From: Tepiditoga spiralis
GTDB taxonomy: Bacteria; Thermotogota; Thermotogae; Petrotogales; Petrotogaceae
Direction of reading: 5' to 3'
Assembly (NCBI RefSeq): GCF_014701195.1
Contig: NZ_AP018712.1
Coordinates: forward strand, 2,312,501 to 2,376,500
DNA length: 64,000 bases
Both the position numbers and the translations under genes were made by a program. Positions 1 through 64,000 of the stretch are shown in pieces; within the stretch, counting starts at the first letter, position 1; every line of letters begins with the position of its first letter. Under the pieces are notes generated by a model, which was not told the origin of the DNA, made no database searches, and was given only the letters and a program-made list of their open reading frames with translations.

Positions 1-58
1 ATATTTTTATATTTTCTAAATAATTTCCTGGTACTTGCCATGAAGTAACTCCTATCAT
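1..58 (-). CDS. Partial gene downstream of cobU, cut by the window edge
   Basis: An ATG at 58-56 overlaps the cobU stop as ATGA. It opens a frame of 19 codons that runs off the left edge, beginning MIGVTSWQVPGNY. The overlap suggests translational coupling and membership of the cobamide salvage operon. The start loosely resembles the first strand of TIM-barrel sugar isomerase/epimerase-like proteins, but the visible part is too short to assign a function. Confidence 0.5.
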   Translation of the reverse strand, partial: MIGVTSWQVPGNYLENIKI

Positions 59-579
59 TTTATTTTCACCTCTATTCCCGACATCATCATATATACTTCA
101 TCTGATATCGATGCTATAAATTTATTTACTCTTCCCAACAAGTTAACATAAATTCTTGAAAGTTTATTTGAAGGAATTATTCCCCATCCAACTTCATTTG
201 TTACAAAAATTACTTTTTTGGTTTTTTTACTTATTTTCTTAAGTGTATCTTTTAATTTTAATAATTCTTTTTCAATAATTTCTTCATAATTATTTTCATT
301 ATCCAATAAAATATTTGAAGTCCACATAGTTAAACAGTCAATTAATACAACTTCCGCTTTTTCTTTTAACAATGCAGAAGATAAATCTACTGATTCTTCA
401 ATTGTAATAAAATTATTTTTTCTCATTTCAACATGTTTCCTTATTTTTTCTTTTATTTCTTCATCATATGGTCTTGCCGTTGCTATATAAACTCTTGGTT
501 TTTTTTCCATTTCTGCAAGTTTTTGAGCATAAGTTGATTTTCCACATGCCTGTCCACCAGTAATCAATACAATTTTCAA
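55..579 (-). CDS. cobU: Adenosylcobinamide kinase / adenosylcobinamide-phosphate guanylyltransferase
   Basis: This cytosolic bifunctional enzyme phosphorylates adenosylcobinamide and transfers GMP to it, giving the activated lower-ligand acceptor of cobalamin nucleotide-loop assembly. The P-loop GGQACGKST lies at residues 8-16. The family histidine that carries GMP is seen as H49 in KHVEMRKN, and a kinase-type VVLIDCLTMW strand follows. The length of 174 residues is normal for the family. It lies a few bases after cblS and overlaps the next gene by 4 bases, so it sits in one operon with cblT and cblS. Identification is firm; the pairing with alpha-ribazole salvage is inferred from neighbours. 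Confidence 0.9.
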   Translation of the reverse strand: MKIVLITGGQACGKSTYAQKLAEMEKKPRVYIATARPYDEEIKEKIRKHVEMRKNNFITIEESVDLSSALLKEKAEVVLIDCLTMWTSNILLDNENNYEEIIEKELLKLKDTLKKISKKTKKVIFVTNEVGWGIIPSNKLSRIYVNLLGRVNKFIASISDEVYMMMSGIEVKIK

Positions 580-582
580 ATA

Positions 583-1308
583 TTATTCCTCCATTCTACC
601 TATAAATTTTACATTATTTAATATTATATTTTCTGAAGAAGTAAATATACCACAAGTTGCAGGTCCTGCAGATTTATTAAAATCAATATCATACATTTCT
701 ATTATATTTACTTTTAAATTATTTTCTTTTTCTAATATTTTTAATTCATTTGAGATACCTTTAGATCCACATGGTAAAAAATCTCCAATTTTATGATTTT
801 TAAATATCTCTTCTATCATTAAAGGATTTAAATTATCTTTTTCATTTTTTAAAACTTCTTTTCCAACTCTTGGTAAACCTATTAAATATACTTTATCTCC
901 TTTTTTTGTATTTCTGAAATAAAGTTTATTACTTGTTCCCATCACTGTTAATCCAAAAGCAGTCATAGAAGTTTTAAAGTTTTCTTCTGTACTTCCATTA
1001 ACTTCTATACTTTCTAAATTATTTTCTTTTAATTCAGATAAAATACCAGAATAAATATTTTTTCCCGTTTCATTCCATTCATTACTAACAATAGAAAAAA
1101 CAACTTCTGGCTTCACTCCAACAGAATAAATTTCGTTTAAACACACTCTCATGTTATATTTAGCTGATATTTTAACCGGAATATTTAATTTGTCATTTTC
1201 TTTTTCGCCAATGGCTCCAACACTGTCTACAGCAAAGACAAAGTAAGTATTTTCTTTTTTAAAAATGCTTATATCTCTAAAAGTATTAATTTTTTTCGTA
1301 AAGTTCAC
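583..1308 (-). CDS. cblS: Alpha-ribazole kinase-like protein (CblS family)
   Basis: This is probably the kinase that phosphorylates alpha-ribazole (the base-sugar half of the cobalamin lower ligand), letting the cell bypass CobT. The protein has the PurM/AIR-synthase-like architecture: an AVDSVGAIGEK strand-turn near the N-terminus, a GDKVYLIGLPRVG segment in the middle and a C-terminal SAGPATCGIFT glycine-rich loop. The frame is open from an ATG at 1353, but that would overlap cblT by 68 bases. A GTG at 1308 just after AAAGG gives a short overlap and is the preferred start; TTG at 1311 is possible. The call rests on family resemblance plus adjacency to cblT and cobU. Another AIR-synthase-like kinase cannot be excluded. 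Confidence 0.7.
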   Translation of the reverse strand: MNFTKKINTFRDISIFKKENTYFVFAVDSVGAIGEKENDKLNIPVKISAKYNMRVCLNEIYSVGVKPEVVFSIVSNEWNETGKNIYSGILSELKENNLESIEVNGSTEENFKTSMTAFGLTVMGTSNKLYFRNTKKGDKVYLIGLPRVGKEVLKNEKDNLNPLMIEEIFKNHKIGDFLPCGSKGISNELKILEKENNLKVNIIEMYDIDFNKSAGPATCGIFTSSENIILNNVKFIGRMEE

Positions 1309-1771
1309 CAACCTTTGGATATTTTTGTACCCCCAAGTTAGTAATGAATGCAAATATTATATTAATAAAACTTGCAAAAATCAAAAATGGAATAAAGCTA
1401 ATAACAGCTTTCAATCCAATTAAAGGTATTACAGTTAATGGTGAAATTATCCCGTTTAAAAATACACCAATAATAATAGCAATTATTTTATTTTTTAAAT
1501 ACAAATTTCCAAAAATCCAAGTTATTAATAACATTTCTATTGCTATAAAAATATGATAAAACCCAAAAGGGAAACCAGAATTCCAAGACGTAAAAAAATG
1601 TCCTAAAAGTGCCACAACTCCTCCTAATAATGGAGAAAAAGTAGCCAAAAAAAATCCTGGAAATGAATCCAATGCAACAGATCCAAATGGAGAAGGTAAT
1701 TTAATAAAACTCAATACAAAAGAAAAAGCAACAAAAATTCCAACTAAAGTTATTTTAGAAACTTTTTTCAA
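1286..1771 (-). CDS. cblT: ECF-type substrate-binding membrane protein, probable alpha-ribazole transporter
   Basis: This is a 161-residue, very hydrophobic protein with about five membrane helices, typical of the S component of an ECF vitamin transporter. The motif IKLPSPFGSVALDSFPGFF near the N-terminus resembles the CblT group, which imports alpha-ribazole in Firmicutes. It starts with TTG at 1771, nine bases after AAAGGAG. It is the first gene of the cblT-cblS-cobU operon. No ECF ATPase or T component is present here, so it would share the general ECF module encoded elsewhere. The substrate is inferred from the kinase gene next to it. Confidence 0.72.
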   Translation of the reverse strand: MKKVSKITLVGIFVAFSFVLSFIKLPSPFGSVALDSFPGFFLATFSPLLGGVVALLGHFFTSWNSGFPFGFYHIFIAIEMLLITWIFGNLYLKNKIIAIIIGVFLNGIISPLTVIPLIGLKAVISFIPFLIFASFINIIFAFITNLGVQKYPKVGELYEKN

Positions 1772-1804
1772 AAATAATCACTCCTTTAAAAGTTTAATCA
1801 TCTT

Positions 1805-1810
1805 ATTATA
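1805..1810 (-). promoter_or_regulatory. Probable -10 box for cblT operon
   Basis: TATAAT on the minus strand lies 34 bases before the TTG start of cblT. No good -35 box is visible at the usual spacing. No cobalamin riboswitch-like conserved core was recognised in the 200-base gap shared with hutH. Confidence 0.35.
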
Positions 1811-1933
1811 CTATATTTTTCTTCTAAGAAAAAATTTTTGCATAAAAAATATAATTTTTATTAATAATCGATATTTGATAGTATTTTTTCTAACAAAAAC
1901 GTCTATAACTTAATTTTTTTTAATTTTATAATC

Positions 1934-1942
1934 TGTTATAAT
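1934..1942 (+). promoter_or_regulatory. Extended -10 promoter of hutH
   Basis: TGTTATAAT is a consensus extended -10 element 36 bases before the hutH GTG start. The -35 region is a plain T-run. The ribosome binding site AGGGGGA follows at about 1963-1970. Confidence 0.5.
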
Positions 1943-1977
1943 AAAATCGGAAAATTTATTATATAGGGGGAATAAAA

Positions 1978-3510
1978 GTGAAAAAACTTTTTATAGATGG
2001 TAAAAGTCTTAATATAGAAGATTTTATAAATGTAGCAAGAAACCATTATGAAGTTCATTTAACTGAAGAAGCCAAAGAAAAAATGCAAAAATCAAGAGAT
2101 GTTGTAGAAAAAATTGTTGAAAATGAAAAACCAGTTTATGGTATTAATACTGGATTTGGAAAGTTTTGTAATGTGAAAATTTCAAAAGAAGAAAGCAAAA
2201 ATTTGCAAAAAAATTTAATAATGAGTCATGCTTGTGGCGTTGGAAACCCTTTAAAAGAAGATGCTGTTAGAGGTATTATGCTTTTAAGAGCAAATGCTCT
2301 TGCTAATGGTTTTTCTGGAATAAGAATTTCTACAGTTGAAACCTTACTTGAAATGCTAAATAAAAATGTTATACCAGTTATACCAGAAAAAGGATCTTTA
2401 GGTGCTAGTGGAGATTTAGCTCCTTTAGCTCATATGGTACTTGTTATGCTTGGGATGGGAGAAGCTTATTACAAAAACGAAAGATTAAGCGGTAAAGAAG
2501 CTATGAAAAAAGCTAATATAAAGACTATAGAATTAGAAGGAAAAGAAGGTCTTGCGTTAATAAATGGAACACAAGTTATGACTTCAATAGGTGCACTAGC
2601 TATTTATGATTCAAAAATATTATTAAAAACTACAGATATTGCAATTTCAATGACTTCAGAAGCTTTAGAAGGTATTACAGATGCCTATGATTCATTAGTA
2701 CATGAAGTTAGAAATCAAACTGGTCAAATAATCACAGCAGAAAACTTAAGAAGAATTTTAAATGGTTCAAAAAACACAACAAAACAAGGTGAAAAAAGAG
2801 TTCAAGACGCTTATACATTAAGATGTGTTCCACAAATTCATGGTGCAAGTAAAGATGCTTTTAATTATGTAAATAATGTTATTAACAATGAAATAAATGC
2901 TGTTACAGATAATCCTATAATCTTTCCTGATGAAGATAAAATTATATCAGCAGGTAACTTTCATGGTCAACCAGTAGCACTTGCTATGGATTTTTTGGCA
3001 ATTGCAATATCTGAGATGGCTAATGTTTCTGAAAGAAGAATTGAACGATTAGTTAATACAGAACATAGTAAACTTCCAGCATTTCTAGTAAAAGATGGTG
3101 GAGTAAATTCTGGATTCATGATAGCTCAATATGCTGCTGCCGCTCTTGTTTCAGAAAATAAAGTTTTGGCACACCCAGCAAGTGTTGATTCAATACCATC
3201 TTCAGCTAATCAAGAAGATCATGTTAGTATGGGAACAATTGCATCAAGGAAAGCTAGAGAAATAATATACAACGCATCAAGAGTTTTAGCTATTGAACTA
3301 ATTGCAGCTGTTCAAGCTATTGATTTACGTGGAGGAAAAGAAAAATTAAGTCCAGCTACTAAATCCGTTTATAATTTAATTAGAAAAAATATTTCATATT
3401 GGGAAAAAGATAGAGAAATGTATCCTGATATAAATAATGCTGCAGAATTAATTTTAAATAATTCAATAGTTAAAGAAGTTGAAAACATAATAGGAGAAAT
3501 AAAAATATAA
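1978..3510 (+). CDS. hutH: Histidine ammonia-lyase
   Basis: The enzyme deaminates L-histidine to trans-urocanate and ammonia, the first step of histidine breakdown. The self-made MIO electrophile would form from Ala143-Ser144-Gly145 in GSLGASGDLAPLAH. The SH pair at 83-84 (IMSHACGVGNP) is the histidine-specific version of the substrate loop, which argues against a tyrosine or phenylalanine lyase. The length of 510 residues is standard. It starts with GTG after a strong AGGGGGA. No other hut genes are in the window, so the gene stands alone between its own promoter and terminator. The rest of the pathway must be elsewhere or absent. Confidence 0.93.
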   Translation: MKKLFIDGKSLNIEDFINVARNHYEVHLTEEAKEKMQKSRDVVEKIVENEKPVYGINTGFGKFCNVKISKEESKNLQKNLIMSHACGVGNPLKEDAVRGIMLLRANALANGFSGIRISTVETLLEMLNKNVIPVIPEKGSLGASGDLAPLAHMVLVMLGMGEAYYKNERLSGKEAMKKANIKTIELEGKEGLALINGTQVMTSIGALAIYDSKILLKTTDIAISMTSEALEGITDAYDSLVHEVRNQTGQIITAENLRRILNGSKNTTKQGEKRVQDAYTLRCVPQIHGASKDAFNYVNNVINNEINAVTDNPIIFPDEDKIISAGNFHGQPVALAMDFLAIAISEMANVSERRIERLVNTEHSKLPAFLVKDGGVNSGFMIAQYAAAALVSENKVLAHPASVDSIPSSANQEDHVSMGTIASRKAREIIYNASRVLAIELIAAVQAIDLRGGKEKLSPATKSVYNLIRKNISYWEKDREMYPDINNAAELILNNSIVKEVENIIGEIKI

Positions 3511-3511
3511 T

Positions 3512-3536
3512 AAAAAAGCAGCTTAGCTGCTTTTTT
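3512..3536. terminator. Bidirectional intrinsic terminator after hutH
   Basis: An 11-bp stem (AAAAAAGCAGC with GCTGCTTTTTT) around a TTA loop carries T-runs in both directions. It serves hutH on the plus strand and the orphan ending at 3535 on the minus strand. Confidence 0.85.
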
Positions 3537-3963
3537 ATTTTGATGTATCTATTATTGTTAAATAAAGTTCATCTTCTGAAACTTCCTTTTTTACTGTTTC
3601 CCAATATTTATCTTCATCTATATGATTAAAATCATATCCATCATAGTAAACAACTTTCCATTCTTCAGGAAATGCATAATTCCCCAAATTAAATCTTTTT
3701 AAATTTTCTTTCATTTGATTTAAAATAAAATCATCTTCAGGAACTTTCCCTTCAACCCTTTTTATCATATTTTCATTTGCTTCTTTTAATCCTTTGTACA
3801 TACTCATCATAGTATTAACTGTTTCTTCAAAAAAATTTTTATCATTCTTATAATTTATGCACGATGAAACACTTGATTCTCCATATCTTAAAGAAGCTTT
3901 TTTAGCATTTGAATATGCTTCATTTTCTGACTTTGCTTTTATTATCATAGCATAAGTGTGCAC
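3535..3963 (-). CDS. Uncharacterised 142-residue protein
   Basis: The gene is intact, with a GTG start at 3963 preceded by GAGGTGATAAA. The product is a charged, soluble protein with no signal peptide or membrane segment. It begins MHTYAMIIKAKSENEAYSNAKKA, a strand followed by a helix reminiscent of small ferredoxin-like alpha/beta folds. The middle is a long amphipathic helix. No catalytic motif is visible and I do not recognise the family. It lies between the bidirectional terminator and pckA, and is read in the same direction as pckA with a 37-base gap, so it may be co-transcribed with it. Confidence 0.7.
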   Translation of the reverse strand: MHTYAMIIKAKSENEAYSNAKKASLRYGESSVSSCINYKNDKNFFEETVNTMMSMYKGLKEANENMIKRVEGKVPEDDFILNQMKENLKRFNLGNYAFPEEWKVVYYDGYDFNHIDEDKYWETVKKEVSEDELYLTIIDTSK

Positions 3964-4000
3964 TTTATCACCTCATATTTGTATTTTTATACACAACTTA

Positions 4001-5488
4001 TTATACAAAATTTTTCTTAAATATTGTATACAATTTATTTGCACTTGCATCATATTCTTCAGGATTTTCCCAAGTATTTCTAGGATTAAGTATATTTGAA
4101 GGAACTTCTTTACAATTTGTTGGTATTTTTAAATTTAAAGGCTCAAATACTTCAAATTCTTCAAATTCATTATTAATAGCTGCATCAACAAGTCTTTTGG
4201 TATACCTTAATTTTATTCTACTTCCAATACCATATGGTCCTCCTATCCATCCAGTATTAACAAGAAAAACTTTTGAACCATGTTTTTTTACCATTTTCAC
4301 AAGCATTTTTCCATAAACTTCAGGTTTTAATGGTAAAAATGGTTTAGCGAATCCTTCTGAAAATGTTGCTGTAGGATTTTTAACTCCTCTTTCTGTTCCT
4401 GCTAACTTAGCAGTATATCCAAGCATAAAATATTTAAAAATTTGATCTTCATTTAATTCAGATATTGGCGGTAAGATTCCAAAAGCATCTGCTGATAAAA
4501 AGAATATCGTTTTTGGATGACCTGCAATTCCATCTTTTTTTACTGTATTACCAAAAAAAGAAAGAGGAATCGATGCACGTGTATTTTCTGTAATTGACGA
4601 ATCTAAATAATCTGGTAATCTTTTATCAGAATGAACTACATTTTCTGTAAAAACACCAAACTTTAAAGTATCATATATTTCTTTACCATTATCTTCAGAA
4701 ACACCTATTATTTTTGCATAACTTCCACCTTCTATATTAAAAATACCTTCATCATGCCAACCGTGTTCATCATCTCCAACCATTAATCTATTTTCATCTA
4801 AAGATAAGGTTGTTTTTCCAGTTCCAGAAAGTCCAAAAAATAATGCTGGATTTTCACCATTTAAATCTGTGTTTGCAGAACAATGCATTGAAAAAATTCC
4901 ATGAAGTGGTAAAAAATAATTCATATATGAAAAAATAGATTTTTTTATTTCACCAGCATACCTTGTTTTTCCTATTATAACTTCATGATCAGTTGGATTC
5001 AATATTATAAAGGCATCTGAATTTGTACCATGGAGTTTTTTATCTGCTGAAAATTCGGGAGAAGAATATATATTCATATCTGATTCTTTAAAGTCTTCTT
5101 TGGCATTTATTACTAAATTTTTAAATGTAAGTGCTTGTATTGGTGAAGTTGTAATAATCTTTACTTTTAACTTATATCTTTCTTCAGCACCAGCATAGCC
5201 ATTTTCAATATAAATTTCTTCTGTGTTTTCAATATGTTCTTTTAAGTCATTTCTCAAATCAACATATTTATACTTAGAAAATGGTTGATTAATAGAGTTC
5301 CAATTTATTTTATCTTTAGTTATTTCATCTATTACTACAAATTTATCTCTTGGAGAACGACCTGTATAAGGCTCTGTTATAGTGTTTATAGTACCATTCG
5401 ATAAAAGTTTTGCTTCACCTTTTTTTATTGCTTGTTCAATAAGATAAGCTCTTGATGAGTTAACGTGAACAATCTTTGTTGATAACAT
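4001..5488 (-). CDS. pckA: Phosphoenolpyruvate carboxykinase (ATP)
   Basis: This cytosolic enzyme interconverts oxaloacetate + ATP and PEP + CO2 + ADP. Family signatures run in order: SPRDKFVV with the substrate-binding arginine, P-loop GLSGTGKTTLS (about residues 220-230), kinase-2/metal motif VGDDEHGWHDEGIFNIEGG, GTERG, and the C-terminal NTGWIGGPYG-type adenine-binding segment. The length of 495 residues is slightly below the usual 520-540. The start ATG at 5488 follows TGGAGG. In a fermentative anaerobe it may run toward CO2 fixation or gluconeogenesis; the sequence does not decide this. A divergent paralogue lies at 10635-12395. Confidence 0.95.
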   Translation of the reverse strand: MLSTKIVHVNSSRAYLIEQAIKKGEAKLLSNGTINTITEPYTGRSPRDKFVVIDEITKDKINWNSINQPFSKYKYVDLRNDLKEHIENTEEIYIENGYAGAEERYKLKVKIITTSPIQALTFKNLVINAKEDFKESDMNIYSSPEFSADKKLHGTNSDAFIILNPTDHEVIIGKTRYAGEIKKSIFSYMNYFLPLHGIFSMHCSANTDLNGENPALFFGLSGTGKTTLSLDENRLMVGDDEHGWHDEGIFNIEGGSYAKIIGVSEDNGKEIYDTLKFGVFTENVVHSDKRLPDYLDSSITENTRASIPLSFFGNTVKKDGIAGHPKTIFFLSADAFGILPPISELNEDQIFKYFMLGYTAKLAGTERGVKNPTATFSEGFAKPFLPLKPEVYGKMLVKMVKKHGSKVFLVNTGWIGGPYGIGSRIKLRYTKRLVDAAINNEFEEFEVFEPLNLKIPTNCKEVPSNILNPRNTWENPEEYDASANKLYTIFKKNFV

Positions 5489-5655
5489 TTTAAAACCTCC
5501 ATCATTAAAATTATAATTCTATATACATATTAAAACATTTTATTTAAAAAAATGTAAGTTTATATTTTAAAGCAAATCAAAAATTTTCTATAACAATTAA
5601 GTAAAAACACATTTTATTATTTGTAATTAAAAATAATGAAATTTTTTTCATATAT

Positions 5656-5691
5656 AAAACAAAAGAAGGTGTAAACACCTTCTTTTGTTTT
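5656..5691 (-). terminator. Intrinsic terminator of the hydrogenase operon
   Basis: A near-perfect 17-bp inverted repeat (AAAACAAAAGAAGGTGT and its complement) lies directly after the hydA stop on the minus strand, flanked by T-rich sequence. Confidence 0.8.
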
Positions 5692-5694
5692 ATA

Positions 5695-7434
5695 TTACAT
5701 CCATTCTCTTTTTACATAATGTGTATGCAATAAATGATGAGCTTTTTCACTACCAGGTTCACCAAGAAATTCTTTGTACAAAGTTTTAATTGATTCATTT
5801 TCATGAGATTTTCTAACTTTTTTATTTCTATCTACATTATTCAATGCTTCAGCTCTCTTTTTTATTATACTCAAATCTCCATGGTGATAAGGTTGTCCAC
5901 CTCCACCAACACATCCACCAGGACATGCCATTACTTCTATTAAATGCAATTCAATTTTCTTTTTACATATATCATCAAGAAGTTTTCTAACATTACCAAG
6001 TCCAAATGCTACAGCAATTTTTATAGGTTTACCATTTATTTCTACTTCTGCAAATCTTGTCCCTTCATAACCATGTAAATCTTTAAATTCAACTTCTTCT
6101 AAAGTTTCTCCTGTTAAAACTTCATAAGCAGTTCTTAAAGCAGCTTCTGCAACTCCTCCTGTTCTACCAAAAATATCAGCAGCACCAGTTGATTCACCAA
6201 GTGGAGAGTCATATTCTTCTTCAGGAATATTATCAAAGTTCAAACCTGCTTCTTTTATCATTTTTGCAAGTTCTCTTGTAGTTAATGAATAATCAACATC
6301 TTGATACTCTTCGCTAGAATTTATTTCTGGCCTTCCTGCTTCATATTTCTTAGCTAAACAAGGCATTATTGAAACAACTTTCAATTCTTCTTTTGGATCT
6401 TTATTTACCTTTTTAGCATAATATGTTTTTGCAATAGCTCCAAACATTTGTTGTGGAGATTTTGCTGTTGATGGCATTTGTGTAAGTCCTGGGAATTGAT
6501 GTTCAAGGAACTTAACCCATCCAGGACAACATGATGTCAACATAGGCATGAATCCACCATTTTTTAATCTATGAATAAATTCTGTTCCTTCTTCCATTAT
6601 AGTAAGATCGGCAGCAAAGTTTGTATCAAAAACAGCATCAAAGCCAAGAGCCCTTAATGCACCTACTAATTTACCAGTTGATATTGTTCCAGGTTCATAT
6701 CCAAATTCTTCTGCAATAGCAACTCTTACAGCAGGAGCAGTTTGAACAACAACATGTTTTTTAGGATCTTCTATTTCATTCCAAACTTCATCAATATAAC
6801 TTCTTTCAGAAAGAGCTCCTGTAGGACATACTGCAACACATTGTCCACAGAAAGTACATGCTGTTTCTTCAAGAGGTAAATCAAATGAAGGCTTAACTGT
6901 TGCTTCAAAGCCTCTATCAACTGCTGATAATACACCAACTGTTTGAAAAACATTACATGCAGTTTCACATTTTCTACACATAACACATTTTGATGGATCT
7001 CTTATTATTGCAGACGATATATCTTTATCATATGTAGATTTTTTTCCTATGTAAGGATTTCTAACTATATTTAATTCTGCTGCTAAGTCTTGAAGATCAC
7101 ATTCTCCATTTTTAGGACATTTTAAACAATCATTTGGATGATCAGATAATAAAAGCTGAACAACAGTTCTTCTTGCATTAACAGCTCTTCTTGAATGAGT
7201 ACTTATTTTCATTCCCTCAAATACTGGTGTAGCACAAGAAGGAGCTAAATTTCTTCTACCTTCAACTTCTACAACACAAACTCTACATGAAGCTGGTTTA
7301 TTTTCAATTCCTATTTCTTCAAGATTCATATAACAAAGAGTTGGTACATATCCACCAGTCTTTTTTACTGCATCAAGTACAGTTGCATTTTCAGCAACTT
7401 CAACCTCTATATTATTCACTATTACCTTTGGCAT
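5695..7434 (-). CDS. hydA: [FeFe] hydrogenase catalytic subunit, NAD-linked multimeric type
   Basis: This subunit produces or consumes H2 at the H-cluster of a cytosolic NAD(P)-linked, probably electron-bifurcating, hydrogenase. An N-terminal [2Fe-2S] ferredoxin domain is followed by the His-ligated cluster region (HPNDCLKCPKNGECDLQ), then two [4Fe-4S] motifs (CVMCRKCETAC and CTFCGQCVAVCP). The H-cluster signatures are TSCCPGW (about residue 300), MPCLAKK (about 355) and ACPGGCVGGGGQPY (about 500). A small-subunit tail follows. ATG at 7434 is chosen over the in-frame TTG at 7440 because it lies eight bases after GGAGGGAC. At about 579 residues it is shorter than Thermotoga HydA. It corresponds to HndD. 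Confidence 0.93.
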   Translation of the reverse strand: MPKVIVNNIEVEVAENATVLDAVKKTGGYVPTLCYMNLEEIGIENKPASCRVCVVEVEGRRNLAPSCATPVFEGMKISTHSRRAVNARRTVVQLLLSDHPNDCLKCPKNGECDLQDLAAELNIVRNPYIGKKSTYDKDISSAIIRDPSKCVMCRKCETACNVFQTVGVLSAVDRGFEATVKPSFDLPLEETACTFCGQCVAVCPTGALSERSYIDEVWNEIEDPKKHVVVQTAPAVRVAIAEEFGYEPGTISTGKLVGALRALGFDAVFDTNFAADLTIMEEGTEFIHRLKNGGFMPMLTSCCPGWVKFLEHQFPGLTQMPSTAKSPQQMFGAIAKTYYAKKVNKDPKEELKVVSIMPCLAKKYEAGRPEINSSEEYQDVDYSLTTRELAKMIKEAGLNFDNIPEEEYDSPLGESTGAADIFGRTGGVAEAALRTAYEVLTGETLEEVEFKDLHGYEGTRFAEVEINGKPIKIAVAFGLGNVRKLLDDICKKKIELHLIEVMACPGGCVGGGGQPYHHGDLSIIKKRAEALNNVDRNKKVRKSHENESIKTLYKEFLGEPGSEKAHHLLHTHYVKREWM

Positions 7435-7451
7435 TAACAAGTCCCTCCTTA

Positions 7452-9275
7452 TTATGATTTAGTGATTGCACCAAATCTACAAGTTGCATAACAAGCACCA
7501 CATTTGATACATTTTTCCTGATCGATTTGATGAGGTTTTTTAATTTCACCTTTTATAGCTTCAACTGGACAAACTCTTGCACAAGCTGTACATCCAACAC
7601 ATTTTTCAGGATCAATTTCAAATTTTATTAAATTCTTACATGCACCAGCTGGACAGGTTCTTTCATTAACATGTGCTTCATATTCATTTCTAAAATAATG
7701 CATAGTTGAAAGAATAGGATTTGGTGCTGTTTGACCAAGTCCACATAAAGATGTATCCTTTATTACCTTTCCAAGAGTTTCTAATTTTTCTAAATCTTCT
7801 GGCTTTCCTCTTCCACTTGTTATTTTTTCAAGAGTTTCTAAAAGTCTTACATTTCCTATTCTACAAGGTGTACATTTACCACAAGATTCTTCAACTGTAA
7901 AGGTTAAATAAAATTTGGATACATCAACCATGCAAGTTGATTCGTCCATTACAATCATTCCACCTGATCCCATCATAGAACCAAGAGCCATTAAATTATC
8001 AAAATCAATAGGTGTATCTAAATATGCTGCAGGTATACAACCACCAGATGGACCTCCTGTTTGAACAGCTTTAAACTTACCATTGTTTCTAATTCCTCCA
8101 CCTATTTCACAAAAACAATTTCTCTTAAAGTTGTTCCCATAGGAACTTCTACTTAAAGTTGTTCCCATAGGAACTTCTACAAGACCTACATTATTAATTG
8201 CTCCAGCAAGAGCAAAAACCTTTGTACCAGGTGATTTATCAGTTCCAAAAGATCTGTACCAATCTGCACCTTTTAATACTATAATTGCAACATTAGCATA
8301 AGTTTCAACATTATTTATCAATGTTGGCTTGTTAAATAATCCACTGTTTGCTGGAAATGGTGGTTTTGTTGTTGGTTCACCTCTATATCCTTCAATTGAA
8401 TGTATTAAAGCTGTTTCTTCTCCACAAACAAAAGCACCAGCTCCTAGTCTTATTTCTATATCAAATGAAAAATCAGTTCCAAATATATTTTCTCCCAAGA
8501 AACCAAGTTCTTTTGCTTGTTTAATTGCAATTTCAAGTCTGTGAACTGCTAATGGATATTCAGCTCTTATATAAATGAATCCTTTACTTGCACCAATGGC
8601 ATAACCAGCAAGTGCCATACCTTCAAGAACAGCATGTGGATCTCCTTCAAGTACTGATCTATCCATGAAAGCACCTGGATCTCCTTCATCAGCATTACAT
8701 ATTACATATTTGATATCTCCATTAGCTTTTTTAGCAAAGTTCCATTTTAAACCTGTAGGGAATCCGCCTCCCCCTCTTCCTCTTAAACCTGAATCTAAAA
8801 CTGTCTTTACAACTTCATCTCTTGACATTTCAGTTAAAGCCTTTGCAAGTGCAATATATCCATCATTTGCTACATATTCGTTTATATCTTCTGGATTTAT
8901 CGAACCAGCATTTCTAAGTGCAACTCTTACTTGTTTTTTATAAAATGGCATTTTAGGTGATTCTTCTATTTTTTCATTTTTTTCTGGTTCAACATACAAC
9001 AATCTTTCAACTCTTCTACCTTTTATAACATGTTCGTTAATTATTTCTTCCACATCTTTTTCTTCAACTTTTACATAAAAAGTATTGTCTGGAAGTACCT
9101 TTACAATAGGTCCTTGTTCACAAAATCCAAAACATCCTGTTCTTACAACCTGTATATCTTTATTCAAATTATTTTTTTCAAGTTTTTCATTAAAAATATC
9201 TATTATATCATTACTTCCTGATGATGTACATCCTGTTCCGCCACAAACTAGAATGTACTGTTTATAGTTAGCCAT
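7452..9275 (-). CDS. hydB: Hydrogenase flavoprotein subunit (NuoF-like), with a compensated tandem duplication
   Basis: This is the NAD(H)- and FMN-binding electron hub of the hydrogenase (HydB/HndC). An N-terminal thioredoxin-like [2Fe-2S] domain (CGGTGCTSSGS and TGCFGFCEQGP) is followed by the NuoF core: GRGGGGFPTGLKW, NADEGDPGAFMDRS and GAGAFVCGEETALI. Next come the [4Fe-4S] ligands ESCGKCTPCRIG and a C-terminal two-cluster ferredoxin (CVGCTACARVCP, CIKCGACYATCR). After VPMGTTL the family's REIVFEIGGG is replaced by SRSSYGNNFKRNCFCEIGGG. The cause is a 28-bp tandem duplication (8124-8179) rescued by 2 extra bases downstream, a net gain of 10 residues with the frame kept open. Activity is likely but not certain. 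Confidence 0.9.
   Translation of the reverse strand: MANYKQYILVCGGTGCTSSGSNDIIDIFNEKLEKNNLNKDIQVVRTGCFGFCEQGPIVKVLPDNTFYVKVEEKDVEEIINEHVIKGRRVERLLYVEPEKNEKIEESPKMPFYKKQVRVALRNAGSINPEDINEYVANDGYIALAKALTEMSRDEVVKTVLDSGLRGRGGGGFPTGLKWNFAKKANGDIKYVICNADEGDPGAFMDRSVLEGDPHAVLEGMALAGYAIGASKGFIYIRAEYPLAVHRLEIAIKQAKELGFLGENIFGTDFSFDIEIRLGAGAFVCGEETALIHSIEGYRGEPTTKPPFPANSGLFNKPTLINNVETYANVAIIVLKGADWYRSFGTDKSPGTKVFALAGAINNVGLVEVPMGTTLSRSSYGNNFKRNCFCEIGGGIRNNGKFKAVQTGGPSGGCIPAAYLDTPIDFDNLMALGSMMGSGGMIVMDESTCMVDVSKFYLTFTVEESCGKCTPCRIGNVRLLETLEKITSGRGKPEDLEKLETLGKVIKDTSLCGLGQTAPNPILSTMHYFRNEYEAHVNERTCPAGACKNLIKFEIDPEKCVGCTACARVCPVEAIKGEIKKPHQIDQEKCIKCGACYATCRFGAITKS
8124..8179. repeat. Perfect 28-bp tandem duplication inside hydB
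   Basis: Positions 8124-8151 and 8152-8179 are identical 28-mers, and the base at 8180 continues the identity. The unit is not a multiple of three, so by itself it would break the frame. The reading frame is restored by an apparent 2-base gain a few codons downstream in the minus-strand reading (TTTTTGTGAAA where the family sequence implies TTTTTGAAA). Confidence 0.95.
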
Positions 9276-9289
9276 TTTTTAACCTCCTA

Positions 9290-9685
9290 TTATTCAGCTC
9301 TTTGATGTGTTTCGCCTATAATCGAGTCTTGTAACAATTCATTATTTAAAATATGTTTTTCAATTATTTCTGAAGCTCTATTAGCTTTTATGTTTCCGTA
9401 TAAAACTGGTTCTTTACCAACTTCATTAACTTCTACTGTTGGTTCAGCATGACAATATCCCATACATCCTGTCTGTACAACAACAACATTTTCTAATCCT
9501 TTTTTTGCTATTTCTTCAACAAGAGCATTAAATGTTTCTTTTGCACCTGCTGCAATACCACAAGTTCCCATAGCTACTTTAAGTATTATTTTATTTTCAT
9601 CATTAGCTGCATTTCTTATTGTTAAATTCTTTTTAGCAGTTTCTTTCATTTTTAAAAGGTCTTCAAGACTTTTTATTTTAGCCAT
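9290..9685 (-). CDS. Thioredoxin-like [2Fe-2S] hydrogenase accessory subunit (HndB-like)
   Basis: This is a small thioredoxin-fold ferredoxin subunit. The four cysteine ligands appear as MGTCGIAAG and, about 35 residues later, QTGCMGYCHAEP. The longer open frame from 9742 is rejected: ATG at 9685 lies just after AAAGGAGGG and gives the normal N-terminus MAKIKSLEDL. The order NuoE-like, this gene, NuoF-like, FeFe catalytic subunit matches hndABCD of Desulfovibrio rather than the three-gene hydCBA of Thermotoga maritima. It probably passes electrons within the complex, but its exact position is unknown. Confidence 0.85.
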   Translation of the reverse strand: MAKIKSLEDLLKMKETAKKNLTIRNAANDENKIILKVAMGTCGIAAGAKETFNALVEEIAKKGLENVVVVQTGCMGYCHAEPTVEVNEVGKEPVLYGNIKANRASEIIEKHILNNELLQDSIIGETHQRAE

Positions 9686-9698
9686 AAAATTCCCTCCT

Positions 9699-10217
9699 TT
9701 ATATGGTTTCAGCTTCCTTATCTTTTGCTCTATATTCATCAATTAGTTTTTTCATATCAGATTTTTTTAACCTTCCATGTACTTTATCTCCTATCATAAC
9801 AACTGGTGCAAGACCACAAGCTCCAACACATCTTACAGTATGAAGTGAAAACAAGCCATCTTCTGTTGTTTCACCTTCTTCAATTCCAAGAACCTTCTTT
9901 AGTTCATCAACAAGATCGCCAGATCCTCTAACATAACAAGCAGTACCAAGGCAAACACTAATAGGATATTTACCTTTTGGTTTCATAGAAAAGAAATTAT
10001 AAAAAGTAACAACTCCATAAACTTGTGAAGTATGTACTTTTAATTTTTTTGCTATCAACTTTTGTACTTCAACAGGAAGATAACCTATTAAATCCTGTGC
10101 TTTATGAAGACAATTAATCAAATAACTTCTTCTTTCCTCTTCGCTCTTGTTTTCAACGCCAAGAGAGTCGATGTAAGCTTCAACTTGTTTCAACTGAGTT
10201 TCTAACATATCTGACAT
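9699..10217 (-). CDS. hydC: Hydrogenase NuoE-like [2Fe-2S] subunit
   Basis: This is the 24-kDa-type subunit (HydC/HndA) that pairs with the flavoprotein. An N-terminal helical bundle containing LIGYLPVEVQKLIAKKL precedes a thioredoxin-like [2Fe-2S] domain. Its ligands are CLGTACYVRG and, about 40 residues later, VRCVGACGLAP. The length of 172 residues is normal. ATG at 10217 follows TAGGAGGGAAG, so it is the first gene of the operon. The stop is followed within 13 bases by the next start. Two related imperfect palindromes lie upstream. Confidence 0.92.
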   Translation of the reverse strand: MSDMLETQLKQVEAYIDSLGVENKSEEERRSYLINCLHKAQDLIGYLPVEVQKLIAKKLKVHTSQVYGVVTFYNFFSMKPKGKYPISVCLGTACYVRGSGDLVDELKKVLGIEEGETTEDGLFSLHTVRCVGACGLAPVVMIGDKVHGRLKKSDMKKLIDEYRAKDKEAETI

Positions 10218-10634
10218 CTTCTTCCCTCCTAAATAAGATAAATTTTATCTAAATTGTTTTTTATTTCACATATTCACATTTTTAAAAACCTTTTAATTCA
10301 ATGTTTAATTTAAATAATGTCCCTTAATACAAGTATACATCATAAAAAATTTTTAAGATTAAAATTATCTAAATTAAATTTTAAGTTTTGTTTATTTTTT
10401 ATATAATATATATATATTATTTATATATTGATTTTTTATAAATAAATTAAAAGTTGTATTATTTAATAATAACAATAATTTCAAAGCTTTTTAAAAATAT
10501 TTTTTGATATTATTATTAATAAATATTATAAAAAACACTTTGTGATTTTTTTAGTAATTAAAATATAAAAAAGGTAGAATGATTTTGAACAAAGTCATTC
10601 TACCATATTTTTTTTAATAATGTCAACTATGATT
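10218..10634. other. 417-base gap with possible operator pair for the hydrogenase operon
   Basis: This AT-rich gap has no open frame that looks coding. Two related 20-base motifs read AGATaAAttTTATCTAAATT in form, at 10236-10255 and 10356-10375 (17 of 20 bases equal). The first contains a perfect 7-1-7 palindrome and sits next to the hydC ribosome binding site. A TATACT box on the minus strand at 10337-10332 may be the -10. A terminator occupies 10573-10604. The remainder is low-complexity A/T. Confidence 0.4.
10573..10604 (-). terminator. Intrinsic terminator of the xse/PEPCK-like operon
   Basis: A 10-bp stem (GGTAGAATGA with TCATTCTACC) around a 12-base loop is followed on the minus strand by a T-run (A-run 10565-10572). 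It lies 31 bases after the stop at 10635. Confidence 0.85.
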
Positions 10635-12395
10635 TTAATTGTTAATTAAATTTAATAGTTCTTGAGCTGCATTATATGGCCCATCTTTTTCGAAACCAGC
10701 AATTCCTAATTGAGTTTTTATTTGTCCAACCTTAACACCTGAAGATATCATACTTTTTAAATAAATTTTTGCAGTTTTATCATGTTGTTGCTTTTTTTGT
10801 ATTGCACCAAAAGGATTTGCAAAATAACTATAAGTTAATCCTTTTTCTGAAGTTGTACCTTTTGCCATTCTTGCTCCTTTTGAAAAAATTTCGTATGCAC
10901 TTTCAGATGAGTCAAAAAATTCTATTGCTTTTTCATTTTCCTTAACTTTTTCATAATTATTTGCATAAAAGAAATAATCTATCTTTGTAGGTTTTATTAT
11001 CTCTGAATAATTAGAATAAGGAACTATTATTCTTGCATTTATCTCATTAGGATTCATAAATATACTTCTATCCATTGCAGAATAAGCATATCCAGGTTGT
11101 AAATCATCCAATCTAACAAATGCTCCTGTTTCAGTTCCATATGCAACTATTTCTCCAGTTTTTAATATATCTAATGATCCCATATCATCAATTAAAATAT
11201 TTACTTCTGAAACATTTTTATGTAGCCTATTTAAAGCATCTAAAGTTTCTGATTTTCCCGCTCCAGAATCCCCCATAATCATTACATTAGCTTTTTTACC
11301 ATTTCTAAGTTTTATTTCAGCAAGTGCTCCATGTATAGGTAATCTATTTTCATCTATAACTATTAGATTATGTATTGTTAAAATAACTTTTTTCATATAT
11401 CCAAAATAATCTATTGAAGGATCATCTCCAACTATTCCAACATAAGTTCCATCTTTTTCATGATATATTACTCCATTATAATCATCATCTTCTTCAAAAA
11501 AATTTTTATCCATTCCTAAAATATAAATACCATCTGGTTTTACATTGTTTACTATTTCAAAACTTGCCAATTCAAACAAGTTTCCTAATCCAGCTGCCAA
11601 AGCTAAATATTCTTTATTAACTACTACATGAATTAATTTTTTACAAACATGTATTGGGAATACAAACCAATTTTGAGGATTTAATTTTATTTTATCTAAA
11701 ATTCCTTTTTCTTTTAATTTAAACAAACCTCTTCTTTTATTAGATTTAGTATAAAAAATTACTGGTGGTTCAAAAACAAAGCTCCACACATGTTCCATTT
11801 TATACAACCATTCTGCATTTATTTTAGCTTTTTGTTTTACATTTGGTGTATCAACAATAAATCCAACTTGTGCTCCGCCTGGAAGTTGTCTAAGAATTTT
11901 TAATCTAGTATCTGAAATATTTATTAAAATTTGTCTATACATACTCAAAACCAAACTTTTTAAATCTGAATTTGTTTTTACTAAAACCATTTGTTTGAAT
12001 ATTCTTTCAAATCTATTATGAGTAAACTTATCTTCCTTAACTATAAACCTATGTTTATTTCTCCACAAATTAAATAAATTTTCAACAAATTTTACGAGTA
12101 AGTCTTTTTTATTTCCCAATTTTGGAAAACAATAATATGGTGAGCCATCTACTTCTTCAATTTTATTTTTAGTCAATATTAAGAGAAGCTGTATAATTGC
12201 ATTTATATCATATTTCTTTAATGTATCTACAACATCCGTATCAACTAAAAAAAGATCAAAAAATGGCATAAGAGAATTCTTTTTCTTTTCTGAATCTTCA
12301 ATTATTTCCCCAATTAATAATTTGAAAATATTTGAATTTAAAAGTTGTGAATTGGCATTAAATGAAACGTCACCTTTAATAATAATACTTCGCAT
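10635..12395 (-). CDS. Divergent PEP-carboxykinase-fold P-loop kinase
   Basis: The product is a 586-residue soluble protein whose C-terminal half follows the PEPCK/HprK plan. A P-loop MGDSGAGKSET lies at about residue 375, and an acidic ILIDDMG strand follows. AYGTETGAFVRLDDLQPG and PTKIDYFFYAN align by position with the PEPCK core. A tail with KGTTSEKG, YFANPFG and KDGPYN parallels GTERG, FAKPF and GGPYG of the pckA product. The arginine of GTERG is missing, so carboxykinase activity is doubtful and a protein or small-molecule kinase is as likely. The N-terminal 350 residues are not recognised. It follows xseB by 13 bases in one operon. Confidence 0.6.
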   Translation of the reverse strand: MRSIIIKGDVSFNANSQLLNSNIFKLLIGEIIEDSEKKKNSLMPFFDLFLVDTDVVDTLKKYDINAIIQLLLILTKNKIEEVDGSPYYCFPKLGNKKDLLVKFVENLFNLWRNKHRFIVKEDKFTHNRFERIFKQMVLVKTNSDLKSLVLSMYRQILINISDTRLKILRQLPGGAQVGFIVDTPNVKQKAKINAEWLYKMEHVWSFVFEPPVIFYTKSNKRRGLFKLKEKGILDKIKLNPQNWFVFPIHVCKKLIHVVVNKEYLALAAGLGNLFELASFEIVNNVKPDGIYILGMDKNFFEEDDDYNGVIYHEKDGTYVGIVGDDPSIDYFGYMKKVILTIHNLIVIDENRLPIHGALAEIKLRNGKKANVMIMGDSGAGKSETLDALNRLHKNVSEVNILIDDMGSLDILKTGEIVAYGTETGAFVRLDDLQPGYAYSAMDRSIFMNPNEINARIIVPYSNYSEIIKPTKIDYFFYANNYEKVKENEKAIEFFDSSESAYEIFSKGARMAKGTTSEKGLTYSYFANPFGAIQKKQQHDKTAKIYLKSMISSGVKVGQIKTQLGIAGFEKDGPYNAAQELLNLINN

Positions 12396-12408
12396 AACTT
12401 ATCCCTCC

Positions 12409-12657
12409 CTATTCTTCAGAAATTATATTTTTATACATTTCATCAATTTTTTCTTTTTCTTCTTTTATTAATATCATTTTTTTCTTAGCATACGTCATTA
12501 TTTCCATAGATTTTTTATAAAGATCTAAAGATAATTCAATATCAGTATTTTCTTGATTGCTTTCAAAGTAACTATTTATACTTTCTAAAATAGAAATTAA
12601 TTCTTTCAAAGAAAGTTTTTGTATTTCAGATTTTTTCAATTTCAAAATTTTTTCCAT
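12409..12657 (-). CDS. xseB: Exodeoxyribonuclease VII small subunit
   Basis: This 82-residue helical protein pairs with XseA to degrade single-stranded DNA. The pattern of a helix, an acidic ELSLDLYKKSMEIM stretch and a second helix is the XseB coiled-coil hairpin; the usual signature is an LE..LE..d..lE..l..y..G pattern. It lies only 3 bases after xseA, ahead of the PEPCK-like gene, and small size plus position support the call. Confidence 0.85.
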   Translation of the reverse strand: MEKILKLKKSEIQKLSLKELISILESINSYFESNQENTDIELSLDLYKKSMEIMTYAKKKMILIKEEKEKIDEMYKNIISEE

Positions 12658-12660
12658 TTT

Positions 12661-14037
12661 TTACACCTCTTTTTGTTTAATTTTTGCTTTAGCATTACCA
12701 TCTTTAAATAAAATATCAACTTCATCATTAACCTCAAGTTCATCTATACTTTTTATTATTTTTTTACTTTTTTTCACAACAGCTCCTCCACTTAAAAATG
12801 CAGAAAAAGGACTATTTTCTGTTAATTTAGAAAACACTTTTGTAAATTTATTCTCAACCATTAAAATATTGGTAGAAAAATATTTATCATTTTTAATAAA
12901 TATTTTATTCAAATTTTTTATTTCTTTTTCAATATCTTTATGAAAAAAATTTTTTAAAAAGTTTACTTTAGGCAAAACTATTTCTTTAGTAGATCTTTCT
13001 AAATTTAATTTTATAAAAGTAGAAATGTTATTTATTTTTTTATTATAGTTTATTATTTCTTTAAATAAATAATTGGAATTCGATTTAAAATTTTTTACTG
13101 TATTTTGCTCAAATATATTAAAAAAGAAATTAAAGGATACTTTTAGGTTTTTTTCTAAATTCAATAAAATATCATTAAAATAATTTATTTGATTTACAAT
13201 ATCTCTTGAAACTTCAGTTGGAGTTGAATATCTTTTCCAAGAAGTATAATCAGGAATAGTTGTATCCTGTTCGTGACCAATTGCACTTAAAATTGGTATT
13301 TTAAATAAAGCAATTTCTTTGCCTAAATTAAAATTATCAAAGTATATCAAATCACTTTTTGATCCACCGCCACGTGTTATTACTACTACATCATAATTAA
13401 TTTTTGATTTTTTAATTTTTGAAAGCGCTTTTAAGATATTAGGAACAGTTTTAGCTCCTTGCATGCTCGAAGAATATAAATGTATAATAGGAATATTTTT
13501 AGCGTATTGAATATTTTTTTTAAAATCTCCATATCCAGCAGCTGTTGGGGAAGTTATAATAGCTATTTTTTTTATCGGTTCAAGATCTAATAAACTATTT
13601 TGATTTTTATTAATTAAATTTTCTTTTTTTAATTTTAACAAAATTTCTTTTTTCTTTTTATCTATTTCAGAGTTTCCAAATGGAATAATTGAAGACCCAT
13701 TTAAAACAAATTTAGCATTATACTTCCATAATTGAAGTGTTCCTTCTATTTTCCATTTTTTATTTAATAACTCTCTTTCATTATTTAAATTTAACCTTTT
13801 TAGCAAATAAGGTATCATTAATTTTGAAAAAAATACAGTCAATGAATAATTAGTATTTTTATCTCTTTGAGAGATTTCTAAATATAAATCTCCATTTTTA
13901 CTCTTTTTTGCAGAAGTAATATCTCCTGTTATAATAACAGAAGTATTATAAATTTCTGATCTTTTATAAAAATTAGTTAAATAATCTAATAATTCAGATA
14001 ATGTCTTAAATTCAAGAATTTTTTCCTGAAAGAACAA
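12661..14037 (-). CDS. xseA: Exodeoxyribonuclease VII large subunit
   Basis: This is the catalytic subunit of ExoVII, which trims single-stranded DNA from both ends. An N-terminal OB-fold (SVIITGDITSAKKSKNGDLYLEI) is followed by the nuclease domain with IAIITSPTAAGYGDF, VVVITRGGGSKSDL and LSAIGHEQDTTIPDYT. A long coiled coil and the C-terminal domain complete it. It starts with TTG at 14037, eight bases after AGGGGGAG, and overlaps rsmI by 26 bases, indicating coupling. The length of 458 residues is normal. Confidence 0.93.
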   Translation of the reverse strand: MFFQEKILEFKTLSELLDYLTNFYKRSEIYNTSVIITGDITSAKKSKNGDLYLEISQRDKNTNYSLTVFFSKLMIPYLLKRLNLNNERELLNKKWKIEGTLQLWKYNAKFVLNGSSIIPFGNSEIDKKKKEILLKLKKENLINKNQNSLLDLEPIKKIAIITSPTAAGYGDFKKNIQYAKNIPIIHLYSSSMQGAKTVPNILKALSKIKKSKINYDVVVITRGGGSKSDLIYFDNFNLGKEIALFKIPILSAIGHEQDTTIPDYTSWKRYSTPTEVSRDIVNQINYFNDILLNLEKNLKVSFNFFFNIFEQNTVKNFKSNSNYLFKEIINYNKKINNISTFIKLNLERSTKEIVLPKVNFLKNFFHKDIEKEIKNLNKIFIKNDKYFSTNILMVENKFTKVFSKLTENSPFSAFLSGGAVVKKSKKIIKSIDELEVNDEVDILFKDGNAKAKIKQKEV

Positions 14038-14689
14038 CAGTAAACTCCCCCTTTATACTATCTTTACTTTCAAAAAAAGAAATAGCTTCATCTACAGTTC
14101 CTTTAAAAAACTCTTGATGAATTTTTGTCATTTCTCTTGCAAGAAAAATTTCTCTGTTTCCCATTATATTTTTTATATCCTTTAACGTTTTTAAAATTCT
14201 ATTTGGGGAATCAAAAAATATATGTAAATATGGTAAATCTACTATATCTCTAAATAACCTTCTTCTATTCTTATCTCTTGGAATAAACCCATGAAACAAA
14301 AATTTAGAACCGGGAAATCCACTGGCTGCTAATGCTGTAAGAGGTGCACTTGGACCTGGGACAACATCTATTTTCACATTATTTTCTCTACATTTTTTAA
14401 CTAAATGAGATCCCGGATCGGATATTACAGGCATTCCAGCATCTGAAACCAAAGAACACACATTATTTTTTACAATCAATTCAAATGCTTTTTCTAAAAC
14501 TCTTTCTGCATTTGTTTGATTAAACGTAAATAATTCTTTTTGTCCTATTTCTAATTTATTTATTAATTTTAAAGTGACCCTTTTATCTTCTGTAAATATT
14601 ACATCTGATTCTTTTAAAATTCTTATTGCTCTAGGACTCATATCTTCCATGTTTCCAATGGGTGTTCCTATTAAATATAATTTAGACAT
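14012..14689 (-). CDS. rsmI: 16S rRNA (cytidine1402-2'-O)-methyltransferase
   Basis: This SAM-dependent enzyme modifies C1402 in the ribosomal decoding centre. Class III (tetrapyrrole-methylase fold) motifs are LYLIGTPIGNMEDMSPRAI at the N-terminus, SDAGMPVISDPG, and VVPGPSAPLTALAASGFP. At 225 residues it ends before the C-terminal extension of E. coli RsmI, as in many Thermotogota and Gram-positive members. It overlaps the upstream CYTH gene by 8 bases and xseA by 26. Confidence 0.93.
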   Translation of the reverse strand: MSKLYLIGTPIGNMEDMSPRAIRILKESDVIFTEDKRVTLKLINKLEIGQKELFTFNQTNAERVLEKAFELIVKNNVCSLVSDAGMPVISDPGSHLVKKCRENNVKIDVVPGPSAPLTALAASGFPGSKFLFHGFIPRDKNRRRLFRDIVDLPYLHIFFDSPNRILKTLKDIKNIMGNREIFLAREMTKIHQEFFKGTVDEAISFFESKDSIKGEFTVVLSGKNS

Positions 14690-15203
14690 TTTTTCCCTCC
14701 ACTAAAAGTTCTTCTGGTGAAATATTACATTTTTCAGAAAGAAAATAATTTGAAAAGTTTGCTGCTTTTGGTAAAAAATCAAATTTATTCTTTATGTAAT
14801 TATCAAAAGAATCTATTCTTTTACTTTTTTCTTCTATTTCAAGTAAATATCTTATTTTTTCATAATTTTTATACTTTATTGAATTTTTTGGATTTAAAAT
14901 TTCATCAATAATTATTTCAGGATCAAAAAAAAGATAGTATCTTTTTTTTATAACAACTTTAAAATCTTTTAATGAATCCATATTTGGTTTTGAAATCTTA
15001 TATTCTTTTTCTATTCTTTTCAATTCATTCAATGGAATTTTTATATTCTTTGTCCATAATTCTTCATTATTTAATATTTCAACTCTTATACGTTCATTTT
15101 TTTCATTATACCACTGAATTATAACAGAATATTTAATTGCATTTTTTATTAATCTTTTGAAATTTTTTTCATTTAATATATATTTTTTTTCTTTTTCAAT
15201 CAA
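14682..15203 (-). CDS. CYTH-like triphosphate tunnel protein
   Basis: This is a 173-residue soluble protein starting MIEKEKKYIL, where E3-x-E5-x-K7 matches the ExExK signature that opens CYTH/triphosphate-tunnel enzymes. Later strands rich in Lys, Arg and Glu (FKVVIKKRYYLF, YLLEIEE) fit the tunnel barrel. Family members hydrolyse inorganic triphosphate or make cyclic AMP, and no substrate can be assigned here. It is first in the rsmI-xseA-xseB operon and overlaps rsmI. The call rests on the signature and strand pattern only. Confidence 0.6.
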   Translation of the reverse strand: MIEKEKKYILNEKNFKRLIKNAIKYSVIIQWYNEKNERIRVEILNNEELWTKNIKIPLNELKRIEKEYKISKPNMDSLKDFKVVIKKRYYLFFDPEIIIDEILNPKNSIKYKNYEKIRYLLEIEEKSKRIDSFDNYIKNKFDFLPKAANFSNYFLSEKCNISPEELLVEGKNV

Positions 15204-15237
15204 AATTAATCACCTCAAAAAATTATATCATGAACAG

Positions 15238-15267
15238 TTGTAATTTTACCCAATTTTATGTTATCAT
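15238..15267 (+). promoter_or_regulatory. Probable cheW promoter
   Basis: TTGTAA at 15238-15243 and TATCAT at 15262-15267 are separated by 18 bases. AAAGGAGGGG and the cheW ATG follow. Confidence 0.45.
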
Positions 15268-15305
15268 TGAGTATATAAAAAAATATAAAAAAGGAGGGGT
15301 TTATT

Positions 15306-15773
15306 ATGTCAACAGAAATAAAAATAGTAACCTTTAATCTTGGAAATGAAAAGTTTGCTCTTGACATTATGAAAATTGATACTGTAGCCGAATACGAGGA
15401 TGTTACAGTCATTCCACATGTTGCAGACTATGTTGAAGGTGTAATAAACTTTAGAAAAGAATTTGTTTTACCTTTAATAAATATGAGGAAAAAATTTAAA
15501 CTCCCTGATTTTGAAGATAAATCTAAATGTAAAATTTTAATAATTAAACAAGAGGATAGAAAAATTGGTATAATGATAGACGATGTTAAAGAAGTAAAAA
15601 ACATAAGCTCCGATTCTATTGAAGAAACGCCTGCCGTTGGTGGAATGAATAATATTAGATTTATAAGTGGTATAGCTCGTTTAGATAATGAAATGTTAAT
15701 TATCCTTGATATGGATAAACTTTTAACAGCTGAAGAAAAAATGGAATTAGACTCTTTAGTAAAAAAAATATAG
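15306..15773 (+). CDS. cheW: Chemotaxis coupling protein CheW
   Basis: This cytosolic adaptor links chemoreceptors to the CheA kinase. The protein is a single CheW SH3-like domain: FNLGNEKFALDIMKIDTVAEYEDVTVIPH at the start, VEGVINFRKEFVLPLINMRKKF, then GIMIDDVKEV and LDNEMLIILDMDKLL. The length of 155 residues is standard. ATG at 15306 follows AAGGAGGGG. It is transcribed alone, with its own promoter and terminator, far from any cheA in the window. Two chemoreceptor genes lie at 33106 and 42427. Confidence 0.95.
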   Translation: MSTEIKIVTFNLGNEKFALDIMKIDTVAEYEDVTVIPHVADYVEGVINFRKEFVLPLINMRKKFKLPDFEDKSKCKILIIKQEDRKIGIMIDDVKEVKNISSDSIEETPAVGGMNNIRFISGIARLDNEMLIILDMDKLLTAEEKMELDSLVKKI

Positions 15774-15776
15774 TCT

Positions 15777-15803
15777 ATAATGGCGCTCAGCGCCATTATT
15801 TTT
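15777..15803 (+). terminator. Intrinsic terminator after cheW
   Basis: A 10-bp stem (ATAATGGCGC with GCGCCATTAT) and a TCA loop are followed by a T-run. The next gene starts only 12 bases later, so some readthrough into it is possible. Confidence 0.75.
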
Positions 15804-15814
15804 AATGGAGGCAG

Positions 15815-16816
15815 ATGTTGAAAAAAAGTAAATATTTAAATGGGTTCATTTTTTCAGTAATAATAACTACATTAATCATTTCTTCTTTTACAATTACTAG
15901 TGGTGTAAAACAAAATATTAAAGAACTTAAAAATTTTTCCATTAAGTTCGCTTTTTTTTCTATGTTTATAATAATTTTAAAATGGTTTGTGGAAACTTTA
16001 ATTTTAAAATTATCTTTATTTGATGAAAGAAAAAAAATATCTTTTTTTAAATTATTCAAAATAATTATTTTAGGTCAATTTTTTAGTTATTTAACTCCGT
16101 TTTATACTGGAGGTCAACCTCTTCAAGTATATTACTTATCTAAAGAAAAGATAAATCCAAGTGTAGCAACGGCTTCTATACTTTATAAATCAATGTTTTT
16201 TCAAATAGTTATGGTGTTAATGGGATTTATTGGTTTACAGTACTCTTCACATTTAAATAATTATATATTTATTATTTTAATATCTGGAATTTTACTAAAC
16301 GGTTTTGTTGTTTTTTTAATATTATTTTTTTCTTTAAACAAGGAATTATCAAAAAAAACTGTCAAAAAAACGACTCTTTTCTTAAAAAAAATAAAAATAT
16401 TAAAAAATCCACAAAAACATATGGAAGAAATAATGAATAAAGTTGAGGAATTTGTAAATTTTTTTAAAAAAAATTCAAAAAATTATGTTTCATTATTTAG
16501 TATATTTATTTTAAGTATTATTCAATTATTACTTTATGTTTTTACAAGTATGATAATATTAAATGGTTTTGGAATAAAATTAAATTTAGATTTATTTTTT
16601 AGAAGTTTAATCTTAGATGTTGGATCTTCTGTTGTACCAACACCTGGAACATCTGGTGGAGCTGAAGGATTTTATTACTTAATATTTTCTAATAAAGCCA
16701 GTATTTATGTTTTAAATACGTCAGTATTAATATGGCGTTTATCAACATATTATTTTGTTTTATTTATTGGTAGTTTATTTTTTCTTATTTCAAAGAAAAA
16801 TAGGAGGAGCACGTAA
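15815..16816 (+). CDS. Flippase-like integral membrane protein (UPF0104/LPG synthase TM family)
   Basis: This protein has about eight membrane segments over 333 residues. It belongs to the lysylphosphatidylglycerol synthase transmembrane-region family: GQFFSYLTPFYTGGQPLQVYYLSKE near residue 90 and VVPTPGTSGGAEGFYYLIF near residue 275 are its hallmark loops. The soluble aminoacyl-transferase domain of MprF is absent. The role is unknown, but members are thought to move lipids or act in envelope glycolipid work. Start is ATG at 15815 or TTG at 15818; the TTG gives better spacing to GGAGG (15807-15811). It overlaps the next gene by one base. Confidence 0.8.
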   Translation: MLKKSKYLNGFIFSVIITTLIISSFTITSGVKQNIKELKNFSIKFAFFSMFIIILKWFVETLILKLSLFDERKKISFFKLFKIIILGQFFSYLTPFYTGGQPLQVYYLSKEKINPSVATASILYKSMFFQIVMVLMGFIGLQYSSHLNNYIFIILISGILLNGFVVFLILFFSLNKELSKKTVKKTTLFLKKIKILKNPQKHMEEIMNKVEEFVNFFKKNSKNYVSLFSIFILSIIQLLLYVFTSMIILNGFGIKLNLDLFFRSLILDVGSSVVPTPGTSGGAEGFYYLIFSNKASIYVLNTSVLIWRLSTYYFVLFIGSLFFLISKKNRRST

Positions 16817-17172
16817 TGGATTTAAAAATTTCTGAATTAAAAGATATGTCATATAAAATTTGGGAAAAAAATAAAGATAAGTGGTCTCCATTAAATCCAC
16901 AAGAAGCTCGTAATACTTTTTTATGGATGATTGAAGAAATTGGAGAAACAATACAAATTTTAAAAAAACGTGGAGAAAGCGAAATAATGGAAAATACTTT
17001 TGTAAGAGAAAAATTTATTGAAGAAATGTCAGATATAATATTTTACTTTACTAAAATAATGCTTTCTTATAATATAAGCGCTGAAGAATTTTCTAAAATT
17101 TATATAAAAAAATTTGAGAAAAATATGATTAGAGATTATGAAAAAGAACATATGAATATGTTTAAGGATTAA
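16816..17172 (+). CDS. MazG-like nucleotide pyrophosphohydrolase
   Basis: This 118-residue all-helical protein has the MazG metal site: WMIEEIGE (ExxE type) and, about 40 residues on, EEMSDIIFY (ExxD). Such enzymes hydrolyse NTPs to NMPs as house-cleaning or stress factors. It has a single domain, half the size of full MazG. Its ATG overlaps the stop of the flippase-like gene (TAATG), and the Nudix gene follows after 4 bases. Substrate preference cannot be read from the sequence. Confidence 0.8.
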   Translation: MDLKISELKDMSYKIWEKNKDKWSPLNPQEARNTFLWMIEEIGETIQILKKRGESEIMENTFVREKFIEEMSDIIFYFTKIMLSYNISAEEFSKIYIKKFEKNMIRDYEKEHMNMFKD

Positions 17173-17176
17173 TTAT

Positions 17177-17764
17177 ATGGAAATCATAAAAAAAATTAAA
17201 AATTTTAAAAATGAAACAATTGGTATTAAAAATCACTATTCAATATTAATACCATTAATAAAAAAGAATAATGAATATTTTTTATTATATGAACTTAGAT
17301 CTTCAACTTTAAAAAATCAACCATCTGAAATTTCATTCCCAGGTGGAAAAGTAGAAGAAAATGAATCTTACAAAGAATGTGCTATTCGCGAAACATATGA
17401 AGAAATTGGTGTAAAAAAAGAAAATATAAATATATTAAATAAAGGTGATGATTTTTATTCACCCTTTGGTTTTTTAATTCATTCTTATATTTGTACTATT
17501 AATACCAATGATTTTAAAATAAATAAAGCTGAAGTAGAAAAACTATTATTTGTTCCAATAAATCATTTAAAACTACAAAAACCAGAATTATACAATGTAA
17601 ATATTATTGCTAAACCAAATTTATTTCCCTACAACAGAATACCAAATGGTAAAAAATATAAATGGAAAAAGGGAACTTACAATGTTTATTTTTATAAATA
17701 CAACAAATATTATATATGGGGACTAACAGCATTTTTTACTAAAAAACTAATTGAAAAATTATAA
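17177..17764 (+). CDS. Nudix hydrolase, CoA-pyrophosphatase-like
   Basis: This is a 195-residue Nudix protein. The Nudix box begins GGKVEENES and ends RETYEEIGV, with every catalytic Gly, Arg and Glu in place. The flanking pattern (LRSSTLKNQPSEISFPGGK before the box, SPFGFLIHSYI after it) resembles the CoA diphosphatase group, so the likely substrate is CoA or its oxidised form. This is inference. It is the third gene of a flippase-MazG-Nudix string. Confidence 0.8.
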   Translation: MEIIKKIKNFKNETIGIKNHYSILIPLIKKNNEYFLLYELRSSTLKNQPSEISFPGGKVEENESYKECAIRETYEEIGVKKENINILNKGDDFYSPFGFLIHSYICTINTNDFKINKAEVEKLLFVPINHLKLQKPELYNVNIIAKPNLFPYNRIPNGKKYKWKKGTYNVYFYKYNKYYIWGLTAFFTKKLIEKL

Positions 17765-17786
17765 ATAAATTTTTTTAATCAGAATA

Positions 17787-17795
17787 TGATATAAT
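17787..17795 (+). promoter_or_regulatory. Extended -10 promoter of the HD-GYP gene
   Basis: TGATATAAT is a consensus extended -10 element 50 bases before the start at 17845. No clear -35 box is visible. Confidence 0.5.
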
Positions 17796-17844
17796 ATTGT
17801 TATACAATTAAAATCTATTATTAACCTTAATCAAAAAGAGCGAG

Positions 17845-19425
17845 ATGATTAAATTGACTTTAAACACTTTTGTTTTAAAGAATTTTAAAATAAATTTCAT
17901 TATTTTTACTATATTAGTAATATTAATAATATTTTTATCCATATTTTTAGGATTTGAAAAAATGTATGAAACAAAAGCTTCTGAAAGTGCAAATGAGATA
18001 GTTAAAACCTTTAATTTTTTTATAAATAAAAAAATTAATTTTATTTTTGATATATTATCTTCAAAAACTATGACTTTCAGAAAATACCCCGCTAACTTAG
18101 ATGAAAATACTATCATTTCAATTATAACTAACAATAAACTTAAAACAAAAGATGGCTACATTGACCTTTCAAATTGGATAAATGATAAAAAATTATACAA
18201 AATTGATAGTGGCATATTTTTCAATAAACATACTTTAAAAATCCTAAGAAAAGAACAAGATGATAATTATCTTTATGCAGAAATATGCTTAGATAAAATC
18301 TTAGATTTATTAAATTTTAAAAAAGATGAAACATTTTATTTGTGCAACTCAGAAAATATAATTCTTTTGTCTAATAACAATTCTACAATAGGAAAAAATA
18401 TAGAAAACTGGAAAAACAATACAATGTTTTTAATTCCAAAATTATTTAATAAATATGTATTTTTTATAAAAAAAGAAATACCTAATGATTTATACTTTGT
18501 ATATACTGTTTCTTTAAATAGTTTTTTTAAATTTTTATTCTTTATTTTATTTGGAATTTTAATAACTATTTCAATAATATTTTTTAAATTTTATAATACT
18601 ATAAGTTCTAAAATTTCATTTATTGTTGATTATATAAGTGAATTTAGTATGGAACTGAGTAAATTTGATAAAAATATAGCAATTAAAGAAACTATAAATA
18701 TTAAAAATTCTAATATAATAGAATTAGATAAAATAAATACTGTTTATATAAATTTAATAGAAAATCTTCAAAGTTATTCAGAAGAACTCTCAGAAAAATA
18801 TTTAGAATTAAATAAACTAAATAAAGAACTTTATACAAGAAATTCACAAATTCTTTTATCTTTATCTAAAGGTATAGAATTAAAAGATAAATATACCCTT
18901 GGGCATTCTAAAGGAGTTTTAGAACTTACTAAATACATGATGAATCAATTAAATTTAAAAAAAGATACAAATTTTATGCAGCAAGTAGAAATTGGATGTA
19001 TACTTCATGATATTGGTAAAATATTTATTCCAGATGAAATATTAAACAAACCAGGTAAACTATCAAAAGATGAATTTAAAGAAATAAAAAAACATCCTCA
19101 ATATGGATATGAACTTTTAAAACCTATATCTAATTTGCAAATTTCAAAAAACATTATAAAGTATCACCACGAAAATTGGAATGGAAGTGGCTATCCTGAA
19201 GGACTTAATAAAAATGAAATTCCATTAGAAGCACAAATAGTTGCTTATGCTGATATGTATGATGCAATTAGAAATAAAAGAGTTTATCACAATGAATTAT
19301 CAAAAGAAGAAAGCATAAAATTAATAAAATCTGTTCAAGGTATAAAATTAAATCCAGATTTATTTAATGCATTTTTAAAAGCTGTTGAAATTTATGAAAA
19401 AAATCGAGAGGAGATTAAAAAATGA
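17845..19425 (+). CDS. Membrane-anchored HD-GYP phosphodiesterase with extracytoplasmic sensor
   Basis: This enzyme probably hydrolyses cyclic di-GMP. Layout: a membrane helix at about residues 15-40, an extracytoplasmic sensor of about 185 residues, a second helix near 225-250 (FLFFILFGILITISIIFF), a coiled linker, then the HD-GYP domain from about 345. The motifs are complete: CILHDIGKIFIPDEIL (about 385), KKHPQYGYELL, KYHHENWNGSGYPEGL (about 440-455) and AYADMYDAI. It starts with ATG at 17845, where the ribosome site AGAGCGAG is weak. It ends with a 4-base ATGA overlap with a periplasmic-binding-like gene, which suggests paired function. Confidence 0.9.
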   Translation: MIKLTLNTFVLKNFKINFIIFTILVILIIFLSIFLGFEKMYETKASESANEIVKTFNFFINKKINFIFDILSSKTMTFRKYPANLDENTIISIITNNKLKTKDGYIDLSNWINDKKLYKIDSGIFFNKHTLKILRKEQDDNYLYAEICLDKILDLLNFKKDETFYLCNSENIILLSNNNSTIGKNIENWKNNTMFLIPKLFNKYVFFIKKEIPNDLYFVYTVSLNSFFKFLFFILFGILITISIIFFKFYNTISSKISFIVDYISEFSMELSKFDKNIAIKETINIKNSNIIELDKINTVYINLIENLQSYSEELSEKYLELNKLNKELYTRNSQILLSLSKGIELKDKYTLGHSKGVLELTKYMMNQLNLKKDTNFMQQVEIGCILHDIGKIFIPDEILNKPGKLSKDEFKEIKKHPQYGYELLKPISNLQISKNIIKYHHENWNGSGYPEGLNKNEIPLEAQIVAYADMYDAIRNKRVYHNELSKEESIKLIKSVQGIKLNPDLFNAFLKAVEIYEKNREEIKK

Positions 19426-20402
19426 AAAAATTCTTGATTTTACTAATTAGTGTTTTTATTATTATTTCCATTTTTGTTTTTCTTCCTAAAAAGAAAACTA
19501 TAGCAGTTTTTAATTTATTTACAAATGATTTAGAAAGTTATCCAAGAGAAGCTATAGAAACAGCTATAAAAAATGGAATAGGAAAAAACTTTAAAATAGT
19601 TTATATACCATATGACTCAGTTGAAAGAGAAGAAGTTAGAAGTATTTTTAAAACTTCTTTAAATAAATACAAATTTAAGTATTTTATTCATGCTACCAGC
19701 AGTACAATTTTTTCTTACATTGATGACATTGTTAAAGAAAAGAAAATATTTGGAATAGGATCTACAGTTACTTCACCAAAAGTAATTGGTAAAAATCCTT
19801 ACTTTTATAGTATAAGCATTAGTGATGACTTGCAATCAAAACTTATAGCTAAAGAAATAAGCAAAAGTAGTACCTCAGTATTAATAATTAAAAGTGACAA
19901 AAATTCTGTTTATATAAATACATATATAAATTTATTTTTAAAAAATTTTAATGGAAAATACGAAATAACAAATTATCAAAATATTAATTTAAATAATAAA
20001 ATCAATGCAGTTTTATTGCTTTTGGAACCCAAAAATGCCGCTTTAGCTGTACAAAAAATAAAAAATATTTATCCAAATGCTTTAATATATGGAAGTGATT
20101 ATATTGATAATGAACAATTTAGAGAATACGGCGGTTCTTCAATAAAAGGTACAAAAATATTTTTATTATACAATCGTGATTATGCAAAAAAAACTATCAA
20201 AGATAATAAATATCTCAATACTTCCTTCATAAATACGTATGATTCTTATTCTTTTTTAACTTATCTTATAAATAAGTATCATTCTCCAGAAAATATTTCA
20301 AAAAATATTAGAGGAGAAACCTTTACAGGACTTGGTGGAAAGTTTAAAATAAATAAACAAGGCTTTACTGAAAGAGAACCATCATTTTTAATTATTAAAT
20401 AA
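19422..20402 (+). CDS. Membrane-anchored periplasmic-binding-like protein
   Basis: This is a 326-residue protein with one N-terminal hydrophobic segment (residues 3-24) and no lipobox cysteine, so it is secreted or membrane-tethered. The body has the alternating strand-helix pattern of type I periplasmic binding proteins (amino-acid/urea type): KKIFGIGSTVTSPKVIGKNPYFY, then SVLIIKSDKNS, and ALIYGSDYID. No transporter genes are adjacent. Its ATG overlaps the HD-GYP stop, so it may present a ligand to that sensor instead of feeding an ABC transporter. Fold call fairly sure, role inferred. Confidence 0.65.
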   Translation: MKKFLILLISVFIIISIFVFLPKKKTIAVFNLFTNDLESYPREAIETAIKNGIGKNFKIVYIPYDSVEREEVRSIFKTSLNKYKFKYFIHATSSTIFSYIDDIVKEKKIFGIGSTVTSPKVIGKNPYFYSISISDDLQSKLIAKEISKSSTSVLIIKSDKNSVYINTYINLFLKNFNGKYEITNYQNINLNNKINAVLLLLEPKNAALAVQKIKNIYPNALIYGSDYIDNEQFREYGGSSIKGTKIFLLYNRDYAKKTIKDNKYLNTSFINTYDSYSFLTYLINKYHSPENISKNIRGETFTGLGGKFKINKQGFTEREPSFLIIK

Positions 20403-20406
20403 AAAT

Positions 20407-21099
20407 TTAATTAGAAGAAATTAAATAAATTGGAGGATGAATTTTAAAGTTTGTTCCTCCATTTTTTCTCATGATAATTGAAATTAATTGAGCTTCTCCA
20501 TCTTTTTTCCCATATCCAATATACATTTCTTGAGGTTCTAATTTTTTACTTTTAGCAATATTTATAAAGTCTGTAAATATTGATGGATGAATTACAAAGT
20601 TACATATTTTTTTATTTTTTAATAAGTACTTTGTAGAATCTAAAAAATTTATCAAAGTATTTTTTTCTAATGTTCTTGCCGTTTTTCTATCAACATTTTT
20701 GCTGATTATTCCTCCTGAATAATGTGGTGGATTTGATATTATATAATCAAAACTTTCAGCTAAAAAATACTTCTTTATATTTTTCACATCATCATTTATA
20801 AAATTTACTTTAGAATCATTAATTGCAGCATTTTTTATAGAACTTGTAAATAAATCTTTTTGTAGCTCAATACCTGTTATATTTATGTTATAAAGTTTTG
20901 ATAAGCAAATAGATACGTGACCAGTTCCACTTCCAAATTCGATTACTTTCATATTATTTTTAATAGTAGATGTTAATATTAAAAAAGAACTCGCATGATT
21001 TGGCATGTGAGTTTTAGAAGGTGCTTTTATTTTTAATTTTCTATACACATTATCTATTTCAATAAATTTTTTCTTTAAAACTTCAATCAATTCTATCAC
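20407..21099 (-). CDS. trmN6: tRNA1(Val) (adenine37-N6)-methyltransferase-like
   Basis: This is a SAM-dependent N6-adenine methyltransferase of the YfiC/TrmN6 group. Motif I is IEFGSGTGHVSICLS and the catalytic motif is SNPPHYSGG (NPPY type). Family traits also include KAPSKTHMPNHASSFLIL before motif I. The length of 230 residues is normal. It overlaps the lipoprotein gene by 17 bases as the last gene of the hflK-hflC-lipoprotein operon. The modification site is inferred from the family; related enzymes act on other RNAs. Confidence 0.8.
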   Translation of the reverse strand: MIELIEVLKKKFIEIDNVYRKLKIKAPSKTHMPNHASSFLILTSTIKNNMKVIEFGSGTGHVSICLSKLYNINITGIELQKDLFTSSIKNAAINDSKVNFINDDVKNIKKYFLAESFDYIISNPPHYSGGIISKNVDRKTARTLEKNTLINFLDSTKYLLKNKKICNFVIHPSIFTDFINIAKSKKLEPQEMYIGYGKKDGEAQLISIIMRKNGGTNFKIHPPIYLISSN

Positions 21100-22810
21100 T
21101 TCTTTTTACAAAAATAGAATAACTATTCTTCTTTAAATCTTTTATAATTGAATTATGAGAATATAAGTAAGAAAATGTATCTAAATAAAAAATATTTACA
21201 TTTGAGTTTTCAAATAATATTCTTGATTTTATTTTTGTATTTATTGAATTAAAAATACTGCCTTCAATTAATGTTTCAGCTACATTACTTATTTTCAAAT
21301 CATTCATTTTTGTATTATAAAAGTATACTCCAGATGAATTATTTAAATTTATATTTACATCTTTTAATTTATTATAATATGAACAAAACCTTGTTATAGA
21401 TTTTAAATTTATAATTGATTTATTTAAAAAATTAGAATTTTGTATAAAGATTACATTTCCTCTTCCTTCAATATTTATTGATTCTATATCAGTATCGAAC
21501 ATTATTATTGTTCCACCATCTAAATATATAGTTCCTTTCCCAGACAGTTTTGATTTTTCAATACCTTCCATAATAAACAATGTTCCTTTTATTATCATTC
21601 TTGCATTATTCGAAAAGCGTATTTCACTTCCAGATTCCACAAATAAAGTTTTCCCTTTTTCAATTAAAAAATCAAAAGGTACAAAAAATGGGGAATTTAT
21701 TTTTAAAAGATATGTACTATTTTTTATATTTTCAATTGTACTTGCTGAATAGAAATTAATATTTGACGAAAATCTATAAATTGGAGTTGATGGAAATCCC
21801 AATGTTCCATTTTTTGTTTTTTTTCTTACAAACATTATATCATTATTTTTCACTTCAGCAAAAGATAATTCTGTTTCTAAAAATGGTTTCCATCCCCATT
21901 TATCTTCATAATGTTCAACAACATATGATTGTATATTTGGATCTGTTTCCCAAGAAAACAATGTATCTTTATTTGATAATAAAATAGTTGTATTTTTTAC
22001 TACGTTTGGTATTTTAGTATCAAATGAAATGTTCATTAATTTTTTTGAATAGTTTCTTGATGAATCAAAAACTATTACAGTTGATTGTGTTGAATCTGTA
22101 GATAATATTTCATATGGATACAAATATTTTGAATCGTTATAGATAAAGGTCTTTAGAGATTTATCCCAATCATCTTTTGTTAAAATATTTAAATTAGAAA
22201 ACAAATTTAACTTTAAAGTATCAGATAATATAACAGGTGTGGAATCTTTAGATGTGTCTAACATAAAACTTGTTTCACTCTCATTTTTCAATTTATCAAA
22301 AACTTTTAATTTAACTTTTATGTTTCCAGAATTTTTTATTAATGGTATGGTTATTGAAGAATCTTTTGTTGTACCTTCAAAAACTTCGTTCAAGTAAATA
22401 TTTGAATAAGCATAATCACTAGAATCTATCTTAAATTTTATTTTTAATTTTCCATTTTCAATTTCTTTATTTATATCTTGTATTTTAGGCAAAATAGAAT
22501 CATAAAACAATTCTGTAGAAACATCTGTAATTAAAGAATCTTTATTATCTAAAAACTCTACTTTTAACTTGTGCAATCCATTTTCTAAATTCTTTATATA
22601 AAATCCCTCCGGTGAAGCTATAAAATTCACCGGAGAACTATCAATTGACATTTTTATTTTTGAATAATTAAAATTTGTTTTTATTGCTAAAGGAAAATTT
22701 TTTGAAACTTTGAGATTTGGTATATTTATTTTATATTTAATACTTTGAGAACAACTAACTAATAAGAATAAAAGTATTAAAAAACTCAAAACAAAAAAAA
22801 CTTTTTTCAT
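21083..22810 (-). CDS. Large uncharacterised lipoprotein with Ig-like and beta-rich regions
   Basis: The 575-residue product has a lipoprotein signal ending in LLVSC (Cys20), so it is anchored on the outer face of a membrane. The first 350 residues contain repeated short beta modules of the Ig/fibronectin kind (ENGLHKLKVEFLDN, SGNIKVKLKVFDKLKN). From about 400 there is a ladder of short repeats (NNARMIIKGTLFI, GKGTIYLDGGTIIMF, INIEGRGNVIFI) that looks like a right-handed beta-helix. No enzyme motif was found. Its start overlaps the hflC stop by 4 bases, tying it to the HflKC membrane complex. Confidence 0.7.
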   Translation of the reverse strand: MKKVFFVLSFLILLFLLVSCSQSIKYKINIPNLKVSKNFPLAIKTNFNYSKIKMSIDSSPVNFIASPEGFYIKNLENGLHKLKVEFLDNKDSLITDVSTELFYDSILPKIQDINKEIENGKLKIKFKIDSSDYAYSNIYLNEVFEGTTKDSSITIPLIKNSGNIKVKLKVFDKLKNESETSFMLDTSKDSTPVILSDTLKLNLFSNLNILTKDDWDKSLKTFIYNDSKYLYPYEILSTDSTQSTVIVFDSSRNYSKKLMNISFDTKIPNVVKNTTILLSNKDTLFSWETDPNIQSYVVEHYEDKWGWKPFLETELSFAEVKNNDIMFVRKKTKNGTLGFPSTPIYRFSSNINFYSASTIENIKNSTYLLKINSPFFVPFDFLIEKGKTLFVESGSEIRFSNNARMIIKGTLFIMEGIEKSKLSGKGTIYLDGGTIIMFDTDIESINIEGRGNVIFIQNSNFLNKSIINLKSITRFCSYYNKLKDVNINLNNSSGVYFYNTKMNDLKISNVAETLIEGSIFNSINTKIKSRILFENSNVNIFYLDTFSYLYSHNSIIKDLKKNSYSIFVKRSDRID

Positions 22811-23658
22811 TTATTAACCTCTTTAAAATACTTTAAAATTGGGGAATCTTGAGGAATTACAAGTATACTATCTTTAAAAGAATTTTTATACATGTCTGTT
22901 ATTTTGGTTAATTCAAAAAAATCCTTGTCTTCTTCAAAAGCATTTGCTAAAATTGTAATTACACTTGCATCAGCTGTACCTTTTATTATTTCAGACTTTT
23001 TTTGAGCATCTGAAAGTATTATTTTGACTTGTTTATCTGCTTCTGCTCTTGTTTTTTGAGCTTCTCTTTGCCCCTCTGCTCTTATTAATTCTGCTATTGA
23101 ATATCTTTCTGCTTTCATTCTATTGTAAACCGATTGTGTGTTTTCAGGAGGTAGATCTGTTCTTTTTACTCTAACATCTTGAACGTATATTCCAAAATCC
23201 TTTAAACTGTTTCTTGATCTACTAGTTATCTCATTTAAAATTTCTTTTCTCTTTATAGATAATATCTGTGTAAAGTTGTATTTTGCAATTATATCTCTAA
23301 CATGAGAGTAAACAACATCATCAATTCTTGTTAATGCTCTTGAAACACTATTCATACTTTCCATGAATTTTTTAGCATCAGTAATTTTCCAAAGAGCATA
23401 AGTATCAACTACTATAGTTTTTTTATCTGATGTAATTACTTTTTCTGGTTTTATATCATAAAGCATTATTCTTTTTTCAAACTTTACTACATTATCTACA
23501 AAGGGTGTCTTAAATCCAAGTCCAGGATTACTTTTTATTTTTTGTATTTGACCAAAACGTAATACTACTGCTTGTTGCGTTTGATTAACTATATAAAAAG
23601 AAGAAAACAAAAAGAAAATCGCAACAATTAATATTATTATAGATATTATTTTTTTCAT
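22807..23658 (-). CDS. hflC: SPFH membrane protein HflC
   Basis: This band-7/SPFH protein forms a membrane cage with HflK that in E. coli modulates the FtsH protease. It has one N-terminal membrane helix (residues 3-25), then the SPFH domain with TQQAVVLRFGQIQKI and DVRVKRTDLPPEN. A charged coiled coil AEGQREAQKTRAEADKQ follows, typical of HflC. The length of 283 residues is usual. It overlaps hflK by 4 bases and the lipoprotein gene by 4 bases. No ftsH is in the window. Confidence 0.9.
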   Translation of the reverse strand: MKKIISIIILIVAIFFLFSSFYIVNQTQQAVVLRFGQIQKIKSNPGLGFKTPFVDNVVKFEKRIMLYDIKPEKVITSDKKTIVVDTYALWKITDAKKFMESMNSVSRALTRIDDVVYSHVRDIIAKYNFTQILSIKRKEILNEITSRSRNSLKDFGIYVQDVRVKRTDLPPENTQSVYNRMKAERYSIAELIRAEGQREAQKTRAEADKQVKIILSDAQKKSEIIKGTADASVITILANAFEEDKDFFELTKITDMYKNSFKDSILVIPQDSPILKYFKEVNK

Positions 23659-24632
23659 TTTGTTGCCTCCTTTAATACAGTATCAAGATTGAGAAGCTTT
23701 AATGTATTTCCTGATTCTGATACTATCTTTAATTTAGAATTTTTTATCATTGCATCTATTGCATCTAAAATCAAACGTTTTTTTGTTATTTCTTTTGAAA
23801 TTTCATACTCTTTTAAAATAGATTTGAACCTTGCTGCTTCACCTGTAGCAAGAGCTACCTTTTCATAAGCATAACCTTCTGCATCTTTTAAAATTTGTTC
23901 TGCCTGTCCTTGAGAACGTGGTATAACATCATTTGCATACTTTTGTGATTCATTTATTAGCTTTTCTTTATCTTGCTTTGCATTGTTTACATCAACAAAA
24001 GCTTCTACAACATCTTTAGGTGGTGCCACGTCTTGTAAGTAAACATTTTCTATATTTATTCCTGCATTGTATGAATTTAAAATCTTTTGAACTTCTTCAG
24101 CTGTTTCCATGGCGATTTTATCCCTTTCAGTAGTTAAAACAGCATCTATTTTAGAAAGAGCAACTCTTTCTCTTAAAACACTTTCTGTTGTCAATTTAAC
24201 TAAGTCATCATATTTAATTAAATTAAAGTATAACTTTACTGGATCACTTATTCTATACTGTACAGCAGCTTGAATTGAAAGAATATTTTCATCTCCTGTA
24301 ATCATATTTGATTCACCTGGAACATCAATATAGTCTGTTTTACCATTATAAAAAGTAGTTCTAAAACCAATTTCTCTCTTTTTTAATGATCTAATATCAT
24401 AGATTATATGAGTTTGAAAAGGAAAAGGTAGATGGAGACCAATACCAGGACCTTTTGAATAAGAGTATTTTCCAAATGTTTGGATTAAAGCCACTTTAGA
24501 TGGTCCAACTTGAAAAATTCCTGTTGAAATATACAATAAAATAACAACAACAATTGTAATCCATAAAAATAATTTTGTTTTTTTGTTACTCTTTTTTGGT
24601 GATTCTGAATCAAAAACCTCAAACTCAGACAC
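23655..24632 (-). CDS. hflK: SPFH membrane protein HflK
   Basis: This is the partner of HflC. It has a short Ser/Lys-rich cytoplasmic head, one membrane helix (about residues 20-38), and an SPFH domain with GPSKVALIQTFGKYSYSKGPGIGLHLPFPF. QDVAPPKDVVEAF and SQGQAEQILKDAEGYAYEKV mark the HflK coiled region. The frame is open back to 24752, but GTG at 24632 follows AAAGGAGTGG at good spacing and gives a normal N-terminus MSEFEVFDSE. It is first in the operon, divergent from rarA. Confidence 0.9.
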   Translation of the reverse strand: MSEFEVFDSESPKKSNKKTKLFLWITIVVVILLYISTGIFQVGPSKVALIQTFGKYSYSKGPGIGLHLPFPFQTHIIYDIRSLKKREIGFRTTFYNGKTDYIDVPGESNMITGDENILSIQAAVQYRISDPVKLYFNLIKYDDLVKLTTESVLRERVALSKIDAVLTTERDKIAMETAEEVQKILNSYNAGINIENVYLQDVAPPKDVVEAFVDVNNAKQDKEKLINESQKYANDVIPRSQGQAEQILKDAEGYAYEKVALATGEAARFKSILKEYEISKEITKKRLILDAIDAMIKNSKLKIVSESGNTLKLLNLDTVLKEATK

Positions 24633-24712
24633 AAAAAACCACTCCTTTGGTGTATAATATTTTGTATTAAGAAAAAATACACTAAAAAAATTATACCATA
24701 AAAGGAGAAAAT

Positions 24713-25945
24713 ATGAAAGATCAAAAACCTCTTTATGAAATTCTAAGACCAAAAAATTTAAATGAAATTTTTGGAAATAACAAATTAAAAACTCTTTTAA
24801 AAAATTGGATAAAAAATGAAGTTGTAAAATCTTTTATACTATACGGAGATCCTGGTTGTGGTAAAACATCAATTATAAATGCTTTTTTAAATGAAGTATC
24901 TAATTATTACGATTTATACAAAATTTCAGGAGCTATGGAAGGTTCTAAAACTTTAAAAAATATTATAAAAAGTGAAAAAACTTTATTTTCAAAACCTAAA
25001 ATACTTTTTGTAGATGAAATTCATAGACTGAATAAAGCAGAACAAGATGTATTGTTGTTGAGTGTAGAAAAAGGAGAAATAATTTTATTGGGTTCTACTA
25101 CAGAAAATCCTGCAATAAGTATAAATCCAGCTCTTTTATCTAGAGTTTTAACTTTTAAAATTGAACAATTAAATAAAACTGACTTTCAATCTTTATTTGA
25201 AAAAATTGAAAATTACTATAATATAAAAATAAATAATGAAATAAGGAACGTACTATATAATTATTCATATGATATTAGAAGAATAATAAACATAATAGAA
25301 GCTGTTTTTGAAAGTGGCATTAAAGATATAACTATTGATTCTTTAACTCCATTTATTGATAAAATTAATTCATATAACACAAATGATAAGTATTCATATA
25401 TTTCTGCTTATATAAAAAGTATAAGAGGAAGCGATCCAGATGCCGCTATTTTATATCTTGCTTATATGTTAGAAAGCGGTGAAGATCCAATTTATATAGC
25501 AAGAAGAATGGTAATATCGGCTTCTGAAGACATTGGACTTTCAGATCCAAATGCTCTTAATATAGCTATTTCTGCATTAAATGCCGTTGAAAAAATAGGA
25601 TATCCTGAGTGTTATTATGCTTTAGCTCAAGCTACAATTTATTTAAGCGTTACATCTAAATCCAATAGCGTTGGAATTGCTTACAATAAAGCAAAAAAAA
25701 TAATTAAAGAAAAAAATATTAAAATTCCAAAACATCTAATTAACTCTATTAATAAAAATCATAAAAAACAAGGTTTTGGAATTGGTTATAAGTATCCACA
25801 TGATTTTAATGGTTTTGTAAAACAAAACTATATGCCAATAGGCTTAGAAAACTATGTTTTTTATAATCCACAAAAAAATGCTGTTGAAAAAAAGATAGAA
25901 GAAAAATTAAAAAAATTGTGGGAAAATAAAAAAAAATATGACTAA
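24713..25945 (+). CDS. rarA: Replication-associated recombination ATPase RarA/MgsA
   Basis: This AAA+ clamp-loader-like ATPase acts at stalled replication forks. The start PLYEILRPKNLNEIFGNNK is the RarA opening. Walker A is GDPGCGKTS (residues 45-53), Walker B is ILFVDEIHR (about 99-107), sensor 1 is LGSTTENPA, and LLSRVLTF carries the arginine finger. The tetramerisation region EDPIYIARRMVISASEDIGLSDPNAL and the C-terminal GFGIGYKYPHDF are conserved. The length of 410 residues is normal. It is a single gene, convergent with the S4 gene. Confidence 0.93.
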   Translation: MKDQKPLYEILRPKNLNEIFGNNKLKTLLKNWIKNEVVKSFILYGDPGCGKTSIINAFLNEVSNYYDLYKISGAMEGSKTLKNIIKSEKTLFSKPKILFVDEIHRLNKAEQDVLLLSVEKGEIILLGSTTENPAISINPALLSRVLTFKIEQLNKTDFQSLFEKIENYYNIKINNEIRNVLYNYSYDIRRIINIIEAVFESGIKDITIDSLTPFIDKINSYNTNDKYSYISAYIKSIRGSDPDAAILYLAYMLESGEDPIYIARRMVISASEDIGLSDPNALNIAISALNAVEKIGYPECYYALAQATIYLSVTSKSNSVGIAYNKAKKIIKEKNIKIPKHLINSINKNHKKQGFGIGYKYPHDFNGFVKQNYMPIGLENYVFYNPQKNAVEKKIEEKLKKLWENKKKYD

Positions 25946-25984
25946 AGTAATATAAGTGGAGTAAACTCAACTATTACTTTAGTC
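25940..25984. terminator. Long inverted repeat between rarA and the S4 gene
   Basis: A 13-bp stem (GACTAAAGTAATA with TATTACTTTAGTC) encloses a second small hairpin (GAG TAAA CTC). It overlaps the rarA stop and lies before the stop of the convergent gene. It lacks a strict T-run, so bidirectional termination is probable but not proven. Confidence 0.6.
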
Positions 25985-25997
25985 ATTAAAATATAAA

Positions 25998-26222
25998 TTA
26001 TTTTCTATGTTCTTTTAAAATTTCAAAAGAAGTATTTTCTTTTATTTTTATTGTTATTACTCTATTTGCAAGTTCAATAGTTATTAAATCATTTTCCTTT
26101 AATTTATATGATGGTTTTAAAATTTTTTCATTTTTTTTGACCTTTCCTCCTTCACACAAATCATGAGCTAAAACACGCCTTTTTACAATCTTTGAGTTCA
26201 TTAAAAACTTATCCAATCTCAT
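25998..26222 (-). CDS. S4-domain RNA-binding protein
   Basis: This 74-residue protein is a single S4 domain: MRLDKFLMNSKIVKRRVLAHDLCEGGKVKKN is the RNA-binding helix-turn of the family, and the rest is the beta hairpin. It resembles RlbA/Hsp15-like proteins that bind ribosomal RNA of stalled large subunits. The open frame begins at 26261, but ATG at 26222 lies after GGAGGTACTTTAT and matches the family start. Function inferred from the family. Confidence 0.82.
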   Translation of the reverse strand: MRLDKFLMNSKIVKRRVLAHDLCEGGKVKKNEKILKPSYKLKENDLITIELANRVITIKIKENTSFEILKEHRK

Positions 26223-26319
26223 ATAAAGTACCTCCATTTGAAATGATGAAAATTTTTTCATTTTTTAATCTTAACTATATTTTAACACACTTAAAGAACG
26301 TTCAACAAAAATTTATGAC

Positions 26320-26349
26320 TTGACATTTAAAGTTCATATTTATTATAAT
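26320..26349 (+). promoter_or_regulatory. Consensus sigma-A promoter of the peptide transporter operon
   Basis: TTGACA at 26320-26325 and TATAAT at 26344-26349, separated by 18 bases, form one of the cleanest promoters in the window. The in-frame TTG within this -35 box is the apparent upstream limit of the first coding frame and should not be used as its start. Confidence 0.85.
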
Positions 26350-26382
26350 ATATCAGAGGCAAAATTCAAATATGGGGTGAGA

Positions 26383-27414
26383 ATGTTGAATGAACCAGTA
26401 TTGGTTGTTAAAGACCTTAAAACGTACTTTGATATAGCAGAAGGAACTGTTAAGGCTGTTAATGGTGTTTCTTTTGTTCTACACAAAAACGAAGCATTGG
26501 GTGTTGTTGGTGAAACTGGATCTGGAAAAAGTGTTACTATGAAATCAATAATGGGTATGATTAAAAAACCTGGTTACATAGTAGATGGAAGTCAGATTCT
26601 TTTTAACACTAATGAATTTTCACACGATGGAAGTATGGAACAAGTAAATTTAGCTAAATTAAGTCAAAAAGCTTTTACAAGAATCAGAGGAAAACATATT
26701 GGAATGGTTTTCCAAGATCCAATGGCTTCTTTGAATCCAATGTATACAGTTGCTGATCAAATGATTGAAACAATCGTTTATCATCAAGATGTTACTCCAG
26801 AAGAAGCAAGGAAAATAGCTATTGAACTATTAAAAAAAGTTGGTTTACCTAATCCAGAACAAAGAATTGACGACTACCCATTTCAATTTTCTGGTGGTCA
26901 AAGGCAAAGAATTATAATTGCTATAGGGCTTTCGTGTAACCCTGAAGTTTTAGTTGCAGATGAACCTACAACTGCTTTAGATGTTACAATTCAAGCTCAG
27001 ATTTTAGAATTAATGAAAGACTTGCAAAAAGAATATCAAACTGGTATGATATATATAACGCATGATCTTTCTGTTGTTGCAGAAATTGCTGATAAAGTTA
27101 TGGTAATGTACGGTGGAAATCAAATGGAACTTGCTGATGTTAATACAATCTTTGATAGACCTATGCATCCATATACTCATGCTTTGCTTTCTTGTATTCC
27201 AAGGCATGATGCAAAAAATGAAGAATTAAATCCTATTCCAGGACAACCACCTATAATGTTAAATCCTCCTGCTCTTTGTCCATTTTTACCAAGATGTCCA
27301 AGAGCAACCGAAAGATGTAAAAAAGAATGGCCGGAATTAACAGAAATAGAAGAAAATCATTTTATAAGATGTTTTAATCCGGTTATAACGAAAAAAACGG
27401 AGGATGATAAATAA
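26383..27414 (+). CDS. oppD: Peptide ABC transporter ATP-binding protein (OppD/DppD type)
   Basis: This is one of the two ATPases that power peptide import. Walker A is GETGSGKS (about residues 43-50), the Q-loop is FQDPMASLNP, the signature is FSGGQRQR (about 170) and Walker B is VLVADEPTTALD. The C-terminal oligopeptide tail has the four-cysteine pattern CPFLPRCPRATERC...RC seen in OppD/F, where a cluster is bound in some members. ATG at 26383 follows GGGGTGAG; the longer frame would start in the promoter. First gene of the operon, overlapping oppF by one base. Substrates could also be oligosaccharides, as in some Thermotogota. Confidence 0.9.
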   Translation: MLNEPVLVVKDLKTYFDIAEGTVKAVNGVSFVLHKNEALGVVGETGSGKSVTMKSIMGMIKKPGYIVDGSQILFNTNEFSHDGSMEQVNLAKLSQKAFTRIRGKHIGMVFQDPMASLNPMYTVADQMIETIVYHQDVTPEEARKIAIELLKKVGLPNPEQRIDDYPFQFSGGQRQRIIIAIGLSCNPEVLVADEPTTALDVTIQAQILELMKDLQKEYQTGMIYITHDLSVVAEIADKVMVMYGGNQMELADVNTIFDRPMHPYTHALLSCIPRHDAKNEELNPIPGQPPIMLNPPALCPFLPRCPRATERCKKEWPELTEIEENHFIRCFNPVITKKTEDDK

Positions 27415-28565
27415 TGTTGCTCAGAGTTGACAATTTAAAAAAATACTTTCCAATGAAACATGGATTTATCATAGAAAGAACTGTAGGATATGTAAAGGCT
27501 GTTGATGGAGTTTCTTTTTCAATTGATTCAGGAGAAACATATGGACTAGTTGGTGAATCTGGATGTGGAAAGACTACAATTGGAAAAACTATTATAAGAC
27601 TTCATGATCCAACATTTGGTAAGATTTATTTAGAAGATAAAGAAACAGCTCATTACTTTATGAAACATAATGAAGCTAAATCATTTTTAAAAACAGAATA
27701 TGTTGAAGTTGCAAAAGATTTAAAGAAAAAATATAAGACTAATGCTCTTGATCAAATACCAGAATACCAAAGAAAGTACTTTAAAAAAATATACGATGAA
27801 GGTGAAGATGCATTCTATAATGAAATGATGCATAATTTGCATGAAAAAAGAGCTTACTTTAGAAAGAATGTTGGTATGGTTTTCCAAGATCCTACCTCAT
27901 CATTAAATCCAAGAATGACCGTTGGTCAAACTTTAATAGAACCTATGTTGTTTCATAAAGTTGTTACTAGTAAGCAAAAAGCTAAAAATATTGCAATGGA
28001 CTTACTTGAAAAAGTTGGTTTAAAAAGATATCATGTAGATAGATATCCTCACCAATTTTCTGGTGGTCAAAGACAAAGAATTGCAATTGCAAGAGCAATA
28101 GTGTTAAAACCAAAATTAATAATATTGGATGAACCAACATCAGCACTTGACGTTTCGGTTCAAGCACAAATTATTGCTTTATTAAAAGATTTACAAAAAG
28201 AATTGAATGCTGGATTTGTATTTATTTCTCATGATTTGGGTGTTGTTAGATTTATTTCTTCTTATGTTGGTGTAATGTATTTGGGAAGAATGGCTGAATT
28301 TGGAAATTCAGATGAAATATTTGATAATCCAAAGCATCCTTATTCAGAAGCATTATTAAACTCTGCTCCAATTCCAGATCCACATAAAAGAAGAGATAGA
28401 AAACAATTTATAATAAAGGGTCAAATTCCATCTCCAATAAATAGACCAAGTGGCTGTTTCTTTAGTCCAAGATGTAAGTATGTAAAGGCTGAATGTAAAA
28501 AATCATTCCCAAATTACTATGATGTTGGAGAAAATCACAAAGTAGGATGTTTCTTATATAAGTGA
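27414..28565 (+). CDS. oppF: Peptide ABC transporter ATP-binding protein (OppF type) with an insert
   Basis: This is the second ATPase of the transporter. Walker A is GESGCGKTT, the Q-loop is VFQDPTSSLNPR, the signature is FSGGQRQR, and Walker B is LIILDEPTSALD. Between Walker A and the Q-loop there are about 65 extra residues, from about LEDKETAHYF to HEKRAYFRKN. They are highly charged and probably helical, raising the length to 383 against the usual 320-330. The C-terminal cysteine tail (CFFSPRCKYVKAEC) is present. It starts one base before the oppD stop ends. Confidence 0.9.
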   Translation: MLLRVDNLKKYFPMKHGFIIERTVGYVKAVDGVSFSIDSGETYGLVGESGCGKTTIGKTIIRLHDPTFGKIYLEDKETAHYFMKHNEAKSFLKTEYVEVAKDLKKKYKTNALDQIPEYQRKYFKKIYDEGEDAFYNEMMHNLHEKRAYFRKNVGMVFQDPTSSLNPRMTVGQTLIEPMLFHKVVTSKQKAKNIAMDLLEKVGLKRYHVDRYPHQFSGGQRQRIAIARAIVLKPKLIILDEPTSALDVSVQAQIIALLKDLQKELNAGFVFISHDLGVVRFISSYVGVMYLGRMAEFGNSDEIFDNPKHPYSEALLNSAPIPDPHKRRDRKQFIIKGQIPSPINRPSGCFFSPRCKYVKAECKKSFPNYYDVGENHKVGCFLYK

Positions 28566-28595
28566 TACAAAAAAACTCAGAGGGGAGGGCATTAC

Positions 28596-30347
28596 ATGAA
28601 GAAACTTTTAGTGTTGTTTGTTGTTGTTTTTGCAGCATTGGCTATGTTTGCTGATGATGTTGAATGGTTAGTTGAAAATGTTAGCGGAGGTCAAAGAGGT
28701 GGAACATTATATTTAACAACCACTGATGGCCCAAAAACTTTAAACTCTTATCAAGCACAAGAAACTTCAAGTACAGATATATTAGCATGGTTATTTGATT
28801 CTGCTATGCAAAGTAATAATAAAGGTATTACTTCATTACAAGCTATGGCAAAATCTTTTAGCGTAGAAGAAACACAAAGCGGTACATTCACTGGTGTTAA
28901 ATACACATTCACCTTAAGAAAAGGCTTAAAATGGTCTGATGGTGTACCAATAACAGCTGATGATTTTGTTTTTACAGCAGAAAAAATTGCATTTGTTAAT
29001 GAAATGACAGCAAATGGAAATGGTGCTTATCTTGATGATAAAGATAACTTACCTGTAGTAAAAAAAGTTGATGATTACACTGTAACATTTACTTATGAAA
29101 AATCAAAATTCAGACAAGGTTACACAATGCTTGGTGGAATGACTATATTCCCAAAACATTATTTTGCTGATAAAGTTGATACACCTGAACATTTTAAACA
29201 AACATGGACTGTAGATCAAATTGATAAATTAGTTACTTCTGGACCATTTATTTTATCAGAATATAAAGAAGGCGTTAGATTAGTATTAAAAAGAAACCCT
29301 TATTACTATGCAAAATCTAAAGACGGAGTACAATTACCTTATTTAGATGAAGTTGTATACAATATAGTTCCTAATACTAATACAGAATTACTTAAGTTTG
29401 AAGCTGGTGAATCTGATATCTTTGCACCAAATGCAAAAGATTTCCCACAAATTAAATCAGAAGCTTCTGAAAAAGGTTGGAATGTTGTTGTTGGTGGACC
29501 AGCACTCGGTTCTCAATTTATTGCATTTAACTTTAATGCTCCAGACAAATATAAAAGAGCATGGTTTAGAAACGTAAACTTTAGAAAAGCTATTGCATTT
29601 GCTTTTGATAAACAATCAATAATTGATAATCTTTACAATGGATTAGGAGTACCTCTTTATGGACCAACTTCTTCTTCATCAGGATTCTATGATCCAGAAG
29701 TAGAAAACTTAGGTTACAGATTCTCAATTTCAAAAGCTAAGAGATACTTGAAAAAAGCAGGATTTACATGGAATGCAGACGGTAAATTAGTTGATAAAGA
29801 TGGAAATATTGTTAAATACACACTTTCAACAAATGTTGGTAACAATGTAAGAGAAGAAATTGGAAATATTTTATCTGACTCTCTTGCTAAACTTGGTATA
29901 GAAGTTGTATTTAGACCTATTGCATTCAATACTCTCGTTCAAAAGTTATTTGGTGGAGATTGGGATTCAATAATTATAGGTCTTACAGGTGGAGTAGATC
30001 TCGGTGACGGTTGGAATGTAAATAGATTAGACGGTGGTCTTCATTTCTGGAACTATAGCCCTGAAAGTCAAAAATGGGTAGATAAAGATGATTATTTTGT
30101 TCCTGATTATGAAAAGAGAATTGATGAAATCTTCAAAGAACAAGCAGTTACTTTAAATCAAGACAAATTAAAAGAACTTTTCAATGAATATCAAATGTTA
30201 GTAGCTCAAAATCAAATATTAGTTTATACAGTAGCTCAAAATTACTTAGTTGCTTATAAAAAATCAGTACATATATTCAACCCAACACCATCTCCAGCAG
30301 CACCAACACTTTGGAAAAGATACTGTATTTGGAAAGAAACAAAATAA
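28596..30347 (+). CDS. oppA: Extracytoplasmic peptide-binding protein (family 5)
   Basis: This is the solute-binding component. The signal peptide is MKKLLVLFVVVFAALAMFA, with a cleavage site before DD. Its lack of a lipobox cysteine suggests a periplasmic, not lipid-anchored, protein, fitting a toga-bearing diderm. Family 5 motifs: YTFTLRKGLKWSDGVPITADDFVF near residue 110 and FRNVNFRKAIAFAFDKQSI near 330. The length of 583 residues is normal. A terminator after it would let it be made in excess over the membrane parts. The substrate (peptide or sugar) is not decided by sequence alone. Confidence 0.9.
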   Translation: MKKLLVLFVVVFAALAMFADDVEWLVENVSGGQRGGTLYLTTTDGPKTLNSYQAQETSSTDILAWLFDSAMQSNNKGITSLQAMAKSFSVEETQSGTFTGVKYTFTLRKGLKWSDGVPITADDFVFTAEKIAFVNEMTANGNGAYLDDKDNLPVVKKVDDYTVTFTYEKSKFRQGYTMLGGMTIFPKHYFADKVDTPEHFKQTWTVDQIDKLVTSGPFILSEYKEGVRLVLKRNPYYYAKSKDGVQLPYLDEVVYNIVPNTNTELLKFEAGESDIFAPNAKDFPQIKSEASEKGWNVVVGGPALGSQFIAFNFNAPDKYKRAWFRNVNFRKAIAFAFDKQSIIDNLYNGLGVPLYGPTSSSSGFYDPEVENLGYRFSISKAKRYLKKAGFTWNADGKLVDKDGNIVKYTLSTNVGNNVREEIGNILSDSLAKLGIEVVFRPIAFNTLVQKLFGGDWDSIIIGLTGGVDLGDGWNVNRLDGGLHFWNYSPESQKWVDKDDYFVPDYEKRIDEIFKEQAVTLNQDKLKELFNEYQMLVAQNQILVYTVAQNYLVAYKKSVHIFNPTPSPAAPTLWKRYCIWKETK

Positions 30348-30353
30348 TAATTT

Positions 30354-30388
30354 AGCATGGAGAGCTTAGCTCTCCTGCTATATTTTTT
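30354..30388 (+). terminator. Internal (partial) terminator between binding protein and permeases
   Basis: The hairpin AGCAtGGAGAGC TTA GCTCTCCtGCT, followed by ATATTTTTT, ends just before the SD of the next gene. Such elements commonly set the binding protein above the permeases. Confidence 0.75.
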
Positions 30389-30405
30389 AAAGGAGGATGA
30401 AAAAG

Positions 30406-31377
30406 TTGTTAAAGTACATCTTGAGAAGATTACTCTTTTCAATACCTGTTTTAATTGGTGCTTCTTTCATTGCATTTTTAATAATTGCTTTGGCACCTGG
30501 GGATTTCTTGGATCAACAAAGAATGAATCCTACTATTAAGCAAGAAAAGATTCATCAACTTGAAAAAGAGTATGGTTTAGACAAAAACGTCTTTATAAGG
30601 TATGGTCTTTGGATAAAGAATGTTCTTAAGGGAAACTGGGGTTATTCTTTCTCTTATAAAATGCCTGTATGGAATATTTTAGGTGGAAGACTTGAAGCTA
30701 CTCTTTTATTAAGTATTACAACATTTATTTTTTCCTGGGGGATTGGAATCCCACTGGGGATATACTCAGCACTGCATCAATACACAGTGTCTGATCAATT
30801 TTTAACAGTATTTGGATTTATTGGAATTTCTATTCCTACGTTCTTTTTTTCATTGTTATGGCTTTTTATGTCAGCAAAGACACATTGGTTCCCTGTTGGT
30901 GGAATGATTTCAAATTCATTTGATAATCTTCCATGGTGGAAACAAATAGGAGATTATTTTTGGCATGTAATAGGACCAATGGTTACTTTGGGTTATGCTT
31001 CTCTTGCCAGTACAATGAGAATTATGAGAGGTCAATTATTAGATGAAATGAATAAAGAATATGTTCAATTTGTAGAAGCAAAGGGTATGCCAAGAAAAAC
31101 AAAAATATATAAACATGCTTTAAGAAATGCCATTAATCCTATTGTTACTGCATTAGGGTATACACTTGCTGGATTACTTGGTGGTTCTTTAATTACAGAA
31201 AATATCTTTGGATGGCCTGGAATGGGTTCATTAATGTTACAAGCTTTAAATATGCAAGATCAATTTTTAGTTATGGCTAATCTTATGTTGAGTGCATTTT
31301 TACTTATAATTGGTAATTTAGTAGCAGATATTTTACTTGCTGCTGTTGATCCAAGAGTAAGATTTAGACTTTCTTAA
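30406..31377 (+). CDS. oppB: Peptide ABC transporter permease (OppB/DppB type)
   Basis: This integral membrane subunit has about six helices. The N-terminal membrane anchor is RRLLFSIPVLIGASFIAFLII. The permease-ATPase coupling motif appears as EAKGMPRKTKIYKHALRNAINPI. TTG at 30406 is preferred: the ATG at 30397 directly abuts AGGAGG, while TTG is nine bases away and gives MLKYILRRLL. The length of 323 residues is standard. It forms the channel with OppC. Confidence 0.9.
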   Translation: MLKYILRRLLFSIPVLIGASFIAFLIIALAPGDFLDQQRMNPTIKQEKIHQLEKEYGLDKNVFIRYGLWIKNVLKGNWGYSFSYKMPVWNILGGRLEATLLLSITTFIFSWGIGIPLGIYSALHQYTVSDQFLTVFGFIGISIPTFFFSLLWLFMSAKTHWFPVGGMISNSFDNLPWWKQIGDYFWHVIGPMVTLGYASLASTMRIMRGQLLDEMNKEYVQFVEAKGMPRKTKIYKHALRNAINPIVTALGYTLAGLLGGSLITENIFGWPGMGSLMLQALNMQDQFLVMANLMLSAFLLIIGNLVADILLAAVDPRVRFRLS

Positions 31378-31390
31378 CGGAGGTAAAAGG

Positions 31391-33070
31391 ATGAATCCTG
31401 ATAAAAATAAGATAAATAATGATACAAAAAATAAAGAAAATGAAAAAGAAGATGTTTTTGAACAAGAATTTTTATCTACTCCACAATTAGTTTGGAGAAT
31501 CATAAAAAAACATAAACTTGGTGTTATTTCAATGTGGGTTCTTGCAATACTTTACTTTTTTGCAATATTTGCTGACTTTTTCTCACCAATGGACCCTTAT
31601 AAAAACCACATTGAATATAGATTTATGCATTCAACAAAGATGCACAGTACAAACTTAATAACTGGAGAAAAAACAAAGAGATATGTAAACTTATACACTT
31701 TAGAAAGAGATCCAGTTACAAGAAAAGGAACTTTTGTTGAAGCTACTCATTTTGATAAATTAAAAGCTATTAATTCTGATAATGGTAAAGAAGAAACATA
31801 TCAACTTGGAAAGTATAGTGAAACTTTTAATTCTACCATTACTGAAATGTACTTTAATTACTATATAGTGAATAAAGCAGTTACAAAAGATGGTCAAGAA
31901 ATACTTTTAGATAAAAAAAGTGTAAATGATCAAATTTTACTTCCTATTTCTTTATTTGAAAAAGATAAACAAGCTACAGCACCTGTAAGAGATAAAGATG
32001 GATTTTTAAAGCCTAATTTTTCAAACTTTTTAACAGGAAATGAAGTGCTCTATAAAGAAGACAAAAGAGATATAGCAATTGACGAAGCAAAGAGTAATTG
32101 GAAGTATGGTTCTAAAATAAAAGATAAAGATATAGTAAAAATAAATAAATACTTTAAGTTAGACTATATTTATGTTGGAACTGATAACTTTGATGAAGTT
32201 GATATTTATCCAGCAGATATACAAGGAGTTACCTTTAAAAGATACGATGTTAAGTTTTTCATCAAATCTTGGGATTATAAACTATTAGGTTTTATCCCTA
32301 CAAATGTACATTTTATTGGTGTAGAAAAAACCAAATTACCTTCTTTAAAAGATTATATCTCAAACGATGGTATATTCTATCTTTGGGGAGCAGATAAATT
32401 TGGCAGAGATATGCTTTCTAGACTTTTATATGGTTCAAGGGTATCACTTTCAATTGGTTTTGTAGGTATATTAATAACATTTACAATAGGTCTCTTCTTT
32501 GGTGGAGCTGCTGGTTATTATGGTGGCTGGGTAGATGAAGGATTAATGAGATTTACTGAAATATTAATGTCATTACCAAGTTTTTATTTACTTATAGCTC
32601 TTGGAGCATTATTACCGGGTGATTTATCTCCGGCATTAAGATATATGCTCATCATCGTCATACTTTCATTTATAAGTTGGCCAGGTATGGCAAGGGTTAT
32701 TAGAGGTATGACTCTTGGTATGAAATCTTCTGAATTTATTGAAGCTGCCGTAGCTTTGGGTTATCCTGGAAGAAGAATTATCTGGAAACATATGATACCT
32801 AACACTATGACATATATAATTGTATCTGCTACTATGGCAATACCATCATATATTATCGGTGAAGCAAGTTTGTCTTTCCTTGGTTTAGGAATTACAGAAC
32901 CTTCATCATCTTGGGGACTCATGTTATCACAAGCACAGAGCTTAGAAGCTTTAACAAATTATCCATGGCTTCTTATACCAGGACTTTTAATATTTATAAC
33001 TGCTCTTTCATTTAATCTCTTTGGAGATGCTTTAAGAGATGCTTTAGATCCAAGAGCTTTAGGTCATTAA
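31391..33070 (+). CDS. oppC: Peptide ABC transporter permease (OppC type) with a large extracytoplasmic insert
   Basis: This is the second channel subunit. The C-terminal 240 residues are an ordinary OppC: GADKFGRDMLSRLLYGSRVSLSIG, five further helices, and the coupling helix EAAVALGYPGRRIIWKHMIPN. Between the first helix (about 42-62, followed by FSPMDPYKNH) and this core lies about 250 residues of hydrophilic, beta-rich sequence. It would face the outside. Total length is 559 against about 300 usually. An intrinsic terminator follows. The insert shows no motif I recognise. Confidence 0.88.
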   Translation: MNPDKNKINNDTKNKENEKEDVFEQEFLSTPQLVWRIIKKHKLGVISMWVLAILYFFAIFADFFSPMDPYKNHIEYRFMHSTKMHSTNLITGEKTKRYVNLYTLERDPVTRKGTFVEATHFDKLKAINSDNGKEETYQLGKYSETFNSTITEMYFNYYIVNKAVTKDGQEILLDKKSVNDQILLPISLFEKDKQATAPVRDKDGFLKPNFSNFLTGNEVLYKEDKRDIAIDEAKSNWKYGSKIKDKDIVKINKYFKLDYIYVGTDNFDEVDIYPADIQGVTFKRYDVKFFIKSWDYKLLGFIPTNVHFIGVEKTKLPSLKDYISNDGIFYLWGADKFGRDMLSRLLYGSRVSLSIGFVGILITFTIGLFFGGAAGYYGGWVDEGLMRFTEILMSLPSFYLLIALGALLPGDLSPALRYMLIIVILSFISWPGMARVIRGMTLGMKSSEFIEAAVALGYPGRRIIWKHMIPNTMTYIIVSATMAIPSYIIGEASLSFLGLGITEPSSSWGLMLSQAQSLEALTNYPWLLIPGLLIFITALSFNLFGDALRDALDPRALGH

Positions 33071-33075
33071 TAATA

Positions 33076-33107
33076 AATGTACGGATATTTAATCCGTACA
33101 TTTTTTT
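33076..33107. terminator. Terminator of the peptide transporter operon
   Basis: An 11-bp stem (AATGTACGGAT with ATCCGTACATT) is followed by seven T on the plus strand. The minus-strand chemoreceptor gene ends inside it, so it may act in both directions. Confidence 0.85.
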
Positions 33108-35433
33108 ATTTTAATTTTTTTATTAATTCATTTAATATTTGAAATAACTCTTCTTTTTTATTTTTTATATTTTCATATATTCTTTTAGCTTCATTTATAT
33201 TATCTTCTAAGATATACTTTAATATTTTTTCTGTTTCATTATGAATTAAATTATGAATATCCCCAATTTTTTTCCATTCTTCTTTATATAAACTATTGAT
33301 TTTATAAGAATTATAAAATATTCCAAAATTACAATATTTTGGATTAATTTCTAAATTTTTCAATCTCTTTGTTTTTAAAATATTCTCTACTTCTTTTAAA
33401 TAATTTATATGACTTTCTTTCATATTTTCTATTTCATTTATTAAATCCAAATTTGTATATAAAGTATATTTTTTATTATTTTCTGAATATCTTTCATAAG
33501 ATATTTCTTCATATTTTTTGGAATTTTCTGTTATTTTATCAAAGATCACTATTAATTCTTTCATATTTTCATATAACTCATCAAAAATTTCTGTAATTTC
33601 AAAAAGTTGTTTTGTTGAATTATCCATCGATTGTGAAATTTCAACTGTAGATGCTGATTGTTGTTGACTTACTGCAGCTAAATTAACCATTTCATCATTT
33701 ACTTCTATTGTCTTATCTGTAATATTTTTTATTTGTTCAAATAAAGTATCTGTTTTATTTGTTGAATCTATAACATTTTTATTTATTTCTTTAGTTTTTT
33801 TATCAACAATTACTATGTTATTTTTTATATCATTTAATATTGTTTCTATTTTTTCAGTTGCAATTTTTGATTTTCCTGCAAGCTTTCTTATTTCATCTGC
33901 AACTACTGCAAAACCTTTACCAGCTTCTCCAGCACTTGCTGCTTCTATTGCTGCATTTAAAGATAATAAATTTGTTTGTTCTGTTATAGTATTAATAGTA
34001 TTTACTATATCTGCTATATTATTTGTTTTATTAAATAATTCATCTACTGTAATCACAAATTCTGAAGATAAATTAGATAAATGATTCATATTATCATTAA
34101 TTATCTTTACAAATTCATTGCTTTTTTCAGAAAAATTAGTTAGTTCTTTAGTTATAAATACTATATTTTGAGATGTTTTTTCTATTGAAGTTGCTCCAGC
34201 ACTTATTTCTTCAACCCCTGAGTTTACTTCTTCAATTGAAGAAGATATTGAATGGATATTTTCCTTAGAATCATATATCTTTTCACCAATTTTTTTTATT
34301 TTTTTATTTTCTGAAGTTAATAAAATTTCCGTATTTCTAAAAACTACAACATTCTCTTTTAAATTATTTATTGTATTCAAAAACATTTTTCTTAAATTCT
34401 TTATTGCATTGTTTAACTTACTTACAGAATGAGTTATTTCATTTTTAGAATTTTCATTTACTTTTACTTTTATTATTAAATTATTATTTTCTACATTGTT
34501 TGAAATATATTGAATATCTTTTGCTTTTTTCACTATATTTCTTCCAATGATTATAAACAAATATATAGAAACAAATATTATTATTAAAAATACAATAATT
34601 AAACTCTTTCTAACATTATTAAATATAAGATTTAAAGATGTAATATTATCTTTTGTTATCAATACGCCAACATTTTTACCTGTATAGTCTTTAATAAGTA
34701 TAGTTACATACAAAAAATTCTTTTTTATAAAATTTATTTCTTTTTCTTCACCATTTATTAATTTATCTAATTTATCTTTTTTAATTAATTTAGAAAAATC
34801 ATCATCTTCAATAATATATTTATCTATTCTTTTTCCTGAGTAGTCATAAGGAACATAGCAAATATTATCTCCAATTATTGATTTTAAAAATTCTTTTGAT
34901 ATTGTAATTCCTATTTCAGATGTTCCTATAAATTCATTTTTAAAAAATACAGGTATTATACTTCTTATAACTAAACCAGCTTTACCAACCTCTATACCAT
35001 CTAATCTTTTTTTAGATTTGTTTGCTTCAACTAACATATTTCTCCATGTTAAACTATCTCCATATTTTTCTGGAGAATGCCATCTTAAAAATGAAGTTAT
35101 ATCTTTATTATGAAAATGAAGTGTTGACATATAAAAATCATTTTTTATAGTAGAATAATAACTTTTTAAATAATTATATAATTCATCTCTCTTTTGTTCA
35201 TAAAACAATTCTTTTACTTTTTCGTTTTGCATTAAAGTTATAAGAGATACTTCAGCTTTTTTATTTTCTAAATTTATAATAGTTTTTGTTTGATTAATAA
35301 TATCTCTTTTTTGTTTTTCAACTATAAAATTTTTAACCTTCACTTGTGCAAAAAACATAAATAACATTGACAAAATTAAAGAAATTACTATAACACTAGG
35401 AAAAATAAAATAAAAAAACTTTTTTAAACTCAT
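33106..35433 (-). CDS. Methyl-accepting chemotaxis protein with C-terminal CZB zinc domain
   Basis: This is a transmembrane chemoreceptor of 775 residues. TM1 is at about 8-30, followed by an extracytoplasmic Cache-like sensor of about 240 residues ([20 protein letters not shown]), TM2 near 280-300, a linker and the signalling hairpin with [35 protein letters not shown]. The last 120 residues form a CZB domain: His in KESHINYL (about 673), Cys in KYCNFGIF (about 700), and His-x3-His in GDIHNLIH (about 723-727) make the 3His/1Cys zinc site. CZB domains sense zinc or oxidants such as hypochlorite in other bacteria. Ligand here unknown. Confidence 0.9.
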
Positions 35434-35580
35434 TTTCTCACCCCCCTGTGTATTTTTAACTGTTTATTAATTTAATTATAACATAAAAGAAGTAATAAAA
35501 TTTTTTATTAATAAAAAAAATATTTATTTGTTACAAAAAATTAAATTTTATTTGTAGTTAAAATGCTAAAATATTATGAA

Positions 35581-35642
35581 AATACTCTTGGAGGTGAATT
35601 TATGTTTAAATTGAAAAAGAAAAATTTCCTTAAAAGAGTATT
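35581..35642 (+). promoter_or_regulatory. Long-range RNA stem around the pyr leader start
   Basis: AATACTCTT (35581-35589) pairs with AAGAGTATT (35634-35642). The 44-base loop contains the leader SD GGAGGTGA (35590-35597) and the leader ATG at 35602. Translation of the leader would open this stem. It may be a switch component together with the terminator hairpin downstream. Confidence 0.5.
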
Positions 35643-35679
35643 CTTATCTAAATTAATAATGATATCCGTCTCTATTTGA
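35602..35679 (+). CDS. Pyrimidine operon leader peptide (25 codons)
   Basis: The short frame MFKLKKKNFLKRVFLSKLIM plus ISVSI starts at an ATG five bases after a perfect GGAGGTGA. Its last four sense codons form most of the left arm of an intrinsic terminator, and the TGA stop at 677-679 sits at the loop and start of the right arm. The peptide is basic and has no obvious function of its own. The arrangement strongly suggests a translated attenuator controlling pyrCKDFE, comparable in logic to the pyrBI leader of enterobacteria. The frame and hairpin are seen; the mechanism is inferred. Confidence 0.7.
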   Translation: MFKLKKKNFLKRVFLSKLIMISVSI

Positions 35680-35694
35680 GACGGATATTTTTTT
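35662..35694 (+). terminator. Attenuator hairpin of the pyr operon
   Basis: An 11-bp perfect stem (ATATCCGTCTC with GAGACGGATAT) and a TATTT loop are followed by seven T. It lies between the leader peptide and pyrC, so it would stop transcription before the structural genes unless it is disrupted. Confidence 0.88.
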
Positions 35695-35710
35695 ATGGAG
35701 GTGAATAAAA

Positions 35711-36952
35711 ATTTTAATAAAAAATGGAACTTTAATTTCTCACAGTAATTCTGGTAAAAAAGATATTTTAATAAAGGATGGAAAAATAATCAAGATATCT
35801 GATCATATAAGCACTAAAAATGAAAAAGTTATTGATGCTTCCAATAAACTTATAATTCCAGGAATAATAGACATGCATGTACACTTAAGGTCGCCTGGAT
35901 ACGAATACAAGGAAACATTAGAAACTGGATTAAAAGCTGCTGTACATGGTGGAATTACAACTATTGGAATGATGCCAAACACTAATCCAACAATAGATAC
36001 TTTAGAACTAATAAAAAATTTAAATGAACAAATTAAAAAAATAAATTTATCAAATGTTTTATTTATTCCTGCATTAACTAAAAATAGAGATGGAAAAGAA
36101 CTTGTAAATATCTCTGAAATACAAAATTATGCTGTAGGTTTTAGTGATGATGGAAGTCCTATTAATAATACAAATTTAATGTTGAAAGCTTTAAAAATTC
36201 TTAAAAAGCCAATAATTGATCATTGTGAAGTTACTGGATTAAATGGAAGTATGAGAGAAGGTGTATATTCTAATTTGTACAAAATAAAAGGTATACCTGA
36301 TATTTCTGAAACAATAATGGCATTTAGAGATATTGAAGTTTCAAGAAATACTGGAGCTCATATACACATAGCTCACATATCAACTAAAAGAACCGTAAAA
36401 ATAATAAGAGATGCAAAAAAACAAGGCATAAATATAACTTGTGAAGCTACACATAATCATTTTTTATTTAAAGATATTGATGTAAAAAATGCAAATTACA
36501 AGGTAAATCCTCCTCTTCCAACACAAGAAGACTTAGAAGAGTTAATTAATGGAATAAAAGATGGAACAATAGACATATTGATAACTGATCACGCTCCTCA
36601 TTCAAAAGAAGAAAAAGAAAGAAATATTGAAAATTCTCCATTTGGAATTAGTGGACTTGAAACTTTTCTTTCAGGAATACTAATGATTTCTAAAAAACAC
36701 TCTATACCATTAAAAAAATTAATTAACATGGTTACTCATAATCCAGCAAAGATATTCAATTTAAAAAATGTTGGAGATATAAAAGAAGGATACAATGCTG
36801 ATTTAACTATCTTCGATACAAATAAAAATTGGAAGGTAACAGAAGAAACATTATATTCAAAAGGAAAAAATACACCATTTTTGAATATGAACATTCCAGG
36901 AGTAGTAGAAAAAACAATAATAAATGGTGTAATAAAATATGAGGAGGGATAA
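35711..36952 (+). CDS. pyrC: Dihydroorotase, apparently with a non-standard ATT start
   Basis: The zinc amidohydrolase closes carbamoyl-aspartate to dihydroorotate. The metal motif MHVHLRSPG lies at residues 55-63; later come HIAHIS, CEATHNHFLF and ITDHAPHSKEEK. Starting at the first ATG (35873) would delete the N-terminal beta domain. The true N-terminus reads ILIKNGTLISHSNSG and runs back to 35711, where ATT lies nine bases after GGAGG (35697-35701); no ATG, GTG or TTG occurs in frame before a TGA at 35702. ATT (or ATA at 35705) initiation is the simplest reading. A one-base error in the A-run 35707-35711 would instead allow GTG at 35701. About 413 residues. Confidence 0.88.
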   Translation: MLIKNGTLISHSNSGKKDILIKDGKIIKISDHISTKNEKVIDASNKLIIPGIIDMHVHLRSPGYEYKETLETGLKAAVHGGITTIGMMPNTNPTIDTLELIKNLNEQIKKINLSNVLFIPALTKNRDGKELVNISEIQNYAVGFSDDGSPINNTNLMLKALKILKKPIIDHCEVTGLNGSMREGVYSNLYKIKGIPDISETIMAFRDIEVSRNTGAHIHIAHISTKRTVKIIRDAKKQGINITCEATHNHFLFKDIDVKNANYKVNPPLPTQEDLEELINGIKDGTIDILITDHAPHSKEEKERNIENSPFGISGLETFLSGILMISKKHSIPLKKLINMVTHNPAKIFNLKNVGDIKEGYNADLTIFDTNKNWKVTEETLYSKGKNTPFLNMNIPGVVEKTIINGVIKYEEG

Positions 36953-36953
36953 T

Positions 36954-37658
36954 GTGGAAGGAAAGATAATATTAAAAAAGATATCCAAAGAATATTGTAT
37001 TTTAAAGGTAAAACTAACTGAAGATATGAATATCTTACCGGGACAATTTGTTATGCTATCTCATCCATTAAAAAAAGAGTTATCAAAACCGTTTTCAGTA
37101 ATGGACTTTGAAGATGGAGTTTTAACCTTTTTTGTAAAAATAGTAGGAAAGTTTTCAAAACTTTTAAGTGAGTTAAAAGAAAATGATATATTGAATATAA
37201 AAGGACCTCTTGGAGTTCCTTATATAAATAAAATAGACAAAAATTTAAAGTATGTTTTAGTAGGCGGTGGATGTGGTGCTGTTTCATTGATATACTTTAA
37301 AAAAATTTATCCTAATCTTGTTGAAAATGAACTTTATGGATTCAAAAATTCCAGTATAAGAAAAATTTTTGAACACAAAAGTTTATTTATTGATGAAGAA
37401 AGTGGAAATCCATTAGATAAATTAGATACTATATTAAAAGAAAAAAATGGAATAATTTTTTGTGGAAGTAAGGGAATGCAAAAAGCTTTATTAAATAAGT
37501 ACCCAAATAAAAAGATTTATATGTCCCTTGAAGAAAATATGGGCTGTGGAGAAGGAATGTGTAAAGGATGCCCTGTAATGACTACAAATGGTGTAAAAAT
37601 GGTTTGTAAAGATGGCCCTCTATTTGATTCAAAGGAGGTATTAGAATGGAAAGATTAA
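36954..37658 (+). CDS. pyrK: Dihydroorotate dehydrogenase electron transfer subunit
   Basis: This FAD and [2Fe-2S] subunit passes electrons from PyrD to NAD+. An N-terminal flavin-binding barrel (LPGQFVMLSHPLKKELSKPFSV) precedes an NAD-binding region (LVGGGCGAVSLIYF) and the C-terminal cluster motif MGCGEGMCKGC followed by MVCKDGP, i.e. C-x4-C-x2-C-x11-C. The open frame from 36939 overlaps pyrC; GTG at 36954 after AGGAGGG is preferred. It overlaps pyrD, its physical partner, by 13 bases. Confidence 0.92.
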   Translation: MEGKIILKKISKEYCILKVKLTEDMNILPGQFVMLSHPLKKELSKPFSVMDFEDGVLTFFVKIVGKFSKLLSELKENDILNIKGPLGVPYINKIDKNLKYVLVGGGCGAVSLIYFKKIYPNLVENELYGFKNSSIRKIFEHKSLFIDEESGNPLDKLDTILKEKNGIIFCGSKGMQKALLNKYPNKKIYMSLEENMGCGEGMCKGCPVMTTNGVKMVCKDGPLFDSKEVLEWKD

Positions 37659-38551
37659 AAACAAAGGTTTGTGGAATTACTTTCAATAATCCAGTAATAA
37701 CAGCGTCTGGCCCTTCAGGTAATGGAGAAGAGTTAAATAAATTAATTGATATTTCAAAATTAGGTGGATTTACATCAAAAACAATAACCTTAAATTCAAA
37801 AATTGGAAATCCTCCTCCAAGAATTATAAATGTTGATGGAGGTATGTTGAACTCAATAGGACTTCAAAATGATGGATATATTGAATTTAAAAAAAATACT
37901 GTACCCTTTTTAGAAAGTTTAAATACAAATATAATTGCAAGTTTAGGTGGTTACGATTCACAAGAATTTGAAATAATGATAAAAGAATTAAATAGTACAA
38001 AAATAAAAGCATTTGAATTGAATTTGTCTTGCCCCAATGTTAGTAAAGGAGGAGCAGTAATATCTCAAAATCCAAACTTAGTATATGAAGTAGTAAAAAA
38101 TGCAAAAAAAATTTCTAAAAAGCCTATTTTTGTAAAGTTTGGAATAGAAAATGTGGATGAATTGGTAGAAAACACCGTTGCAGCTGGTGCAGATGGAGTA
38201 ACTTTAATTAACTGTATAAAAGGTATGAAAATAGATATCAACACAGGAAAAACTATTCTAAAAAGAAAAATTGGAGGATTGAGTGGTCCAGCAATTAAAC
38301 CCATAGCACTTGCAACAGTATACAAGATAAAAAATAAATATCCTGATTTATCAATAATCGGTATGGGTGGAATCATGAATTTTGAAGATGCTTTAGAGTT
38401 TATGATGGCTGGTGCAAGTTTAGTTGGAATTGGAACTGGAGTAATGATAGATCATGAAATCCCAGTGAATATAATAAAAAATTTGAACAATTTTTTATTG
38501 AAAAAAAATAAAAAATTAGATGAAATTTTTTCATCTGCGCAGGAGGTATAA
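37646..38551 (+). CDS. pyrD: Dihydroorotate dehydrogenase catalytic subunit (class 1B)
   Basis: This FMN TIM-barrel enzyme oxidises dihydroorotate to orotate in a heterotetramer with PyrK. Motifs: NPVITASGPSGNGEEL at the start, IGNPPPRIINVDGGMLNSIGLQN, AFELNLSCPNVSKGG with the class 1 catalytic cysteine loop, and IIGMGGIMNFEDALEFMMAGAS at the phosphate site. Adjacency to pyrK marks it as class 1B (NAD-dependent). The length of 301 residues is normal. Start ATG at 37646 follows AAAGGAGGT. Confidence 0.95.
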   Translation: MERLKTKVCGITFNNPVITASGPSGNGEELNKLIDISKLGGFTSKTITLNSKIGNPPPRIINVDGGMLNSIGLQNDGYIEFKKNTVPFLESLNTNIIASLGGYDSQEFEIMIKELNSTKIKAFELNLSCPNVSKGGAVISQNPNLVYEVVKNAKKISKKPIFVKFGIENVDELVENTVAAGADGVTLINCIKGMKIDINTGKTILKRKIGGLSGPAIKPIALATVYKIKNKYPDLSIIGMGGIMNFEDALEFMMAGASLVGIGTGVMIDHEIPVNIIKNLNNFLLKKNKKLDEIFSSAQEV

Positions 38552-38552
38552 A

Positions 38553-39335
38553 ATGTTTTACGAAAAATACTTAAAAATGAGAGAAAAAAATAATTCTGTA
38601 TTGATAGTTGGGTTAGACAGTGATACAAATAAATTTAATTCTAAATTTTCAAAAGATGCAATTGGTATTTTTGAATTCAATAAATACATAATAGAGCAAA
38701 CAAATGAATATGTTTGTGGTTATAAGCCAAACATAGCTTTTTATGAAAAACATGGCTATAAAGGTATACAAGCACTCGAAAAAACTGTTGAATACATAAA
38801 AAAGTATACAGAATTACCAATTATTATCGATGCTAAAAGAGGAGACATTGGAAATACTGCAGCAGCATATGCAGAAGCATTTTTTAAATATTTAAAGGTT
38901 GATTCAATAACTATAAATCCCTATATGGGAATGGAAACAATAAATCCTTATATTGAATTAGAAAATAGCCATGTATTTGTTCTTGGACTAACTTCAAACA
39001 AAGGTGCTAAAGACTTTGAATTAGAAAATGACTTATACTTAAAAGTAATAAAAAATGTTAATGAATACAATAAAAAGTTTAAAGATAAAATAGGAATTGT
39101 TGTTGGCGCTACTAATGATGAACATATAGAAAAAATAACAAAAAATTCAGGAAATATGGTTTATTTGATACCTGGAATAGGTGCTCAAGGAGGAAGTATA
39201 GAAAAATTGTTTAAAGGATTGAATGGTTATAAAAATATAGTAATAAACTCTTCAAGAGGAATAATATTTTCTGAAGATCCTAAAAAATCAGCAAAAGAAT
39301 TAAAAGAAAACTTAAATAAAGCGAGGGGATTATGA
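38553..39335 (+). CDS. pyrF: Orotidine 5'-phosphate decarboxylase (long type)
   Basis: The enzyme converts OMP to UMP. The long-form family (about 260-280 residues) is shown by SVLIVGLDSD, GYKPNIAFYE, the catalytic IDAKRGDIGNTA, TINPYMGMETINPY and YLIPGIGAQGGS. ATG at 38553 follows AGGAGGTATAA; an open frame extends upstream to 38520 inside pyrD but lacks a ribosome site. It overlaps pyrE by 4 bases. Confidence 0.94.
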   Translation: MFYEKYLKMREKNNSVLIVGLDSDTNKFNSKFSKDAIGIFEFNKYIIEQTNEYVCGYKPNIAFYEKHGYKGIQALEKTVEYIKKYTELPIIIDAKRGDIGNTAAAYAEAFFKYLKVDSITINPYMGMETINPYIELENSHVFVLGLTSNKGAKDFELENDLYLKVIKNVNEYNKKFKDKIGIVVGATNDEHIEKITKNSGNMVYLIPGIGAQGGSIEKLFKGLNGYKNIVINSSRGIIFSEDPKKSAKELKENLNKARGL

Positions 39336-39901
39336 TGGATATTATGAACATTTTATTGGAAACAAAGGCACTTTTAAAAGGTCACTTTTTATTATCTTCA
39401 GGACTACATTCTGATACATATGTTCAATGTGCACAGGTTTTAAAGTATCCAAATTATGCAGAAGAATTTGGTAAAGAAATAGCAAATAAAGTAAATGTTG
39501 ATGTTGATATTGTTGTATCTCCTGCAATGGGTGGATTAATAATTGGTCATGAAGTAGCAAGTTCTTTAAAAGTACCTTTTATCTTTACAGAAAGAAACGA
39601 TGAAAGTACTATGGTGTTCAGAAGAAATTTTAATATAGAAAAAGGTCAAAAGGTTCTTGTTGTTGAAGATGTTATCACAACTGGAAAATCAACAAAAGAA
39701 GTAGTGAAGTTAATAGAAGAAAAAGGCGGAATAGTTGTAGGTACTGCATGTATAATAAATAGAAGCAATGAAGTAAAAATAAATAAAAAAGACCCCATAT
39801 ACCTTTTAAAAGTAGATGCTAAAACTTATACAAAAGAGGAATGCCCAATGTGTAAAAAAGGAAGTACACCAATAAAACCAGGAAGTAGAAAAAAAATTTG
39901 A
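39332..39901 (+). CDS. pyrE: Orotate phosphoribosyltransferase
   Basis: The enzyme joins orotate and PRPP to make OMP. KGHFLLSSGLHSDTYVQCAQ near the N-terminus is the orotate loop, and VLVVEDVITTGKSTKEVV is the PRPP-binding motif. The length of 189 residues is close to the archaeal/thermophile type. It is the last gene of pyrCKDFE; pyrB, carAB and pyrR are not in the window. The promoter of the next gene overlaps its stop codon. Confidence 0.94.
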   Translation: MMDIMNILLETKALLKGHFLLSSGLHSDTYVQCAQVLKYPNYAEEFGKEIANKVNVDVDIVVSPAMGGLIIGHEVASSLKVPFIFTERNDESTMVFRRNFNIEKGQKVLVVEDVITTGKSTKEVVKLIEEKGGIVVGTACIINRSNEVKINKKDPIYLLKVDAKTYTKEECPMCKKGSTPIKPGSRKKI

Positions 39902-39926
39902 CAAATTATAAAAATAAGAGTAAAAT
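39898..39926 (+). promoter_or_regulatory. Promoter of the LysM-phosphatase gene
   Basis: TTGACA at 39898-39903 (overlapping the pyrE stop) and TAAAAT at 39921-39926 have the ideal 17-base spacing. Confidence 0.75.
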
Positions 39927-39967
39927 TAATATTGCGTAACATAATTAAACACAGGGAGGTAGTAAAA

Positions 39968-40906
39968 TTGAAAAAGGGTCTTAGTATCTTATTAATTGTT
40001 ATTTTTGCTCTTTCAGTATTTGCAAGTACTGAATTTTATGTTGTAAAATCAGGAGATACAGTTTCAAAAATATCTCAAACTACGGGTGTAAGTGTTAATG
40101 ATATTATTTCATTTAATAATCTTAATAAAAATGGATTAATAAAAGTAGGACAAAAATTAAGACTTGTTCCAGCTTATACTAAAAAAGACTTAAACGAACA
40201 AATGGTTATGGCTTTAAATTGGTATCAAACATCAGGTGAAATGAAAGCTTTATCATATCAAGCATTTAATGTAGCAAAGATGATTTATGATAATGATATG
40301 AAAAATAATACAAGTACAGAAAAAAGAGCAGTTATTGTAGATATAGATGAAACTATTTTCAACAATAGTCCAGCAGATGCAGAACACATAGGAAAAGATA
40401 CATCATATCCAACTGGTTGGAAAGAATGGTGTGAAGCAGCAGTAGCAAAAGCATTACCAGGAGCTGTAGATTTTTTAAATTATGTTGTTAAAAATGGTGG
40501 AGATGTTTATTATATTTCAAATAGAAGTGATTCTTTAAAAGAAGCTACTATAAAAAATTTAAAAGCAGAAGGATTTCCAGAAGCAGATGTTGAACATGTT
40601 TTATTAAAAACGACAACTTCTGATAAAGGTCCAAGAAGAGAAATAGTTGAAAAAGATCATAGAGTAGTATTGCTCATGGGAGATAATTTGAATGACTTTA
40701 CTTCAATGTATAGACATAAAAGTTTAGAAGAAAGAAATAGCATAGTTGACCAAGATAAAGATAAGTTTGGAATTAAGTTTGTAGTTTTACCTAATCCAAT
40801 ATATGGTGATTGGGAAGGAGCTATATACAATGGAAATTGGGGTATGAATCCTTCAGAAAAAAATAAAGCAAGAAAAGATCACATAATTAAATATGAAGGC
40901 AAATAA
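39968..40906 (+). CDS. Secreted LysM domain fused to class-B-like acid phosphatase (P4 family)
   Basis: The signal peptide (LKKGLSILLIVIFALSVFAS) is followed by one LysM peptidoglycan-binding domain, starting FYVVKSGDTVSKISQTTGV and ending KVGQKLRLV. A HAD-type phosphatase of the lipoprotein e(P4)/acid phosphatase B family follows: motif I VDIDETIFNNSP, then YYISNRSD, and LLMGDNLNDF. P4 enzymes strip phosphate from nucleotides outside the cytoplasm. TTG at 39968 after GGGAGG is used; the longer frame to 39932 would add charged residues before the signal. The fusion would hold the enzyme at the cell wall. Own promoter and terminator. Confidence 0.85.
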   Translation: MKKGLSILLIVIFALSVFASTEFYVVKSGDTVSKISQTTGVSVNDIISFNNLNKNGLIKVGQKLRLVPAYTKKDLNEQMVMALNWYQTSGEMKALSYQAFNVAKMIYDNDMKNNTSTEKRAVIVDIDETIFNNSPADAEHIGKDTSYPTGWKEWCEAAVAKALPGAVDFLNYVVKNGGDVYYISNRSDSLKEATIKNLKAEGFPEADVEHVLLKTTTSDKGPRREIVEKDHRVVLLMGDNLNDFTSMYRHKSLEERNSIVDQDKDKFGIKFVVLPNPIYGDWEGAIYNGNWGMNPSEKNKARKDHIIKYEGK

Positions 40907-40938
40907 AAATAAAGTGCGACTTAGTCGCACTTTATTTT
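40907..40938 (+). terminator. Intrinsic terminator after the LysM-phosphatase gene
   Basis: A 13-bp-plus stem (AAATAAAGTGCGAC with GTCGCACTTTATTT) around a TTA loop ends in a T-run. Confidence 0.85.
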
Positions 40939-41035
40939 TACAAATTCTAATTATTTTGTATACAAATATTTGATAAAATAGATTATGAAATATTTTAATT
41001 GTGAAAAAATTAAATAATAAAAGTGAGGTAAAAGT

Positions 41036-41755
41036 ATGAATTTAGCAGTAAAAAAAGAACTAACAGACCAACTTAGATTTGGTATTCCTTCTGAGGAATT
41101 TATGAAAGAAATTATTGAAGAGTGTGAAGTAAAAGAAGACAGTAATGTTTGTATATTGAGTTCTGACAATGGTTTTTTAACTTATACTATGATGAATAGA
41201 GCAAAGAGTATACATCTCTTTGAAGAACATGAAAGTGTTTTAAATCAATTAATGACTAAATTAGGTAGTAAAAATACGTCTTATTATAAATTTGATAAAA
41301 ATTTTACTTTAGAAGATAACTCAATGGATTTTGTTTTCATTAATATAAATGAATATAACCATGATATTTATAAAGAATGCAATAGAGTTTTAAAAAATAA
41401 TGGAAAAATAATATTATTCTATATAAATGAAAAAAAATATGAAGATATAATAATTGGTGGAGAAAATTTAACTCTTGGAGAAAATAGCAACGAATTAAAT
41501 ACTATTTTAAATAATATGGGATTTGAAAAAAATTTTGAAAAATCTTTAAGAACATATAAAATTCATTTATTAGACGACGATTCAAAAGTTGAAGAAGAAC
41601 ACCATGAATGTAGTTGTAATCATGAAGAAGATCATTCTTGCAGCTGTGGTGGAGAAGAGGAAGAACATTCTTGTAGTGGATGTGGTCACAATCATATACC
41701 AGAAAATGCAAAACAAGCTGAAGTAGAAATAAAGGTTATTATAGCAAAAAAATGA
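41036..41755 (+). CDS. Methyltransferase-like protein with Cys/His-rich insert
   Basis: The 239-residue product has a SAM-methyltransferase-like order of strands: NVCILSSDNGFLTYTM where motif I should be, SIHLFEEHE, MDFVFININ, and ECNRVLKNNGKIILFYINEK (the DUF-type post-I/III region). The glycine-rich SAM loop is degenerate, so catalysis is uncertain. Between the last two strands (about residues 185-223) sits an acidic insert with six Cys and seven His in repeating units such as HHECSCNHEEDHSCSC and HSCSGCGHNH, plainly able to bind metal. Its ATG overlaps nothing upstream; its stop overlaps the phosphodiesterase start. Confidence 0.65.
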   Translation: MNLAVKKELTDQLRFGIPSEEFMKEIIEECEVKEDSNVCILSSDNGFLTYTMMNRAKSIHLFEEHESVLNQLMTKLGSKNTSYYKFDKNFTLEDNSMDFVFININEYNHDIYKECNRVLKNNGKIILFYINEKKYEDIIIGGENLTLGENSNELNTILNNMGFEKNFEKSLRTYKIHLLDDDSKVEEEHHECSCNHEEDHSCSCGGEEEEHSCSGCGHNHIPENAKQAEVEIKVIIAKK

Positions 41756-42213
41756 AAATATTAGTTTTAAGCGATTTACACATTCCCACAAGATGTAAGT
41801 TTGAAAAGCTTTTAACCTTAAATATGAATGAATACTCTCATATAATAGTAACTGGAGATATTACAGATGAAGATACATACTTTTATTTAAACTCACAAAA
41901 TGCTATTTTACATGCTGTATATGGAAACATGGATGATTATTATTTAAAGAGCATTTTACCAGAAAAAAAGATTATAAAAATAAATGATAAAAAAATAGGG
42001 ATAATACACGGTCATCAAACTGGTAGAGGATATACAGAAGGACTTATTAACAAATTTGAAAATTTAGACTTAATGATTTATGGTCATTCACATGTAAAAG
42101 ATTTAAGAAAAATAGGAAAAACTTTAGTTTTAAATCCAGGAGCTTTTTGTGATAGAAAATATGCAGAAATAATTATAAATGATAAGATAAATATAAAAAT
42201 GAAGGTAGCATAA
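41752..42213 (+). CDS. YfcE/MJ0936-type metallophosphoesterase
   Basis: This is a small (153-residue) calcineurin-like phosphodiesterase. Metal-site motifs run in order: LVLSDLHIPT (D-x-H), VTGDITDE (GD), VYGNMDDY (GN), IIHGHQTG (GH) and YGHSHV (GHxH). Relatives cleave phosphodiester model substrates and the natural substrate is unknown. Its ATG overlaps the stop of the methyltransferase-like gene (ATGA), so the two are coupled. Its stop lies in one copy of a 20-base direct repeat. Confidence 0.9.
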   Translation: MKILVLSDLHIPTRCKFEKLLTLNMNEYSHIIVTGDITDEDTYFYLNSQNAILHAVYGNMDDYYLKSILPEKKIIKINDKKIGIIHGHQTGRGYTEGLINKFENLDLMIYGHSHVKDLRKIGKTLVLNPGAFCDRKYAEIIINDKINIKMKVA

Positions 42214-42391
42214 AAACTTTTGTGTAAACGCCTCTTCTTGGAGGGTAAAAATAAATAAAATTAGTTATTATTTTTAAAGTATTTCCATAAGAATTATCGA
42301 CTATATTGAAATATGCTTTAAGAGTAAATTTCAGAATTTTTTAGTAGGATTTTTGGTAATAAATAGGAGACCATAAAAAATTTTGTGTAAA
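42209..42391. repeat. Pair of 20-bp direct repeats, possible mobile-element scar
   Basis: CATAAAAAnTTTTGTGTAAA occurs at 42209-42228 and 42372-42391 (19 of 20 bases equal, same orientation). The 143 bases between them hold no open frame. The TTTTGTGTAAA core resembles ends of IS256-type elements, but no transposase is present. The left copy overlaps the stop of the upstream gene. Confidence 0.55.
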
Positions 42392-42393
42392 TA

Positions 42394-42428
42394 AAAAAAT
42401 GAAATGAGGAAACCTCATTTCATTTTTT
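42394..42428 (-). terminator. Intrinsic terminator of the second chemoreceptor gene
   Basis: A 16-bp stem (AAAAAATGAAATGAGG with its complement) around an AAA loop overlaps the chemoreceptor stop at 42427. It has a T-run in either direction. Confidence 0.8.
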
Positions 42429-44430
42429 AATTAATTTTAAATTTATTTATATTTGCTATCAAAGTTGAAGATAAGTCTTTTAATTCTTCAGACGATGTAT
42501 TTAATGATTTAGATGAAATATTTAATTCTTTTGCTATGGCAGAAATTTCTTCAGAGGTTGCTGCATTTTCTTCTGATACTGCTGCCAAGCTATCAACATC
42601 TTTTTCTATACTCATTAAACTTTGTGTTGTTGTATTAAATTCTACTATTATATCATTTATCCAAGTTTGAACACTTCCTATTTTTGATATTGCTTCCTTG
42701 GTTTCTTTAGAAACATTTAAAAGCTCGTTTGAAGAAGTTTCAACATGTCCATGTTCTTTATTAATCATTTGTGATACATTATTTATACTTTTAGTTACTG
42801 TAGAAAGAATTTCTGCAATTTGTTCAGCTGCATTTTTACTTCCTTCTGCTAATTTTCTTATTTCATCTGCAACTACTGCAAATCCTTTTCCAGCTTCTCC
42901 AGCTCTTGCTGCTTCAATTGCTGCATTTAATGCCAATAGATTTGTTTGTTCTGATATAGTTAATACAGTATCAATAATACCCTCTATTGTTTTTGTATGT
43001 GATATTAATTCTTTAGTTGATGTATTTATTTCCTCAAATTCATCTGCAACTGTTTTTATTTTATTTGAAGTATTCATTATTTTATTTCCAACTCCTTCAA
43101 TTCCAGAAAAAGTTGATTTTAAAACAGATTGATAATCATTAGATTGATTTGAGATTTCTTCCATACTTCCATAAATTCTAGATACTTTATTTGATATATT
43201 GTCTATATCTCCAGCCATGTTAGTATTTGCTTGCGACATTTGATCTAATGATGTACTTATTTGAATAGTCAATGAATCGAGTTCTTGTGCCATATTTTTT
43301 AATTTACCAGAAGACATCTCAACGTCTGTTGATGAGTTCTTAATTTCTAACAGTAAAACTTTTAATGATTCACGTGTTTCATTTATTGTTTTAGCAATGC
43401 TACCTATTTCATCTTTTGATTTAACATTTAACTCAAATGTCAAGTCGCCTTTTGAAAATTTATTCATTGATGGAACTATCTTATTTTTTATTGGTTTTAA
43501 ACTTATTTTTAAACTTATAATTAAAATTAGCAATATCACTATTAATGAAGTAACTACTATTATGATTAAATTATTTTTTACATAATTAAAAGCACTATCT
43601 ATTTCATTTTCTTCTAAATTAAAAATTATATACCACTTTAATTCCTTTGAATAATCAACTGTTGCAAGAATATTTTTTTCTCCAATACTGTATGTAAATT
43701 GTTTTTTTGTTTTTAAATTACTTGAAAGCTCTTTAAATGCTTTATTCATATCAGTATTTTTAGAAGTTGGTTTTGAAATATCCATACCTATTAAAGTTAA
43801 ATCTTTATATATTATAAGTTTATTTGTATTATCAACTATAGTTAAATAACCTGATTTCCCAAATTTCACATTTGACAATGTTTCAAATATCTTTTTTAAA
43901 CTAAGCTCTGAAAGAAGAACTCCCATTAGTTTTCCATCTTCATTATAAATAGGAGAAACAAAACTTAAGATTGGCACCTTTCTCGTTTTATCATAATAAG
44001 GGGGTATTACAGTTGTTTTTTTACTTTCAACAGCTTCTTTATACCAAAATGTTTTTCTTGGATCTCCATTTACTTTAAAATCACCTTTACCATACAAATC
44101 TCCGCTTTCTTCACTTGCAAAGTACATTCCTTTAATAGTTTTAAATGGTTCTCTAACATAATCTAAAGTATCTTCAACACTTTGTTGATCAAAAAAATAG
44201 AGGGCATTTAATTCTCCTGTAGCCATTTGAATTGGACCATAAAATTGAGCAAATAAACTTTGAAGAAGTTCTTTTACTTCATCTGAACGTTCAATAGCCT
44301 GTTCATTAAATGTTTCTAAATAAAGTTTTTTTGCATTCTTAATACTCATTATTCCCATAGTAGACATCATTAAAATTAAAAAAATTACCACTGGTATGGA
44401 AATTTTTAAAACTAAAGAATTTTTAAACAT
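42427..44430 (-). CDS. Methyl-accepting chemotaxis protein with dCache sensor
   Basis: This is a classical 667-residue chemoreceptor. TM1 is at about 8-28, then a double-Cache extracytoplasmic sensor of about 250 residues ([43 protein letters not shown] is the typical dCache strand run, split by short loops). TM2 is near 280-302, then HAMP ([39 protein letters not shown]) and the signalling hairpin [38 protein letters not shown]. No C-terminal pentapeptide tether is seen. dCache receptors often bind amino acids or organic acids; the ligand here is unknown. Confidence 0.93.
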
Positions 44431-44469
44431 ACTCCCACCTTCTTTAACAATAATCTATTAAAACTAAAG

Positions 44470-44497
44470 TTGACATAATTACTTTTAATGATATAAT
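44470..44497 (+). promoter_or_regulatory. Consensus promoter upstream of the M18 aminopeptidase
   Basis: TTGACA at 44470-44475 and TATAAT at 44492-44497 are 16 bases apart. Transcription would start near 44504, leaving a 5' leader of about 125 AT-rich bases without a clear hairpin. Confidence 0.7.
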
Positions 44498-44630
44498 TAA
44501 TACGTTATACGAATTAATTATATTATATATTATTTAAGAATACATTAAATATTACAACAACTTAATTATACCATATTATTACTTTTTTAAAAAATAATTA
44601 ATGTGTTAAAATATATATGGAGGTGTTAAA

Positions 44631-46028
44631 ATGGATTATAAAGAACTTCAAAAAAAACTTAGCATGAAAAAAGAACAAGTTTGGAAAAATATTGAATTTA
44701 AGGTTATTGATGATTATGCAAAAGGTTATAAAACTTTTATAGATTCATCAAAAACAGAAAGAAAAGCCGTTAAGTACTCTATTAAAGAACTTGAAAAAAA
44801 TAATTTTAAACCTTTAGATTATTATGAAAAATTAGGAAAGTTAGAAAATGGAGATAAAGTTTATTTTGTAAACAGAGATAAATCTTTATTTGCCATAAAA
44901 ATTAATGGAAAAATAAAAGATGGAATTAACTTAGTTGGAGCTCATTTAGATGCACCAAGAATTGATTTAAAACCAGAACCAATATTTGAAGATACAGAAA
45001 TTGCTATGGCTAAAACTCATTATTATGGTGGAATTAAAAAATATCAATGGTTAAATATCCCATTAGAACTTCATGGTGTTATAATAAAAAAAGATGGAAC
45101 TCCTATTGAAGTTTCTATAGGGGATAAAGAAGACGACCCTATATTTGTTATTTCTGATTTACTACCTCATTTGGATAGAAACACAAAACCTATTAGAGAA
45201 GCTATTGATGCTGAAAAATTAAATGTTTTACTTGGGACAATATCTATTACTTATGATGAAGAAATAAAAGATGGAACTAAATTAAATATATTAAATATAT
45301 TAAATGAAAAATATGGAATAATAGAAGAAGATTTTATAAGTGCAGAACTTGAAATAGTTCCTGCATTTAATGCAAGAGATGTCGGATTTGATAGAAGTTT
45401 AATTGCTGCTTATGGACATGATGATAGAATTTGTTCTTACACAGGGCTTACAGCATTAATTGAATCATCACCAGATGGAAAAAGTCCAGCATTATTATTA
45501 ATTGATAAAGAAGAAATTGGAAGCGACAGTAATACTGGAGCTAAAAATCATTTTTGGATACCTGTATTAAAAAAATTATTAAAATTACAAAATGAAGATG
45601 TTGTTATTGCTATTGAAGATACTTTGCAAAATTCAACTTTACTATCCGCTGATGTTGCTGCAGCTCTCGATCCAAATTATAAAGATGCTCATGACCCTTT
45701 AAATGCACCAAAATTAGGTTATGGAATTGTTATAGCAAAATACACTGGTGTTCGTGGAAAAGGTGGTACAAATGATGCAAATGCTGAAGTTGTAGGGAAA
45801 TTGAGAAAAGTATTAAATGATAACAATGTTTCATGGCAAACAGGAGAACTTGGAAGAACTGACCTTGGTGGAGGCGGAACAATAGCTAAATTTTTTGCTG
45901 AAAAAAATCTTGATGTTATTGATGCTGGCGTAGCACTTCTTGGAATGCATGCTCCTTATGAAATTGCTTCAAAAGCCGACTTATATGAAACATACAGAGC
46001 TTATAAGGTGTTTATGGAAAAGTATTAA
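44631..46028 (+). CDS. M18 family aminopeptidase
   Basis: This cytosolic dizinc aminopeptidase of the aspartyl-aminopeptidase family has 465 residues. Metal-site motifs: LVGAHLDAPRIDLKP (first His/Asp), AYGHDDRICSYTG, LLIDKEEIGSDSNTGAKNHF (catalytic Glu pair), DVAAALDPNYKDAHDP, and GMHAPYEIASKADLYETY at the C-terminus. This is a usual length for the group. Peptide uptake by the transporter at 26383 would supply substrates. Its stop overlaps the next start (TAATG), and it leads a three-gene operon with two orphans. Confidence 0.9.
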   Translation: MDYKELQKKLSMKKEQVWKNIEFKVIDDYAKGYKTFIDSSKTERKAVKYSIKELEKNNFKPLDYYEKLGKLENGDKVYFVNRDKSLFAIKINGKIKDGINLVGAHLDAPRIDLKPEPIFEDTEIAMAKTHYYGGIKKYQWLNIPLELHGVIIKKDGTPIEVSIGDKEDDPIFVISDLLPHLDRNTKPIREAIDAEKLNVLLGTISITYDEEIKDGTKLNILNILNEKYGIIEEDFISAELEIVPAFNARDVGFDRSLIAAYGHDDRICSYTGLTALIESSPDGKSPALLLIDKEEIGSDSNTGAKNHFWIPVLKKLLKLQNEDVVIAIEDTLQNSTLLSADVAAALDPNYKDAHDPLNAPKLGYGIVIAKYTGVRGKGGTNDANAEVVGKLRKVLNDNNVSWQTGELGRTDLGGGGTIAKFFAEKNLDVIDAGVALLGMHAPYEIASKADLYETYRAYKVFMEKY

Positions 46029-46594
46029 TGAAAATATTTGCAGGAGATCCAATAAATGCAATTGAATTTTTAAATGAAGACATTAATTTAATATTTTCTA
46101 CTTCATCTTGGTCTTATGACCAAGGTGAAGTTATTTTTATTATGAACAAAAGGAGTATAAACTTATTCAATAATAATAAACATTATTTATTAAATAAAAA
46201 AAACAGAGAAATTCAAATAAGTAATTTTAAAATAAACTTTGGTTATATAGAAGATGTTTTAAACTTTAATTATTATTTTTATAATCAATTAATTAAAACT
46301 GATTTAATTATATTCAAATTTGAAATTAGCACTTTAAACAATCTTGAAAAAATATACAAACATGTTCAATCTAATATTAGAAAAGTCCACATACCTGTTA
46401 TGATATTTTATTTTTATAAAAAAAAGATTTATATCTCATATATAGTTTCAAATAACGAAAATATGTTTGTTTTTAAAGATGCTATTTATGCTTATATTAA
46501 CTTAGAAAAAAAAGAAATTATGTATACTTATGGAAGGTATAAAAAAGAATTAAAGGAAGCTTTAATTAATTTTAAATCGAGGATATATAGATGA
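46028..46594 (+). CDS. Uncharacterised 188-residue protein, coupled to the M18 peptidase
   Basis: The product is a soluble protein, strand-rich at the start (MKIFAGDPINAIEFLNEDIN) with no signal peptide or membrane helix. Its composition is rich in Tyr, Phe, Ile, Asn and Lys. The motif LIFSTSSWSYDQGEVIFIM and the later VHIPVMIFYFYKKKIYISYIV suggest an alpha/beta fold, but I recognise no family. It overlaps the peptidase stop by one base and the next gene by four, so it is translated together with them. Confidence 0.65.
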   Translation: MKIFAGDPINAIEFLNEDINLIFSTSSWSYDQGEVIFIMNKRSINLFNNNKHYLLNKKNREIQISNFKINFGYIEDVLNFNYYFYNQLIKTDLIIFKFEISTLNNLEKIYKHVQSNIRKVHIPVMIFYFYKKKIYISYIVSNNENMFVFKDAIYAYINLEKKEIMYTYGRYKKELKEALINFKSRIYR

Positions 46595-47256
46595 TAAAAA
46601 AAATTAAATATTTTTTTCTAAAAAATAAAATAAAAAAAATATTAAAAAATATTAATTTTAAAGAATCTGAACTAAAAAAAATAAATCTTTATATATTAAA
46701 TAATTTAAAAGGTCAAACATTTTTTGATCAAATTGAAATTGGTTTAAAAAATGGTTGTATTCTTTATTTTTATGAAACTACAAAAAAATTACAAAAAACA
46801 AAGTTACAAGAATTAGCTGAAATTTTATCAGTTTTTGGAATATATTTAATAATAAAATATAAAAACTTATTTGTAAAAATTTATGAAAATAAAATAACAG
46901 TTATAAATACAGAAACTCCTTTTAAAGATAGAGAAATTCAAATAAAAACTAATAAATTATCTTTTATATTTAATACTGAAATGAATAATCCTGCTTTAAT
47001 TTCTTTAATTAAATTCAAAAAATTAGATATTTTAATTACCGATGAAAAAAATGAAAAAAAATGCAAAGATTTGGCAAACAATGATATTATTTATATTTTT
47101 AATAAAGATAAAATAATTTTTCCTGATATAATAAACGAAAATAGTATTAAGCTAAAAAAAATATTAAAAATAGAAACCAAAAACTTAAAAAAATTACAAA
47201 AAAATTTTTCAAATACTAATGAAGATTTATTAAATTCCATATTAAAGTATTTATGA
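46591..47256 (+). CDS. Uncharacterised 221-residue Lys/Ile-rich protein
   Basis: The product has an N-terminal basic, amphipathic helical region (MIKKIKYFFLKNKIKKILKN) and then alternating strands and helices (GLKNGCILYFYETTKKL, ELAEILSVFGIYLIIKYKN, KLDILITDEKNEKKC). There is no signal peptide. The pattern is vaguely like a degenerate metal-dependent hydrolase or nuclease domain, but no motif is convincing. Coupled by ATGA overlap to the preceding orphan; its stop overlaps the convergent receiver/HD gene by six bases. Confidence 0.6.
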   Translation: MIKKIKYFFLKNKIKKILKNINFKESELKKINLYILNNLKGQTFFDQIEIGLKNGCILYFYETTKKLQKTKLQELAEILSVFGIYLIIKYKNLFVKIYENKITVINTETPFKDREIQIKTNKLSFIFNTEMNNPALISLIKFKKLDILITDEKNEKKCKDLANNDIIYIFNKDKIIFPDIINENSIKLKKILKIETKNLKKLQKNFSNTNEDLLNSILKYL

Positions 47257-48228
47257 GTTTAGATTTCTTACTATTTTTGAATAATAAGATAAAATTCTTT
47301 TTTTAGATTTTTCAAATGTACTTTTTATATCTTCAAATGGAATATTTTTAATTAAATCTTTTAATTGTTTATCCACGTCATTTGAAGATAGCTTATAGTT
47401 TTTATTTATTAAATCAAACACTTTTAAATCTATTATTTCTGAATACTGTATGAATTTAGAAAGTTTATTCATTTTAACTAAATTATTAGAAAAAAAATCA
47501 ATTAAAATATCATATATGTCATTTTCAAATATATTTTTATTTATTTCAAATAATACTGTTAAATCTTTTTTTTTATTTGAAAACTTTATATGATCTAACA
47601 TACTTTTTGATTTATCTTCAGAAAATATTATATATAAATCATGAAAAAAACCAGCCCATTCGATATATGTTACTTGTCTTGCTTTTAAACCTTCTTCTTC
47701 TGCTAATATACCAGAAAGATGCCCTACATTATGAGCATGAAAAGATAAATTCTTATATTTAGATTCATAAATAACTTCTAAAATTCCAACTAAAAAATTT
47801 ATAAATAAAAATTTATCTTCCTCTATTTTTTGTATTAAATTTATTCTTTCTTTAGATAACAATAATTTCTCAGCTTCAAAAATATGATTTGAAGCAATTT
47901 CAAATTTCTTTTTTAAAAATAAATTATTTATCTTTATTTTTGATTTTTCAATACTTTCAGTTAAATATAAATATTCGTCAAACATATATTCATATAAATA
48001 TTCATTTATTTCTTTTTCAAAAAGGATTAAAATAGGAGAAAATATATATTTATTCTTTATAGATTCAATTACTTCTTTTTCTGAATTTTCACAAAATATT
48101 ATAAAGTTTTCTTTTTTATCTTCAATATCTTCTGAATAAAAGTTTATTAAAGAAAAAAAGTTAAGCTTTTCTAAATATTTTTTTATTTTTAAATATGAAT
48201 TTGGATTAGAAACAATATATGCATTCAT
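47251..48228 (-). CDS. Degenerate receiver plus HD-domain protein
   Basis: This is a 325-residue soluble protein. The first 110 residues have the strand-helix rhythm of a response-regulator receiver (NAYIVSNPNSYLKIKKYLEKL, NFIIFCENSEKEVIESI, SPILILFEKEINEYL) but without the phospho-acceptor aspartate pocket. The second half holds an HD-like core, SFHAHNVGHLSGILAEEEGL and WAGFFHDLYIIFSED. The HD pair remains, but GK is replaced and no GYP region follows. A signalling role by binding, not catalysis, is plausible. Single gene ahead of the ATP synthase terminator, reading the same way. Confidence 0.6.
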   Translation of the reverse strand: MNAYIVSNPNSYLKIKKYLEKLNFFSLINFYSEDIEDKKENFIIFCENSEKEVIESIKNKYIFSPILILFEKEINEYLYEYMFDEYLYLTESIEKSKIKINNLFLKKKFEIASNHIFEAEKLLLSKERINLIQKIEEDKFLFINFLVGILEVIYESKYKNLSFHAHNVGHLSGILAEEEGLKARQVTYIEWAGFFHDLYIIFSEDKSKSMLDHIKFSNKKKDLTVLFEINKNIFENDIYDILIDFFSNNLVKMNKLSKFIQYSEIIDLKVFDLINKNYKLSSNDVDKQLKDLIKNIPFEDIKSTFEKSKKRILSYYSKIVRNLNS

Positions 48229-48252
48229 TAGTTTCCTCCTAAAAAAATAAAT

Positions 48253-48290
48253 GCAAAAACAAAATAGGGATAACCCTATTTTGTTTTTGC
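48253..48290 (-). terminator. Intrinsic terminator of the ATP synthase operon
   Basis: A perfect 17-bp stem (GCAAAAACAAAATAGGG with its complement) and an ATAA loop overlap the last codons of atpC. A T-run follows on the minus strand. Confidence 0.88.
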
Positions 48291-48674
48291 AACATTAATC
48301 CTTACAATATTTTTTTCTATTTCTGCATTTAATTTTGTTTTTTCAATGGTATCATTGGATTGTTTTAATTGATTCTTTGCAGTTTCAATAGCTTTCATAG
48401 CTGTATCAACATCAATATCTTCTGGGTTTTCTGCATCGGTTGTTAAAATAATTAATTCTTTACCATCCATTTCAAGAACTCCACCATTTATGGCAAACAC
48501 ATGATTATTTTCTTCTTTATCTTTTACTAAAAGTGAAGAAACCTTCAACCGAGACACAATTGGAAGTCTATCTGTTAACACACCCATGCTACCATCAACG
48601 GTAGTAAATTCTGCATATTCTACATCTAATTCTTTGAATATACCATTAGGGGTAACTATTTTTAGTTTAAACAT
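48276..48674 (-). CDS. atpC: ATP synthase F1 epsilon subunit
   Basis: This is the central-stalk and regulatory subunit. An N-terminal beta-sandwich (FKLKIVTPNGIFKELDVEYAEFTTVDGSMGVLTDRLP, the family opening, broken by loops) is followed by a C-terminal helical hairpin (AMKAIETAKNQLKQS) that can inhibit ATP hydrolysis. The length of 132 residues is normal. Last gene of the operon, 15 bases after atpD, with SD GGAGGGGTGCA. Confidence 0.94.
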   Translation of the reverse strand: MFKLKIVTPNGIFKELDVEYAEFTTVDGSMGVLTDRLPIVSRLKVSSLLVKDKEENNHVFAINGGVLEMDGKELIILTTDAENPEDIDVDTAMKAIETAKNQLKQSNDTIEKTKLNAEIEKNIVRINVAKTK

Positions 48675-48689
48675 TGCACCCCTCCTTTA

Positions 48690-50956
<2,267 letters not shown>

Positions 50957-50970
50957 AAAATCACCGCCAA

Positions 50971-52488
50971 TCAGGCTTTAAACATTTTTTTGAATTCGTC
51001 AAGTGCTTGAGTAAGGTCTTTGTTTAATTCATCTGATAAAACCTTTTTTTCTTCAAGCTCATTCATTAAAGATGTTTTTTGAGTTTTTAAAAATCCTAAA
51101 AATTCTTTTTCAAATTTTTGTATTGAAGTTACAGGTAAATCATCTAAATATCCTTTTGAACCAGCAAACAACAATACTACTTGTTCTGAAACTGTCATAG
51201 GACTATATTGAGGTTGTTTTAATAATTCTTGTAACTTTTCACCTCTTATTAATTGTTTTTTAGTTGATTCATCAAGATCTGTTGCAAATTGTGCAAATGA
51301 TTCAAGTTCTCTATACTGAGCAAGTTCAAGTTTCAAACTACCAGCAACTTTTTTCATAGCCTTTGTTTGAGCAGAACCACCAACCCTTGAAACGGATAAA
51401 CCAACATTTACAGCAGGTCTAAATCCAGCATAAAACAAACTACTTTCAAGATATATCTGACCATCTGTAATTGAAATTACATTTGTTGGGATATATGCTG
51501 AAATATCATTTGCTTGAGTTTCAATTATTGGAAGAGCGGTTAAAGAACCACCACCATAATTTTCTTCAAGGTTTGCAGCTCTTTCTAATAGTCTTGAATG
51601 TAAATAGAATACATCACCAGGATAAGCTTCTCTTCCAGGTGGTCTTCTTAAAAGAAGTGAAACTTCTCTATAAGCTGCAGCATGTTTAGATAAATCATCA
51701 TAAACAACAAGAGCATCTTGTTTATTAAACATAAAATATTCTCCAATAGATGCACCTGCATAAGGAGCTAAGTATTGTAATGAAGCAGAATCAGCTGCAC
51801 TTGCAACAACTACTGTTGTATAATCCATTGCACCAGCTTCTTCAAGTTTTTTTATTATTCTTGCAACAACTGAAGATTTTTGCCCGATTGCAACATAAAC
51901 ACATTTAACTCCTGTTCCTTTTTGATTTATTATTGTATCTATTGCTATTGCAGTTTTTCCAGTTTGTCTATCTCCAATTATTAATTCTCTTTGACCTCTA
52001 CCAATAGGTATTAAAGAGTCAATAGACTTTAATCCTGTTTGAAGTGGAGTATCAACAGGTTTTCTTGTTATAACTCCAGTTGCTTTTCTTTCAATTGGAT
52101 AAAAAGTTTCTGTTTTTATTTCCCCCTTACCATCAAGAGGTAAGCCTAAAGGATTAACAACTCTACCCAGTAAAGATTCTCCAACTGGAATTTCAATAAC
52201 TTTTTTCGTTCTTATAACTCTATCGCCTTCTTTGATTTTTTTATAATCTCCAAGAGTTATTATACCTACATTATCTTCTTCAAGATTCATGGCAATTCCA
52301 TAAACAATATCATTATTTTCTGTTTTTATTTCTACTAATTCATTGGCTACTATTTCTTTCATTCCATAGGCTCTTGCAATACCATCACCAACTTGTATTA
52401 CCCAACCTACTTCTTTTATTTCACCACTTTCATAGCTTTTTATTCTTTCTTCTATAACCTTTGTTATTTCATCAGGATTTACTCGCAA
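50971..52488 (-). CDS. atpA: ATP synthase F1 alpha subunit
   Basis: This is the non-catalytic nucleotide-binding subunit. The P-loop is [13 protein letters not shown], with [16 protein letters not shown] and [28 protein letters not shown]. The frame opens at GTG 52497, but TTG at 52488 gives the family N-terminus [16 protein letters not shown] and lies properly after GGGGGTGA, so it is preferred. About 505 residues. Overlaps atpH only if the GTG is used. Confidence 0.95.
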
Positions 52489-52493
52489 ATTAT

Positions 52494-53048
52494 TCACCCC
52501 CGACTGGAAGCATATAAACGTTCAATGCTTTCAAGATAACCCTTTACAGAGTAATCAAAGAGTTTATCATCAATTATTAGTTGTAATCCACCAATAAGAT
52601 CTTCATTAATAACCTCTTTTAAAGAAATATTTCTTCCAGTTTTTTTCTTAAGCACATTTTTTATGTTCTCAAGCAACTCTTCAGAAATTTTATCTGAAAG
52701 CATTACGTCTACTTCTATGAGTTTTTTTAGTTCGTAGCTATATCTTTCAAGTATGATTTCAATAGCTTTTAAAAGTGATTGTCTCTTTTTTTGTACTATT
52801 GCATAAATAAATTTTTCAAATATTTCGTCATTTAATTCAGAAACTTTTACTAAAGAGTCTGAAATATATTTTTTTGGAAGTAAAGGACTAAATACAATAT
52901 CTTTTAATGCATCATCATTTTCAATTTTTGCATTTATTTTTTTTATTCCAGATATATATTTATCCAAATCTTCCAGTTTTTCATTACTAACAAGAAGGGC
53001 AATCAATGCGTTAGTGTATCTGGTTGCAAGTGAGTAAGAAACTTTCAT
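52494..53048 (-). CDS. atpH: ATP synthase delta subunit
   Basis: This subunit joins the F1 head to the peripheral stalk. An N-terminal helical bundle [20 protein letters not shown] and the C-terminal [25 protein letters not shown]-like region (residues about 155-180) are the family signature. The length of 184 residues is typical. It overlaps atpF by 4 bases. Confidence 0.92.
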
Positions 53049-53539
53049 AAGTTTTCTCCTCTTTTTTCAAATAAGTCAATAGCTCTTTGTACCATCTTTT
53101 GATTAGCTTGTTTATCTAATTGTTCCTTTAAAATCATTCCAGAAATTGCTATTGATAAACTTACAACCTTTGATTGCATTTCCTTCATTGCTTTTTCTTT
53201 AATTTCATTTGCTTCCATTTCAGCTTTTTTTATTATGTTTCCTTTTTCTTTTTCAGCTATTTCTTTTGCTGATTCAACAATTTTTTTTGCTTCCATTTCA
53301 GCATTTTTAATCAAAGATTCTCTTTGTTCACGAACTTTTAAAAGTTCTTCTTCCGATAACTTTTTCTTTTCTTGTGCATCAATACGAAGCTTTTCTGCTT
53401 CATTTAAGTTTTTTTCTATTTCTGCACGTCTTTTATCAGTCATCTCAAAATATGGTTTATAAAGCATGTAGTATAGAGTAATCATAAATGCAGTAAAACC
53501 AATTAGATTAACTATTGAAGTCATGTTAAAACTAAGCAT
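53045..53539 (-). CDS. atpF: ATP synthase Fo b subunit
   Basis: This is the peripheral stalk subunit. One N-terminal membrane helix (SIVNLIGFTAFMITLYYMLY, about residues 8-27) is followed by a long charged coiled coil rich in Glu, Lys and Ala (KNAEMEAKKIVESAKEIAEKE). 164 residues. Only one b-type gene is present, so the stalk is a homodimer. ATG at 53539 follows GGGGTGTGATAA. Confidence 0.93.
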   Translation of the reverse strand: MLSFNMTSIVNLIGFTAFMITLYYMLYKPYFEMTDKRRAEIEKNLNEAEKLRIDAQEKKKLSEEELLKVREQRESLIKNAEMEAKKIVESAKEIAEKEKGNIIKKAEMEANEIKEKAMKEMQSKVVSLSIAISGMILKEQLDKQANQKMVQRAIDLFEKRGENL

Positions 53540-53570
53540 TTATCACACCCCTTTTCCGGGTAAAATTTAA

Positions 53571-53849
53571 TTACATTGCAAAAAGGATAATAAAAGCAAT
53601 AACTAAAGAATAAAGACCTGTTGATTCTGTAACAGCCATAGCAAGTAACATTCTTGAAGTTATTGTACCAGCCATTTCTGGTTGTCTAGCAATAGAATCC
53701 ATTGCATGTGCACCAACATTACCTTCACCGACACCAGGACCAATAGCTCCTATACCCATTGCAAGCCCTGCACCTATAAATTTACCGAGAAAGTAGAGAC
53801 CAATACCTAATGTACCTGCATTATCCGCAAGAGTTTTTAATAAATCCAT
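53571..53849 (-). CDS. atpE: ATP synthase Fo c subunit, two-carboxylate Na+-type motif
   Basis: This is the rotor ring hairpin of 92 residues. Helix 1 carries [11 protein letters not shown] with Glu42 where Na+-coupled rings usually have Gln; the loop is ARQPEM; helix 2 has [18 protein letters not shown] with the ion-carrying Glu75 followed by Ser76-Thr77. Gln/Glu in helix 1 plus Glu-Ser in helix 2 is the Na+-binding pattern, and the double glutamate matches the two-carboxylate variant described in Fusobacterium nucleatum. ATG at 53849 follows AAAGGAGGAG. Na+ use is inferred. Confidence 0.95.
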
Positions 53850-53897
53850 ACTCTTCTCCTCCTTTTTTTTGATGGTTGATTATATTTTTGAACATTT

Positions 53898-54734
53898 TTA
53901 CTCAAGTAAAGCACCTATATAGGCAATTGCAAGAAGTGAAAAAACAAAAGCCTGAATTAATCCAACAAACCAGCCAAAAAAGCCCCATAAAAATACTGGT
54001 AGTACAAAATATTTTAACATTGAACTCAATATTAAAACTAATATTCCACCACCCATTATATTTCCAAAAAGCCTCAATGAATGAGAAACAGGTTTAGCAA
54101 TTTCACCAATCAAGTTCATAGGCAACATTAATGGTGTTGGATCTATAAACATCTTCAACCAATTCTTAATTCCTTTAGATCTTATTGCAAAAATATGGCT
54201 AATGATGAGTACCATTACAGCATAAGTTACATTAACATTCAAATCAGATGTTGGAGTATACCATGTATCTGTAAAAAGTTCTAAAGATAATCCAGAAGAT
54301 TTTGGTACAACACTTATCCCAGGCATACCGCCCAATAAATTCGATACTAAAATATAAAAGAATAAAGTTGTGGCAATTACAAATGTTGCTCTTCTAAATC
54401 TTTTATCTGGAATAGTATCTTCAACAAGTTCCCAGAAGTAATCCAATACTAACTCTACTATTGATTGTTTTCTTCCTGGAATTCTCTCAAATTTGACTGT
54501 TGAAAAAAACAATACAACTATAATCATAATTGCAGCTGAAATGATTAAAGTCATAGGGTTTATTTGTCCCCAAAAACCATCACCAAACTTATAAATCCAC
54601 CTTTGACCAACGCCATCTAACATCTCTTTTAATCCTTCTTTTGACATGATGACGTTTACAATACCGAGGACAACGTAAAGCGAAAAAAACGAAATAATTA
54701 TTTTTTTTAATTTATTGTCTTTTTCGTTTGACAT
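53898..54734 (-). CDS. atpB: ATP synthase Fo a subunit
   Basis: This is the stator channel subunit with about six membrane helices. The essential arginine is in GEIAKPVSHSLRLFGNIMGGGI, followed by the conserved FVWFVGLIQAFVFSLLA-like final helix. SIVELVLDYFWELVEDTI and FFYILVSNLLGGMPG mark the N-terminal half. 278 residues. It pairs with the c-ring gene immediately downstream, 48 bases away. Starts at ATG 54734 after GGGGGTGTAAGG. Confidence 0.94.
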   Translation of the reverse strand: MSNEKDNKLKKIIISFFSLYVVLGIVNVIMSKEGLKEMLDGVGQRWIYKFGDGFWGQINPMTLIISAAIMIIVVLFFSTVKFERIPGRKQSIVELVLDYFWELVEDTIPDKRFRRATFVIATTLFFYILVSNLLGGMPGISVVPKSSGLSLELFTDTWYTPTSDLNVNVTYAVMVLIISHIFAIRSKGIKNWLKMFIDPTPLMLPMNLIGEIAKPVSHSLRLFGNIMGGGILVLILSSMLKYFVLPVFLWGFFGWFVGLIQAFVFSLLAIAYIGALLE

Positions 54735-54751
54735 CCTTACACCCCCAAGCT

Positions 54752-55087
54752 CTATAAATTTTTATTCGTAATAAAAGGAACTATCTTTAAATTAATTAAA
54801 CCTATAAAAGATAGTATAAGTGCTATTTTAGAAACTAATGCCGCAGTAAATAATATAAAAGCGTAAATTGCATAACGTACAAAATAACCATTTGGAATTT
54901 TCTTATAAAAAGCCATTTTTTTTATATCTGTAGACATTAAAAGCAATGCCGATATTGTACCAATGCTTCCATAAAGTATCCAAAAAGAATTAAATTTATA
55001 AATAAAAAAAGAAATTGAAACTTCAATTATCGTTAGAAGAATCGTCTTTTTTATCATCTCTCTTAGAGTTATTTCCAATTTCGTCAT
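54752..55087 (-). CDS. atpI: ATP synthase subunit I-like membrane protein
   Basis: This 111-residue protein has about four membrane helices, in the operon place of AtpI, which helps c-ring assembly. Helices include LLTIIEVSISFFIYKFNSFW, ILYGSIGTISALLLM and YAIYAFILFTAALVS. Starting at ATG 55087 overlaps atpZ by 65 bases; ATG at 55057, after AAGAGAG, would cut the overlap and still keep all helices. Family assigned from size, topology and position; sequence conservation is low in this family. Confidence 0.75.
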   Translation of the reverse strand: MTKLEITLREMIKKTILLTIIEVSISFFIYKFNSFWILYGSIGTISALLLMSTDIKKMAFYKKIPNGYFVRYAIYAFILFTAALVSKIALILSFIGLINLKIVPFITNKNL

Positions 55088-55301
55088 ATTTTTTTGCCTC
55101 TTTTAAAAGTTCTTTTATTCCATTGTACAATCCAGATATCATCCCTAAAAACAACATTATTATTAACCAAAGTTTATTATTAGTAAGTGTGTATATAAAA
55201 TATCCTATTCCAAATCCAACAAATATATTTGTAATAACAACTATTCCAAAAAAAATTACTAAATTTATTTGTCCAAAAGTTTTCAAATCATTTTTTTTCA
55301 T
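55023..55301 (-). CDS. atpZ: AtpZ-like small membrane protein of the ATP synthase operon
   Basis: This 92-residue protein has two membrane helices (INLVIFFGIVVITNIFVGFGIGYFIYTL and LWLIIMLFLGMISGLYNGIKELL, given approximately) and a charged tail KRDDKKDDSSNDN. The GFGIGYFI and GMISGLYNGIKEL pattern fits the AtpZ/F0F1-ATPase-su family found ahead of atpI in many bacteria, where it is linked to assembly or Mg2+/Ca2+ transport. First gene of the operon, with SD AGAGGGGAACAAA. Confidence 0.8.
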   Translation of the reverse strand: MKKNDLKTFGQINLVIFFGIVVITNIFVGFGIGYFIYTLTNNKLWLIIMLFLGMISGLYNGIKELLKEAKKYDEIGNNSKRDDKKDDSSNDN

Positions 55302-55359
55302 TTTGTTCCCCTCTTAAAGAATTTCGAATTTAATAAACATTAAAGTCCCTACATTGGAA

Positions 55360-55388
55360 ATTATACTCCTTTTTTTAGAAAAATACAA
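55360..55388 (-). promoter_or_regulatory. Promoter of the ATP synthase operon
   Basis: On the minus strand TTGTAT (55388-55383) and TATAAT (55365-55360) are 17 bases apart. The resulting transcript leader is about 50 bases before atpZ. Confidence 0.7.
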
Positions 55389-55689
55389 CACTTGTTTTAT
55401 AAATAATGTTAACTAATATATTATATTTGAAAATAAAAAATAGTCAACCTTTAATAAAACAGGTATTAAGTTAATATACCTATATACCGTATATTATTCG
55501 TTATTATTATTGAATTTAAAAAAAACACTTCAAAAAATAAATAACTTCTCTTTTTTATTTTGCATATCAAAAATAAGACAAATTATAATTGAAAAATTGG
55601 TTAAAAAATAAAATATTGAAAAAAATCTACACTTTGTATATTACTAAATTTTAGTTATTTTTTTCTAACTATTTTTTTATATATTCCCT
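55389..55689. other. Non-coding AT-rich stretch
   Basis: Extremely AT-rich, with many homopolymer tracts and short runs such as TATACCTATATACCGTATAT. No open frame, hairpin terminator or promoter pair convincing enough to name was seen. It lies between the ATP synthase promoter and an insertion-sequence relic and may be decayed mobile DNA. Confidence 0.4.
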
Positions 55690-55690
55690 T

Positions 55691-55858
55691 TACTCTAATA
55701 TTTTAATAAATTCTTCAGTTTCTTTTAGTCTATAACTATTTCTATTCATATTTACCAAATATGCTCTGTGAGTTAATCTATCCACAATTGCTGCTGAGAG
55801 TACTGGATTATTAAATATTTTTTCCTTACTGGACCATTTTTCAATTGTATTCCTGGCT
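55691..55858 (-). pseudogene. IS21-type istB (transposition helper ATPase) 3' relic
   Basis: Read on the minus strand, about 55 codons give RNTIEKWSSKEKIFNNPVL, SAAIVDRLTHRAYLVNMN, and RNSYRLKETEEF before a TAA at about 55691. This matches the C-terminal end of IstB/DnaC-like ATPases (W..IF...V...AI.DRL.H....N..G.SYRL.E). The rest of the gene, istA and the element ends are missing. It is a dead remnant marking past insertion. Confidence 0.8.
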
Positions 55859-55956
55859 TACTTTTATTATACATTAAACAGTAATTTTTTAATCGCTCTT
55901 GAAAATTATAAATATTTAATTACTTGATATTTTTTATAACTTTTGCAAATTAATTC

Positions 55957-55985
55957 TTGAAAAAATAAAATAAATATGATACAAT
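55957..55985 (+). promoter_or_regulatory. Promoter of the accessory island genes
   Basis: TTGAAA at 55957-55962 and TACAAT at 55980-55985 (with TGA just before, extended -10) are 17 bases apart, ahead of the orphan at 56036. Confidence 0.6.
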
Positions 55986-56035
55986 GCAAAAAGTATTAAA
56001 CGAAAACTTTTTTAAATCATTAATATTTTAGGCAG

Positions 56036-56287
56036 GTGTTTGTTATCATTACGGGTATTTATTTGCTTGATGAAAAGTTGAATATTAAAAATAAAATAGA
56101 TGGAATAAATTTAAAAAACATTGAAAGAACAAATAATGATATAGATGACGCTAAAAAGGTTTGGGAAGATTCTTTTAAACATAGTTCACCATATGAAGAT
56201 AAAAACTTTGATTTAAAGAGAACAAGCAAAGGCAAAAACAATTTTGCACATGATTTCTACAAAATATCAAACAAGGATATAAAATGA
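56036..56287 (+). CDS. Small uncharacterised protein of the accessory island
   Basis: This is an 83-residue soluble, charged protein with no signal peptide, starting at GTG 56036 (weak AGG upstream). The C-terminal half (WEDSFKHSSPYEDKNFDL, NNFAHDFYKISNKDIK) looks like a linker or substrate tail more than a compact fold. No family recognised. It has its own promoter and ends 7 bases before the ankyrin gene, so the two form a unit. Confidence 0.5.
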   Translation: MFVIITGIYLLDEKLNIKNKIDGINLKNIERTNNDIDDAKKVWEDSFKHSSPYEDKNFDLKRTSKGKNNFAHDFYKISNKDIK

Positions 56288-56294
56288 GGGTTAT

Positions 56295-57194
56295 ATGAAA
56301 AACAAAATTACTGTACTCTTCATTGTAATATTTAATATTTTTAGTTTTTCAAATTCAATCAATGATTTATTCAATGCCGTGTGCAATCAAAATATTGAAG
56401 AAGTAAAAATCATATTGGAAAATAAAAATCTTAATCTCAACTATAGGAACGAAGATTATCGTACCGTCCTCGATACCAGTTCAATCAATAATTATTTTGA
56501 TACTTTTAAAGTCATTTATAACAGCGGATTAGAATTAACTAAAGAAACAATGATTTCAGCCTATGGCTATGCAATATACTATAACAGTTATAACATCGTA
56601 AAATATATACTTGATAATTATGGCACTTACGATTATACAAACTTTTTACCAGACGATAGTGCTGTTAATCTATCAATAATAAGGAAAAACTTTGAAATTA
56701 CTGAATTATTGTTAGAAAGAAACGTAAAATATAATGATGAAGCAATTGTTCTTGCAGCAAAAGAAAATAATTTTGAACTCATAAAATACTTTGTAAATGC
56801 TGGTATCAGTGTAAACACCAATGGATGGCACGAATATACCCCGCTTTATTATGCAATTAAGAATAAAAATTACGAAATGACTGAATATCTCATAAAAAAT
56901 GGTGCGGATACTAATGCCATTTCATGGGAAAATGAAACAATCTTAGATATAGCGATATACACCGGATTAGATTTTGTCAAACTGTTGGTGGAAAATAAAT
57001 GTAATTTAAATCAAATGGGTAAATATTATCCCCCCCTCACAAAAGCCATCATTTCCAGAAAAAAAAATACTGCAGAATATTTACTTGAAAAAGGAGCTGA
57101 CGTAACCTTAAAGGATAAAACTGGAAAGGCCGTGTATGATTACGTAAAAGGCAAGCCGAATCTTATGAAAATTTTAAAATCTTACCTACAATAA
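56295..57194 (+). CDS. Secreted ankyrin-repeat protein
   Basis: The 299-residue product has a signal peptide (MKNKITVLFIVIFNIFSFSNS) followed by about seven ankyrin repeats. The clearest are NNFELIKYFVNAGISVNTNG, TPLYYAIKNKNYEMTEYLIKNGADTN, TILDIAIYTGLDFVKLLVENKCNLNQ, and PLTKAIISRKKNTAEYLLEKGADV. Codon choice is less A/T-biased than neighbours (GCC, CTC, CGG-type codons appear), which fits acquisition. Ankyrin proteins with a signal often sit beside toxins or enzymes as immunity or scaffolding partners, but no partner is evident. Followed by a bidirectional terminator. Confidence 0.82.
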   Translation: MKNKITVLFIVIFNIFSFSNSINDLFNAVCNQNIEEVKIILENKNLNLNYRNEDYRTVLDTSSINNYFDTFKVIYNSGLELTKETMISAYGYAIYYNSYNIVKYILDNYGTYDYTNFLPDDSAVNLSIIRKNFEITELLLERNVKYNDEAIVLAAKENNFELIKYFVNAGISVNTNGWHEYTPLYYAIKNKNYEMTEYLIKNGADTNAISWENETILDIAIYTGLDFVKLLVENKCNLNQMGKYYPPLTKAIISRKKNTAEYLLEKGADVTLKDKTGKAVYDYVKGKPNLMKILKSYLQ

Positions 57195-57227
57195 CAAAAA
57201 ACTACTCTCGAGGTAGTTTTTTGTTAT
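57191..57227. terminator. Bidirectional intrinsic terminator in the accessory island
   Basis: A 15-bp stem (ATAACAAAAAACTAC with GTAGTTTTTTGTTAT) surrounds a TCTCGAG loop. It serves the ankyrin gene (plus) and the orphan ending at 57202 (minus). Confidence 0.85.
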
Positions 57228-57477
57228 AATTAATACTTTCCTGCAAGGTTATACATCTTTTAAATTCACCTGAATCATCTGTTTTTCCGTAATAGTTGTA
57301 GAACAGAAAGTTCAGCCATGGATTGTCAATTTTCAGTTCGTATGTTTTTTTATACATTATCAGCGTGTCGTTTGTGTTTCCAAACTTTTCAAGAAAGTAG
57401 CAAAACGTTACAAAGTACTCTCGCCTTTGTTTTTCCATTTTTTCTCTTTTTTTACTTATTCTTTTCTTTTGGGACAC
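57202..57477 (-). CDS. Small basic uncharacterised protein
   Basis: This is a 91-residue, strongly basic N-terminus (MSQKKRISKKREKMEKQRRE) followed by helices FVTFCYFLEKFGNTNDTL and YKKTYELKIDNPWLNFLFYN, reminiscent of a single TPR-like helical pair. GTG at 57477 is preceded by AAGGTGAG at nine bases. Base composition is a little richer in G/C than the surroundings, as in the ankyrin gene. No family recognised; it may be a fragment of a longer protein. Confidence 0.5.
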   Translation of the reverse strand: MSQKKRISKKREKMEKQRREYFVTFCYFLEKFGNTNDTLIMYKKTYELKIDNPWLNFLFYNYYGKTDDSGEFKRCITLQESINYNKKLPRE

Positions 57478-57617
57478 TTAGATATGCTCACCTTATTTTT
57501 TATTTACATATAATTTTTAACTTTTCAATTCACAAAAAAATGTGTAAATTTAAGTACTTTAGCAGTGAAAAGAATAGCATAAATTATGTATAAAAAGTTT
57601 ATATTATACACAAAGTA

Positions 57618-57626
57618 TGATATAAT
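57618..57626 (+). promoter_or_regulatory. Extended -10 promoter of the AMMECR1 operon
   Basis: TGATATAAT lies 40 bases before the ATG at 57666, with AAAGGAGGT in between. It is the same sequence as the extended -10 of the HD-GYP gene. Confidence 0.5.
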
Positions 57627-57665
57627 TATTAATAAAAAAACAGTTTTATAAAAGGAGGTACATTT

Positions 57666-58187
57666 ATGTTTGGAGAACACCCTTATGTAAAATGGGCAAT
57701 AAAGGTAATAGAAAATTACATAAAAAATGGAATTAAAATAAATATAGATAATAATCTTCCAGAAGAACTTTTTATAAGAAAAGCTGGTTGTTTTGTAACT
57801 TTACACAACTCTGATGGAAGTTTAAGAGGCTGCATAGGAACTATTGAACCTGTTTATGAAAATTTAGCTAAAGAAATAAGAGAAAATGCTATTTCAGCTG
57901 CTACAACAGATCCAAGATTTCCTGCAGTTTCAATTAACGAACTCGAAGATATACAAGTAACTGTCGATATACTTTCACAATTAGAGTATGTCGAAGATAC
58001 AGAAGAATTAGATCCAAGTTATTATGGAATAGTTGTTGAAAGTGGCTGGCGAAGAGGTGTTTTATTACCAGATCTAGAAGGGATCGATTCTATTGAAAAA
58101 CAAATAAAAGTTGCAAAAATGAAGGCAGGAATTTATGGAAATGAACCATTAGACATATATAAATTTTCAGTAGAAAGGCTTTATTAA
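57666..58187 (+). CDS. AMMECR1-domain protein
   Basis: This 173-residue single-domain protein has the hallmark LRGCIGTIEP, preceded by AGCFVTLHNSDGS, then AISAATTDPRFPAVSINEL and SGWRRGVLLPDLEGIDSIEKQI. It belongs to the AmmeMemoRadiSam set, in which AMMECR1, a Memo-like dioxygenase and a radical SAM enzyme occur together; the reaction is not established. Here it precedes the radical SAM gene by one base, and no Memo gene is in this cluster. Confidence 0.9.
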   Translation: MFGEHPYVKWAIKVIENYIKNGIKINIDNNLPEELFIRKAGCFVTLHNSDGSLRGCIGTIEPVYENLAKEIRENAISAATTDPRFPAVSINELEDIQVTVDILSQLEYVEDTEELDPSYYGIVVESGWRRGVLLPDLEGIDSIEKQIKVAKMKAGIYGNEPLDIYKFSVERLY

Positions 58188-58188
58188 A

Positions 58189-59184
58189 ATGAAAAAAATA
58201 CTTTCTTTTTATAAAGCTACAAATGAAAGTATAAAATGTGAATTGTGTCCTAATGAATGTCTATTAAAAAATGGGCAAACTGGTCTTTGTAAAACAATAA
58301 AAAATATAGATAATAAATTATACTCTTTAAATTATGAAGAAATTTCTTCAATATCTATTGATCCTATTGAAAAAAAGCCTATTTTCCATTATCATCCAGG
58401 AGATAAAGTTCTTTCAATTGGAAGTTGGGGTTGTAATTTAAAATGTCCTTTTTGTCAAAATTTTGAAATTTCTCAATTTAAACCAAATTACCTATCTAAA
58501 GTAAAAGCTAATGAAATCCCATTAATTATTAACGAAAAAAATGTGAATGGAATAGCCTATACTTATTCAGAACCTTTATCCTGTTATGAATATGTATATG
58601 AATCATGCGTTCAAGTAAAAAAATATAATGAAAATTATTACAATATTTTAGTTACAAATGGTTTTATAAATGAATATCCATTTGAAAAACTATTAAATTA
58701 TATTGATGCTGTAAACATAGATTTAAAAACGTTTAATTCAAAAAACTATATGAAATATCTAAAAGGAAATTTAAAAAATGTTTTAAATTCTATAGAATTA
58801 GCCTTTCAAAAAGATATTCATGTTGAATTAACTACCTTGATAGTTCCAAAAATTAGTGATAATTTACATGATTTAGAAGAAGAATTTAAGTGGATTTCAC
58901 ATTTATCAAAAAATATTCCATTGCACATTTCAAAATACTATCCTATTTTTAAGTATAATGAATCTAAAACAAGCCGATCACTACTCATAAAAATTTATGA
59001 AATGGCAAAAAAGTATCTTAATTATGTTTATATTGGAAATCTTTGGGAAGAGAAATATGAATCTACATTTTGTCCAAATTGTGGTAATTTATTAATAAAA
59101 AGAAATGGATATAAAATTCAAAAAATTAATTTAGATGAACATGGAGGTTGTAAAACGTGTGGTCAAAAAATAATAAAGTACTAA
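58189..59184 (+). CDS. AmmeMemoRadiSam-type radical SAM enzyme
   Basis: The 331-residue radical SAM protein resembles pyruvate formate-lyase activases. An N-terminal zinc-type motif CELCPNECLLKNGQTGLC is followed by the SAM-cluster site GCNLKCPFCQNFEIS (C-x3-C-x2-C) and AYTYSEPLSCYEYV. A C-terminal zinc ribbon CPNCGNLLIKRNGY...GGCKTCGQ is typical of the AMMECR1-linked subgroup. Its substrate, possibly a protein glycyl or other radical modification, is unknown. The next gene, apbE, starts inside its last codons. Confidence 0.88.
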   Translation: MKKILSFYKATNESIKCELCPNECLLKNGQTGLCKTIKNIDNKLYSLNYEEISSISIDPIEKKPIFHYHPGDKVLSIGSWGCNLKCPFCQNFEISQFKPNYLSKVKANEIPLIINEKNVNGIAYTYSEPLSCYEYVYESCVQVKKYNENYYNILVTNGFINEYPFEKLLNYIDAVNIDLKTFNSKNYMKYLKGNLKNVLNSIELAFQKDIHVELTTLIVPKISDNLHDLEEEFKWISHLSKNIPLHISKYYPIFKYNESKTSRSLLIKIYEMAKKYLNYVYIGNLWEEKYESTFCPNCGNLLIKRNGYKIQKINLDEHGGCKTCGQKIIKY

Positions 59185-60194
59185 AAACAATTTTTAGTAT
59201 TGCATTTTTAGTTTCTGTATCTTTAATCCTTTTTTTAATACTTTCAAAACCTAAACCTCAATATAAAGAAAGAATTGTAAGTACCCTTGGCACTATAGTA
59301 AAGCTATACATTTCTGGTGAAAAAGTATCAACTGATACACTTTTAGATATTTCAGAAAAAGAACTTCAAAGACTAAATCAAAAATTTAGTGCAAATGTTA
59401 AAGGAAGTATAGTCTACAAATTAAATAAAAATGATGAAGTTGAATGTGATGAAGAAGCTTTATTCTTATTTCAAGCAGCATTAAATACAGCTAAAATAAG
59501 CGGAGATGCTTTTGATCCAACAATACGTCCTTTAATGAAATTATGGGGATTTGATGATGTTAATTCACCAAAAAAAGTACCCAGTAAAGAAGCTATAAAA
59601 AATGCATTACAATATGTAAATTATAGATATGTAAAAATAGATCAAAAAAATAATAAAGTTTATCTATTAAAAAAAGGTGTAGAAATTGATTTAGGTGGAA
59701 TAGCTAAAGGTTATGCAGTTGATAAAGTCATTGAAAGAATAAAAGGAATTGACCCTAATGCTACAGGTTTTATTGATGCTGGTGGAGATATTGGAATAAT
59801 TGGTCCTAAATATGGAAATTTACCTTGGGTAATTGGTATAAGAGATCCTTTTAAAAAAGGTATGTATAGTAGCATAGGAACATTATATTTATACAGTGGA
59901 GCTGTAGCTACCTCTGGAAATTATGAAAGATTTTTTATAAAAGATGGTATTAGATATCATCATTTAATAGATCCTAAAACTGGATATCCATCAAATAAAT
60001 CTGTTAGTTCAACTGTAATTGCAAAAAAAGTAATGACAGCTGATGCATTTGCAACAACACTTTTTATTCTTGGATACAACAATCCTTCTCTTGAATACTT
60101 TACTAATTTTGGTATTCAAGCTTATATTATTTCACCAACTGGTGAAGGAACAAAAACTTCTGGTTTTGATTATTTTATGGAGAAAGGAAGATGA
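59157..60194 (+). CDS. apbE: FAD:protein FMN transferase (ApbE family)
   Basis: The membrane-anchored enzyme attaches FMN to a threonine of target proteins outside the cytoplasm. An N-terminal helix (FSIAFLVSVSLILFLIL) without lipobox is followed by GTIVKLYI, FSANVKGSIVYKLNKND, DLGGIAKGYAVDKVI, GDIGIIGPKYG, and the FAD/Mg site YHHLIDPKTGYPSN. 345 residues. GTG at 59157 lies after GGAGGTTG. It overlaps the radical SAM gene by 28 bases and the NusG-II gene by 4. Likely targets are Rnf/Nqr-type proteins, not in this window. Confidence 0.92.
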   Translation: MWSKNNKVLKTIFSIAFLVSVSLILFLILSKPKPQYKERIVSTLGTIVKLYISGEKVSTDTLLDISEKELQRLNQKFSANVKGSIVYKLNKNDEVECDEEALFLFQAALNTAKISGDAFDPTIRPLMKLWGFDDVNSPKKVPSKEAIKNALQYVNYRYVKIDQKNNKVYLLKKGVEIDLGGIAKGYAVDKVIERIKGIDPNATGFIDAGGDIGIIGPKYGNLPWVIGIRDPFKKGMYSSIGTLYLYSGAVATSGNYERFFIKDGIRYHHLIDPKTGYPSNKSVSSTVIAKKVMTADAFATTLFILGYNNPSLEYFTNFGIQAYIISPTGEGTKTSGFDYFMEKGR

Positions 60195-60565
60195 CTTTTT
60201 TAAAAAAAGGAGACCTTTACTTTATCCTAGCTGGTATTTTATTTTTAATTTCATTATATATATTTCAAAATTTAAATAACTATTCAATTGAAGGAGCAAA
60301 AGTTTTTTTAAATGGTAAAAATATATTTAACATAACAAAAGATGGTACCTATACTATAAAAAATGAATCTGGTAATATTTTAATGCATGTAGAGTATAAA
60401 AATAAAATGGTAAGAGCTTTAGATTCAACATGTAAATTAAAGGTTTGTATTGATACTGGCTGGGTTAATAATGCCTCACAAGATATAATCTGTATACCAA
60501 ATAAAATTGTAATTAAACCTATAGGCAAAAAGAAAAAAAATGGAGTTGACTTAATCACATGGTAA
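60191..60565 (+). CDS. NusG domain II-containing membrane protein
   Basis: This 124-residue protein has an N-terminal membrane helix (FILAGILFLISLYIF) and a NusG-II-like beta domain containing STCKLKVCIDTGWVNNASQDIICIPNKIVI. The two cysteines around KV and the ICIPN segment are the conserved features of this family. It commonly sits between apbE and a Gx transporter gene, as here, overlapping both. Its job is unknown; it is not the transcription factor NusG. Confidence 0.85.
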   Translation: MTFLKKGDLYFILAGILFLISLYIFQNLNNYSIEGAKVFLNGKNIFNITKDGTYTIKNESGNILMHVEYKNKMVRALDSTCKLKVCIDTGWVNNASQDIICIPNKIVIKPIGKKKKNGVDLITW

Positions 60566-61062
60566 AATCTAAAAAAATATCTTATCTTGCAATTTTAAGT
60601 GCCATTTCTTCAGCTATATATTATTTTGAAAGTTTTTTACCTATGCCTATTCCTGTACCTGGAGCACGTTGGGGATTTTCTAATTTTCCAGTATTACTTG
60701 GTATAGTTAAAAATATGAGTTTTAGCAATATAATTTATATGATCTTAATAAAATCAATTATGGGTTCTATGTTTACAGGAAAACTTTTCACTCCAACTTT
60801 TTGGATGGGGATTACTGGTAGCTTAATAGGAAGTATTTTTATGTTTTATGCATCTAAAATTAAAAAATTTGGAATAGTTGGAATTAGTGAAATTGGAGCC
60901 TTTGTAAATAATTCAGTTCAAATTATAGTAGCTGGTATTTTTATAATACATTCAAAAGGAATTTTTTGGTACTATCCTTTTATGGTAGGAACAGGTTTCT
61001 TAACAGCTTTTATAAATGCTTCAATTGTAAAAATAACTATTAGGAGTGTTGAATTTGAATAA
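60559..61062 (+). CDS. Gx transporter family / heptaprenyl diphosphate synthase component I-like protein
   Basis: This is a 167-residue membrane protein with about five helices. FESFLPMPIPVPGARWGFSNFPVLLGI and GSMFTGKLFTPTFWMGITGSLIG are the family motifs. Members resemble ECF S components and are linked to apbE and NusG-II genes. The historical name of prenyl synthase component I is doubtful for this protein. Probable role is uptake of a small precursor such as a quinone or flavin piece; this is inference. Start ATG at 60559 overlaps the NusG-II stop. Confidence 0.85.
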   Translation: MVKSKKISYLAILSAISSAIYYFESFLPMPIPVPGARWGFSNFPVLLGIVKNMSFSNIIYMILIKSIMGSMFTGKLFTPTFWMGITGSLIGSIFMFYASKIKKFGIVGISEIGAFVNNSVQIIVAGIFIIHSKGIFWYYPFMVGTGFLTAFINASIVKITIRSVEFE

Positions 61063-61609
61063 ATACAATATTATACTAGGATCAGGTTCACCAAGAAGAT
61101 ATGAATTACTAAAATTATTGTTCAACAATTTTGAAGTAAAAGTATCAAATACAGTTGAAAAATATAGTTCAAAAAAACCAGAAAATATAGTTGTAGAACT
61201 TTCAGAATTAAAAAGCAACTCTATAAAAATTAGTAATGATAAACTATTAATTACAGCTGATACAATAGTTGTTTTAAATGAAAAAATTATAGGAAAACCT
61301 AATAATTTTGAAGATGCTTTTCATATGTTGAAAAGTCTTTCTGGAAAAAAACATGAGGTATTTACTGGAGTTACTATAAGAACATTAAACAAAAAAAGAT
61401 GCTTTTATGAAAAAACTGAAGTTTTTTTTAATAATTTAACTGATTCTATAATTAAATTTTATTTAAGTACTTATGAACCTTTTGATAAAGCTGGAAGTTA
61501 TGGCATTCAAGATTTTGGAGCCGTTTTTATAAATAAAATAATAGGTGACTATTATAATGTTATGGGACTTCCAATATCAAGATTATTTTTTGAATTACAA
61601 TCTTTTTGA
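61055..61609 (+). CDS. maf: Maf-type nucleoside triphosphate pyrophosphatase
   Basis: The enzyme removes non-canonical or modified pyrimidine NTPs. The motif LGSGSPRRYELLKLL opens the protein; LLITADTIVVLNEKIIGKP and GSYGIQDFGAVFINKIIGDYYNVMGLP complete the family set. Frame opens at GTG 61046, but TTG at 61055 after AGGAG gives the usual start MNKYNIIL. About 184 residues. It follows the Gx gene with a small overlap and precedes radC. Confidence 0.92.
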   Translation: MNKYNIILGSGSPRRYELLKLLFNNFEVKVSNTVEKYSSKKPENIVVELSELKSNSIKISNDKLLITADTIVVLNEKIIGKPNNFEDAFHMLKSLSGKKHEVFTGVTIRTLNKKRCFYEKTEVFFNNLTDSIIKFYLSTYEPFDKAGSYGIQDFGAVFINKIIGDYYNVMGLPISRLFFELQSF

Positions 61610-61656
61610 ATACTTTATATTTTAATATTATTTATACTTAAAAAAGGAGAGTAAAT

Positions 61657-62322
61657 ATGCTTCCACGTGAAAAACTTATAAAATATGGTGTAGAAAAATT
61701 AACCAATGATGAATTGTTAGCCGTTATTTTAAGAAGTGGAATAAAAGGAAAAAATGTTTTTGAACTTTCAAAAGAACTTTTAAAAAAATATAAAACTCTA
61801 ACTAAGTTAGAACAGGCAAGTTTTGAAGAATTATCTTCCATAAAAGGTATTGGAAAAGTAAAATCCATAAACTTAAAAGCTTCTCTTGAATTTGGCAAAA
61901 GATATCATCTATACAAAATGAAAGAAAAAAAAGTAAGTATAAATTCACCCGAAGATGTTTATAGAGTATCAGAAAATATGATATACTATGATAGAGAAGT
62001 TGTAAAGGTTATATCTTTAGATTCAAAATTAAATATTATAAATTCTAACGAAGTAAGTCAAGGAACTGCAAATGCTTCAATAGCACACCCAAGAGATATT
62101 TTTAAATGTGCAATAAAAAATAATGCAATCTCTATTGTTCTTGTACATAATCATCCATCAGGAAACCCTGAACCAAGTAAAAAAGATTTTGATTTAACAA
62201 ATAAAATTAATGAAGCCGGTACTTTACTTGGAATAAAATTAAATGATCATGTTATAATAGGAAACAATTCATATTATAGTTTTAATTTACAAAAGAAGGT
62301 GTATATAAATGAGCGAGAATGA
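61657..62322 (+). CDS. radC: RadC/YicR-family MPN (JAMM) protein
   Basis: The N-terminal helix-hairpin-helix region (PREKLIKYGVEKLTNDELLAVILRSG and SIKGIGKVKSINLKAS) is followed by the JAMM metal site ASIAHPRDIFKCAIKNNA and VHNHPSGNPEPSKKDFD. 221 residues is normal. Despite the historic name, no DNA-repair role is firmly shown for this family. ATG at 61657 follows AAAGGAGAG. It overlaps the next gene by 14 bases. Confidence 0.92.
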   Translation: MLPREKLIKYGVEKLTNDELLAVILRSGIKGKNVFELSKELLKKYKTLTKLEQASFEELSSIKGIGKVKSINLKASLEFGKRYHLYKMKEKKVSINSPEDVYRVSENMIYYDREVVKVISLDSKLNIINSNEVSQGTANASIAHPRDIFKCAIKNNAISIVLVHNHPSGNPEPSKKDFDLTNKINEAGTLLGIKLNDHVIIGNNSYYSFNLQKKVYINERE

Positions 62323-63511
62323 CAAATTAGAGGCAATATATAAATTAAAAAAAGAAATGGAAAAAGACTTAAAAAAGAAAGGGGGAAAAATAAAATCTGA
62401 AGAAGAAACAGAAAAAAAGAGAACCATATACAAACCAGATAAAGTTTTATCTGGAATAAATATACCATTTGAAAAAATAAAAACGTGGTTCGATATAAAC
62501 TTATATGATATAGAAATTAGTGATGAAAAATTATCTTTTTACTTTGAAAGTAAATTAACTAACAAATCGCCTGGTTACTTTTATAATCAATTTGGGCTAA
62601 TGCATTTATTGAGAAATGATTATGAAAAAGCAGAAAAGTTTTTTTTACTTGGTAAAGATATCGAATCTAAATTTAACTATGGAGTTTTAAAAGTTTTTAG
62701 AAAAGATGAAGATGCTCTTGTTTATGCAAAAGAAATTGTAAATAAATACCCTCAAACAGGATATCCATATTTGTTGTTATCCTTATATTTTATTTCTGTA
62801 AATAATTTTGATGGTGCTTATAAATTTTTAACTACTGCAAATAAATTTTTAAATTATTCATTTATTTCTTTAGCTCTTTCAATATATAAGAAAGATTTTA
62901 TAGCATCAAAAGCCTATTTATCAAAATGTTTTCTTGAAAACAAAGCAAAAAAAACTATAACTTTATTAGATTATTATATGACCTTATTTGGAACAGACAT
63001 TGATAAAAGATTATCTATTTTCTCTTCTATTAGAAGAGAAAATACTCCTTGTGCAAAATGTATAGAAACTATACAATCAAAAAAAGGGCATGAAACTCCT
63101 GAATATTGTGCTTTTTCACAAAGAATTAACAGCATACTTTTTTTAAACGAATCATCAAAAAGTTATATTTTTGAAAAATTAGATTTAAATTTTATAAACT
63201 TTTTTAATGCAAACCTTAAAGAAGAAGCAAACAAAGTGTATCAAAGCATGATTAAAATATATGGTGAATTAGATATATTATTTATTCCCGGAAGCACAAA
63301 TAAAATGGGATTGAAAACTTTAGAGTTTATTACTGAAACTACAAAATATAAAATGACTTTAAAAGGTCCAGACTATTATACTGAATTAAAAACAATTTTA
63401 AAAAGTTTAAAAAATAATTATCATAAGGATTTCGATTTTATTATAAATGTTCCTTTTTATGAATCTTTAAGATTATTATTTGGATGGAGAACGTGTAAAA
63501 GACTTTATTAA
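62309..63511 (+). CDS. Uncharacterised TPR-like protein
   Basis: This is a 400-residue soluble protein. A very charged N-terminal 45 residues (KLKKEMEKDLKKKGGKIK) precedes TPR-like helical pairs: YFYNQFGLMHLLRNDYEKAEKFFLLGKD, then YPYLLLSLYFISVNNFDGAYKF. A short Cys set, PCAKCIETIQSKKGHETPEYC (C-x2-C-x16-C), could bind metal. The last third is alpha/beta (ELDILFIPGSTNKMGLKTLEF). No family is recognised. The start overlaps radC, and deoC follows after 13 bases, so it is co-transcribed with both. Confidence 0.65.
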   Translation: MSENDKLEAIYKLKKEMEKDLKKKGGKIKSEEETEKKRTIYKPDKVLSGINIPFEKIKTWFDINLYDIEISDEKLSFYFESKLTNKSPGYFYNQFGLMHLLRNDYEKAEKFFLLGKDIESKFNYGVLKVFRKDEDALVYAKEIVNKYPQTGYPYLLLSLYFISVNNFDGAYKFLTTANKFLNYSFISLALSIYKKDFIASKAYLSKCFLENKAKKTITLLDYYMTLFGTDIDKRLSIFSSIRRENTPCAKCIETIQSKKGHETPEYCAFSQRINSILFLNESSKSYIFEKLDLNFINFFNANLKEEANKVYQSMIKIYGELDILFIPGSTNKMGLKTLEFITETTKYKMTLKGPDYYTELKTILKSLKNNYHKDFDFIINVPFYESLRLLFGWRTCKRLY

Positions 63512-63524
63512 TGGAGGTTCAATT

Positions 63525-64000
63525 ATGGATTTAAAAAGGTTGGAAGAAAGTATTGAAAAAGAAATAAAAAAAGTAAATGAAAGTTTTAATTATTCTGAAA
63601 AAAACATCGAATTAAAACCAGAAAATATTGCAAGGTATATTGATCACACCTTATTAAAAGCTACTGCAACACCAAAAGATATTGAAAAACTTTGTGAAGA
63701 AGCTAAAGAAAATGATTTTTTTTCAGTTTGTGTTAACCCTGCATATGCATCACTCGCAAAAGAAAAATTAAATGGAAGTAATTCTAAAGTAGCAGTAGTT
63801 ATAGGATTTCCGTTGGGTGCAAATGATAAAACTGTTAAAGCCTTTGAAACAAGAGCTGCACTTGATGATGGAGCAGATGAATTTGATATGGTAATAAATA
63901 TCGGTATGTTAAAAGCAAAAAAATATGATTATGTTTTTGAAGATATAAAATCTGTTGTTGATGAAGCCGATGGTAAAACAGTTAAAGTTATAATTGAAAC
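63525..64000 (+). CDS. deoC: Deoxyribose-phosphate aldolase, cut by the window end
   Basis: The visible 158 codons read MDLKRLEESIEKEIKK, IARYIDHTLLKATATPKDI, FFSVCVNPAYASLAKEKL, VIGFPLGANDKTVKAFETRAAL, DEFDMVINIGMLKAKKYDYV and then VKVIIE at the edge. This is class I DeoC; the final VKVIIET is the strand before the Schiff-base region. The enzyme cleaves deoxyribose 5-phosphate to acetaldehyde and glyceraldehyde 3-phosphate. An N-terminal extension of about 30 residues precedes the usual start of the family. ATG follows ATGGAGGTTC. Not in any listed frame set, but clear. Confidence 0.93.
   Translation, partial: MDLKRLEESIEKEIKKVNESFNYSEKNIELKPENIARYIDHTLLKATATPKDIEKLCEEAKENDFFSVCVNPAYASLAKEKLNGSNSKVAVVIGFPLGANDKTVKAFETRAALDDGADEFDMVINIGMLKAKKYDYVFEDIKSVVDEADGKTVKVIIE

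Follow-up and report, generated by a model that had tools for sequence, protein, structure and literature searches.

A translated-looking leader overlapping an intrinsic terminator as a probable attenuator of the pyrCKDFE operon in Tepiditoga spiralis

In Tepiditoga spiralis an intrinsic terminator stands immediately in front of a pyr operon, raising the question of how the genes behind it are expressed and what would set the readthrough. Within the window, the whole stretch of 64,000 nucleotides that was analysed, Pfam and NCBIfam profiles identified the downstream genes as pyrC, pyrK, pyrD, pyrF and pyrE (Table 1). The terminator hairpin, GATATCCGTCTC-TATTT-GAGACGGATATT, has 12 base pairs, or 11 if the closing G-U is not counted, with a folding energy of −17.9 kcal/mol and is followed by seven T, while shuffled versions of the region contained a mean of 0.1 terminator-like sites. 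It ends no other gene, since the gene 5′ of the leader (33106–35433) is divergent, encoded on the minus strand with its start at 35433. With a gap of only 10–16 nt between the U-tract and the possible first codons of pyrC, which leaves no room for a promoter, pyrCKDFE has to be expressed by readthrough. Judged from this layout, the sole role of the terminator can only be that of an attenuator of the pyr operon.

The left arm of the terminator is overlapped by a 25-codon reading frame encoding MFKLKKKNFLKRVFLSKLIMISVSI. An 8/8 Shine–Dalgarno (SD) sequence spaced 4 nt from the start codon, together with a stop codon in the terminator loop, is unlikely to arise by chance; of all 24 terminators in the window, only one besides that of pyr is overlapped by a short ORF whose SD is 5 nt or longer, and this SD is just AAGGA. 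A longer in-frame ATG at 35563, which sits at the presumed promoter, was set aside as leader start. This promoter is a possible one, suggested by an extended −10 element recognized by eye; a consensus scan yielded no sigma-70 promoter on the plus strand. A second hairpin at the 5′ end encloses the leader SD and start codon by an outer stem of 9 bp (AATACTCTT/AAGAGTATT), and in its inner part a portion of the SD is paired with AAATTTCC inside the leader ORF. The segment 35579–35645 folds with −15.7 kcal/mol (z −3.5; 6 of 1000 shuffles equally good), and the whole leader region reaches a z of −5.5, with 0 of 200 shuffles as good. These results bear out the initial annotation, which had described the 25-codon frame with its perfect SD (correct to the base), an 11-bp terminator with seven T overlapping the leader end and TGA (12 bp counting the closing G-U), the second stem around the SD and start (real, with 9 bp) and pyrC-K-D-F-E directly 3′ of the leader.

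Table 1 Features of the pyr leader and operon of T. spiralis (window coordinates).
Feature	Position	Strand	Remarks
Possible extended −10 element TGCTAAAAT	35564–35572	+	would give a transcription start at ~35578–35580
5′ hairpin	35581–35642	+	outer stem 35581–35589/35634–35642
Leader SD GGAGGTGA	35590–35597	+	8/8; 4 nt 5′ of ATG
Leader ORF	35602–35679	+	25 codons; ATG 35602, TGA 35677–35679 in terminator loop
Intrinsic terminator	35661–35694	+	hairpin 35661–35689; U-tract 35688–35694
pyrC SD GGAGGTGA	35697–35704	+	contains in-frame TGA 35702–35704
pyrC (dihydroorotase)	35705–36952	+	first codon probably ATA 35705 or ATT 35711
pyrK (dihydroorotate dehydrogenase electron-transfer subunit)	36939–37658	+	Pfam/NCBIfam
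pyrD (type 1B dihydroorotate dehydrogenase)	37646–38551	+	Pfam/NCBIfam
pyrF (OMP decarboxylase)	38520–39335	+	real start probably 38553; Pfam/NCBIfam
pyrE (orotate phosphoribosyltransferase, TIGR01367)	39332–39901	+	Pfam/NCBIfam

We consider it likely that this leader is a translation-coupled transcription attenuator of pyrCKDFE. Polymerase would transcribe the leader first and the terminator after it. A ribosome on the 25-codon leader would run to the UGA in the terminator loop and thereby cover the left arm, so that no hairpin could form and polymerase would continue into pyrC, whereas a leader left untranslated in time would let the terminator form and switch the operon off.

To compare this arrangement across the phylum, we gathered pyr heads from 103 Thermotogota genomes as grouped, of which 57 had a PyrD match at E ≤ 1e-45; T. 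spiralis is the sole member of its genus in the collection, and a scan of contigs with PyrC returned other phyla and no close relatives. Heads were counted where an intrinsic terminator lies just 5′ of the first pyr gene, and were thus chosen by terminator, not leader; the remaining terminators of these loci and of the window served as controls. A leader was scored automatically for an ATG, GTG or TTG start preceded by an SD of 5 nt or longer, a length of 10–90 codons, the absence of a longer ORF in that frame, and a stop codon located no further upstream than −14 nt relative to the left arm and no further downstream than +120 nt relative to the end of the hairpin. In the Petrotoga-like genomes G013–G017, the terminator preceding pyrC was excluded by eye and assigned to the upstream unit, because a good promoter follows it. 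Such leaders were found at 17 of 21 pyr-head terminators and at 15 of 168 controls (p = 3.6e-12), and when the SD had to be 6 nt or longer, at 12 of 21 and 4 of 168, respectively. This rule had been loosened from a first version, which gave 11 of 22 heads and 11 of 148 controls (p = 4e-6). Because loci from one genus are not independent of each other, we also counted genera, of which 11 of 13 pass (p = 2e-10). The four remaining heads carry leaders with weaker SDs (GGTAGG in G002 and G003, GGGGGG in G077 and G080).

In all, pyr heads in 13 Thermotogota genera have a terminator whose left arm is overlapped by a leader that looks translated. The leader peptides are mostly unrelated, even inside some genera, while the frame reaches the terminator, which answers whether relatives might keep the hairpin and lose the frame, as the initial annotation had considered: the frame is kept and the peptide mostly is not. 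In the diverged leaders of G077 and G080, alignment gaps come only in multiples of three. The stops fall into two arrangements. Ten heads have a stop at −11 to +21 nt relative to the start of the left arm (T. spiralis +19, G003 and G012 +20, G039 +21, G065 +12, G049 and G050 +2, G077 and G080 +1, G053 −11), and in G002, G023, G041, G045, G047, G048, G054, G062, G063, G068 and G070 the frame runs through the terminator, mostly extending to where the first gene starts. In E. coli, termination fell from ~90% to <10% when a stop codon lying 28 bp before a terminator was moved to 5 bp before it, and no such effect is seen at distances above ~27 nt (PMC4824070); therefore, both arrangements would let a ribosome block the hairpin.

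Several leaders in this set have features of their own. In G002 and G003, a conserved 57-codon ORF without Pfam match ends in a terminator before pyrBI (L133, minus strand, rc 2110–2310; L134, 2080–2280), with only ~30 nt between this ORF and pyrBI in G002, whose pyrBI may have its own translated-leader attenuator. The SD of the G041 pyr leader (L176, minus strand/L138) starts a few nt past the 3′ end of a tRNA gene, with which the leader may be cotranscribed. Furthermore, three genomes encoding PyrR have a second strong hairpin with a U-run inside the leader ORF (L139 rc 2616–2654, L153 rc 345–383, L154 rc 434–468), which may function either in PyrR binding or in pausing.

The comparison also bears on what the leader might sense. 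A leader reporting on the general translation or growth state, that is ribosome supply, instead of pyrimidines would fit the fact that any loss of leader translation would terminate, and the lack of peptide conservation makes codon-specific sensing unlikely. That the layout recurs before the pyr operons of many genera, much more often than at other terminators, suggests in turn a link to pyrimidine supply, and we regard a pure growth-state sensor as distinctly unlikely.

The start of pyrC in T. spiralis is itself unusual. The frame following the TGA at 35702–35704 reads ATA AAA ATT TTA ATA AAA AAT, corresponding to ATG AAA ATA CTT ATA AAA AAT at the pyrC start of relatives. No canonical in-frame AUG, GUG or UUG is found near this position, the next ATG/GTG/TTG in frame being at 35873, at the metal-binding DMHVHLR motif, and from the sequence pyrC thus appears to initiate at AUU or AUA. 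ATA or ATT is also found at the expected pyrC start in the Petrotoga-like genomes G013–G017 (L016–L018, L020, L021), at a distance from the SD close to that of ATT 35711 and in most of them just 3′ of an in-frame UGA ending the SD; G018, a sixth Petrotoga-like genome read, has an ordinary ATG. A membrane-transporter-like gene of T. spiralis shares the pyrC start region (U-tract and ATGGAGGTNNATAAAAATTTT) and has no canonical start codon either. Its match (G000:C1:759480-759509; L002/L191 ~1501–1530) and pyrC are the only two in the genome, and a second leader copy was rejected, as the other match covers the start region only.

With a leader stop 25–31 nt from the possible pyrC starts, the ORF might instead be incidental to a constitutively leaky terminator, or feed ribosomes to pyrC by reinitiation, as proposed for leaders that adjoin genes and boost their translation (PMC4833913). 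A non-AUG start is one where delivered ribosomes might help. The improbable match of SD, spacing and stop position described above and the conservation of the frame over the left arm across genera both argue against an incidental ORF, which we consider very improbable, and we retain the translation-coupled attenuator as the preferred reading.

We next consider PyrR, for which the initial annotation had advised a search of the genome. The PyrR model NF003549 matched in 42 of the 103 genomes as well as in the B. subtilis and Thermus controls, and had no match in T. spiralis. PyrR is absent yet the leader present in T. spiralis, G002, G003, G039, G045, G047 and G048. The parts, their geometry, the missing PyrR and the conserved layout are seen in the sequences, and we infer that the leader is translated and that its translation antiterminates. 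At gathering scores, Rfam detected nothing in the window and no pyr element in the relatives. At E ≤ 5 the only matches were two sub-threshold ones to RF00515, in G068 and, weakly, in G002, and none in T. spiralis, which has no recognisable PyrR box. The G068 match scores 32.5 bits, below gathering score, and is convincing because the PyrR loop matches. In both G068 and G070, which encode PyrR, the leader start codon is followed immediately by a PyrR-box-like hairpin (UUUGGUCCAGCGAGGCCAAA; GGUCCAGCGAGGCC), and the leaders, of 81 and 78 codons, both overlap the terminator. Elsewhere in the T. spiralis genome, the pyrBI gene has no terminator 5′ of it, and carA (CPSase small subunit) was not found in T. 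spiralis or most of its family, so that no car attenuator is available for comparison.

The G068 and G070 leaders suggest a variant of the same attenuator, in which leader translation in T. spiralis would be gated by an RNA-binding factor that replaces PyrR on the 5′ hairpin, located at a similar place. Against this stand the missing PyrR and a 5′ hairpin resembling no regulatory Rfam family, and no candidate protein was found; we hold such a factor to be unlikely.

A protein-free alternative is that the 5′ hairpin makes the translation-coupled attenuator a kinetic sensor of UTP, to which, granting the coupled core, we would assign slightly less than an even chance. The hairpin would shut over the leader SD once ~35632–35642 has left the polymerase; low UTP would slow transcription and lengthen the window for ribosome loading, turning the operon on, and fast transcription would turn it off. 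Folding of the emerging RNA predicts the SD to be ~65% unpaired until 35629 is exposed and ~30% afterwards. A point against this reading is that ~30% of the SD is still open in the full fold, where the 5′ hairpin and terminator are predicted to form together with no alternative antiterminator hairpin. The leader contains 17 U in 35598–35642 and 8 in 35643–35660, with no exceptional U tract (p = 0.39). Across the set, leader SDs are not more occluded than those of ordinary genes (p = 0.20), and unusually occluded SDs were dropped as a general trait. Leaders are richer in U than genes owing to background composition, their U content not exceeding that of intergenic DNA (p = 0.19), and U-rich leaders were likewise dropped. 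For the kinetic sensor, these set-wide comparisons are neutral. Of the attenuation switch first proposed for this locus, the attenuator layout thus stands, its left arm being covered by a leader frame in 13 genera; the switch may respond to pyrimidines, and the second stem may take part in it.

The best-known cases of pyrimidine genes controlled through a leader peptide are enterobacterial. In E. coli pyrBI, transcription–translation coupling across the leader blocks the terminator (PMC5021804). The T. spiralis leader shares with the E. coli/Salmonella pyrBI leader (pyrL) an ORF that reads across the intrinsic terminator preceding a pyr operon and the absence of both an RNA antiterminator and PyrR. 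It differs in that its stop lies in the terminator loop and not beyond it, in lacking a clear U-rich pause tract, in the 5′ hairpin pairing the leader SD and in its presumed control of pyrCKDFE instead of pyrBI. In the pyrR-pyrB-bbc-pyrC leader of Thermus ZO5, attributed to Van de Casteele et al. in 1997, a translating ribosome and not an antiterminator RNA reportedly prevents the terminator, and PyrR is said to have been proposed to stop leader translation, so allowing termination. G068 and G070 resemble this Thermus type in having a PyrR-box-like hairpin where the leader begins, in contrast to T. spiralis, which lacks PyrR and a recognisable box. Bacillus PyrR attenuators (RF00515) likewise place a terminator before pyr genes and require PyrR, an anti-antiterminator and an antiterminator, none of which was found in T. 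spiralis. The initial annotation was not aware of a described leader of this layout: a literature search short on subscription papers, and hence weak evidence of novelty, found no description of Thermotogales pyr leaders, but the kind is that of E. coli pyrBI and, reportedly, Thermus ZO5. That the T. spiralis pyr leader is a variant of an already known kind of attenuator is well supported.

Across the phylum, the output of ribosome versus terminator seems to be kept while the sensor changes. We tentatively extend this to a phylum-wide pyr attenuator with constant leader translation and an exchangeable sensor, either PyrR boxes where the leader starts, in some genera, or, without PyrR, a protein-free kinetic hairpin switch, a generalization that we regard as rather doubtful. 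In PyrR-less genera, among them that of T. spiralis, a hairpin formed by the extreme 5′ end of the mRNA would close over the leader SD unless low UTP slows transcription. If true, coupled transcription–translation would regulate pyr operons across Thermotogota, with and without PyrR, and the phylum would provide a natural series on the gain and loss of RNA sensors under a constant ribosome-versus-terminator output.
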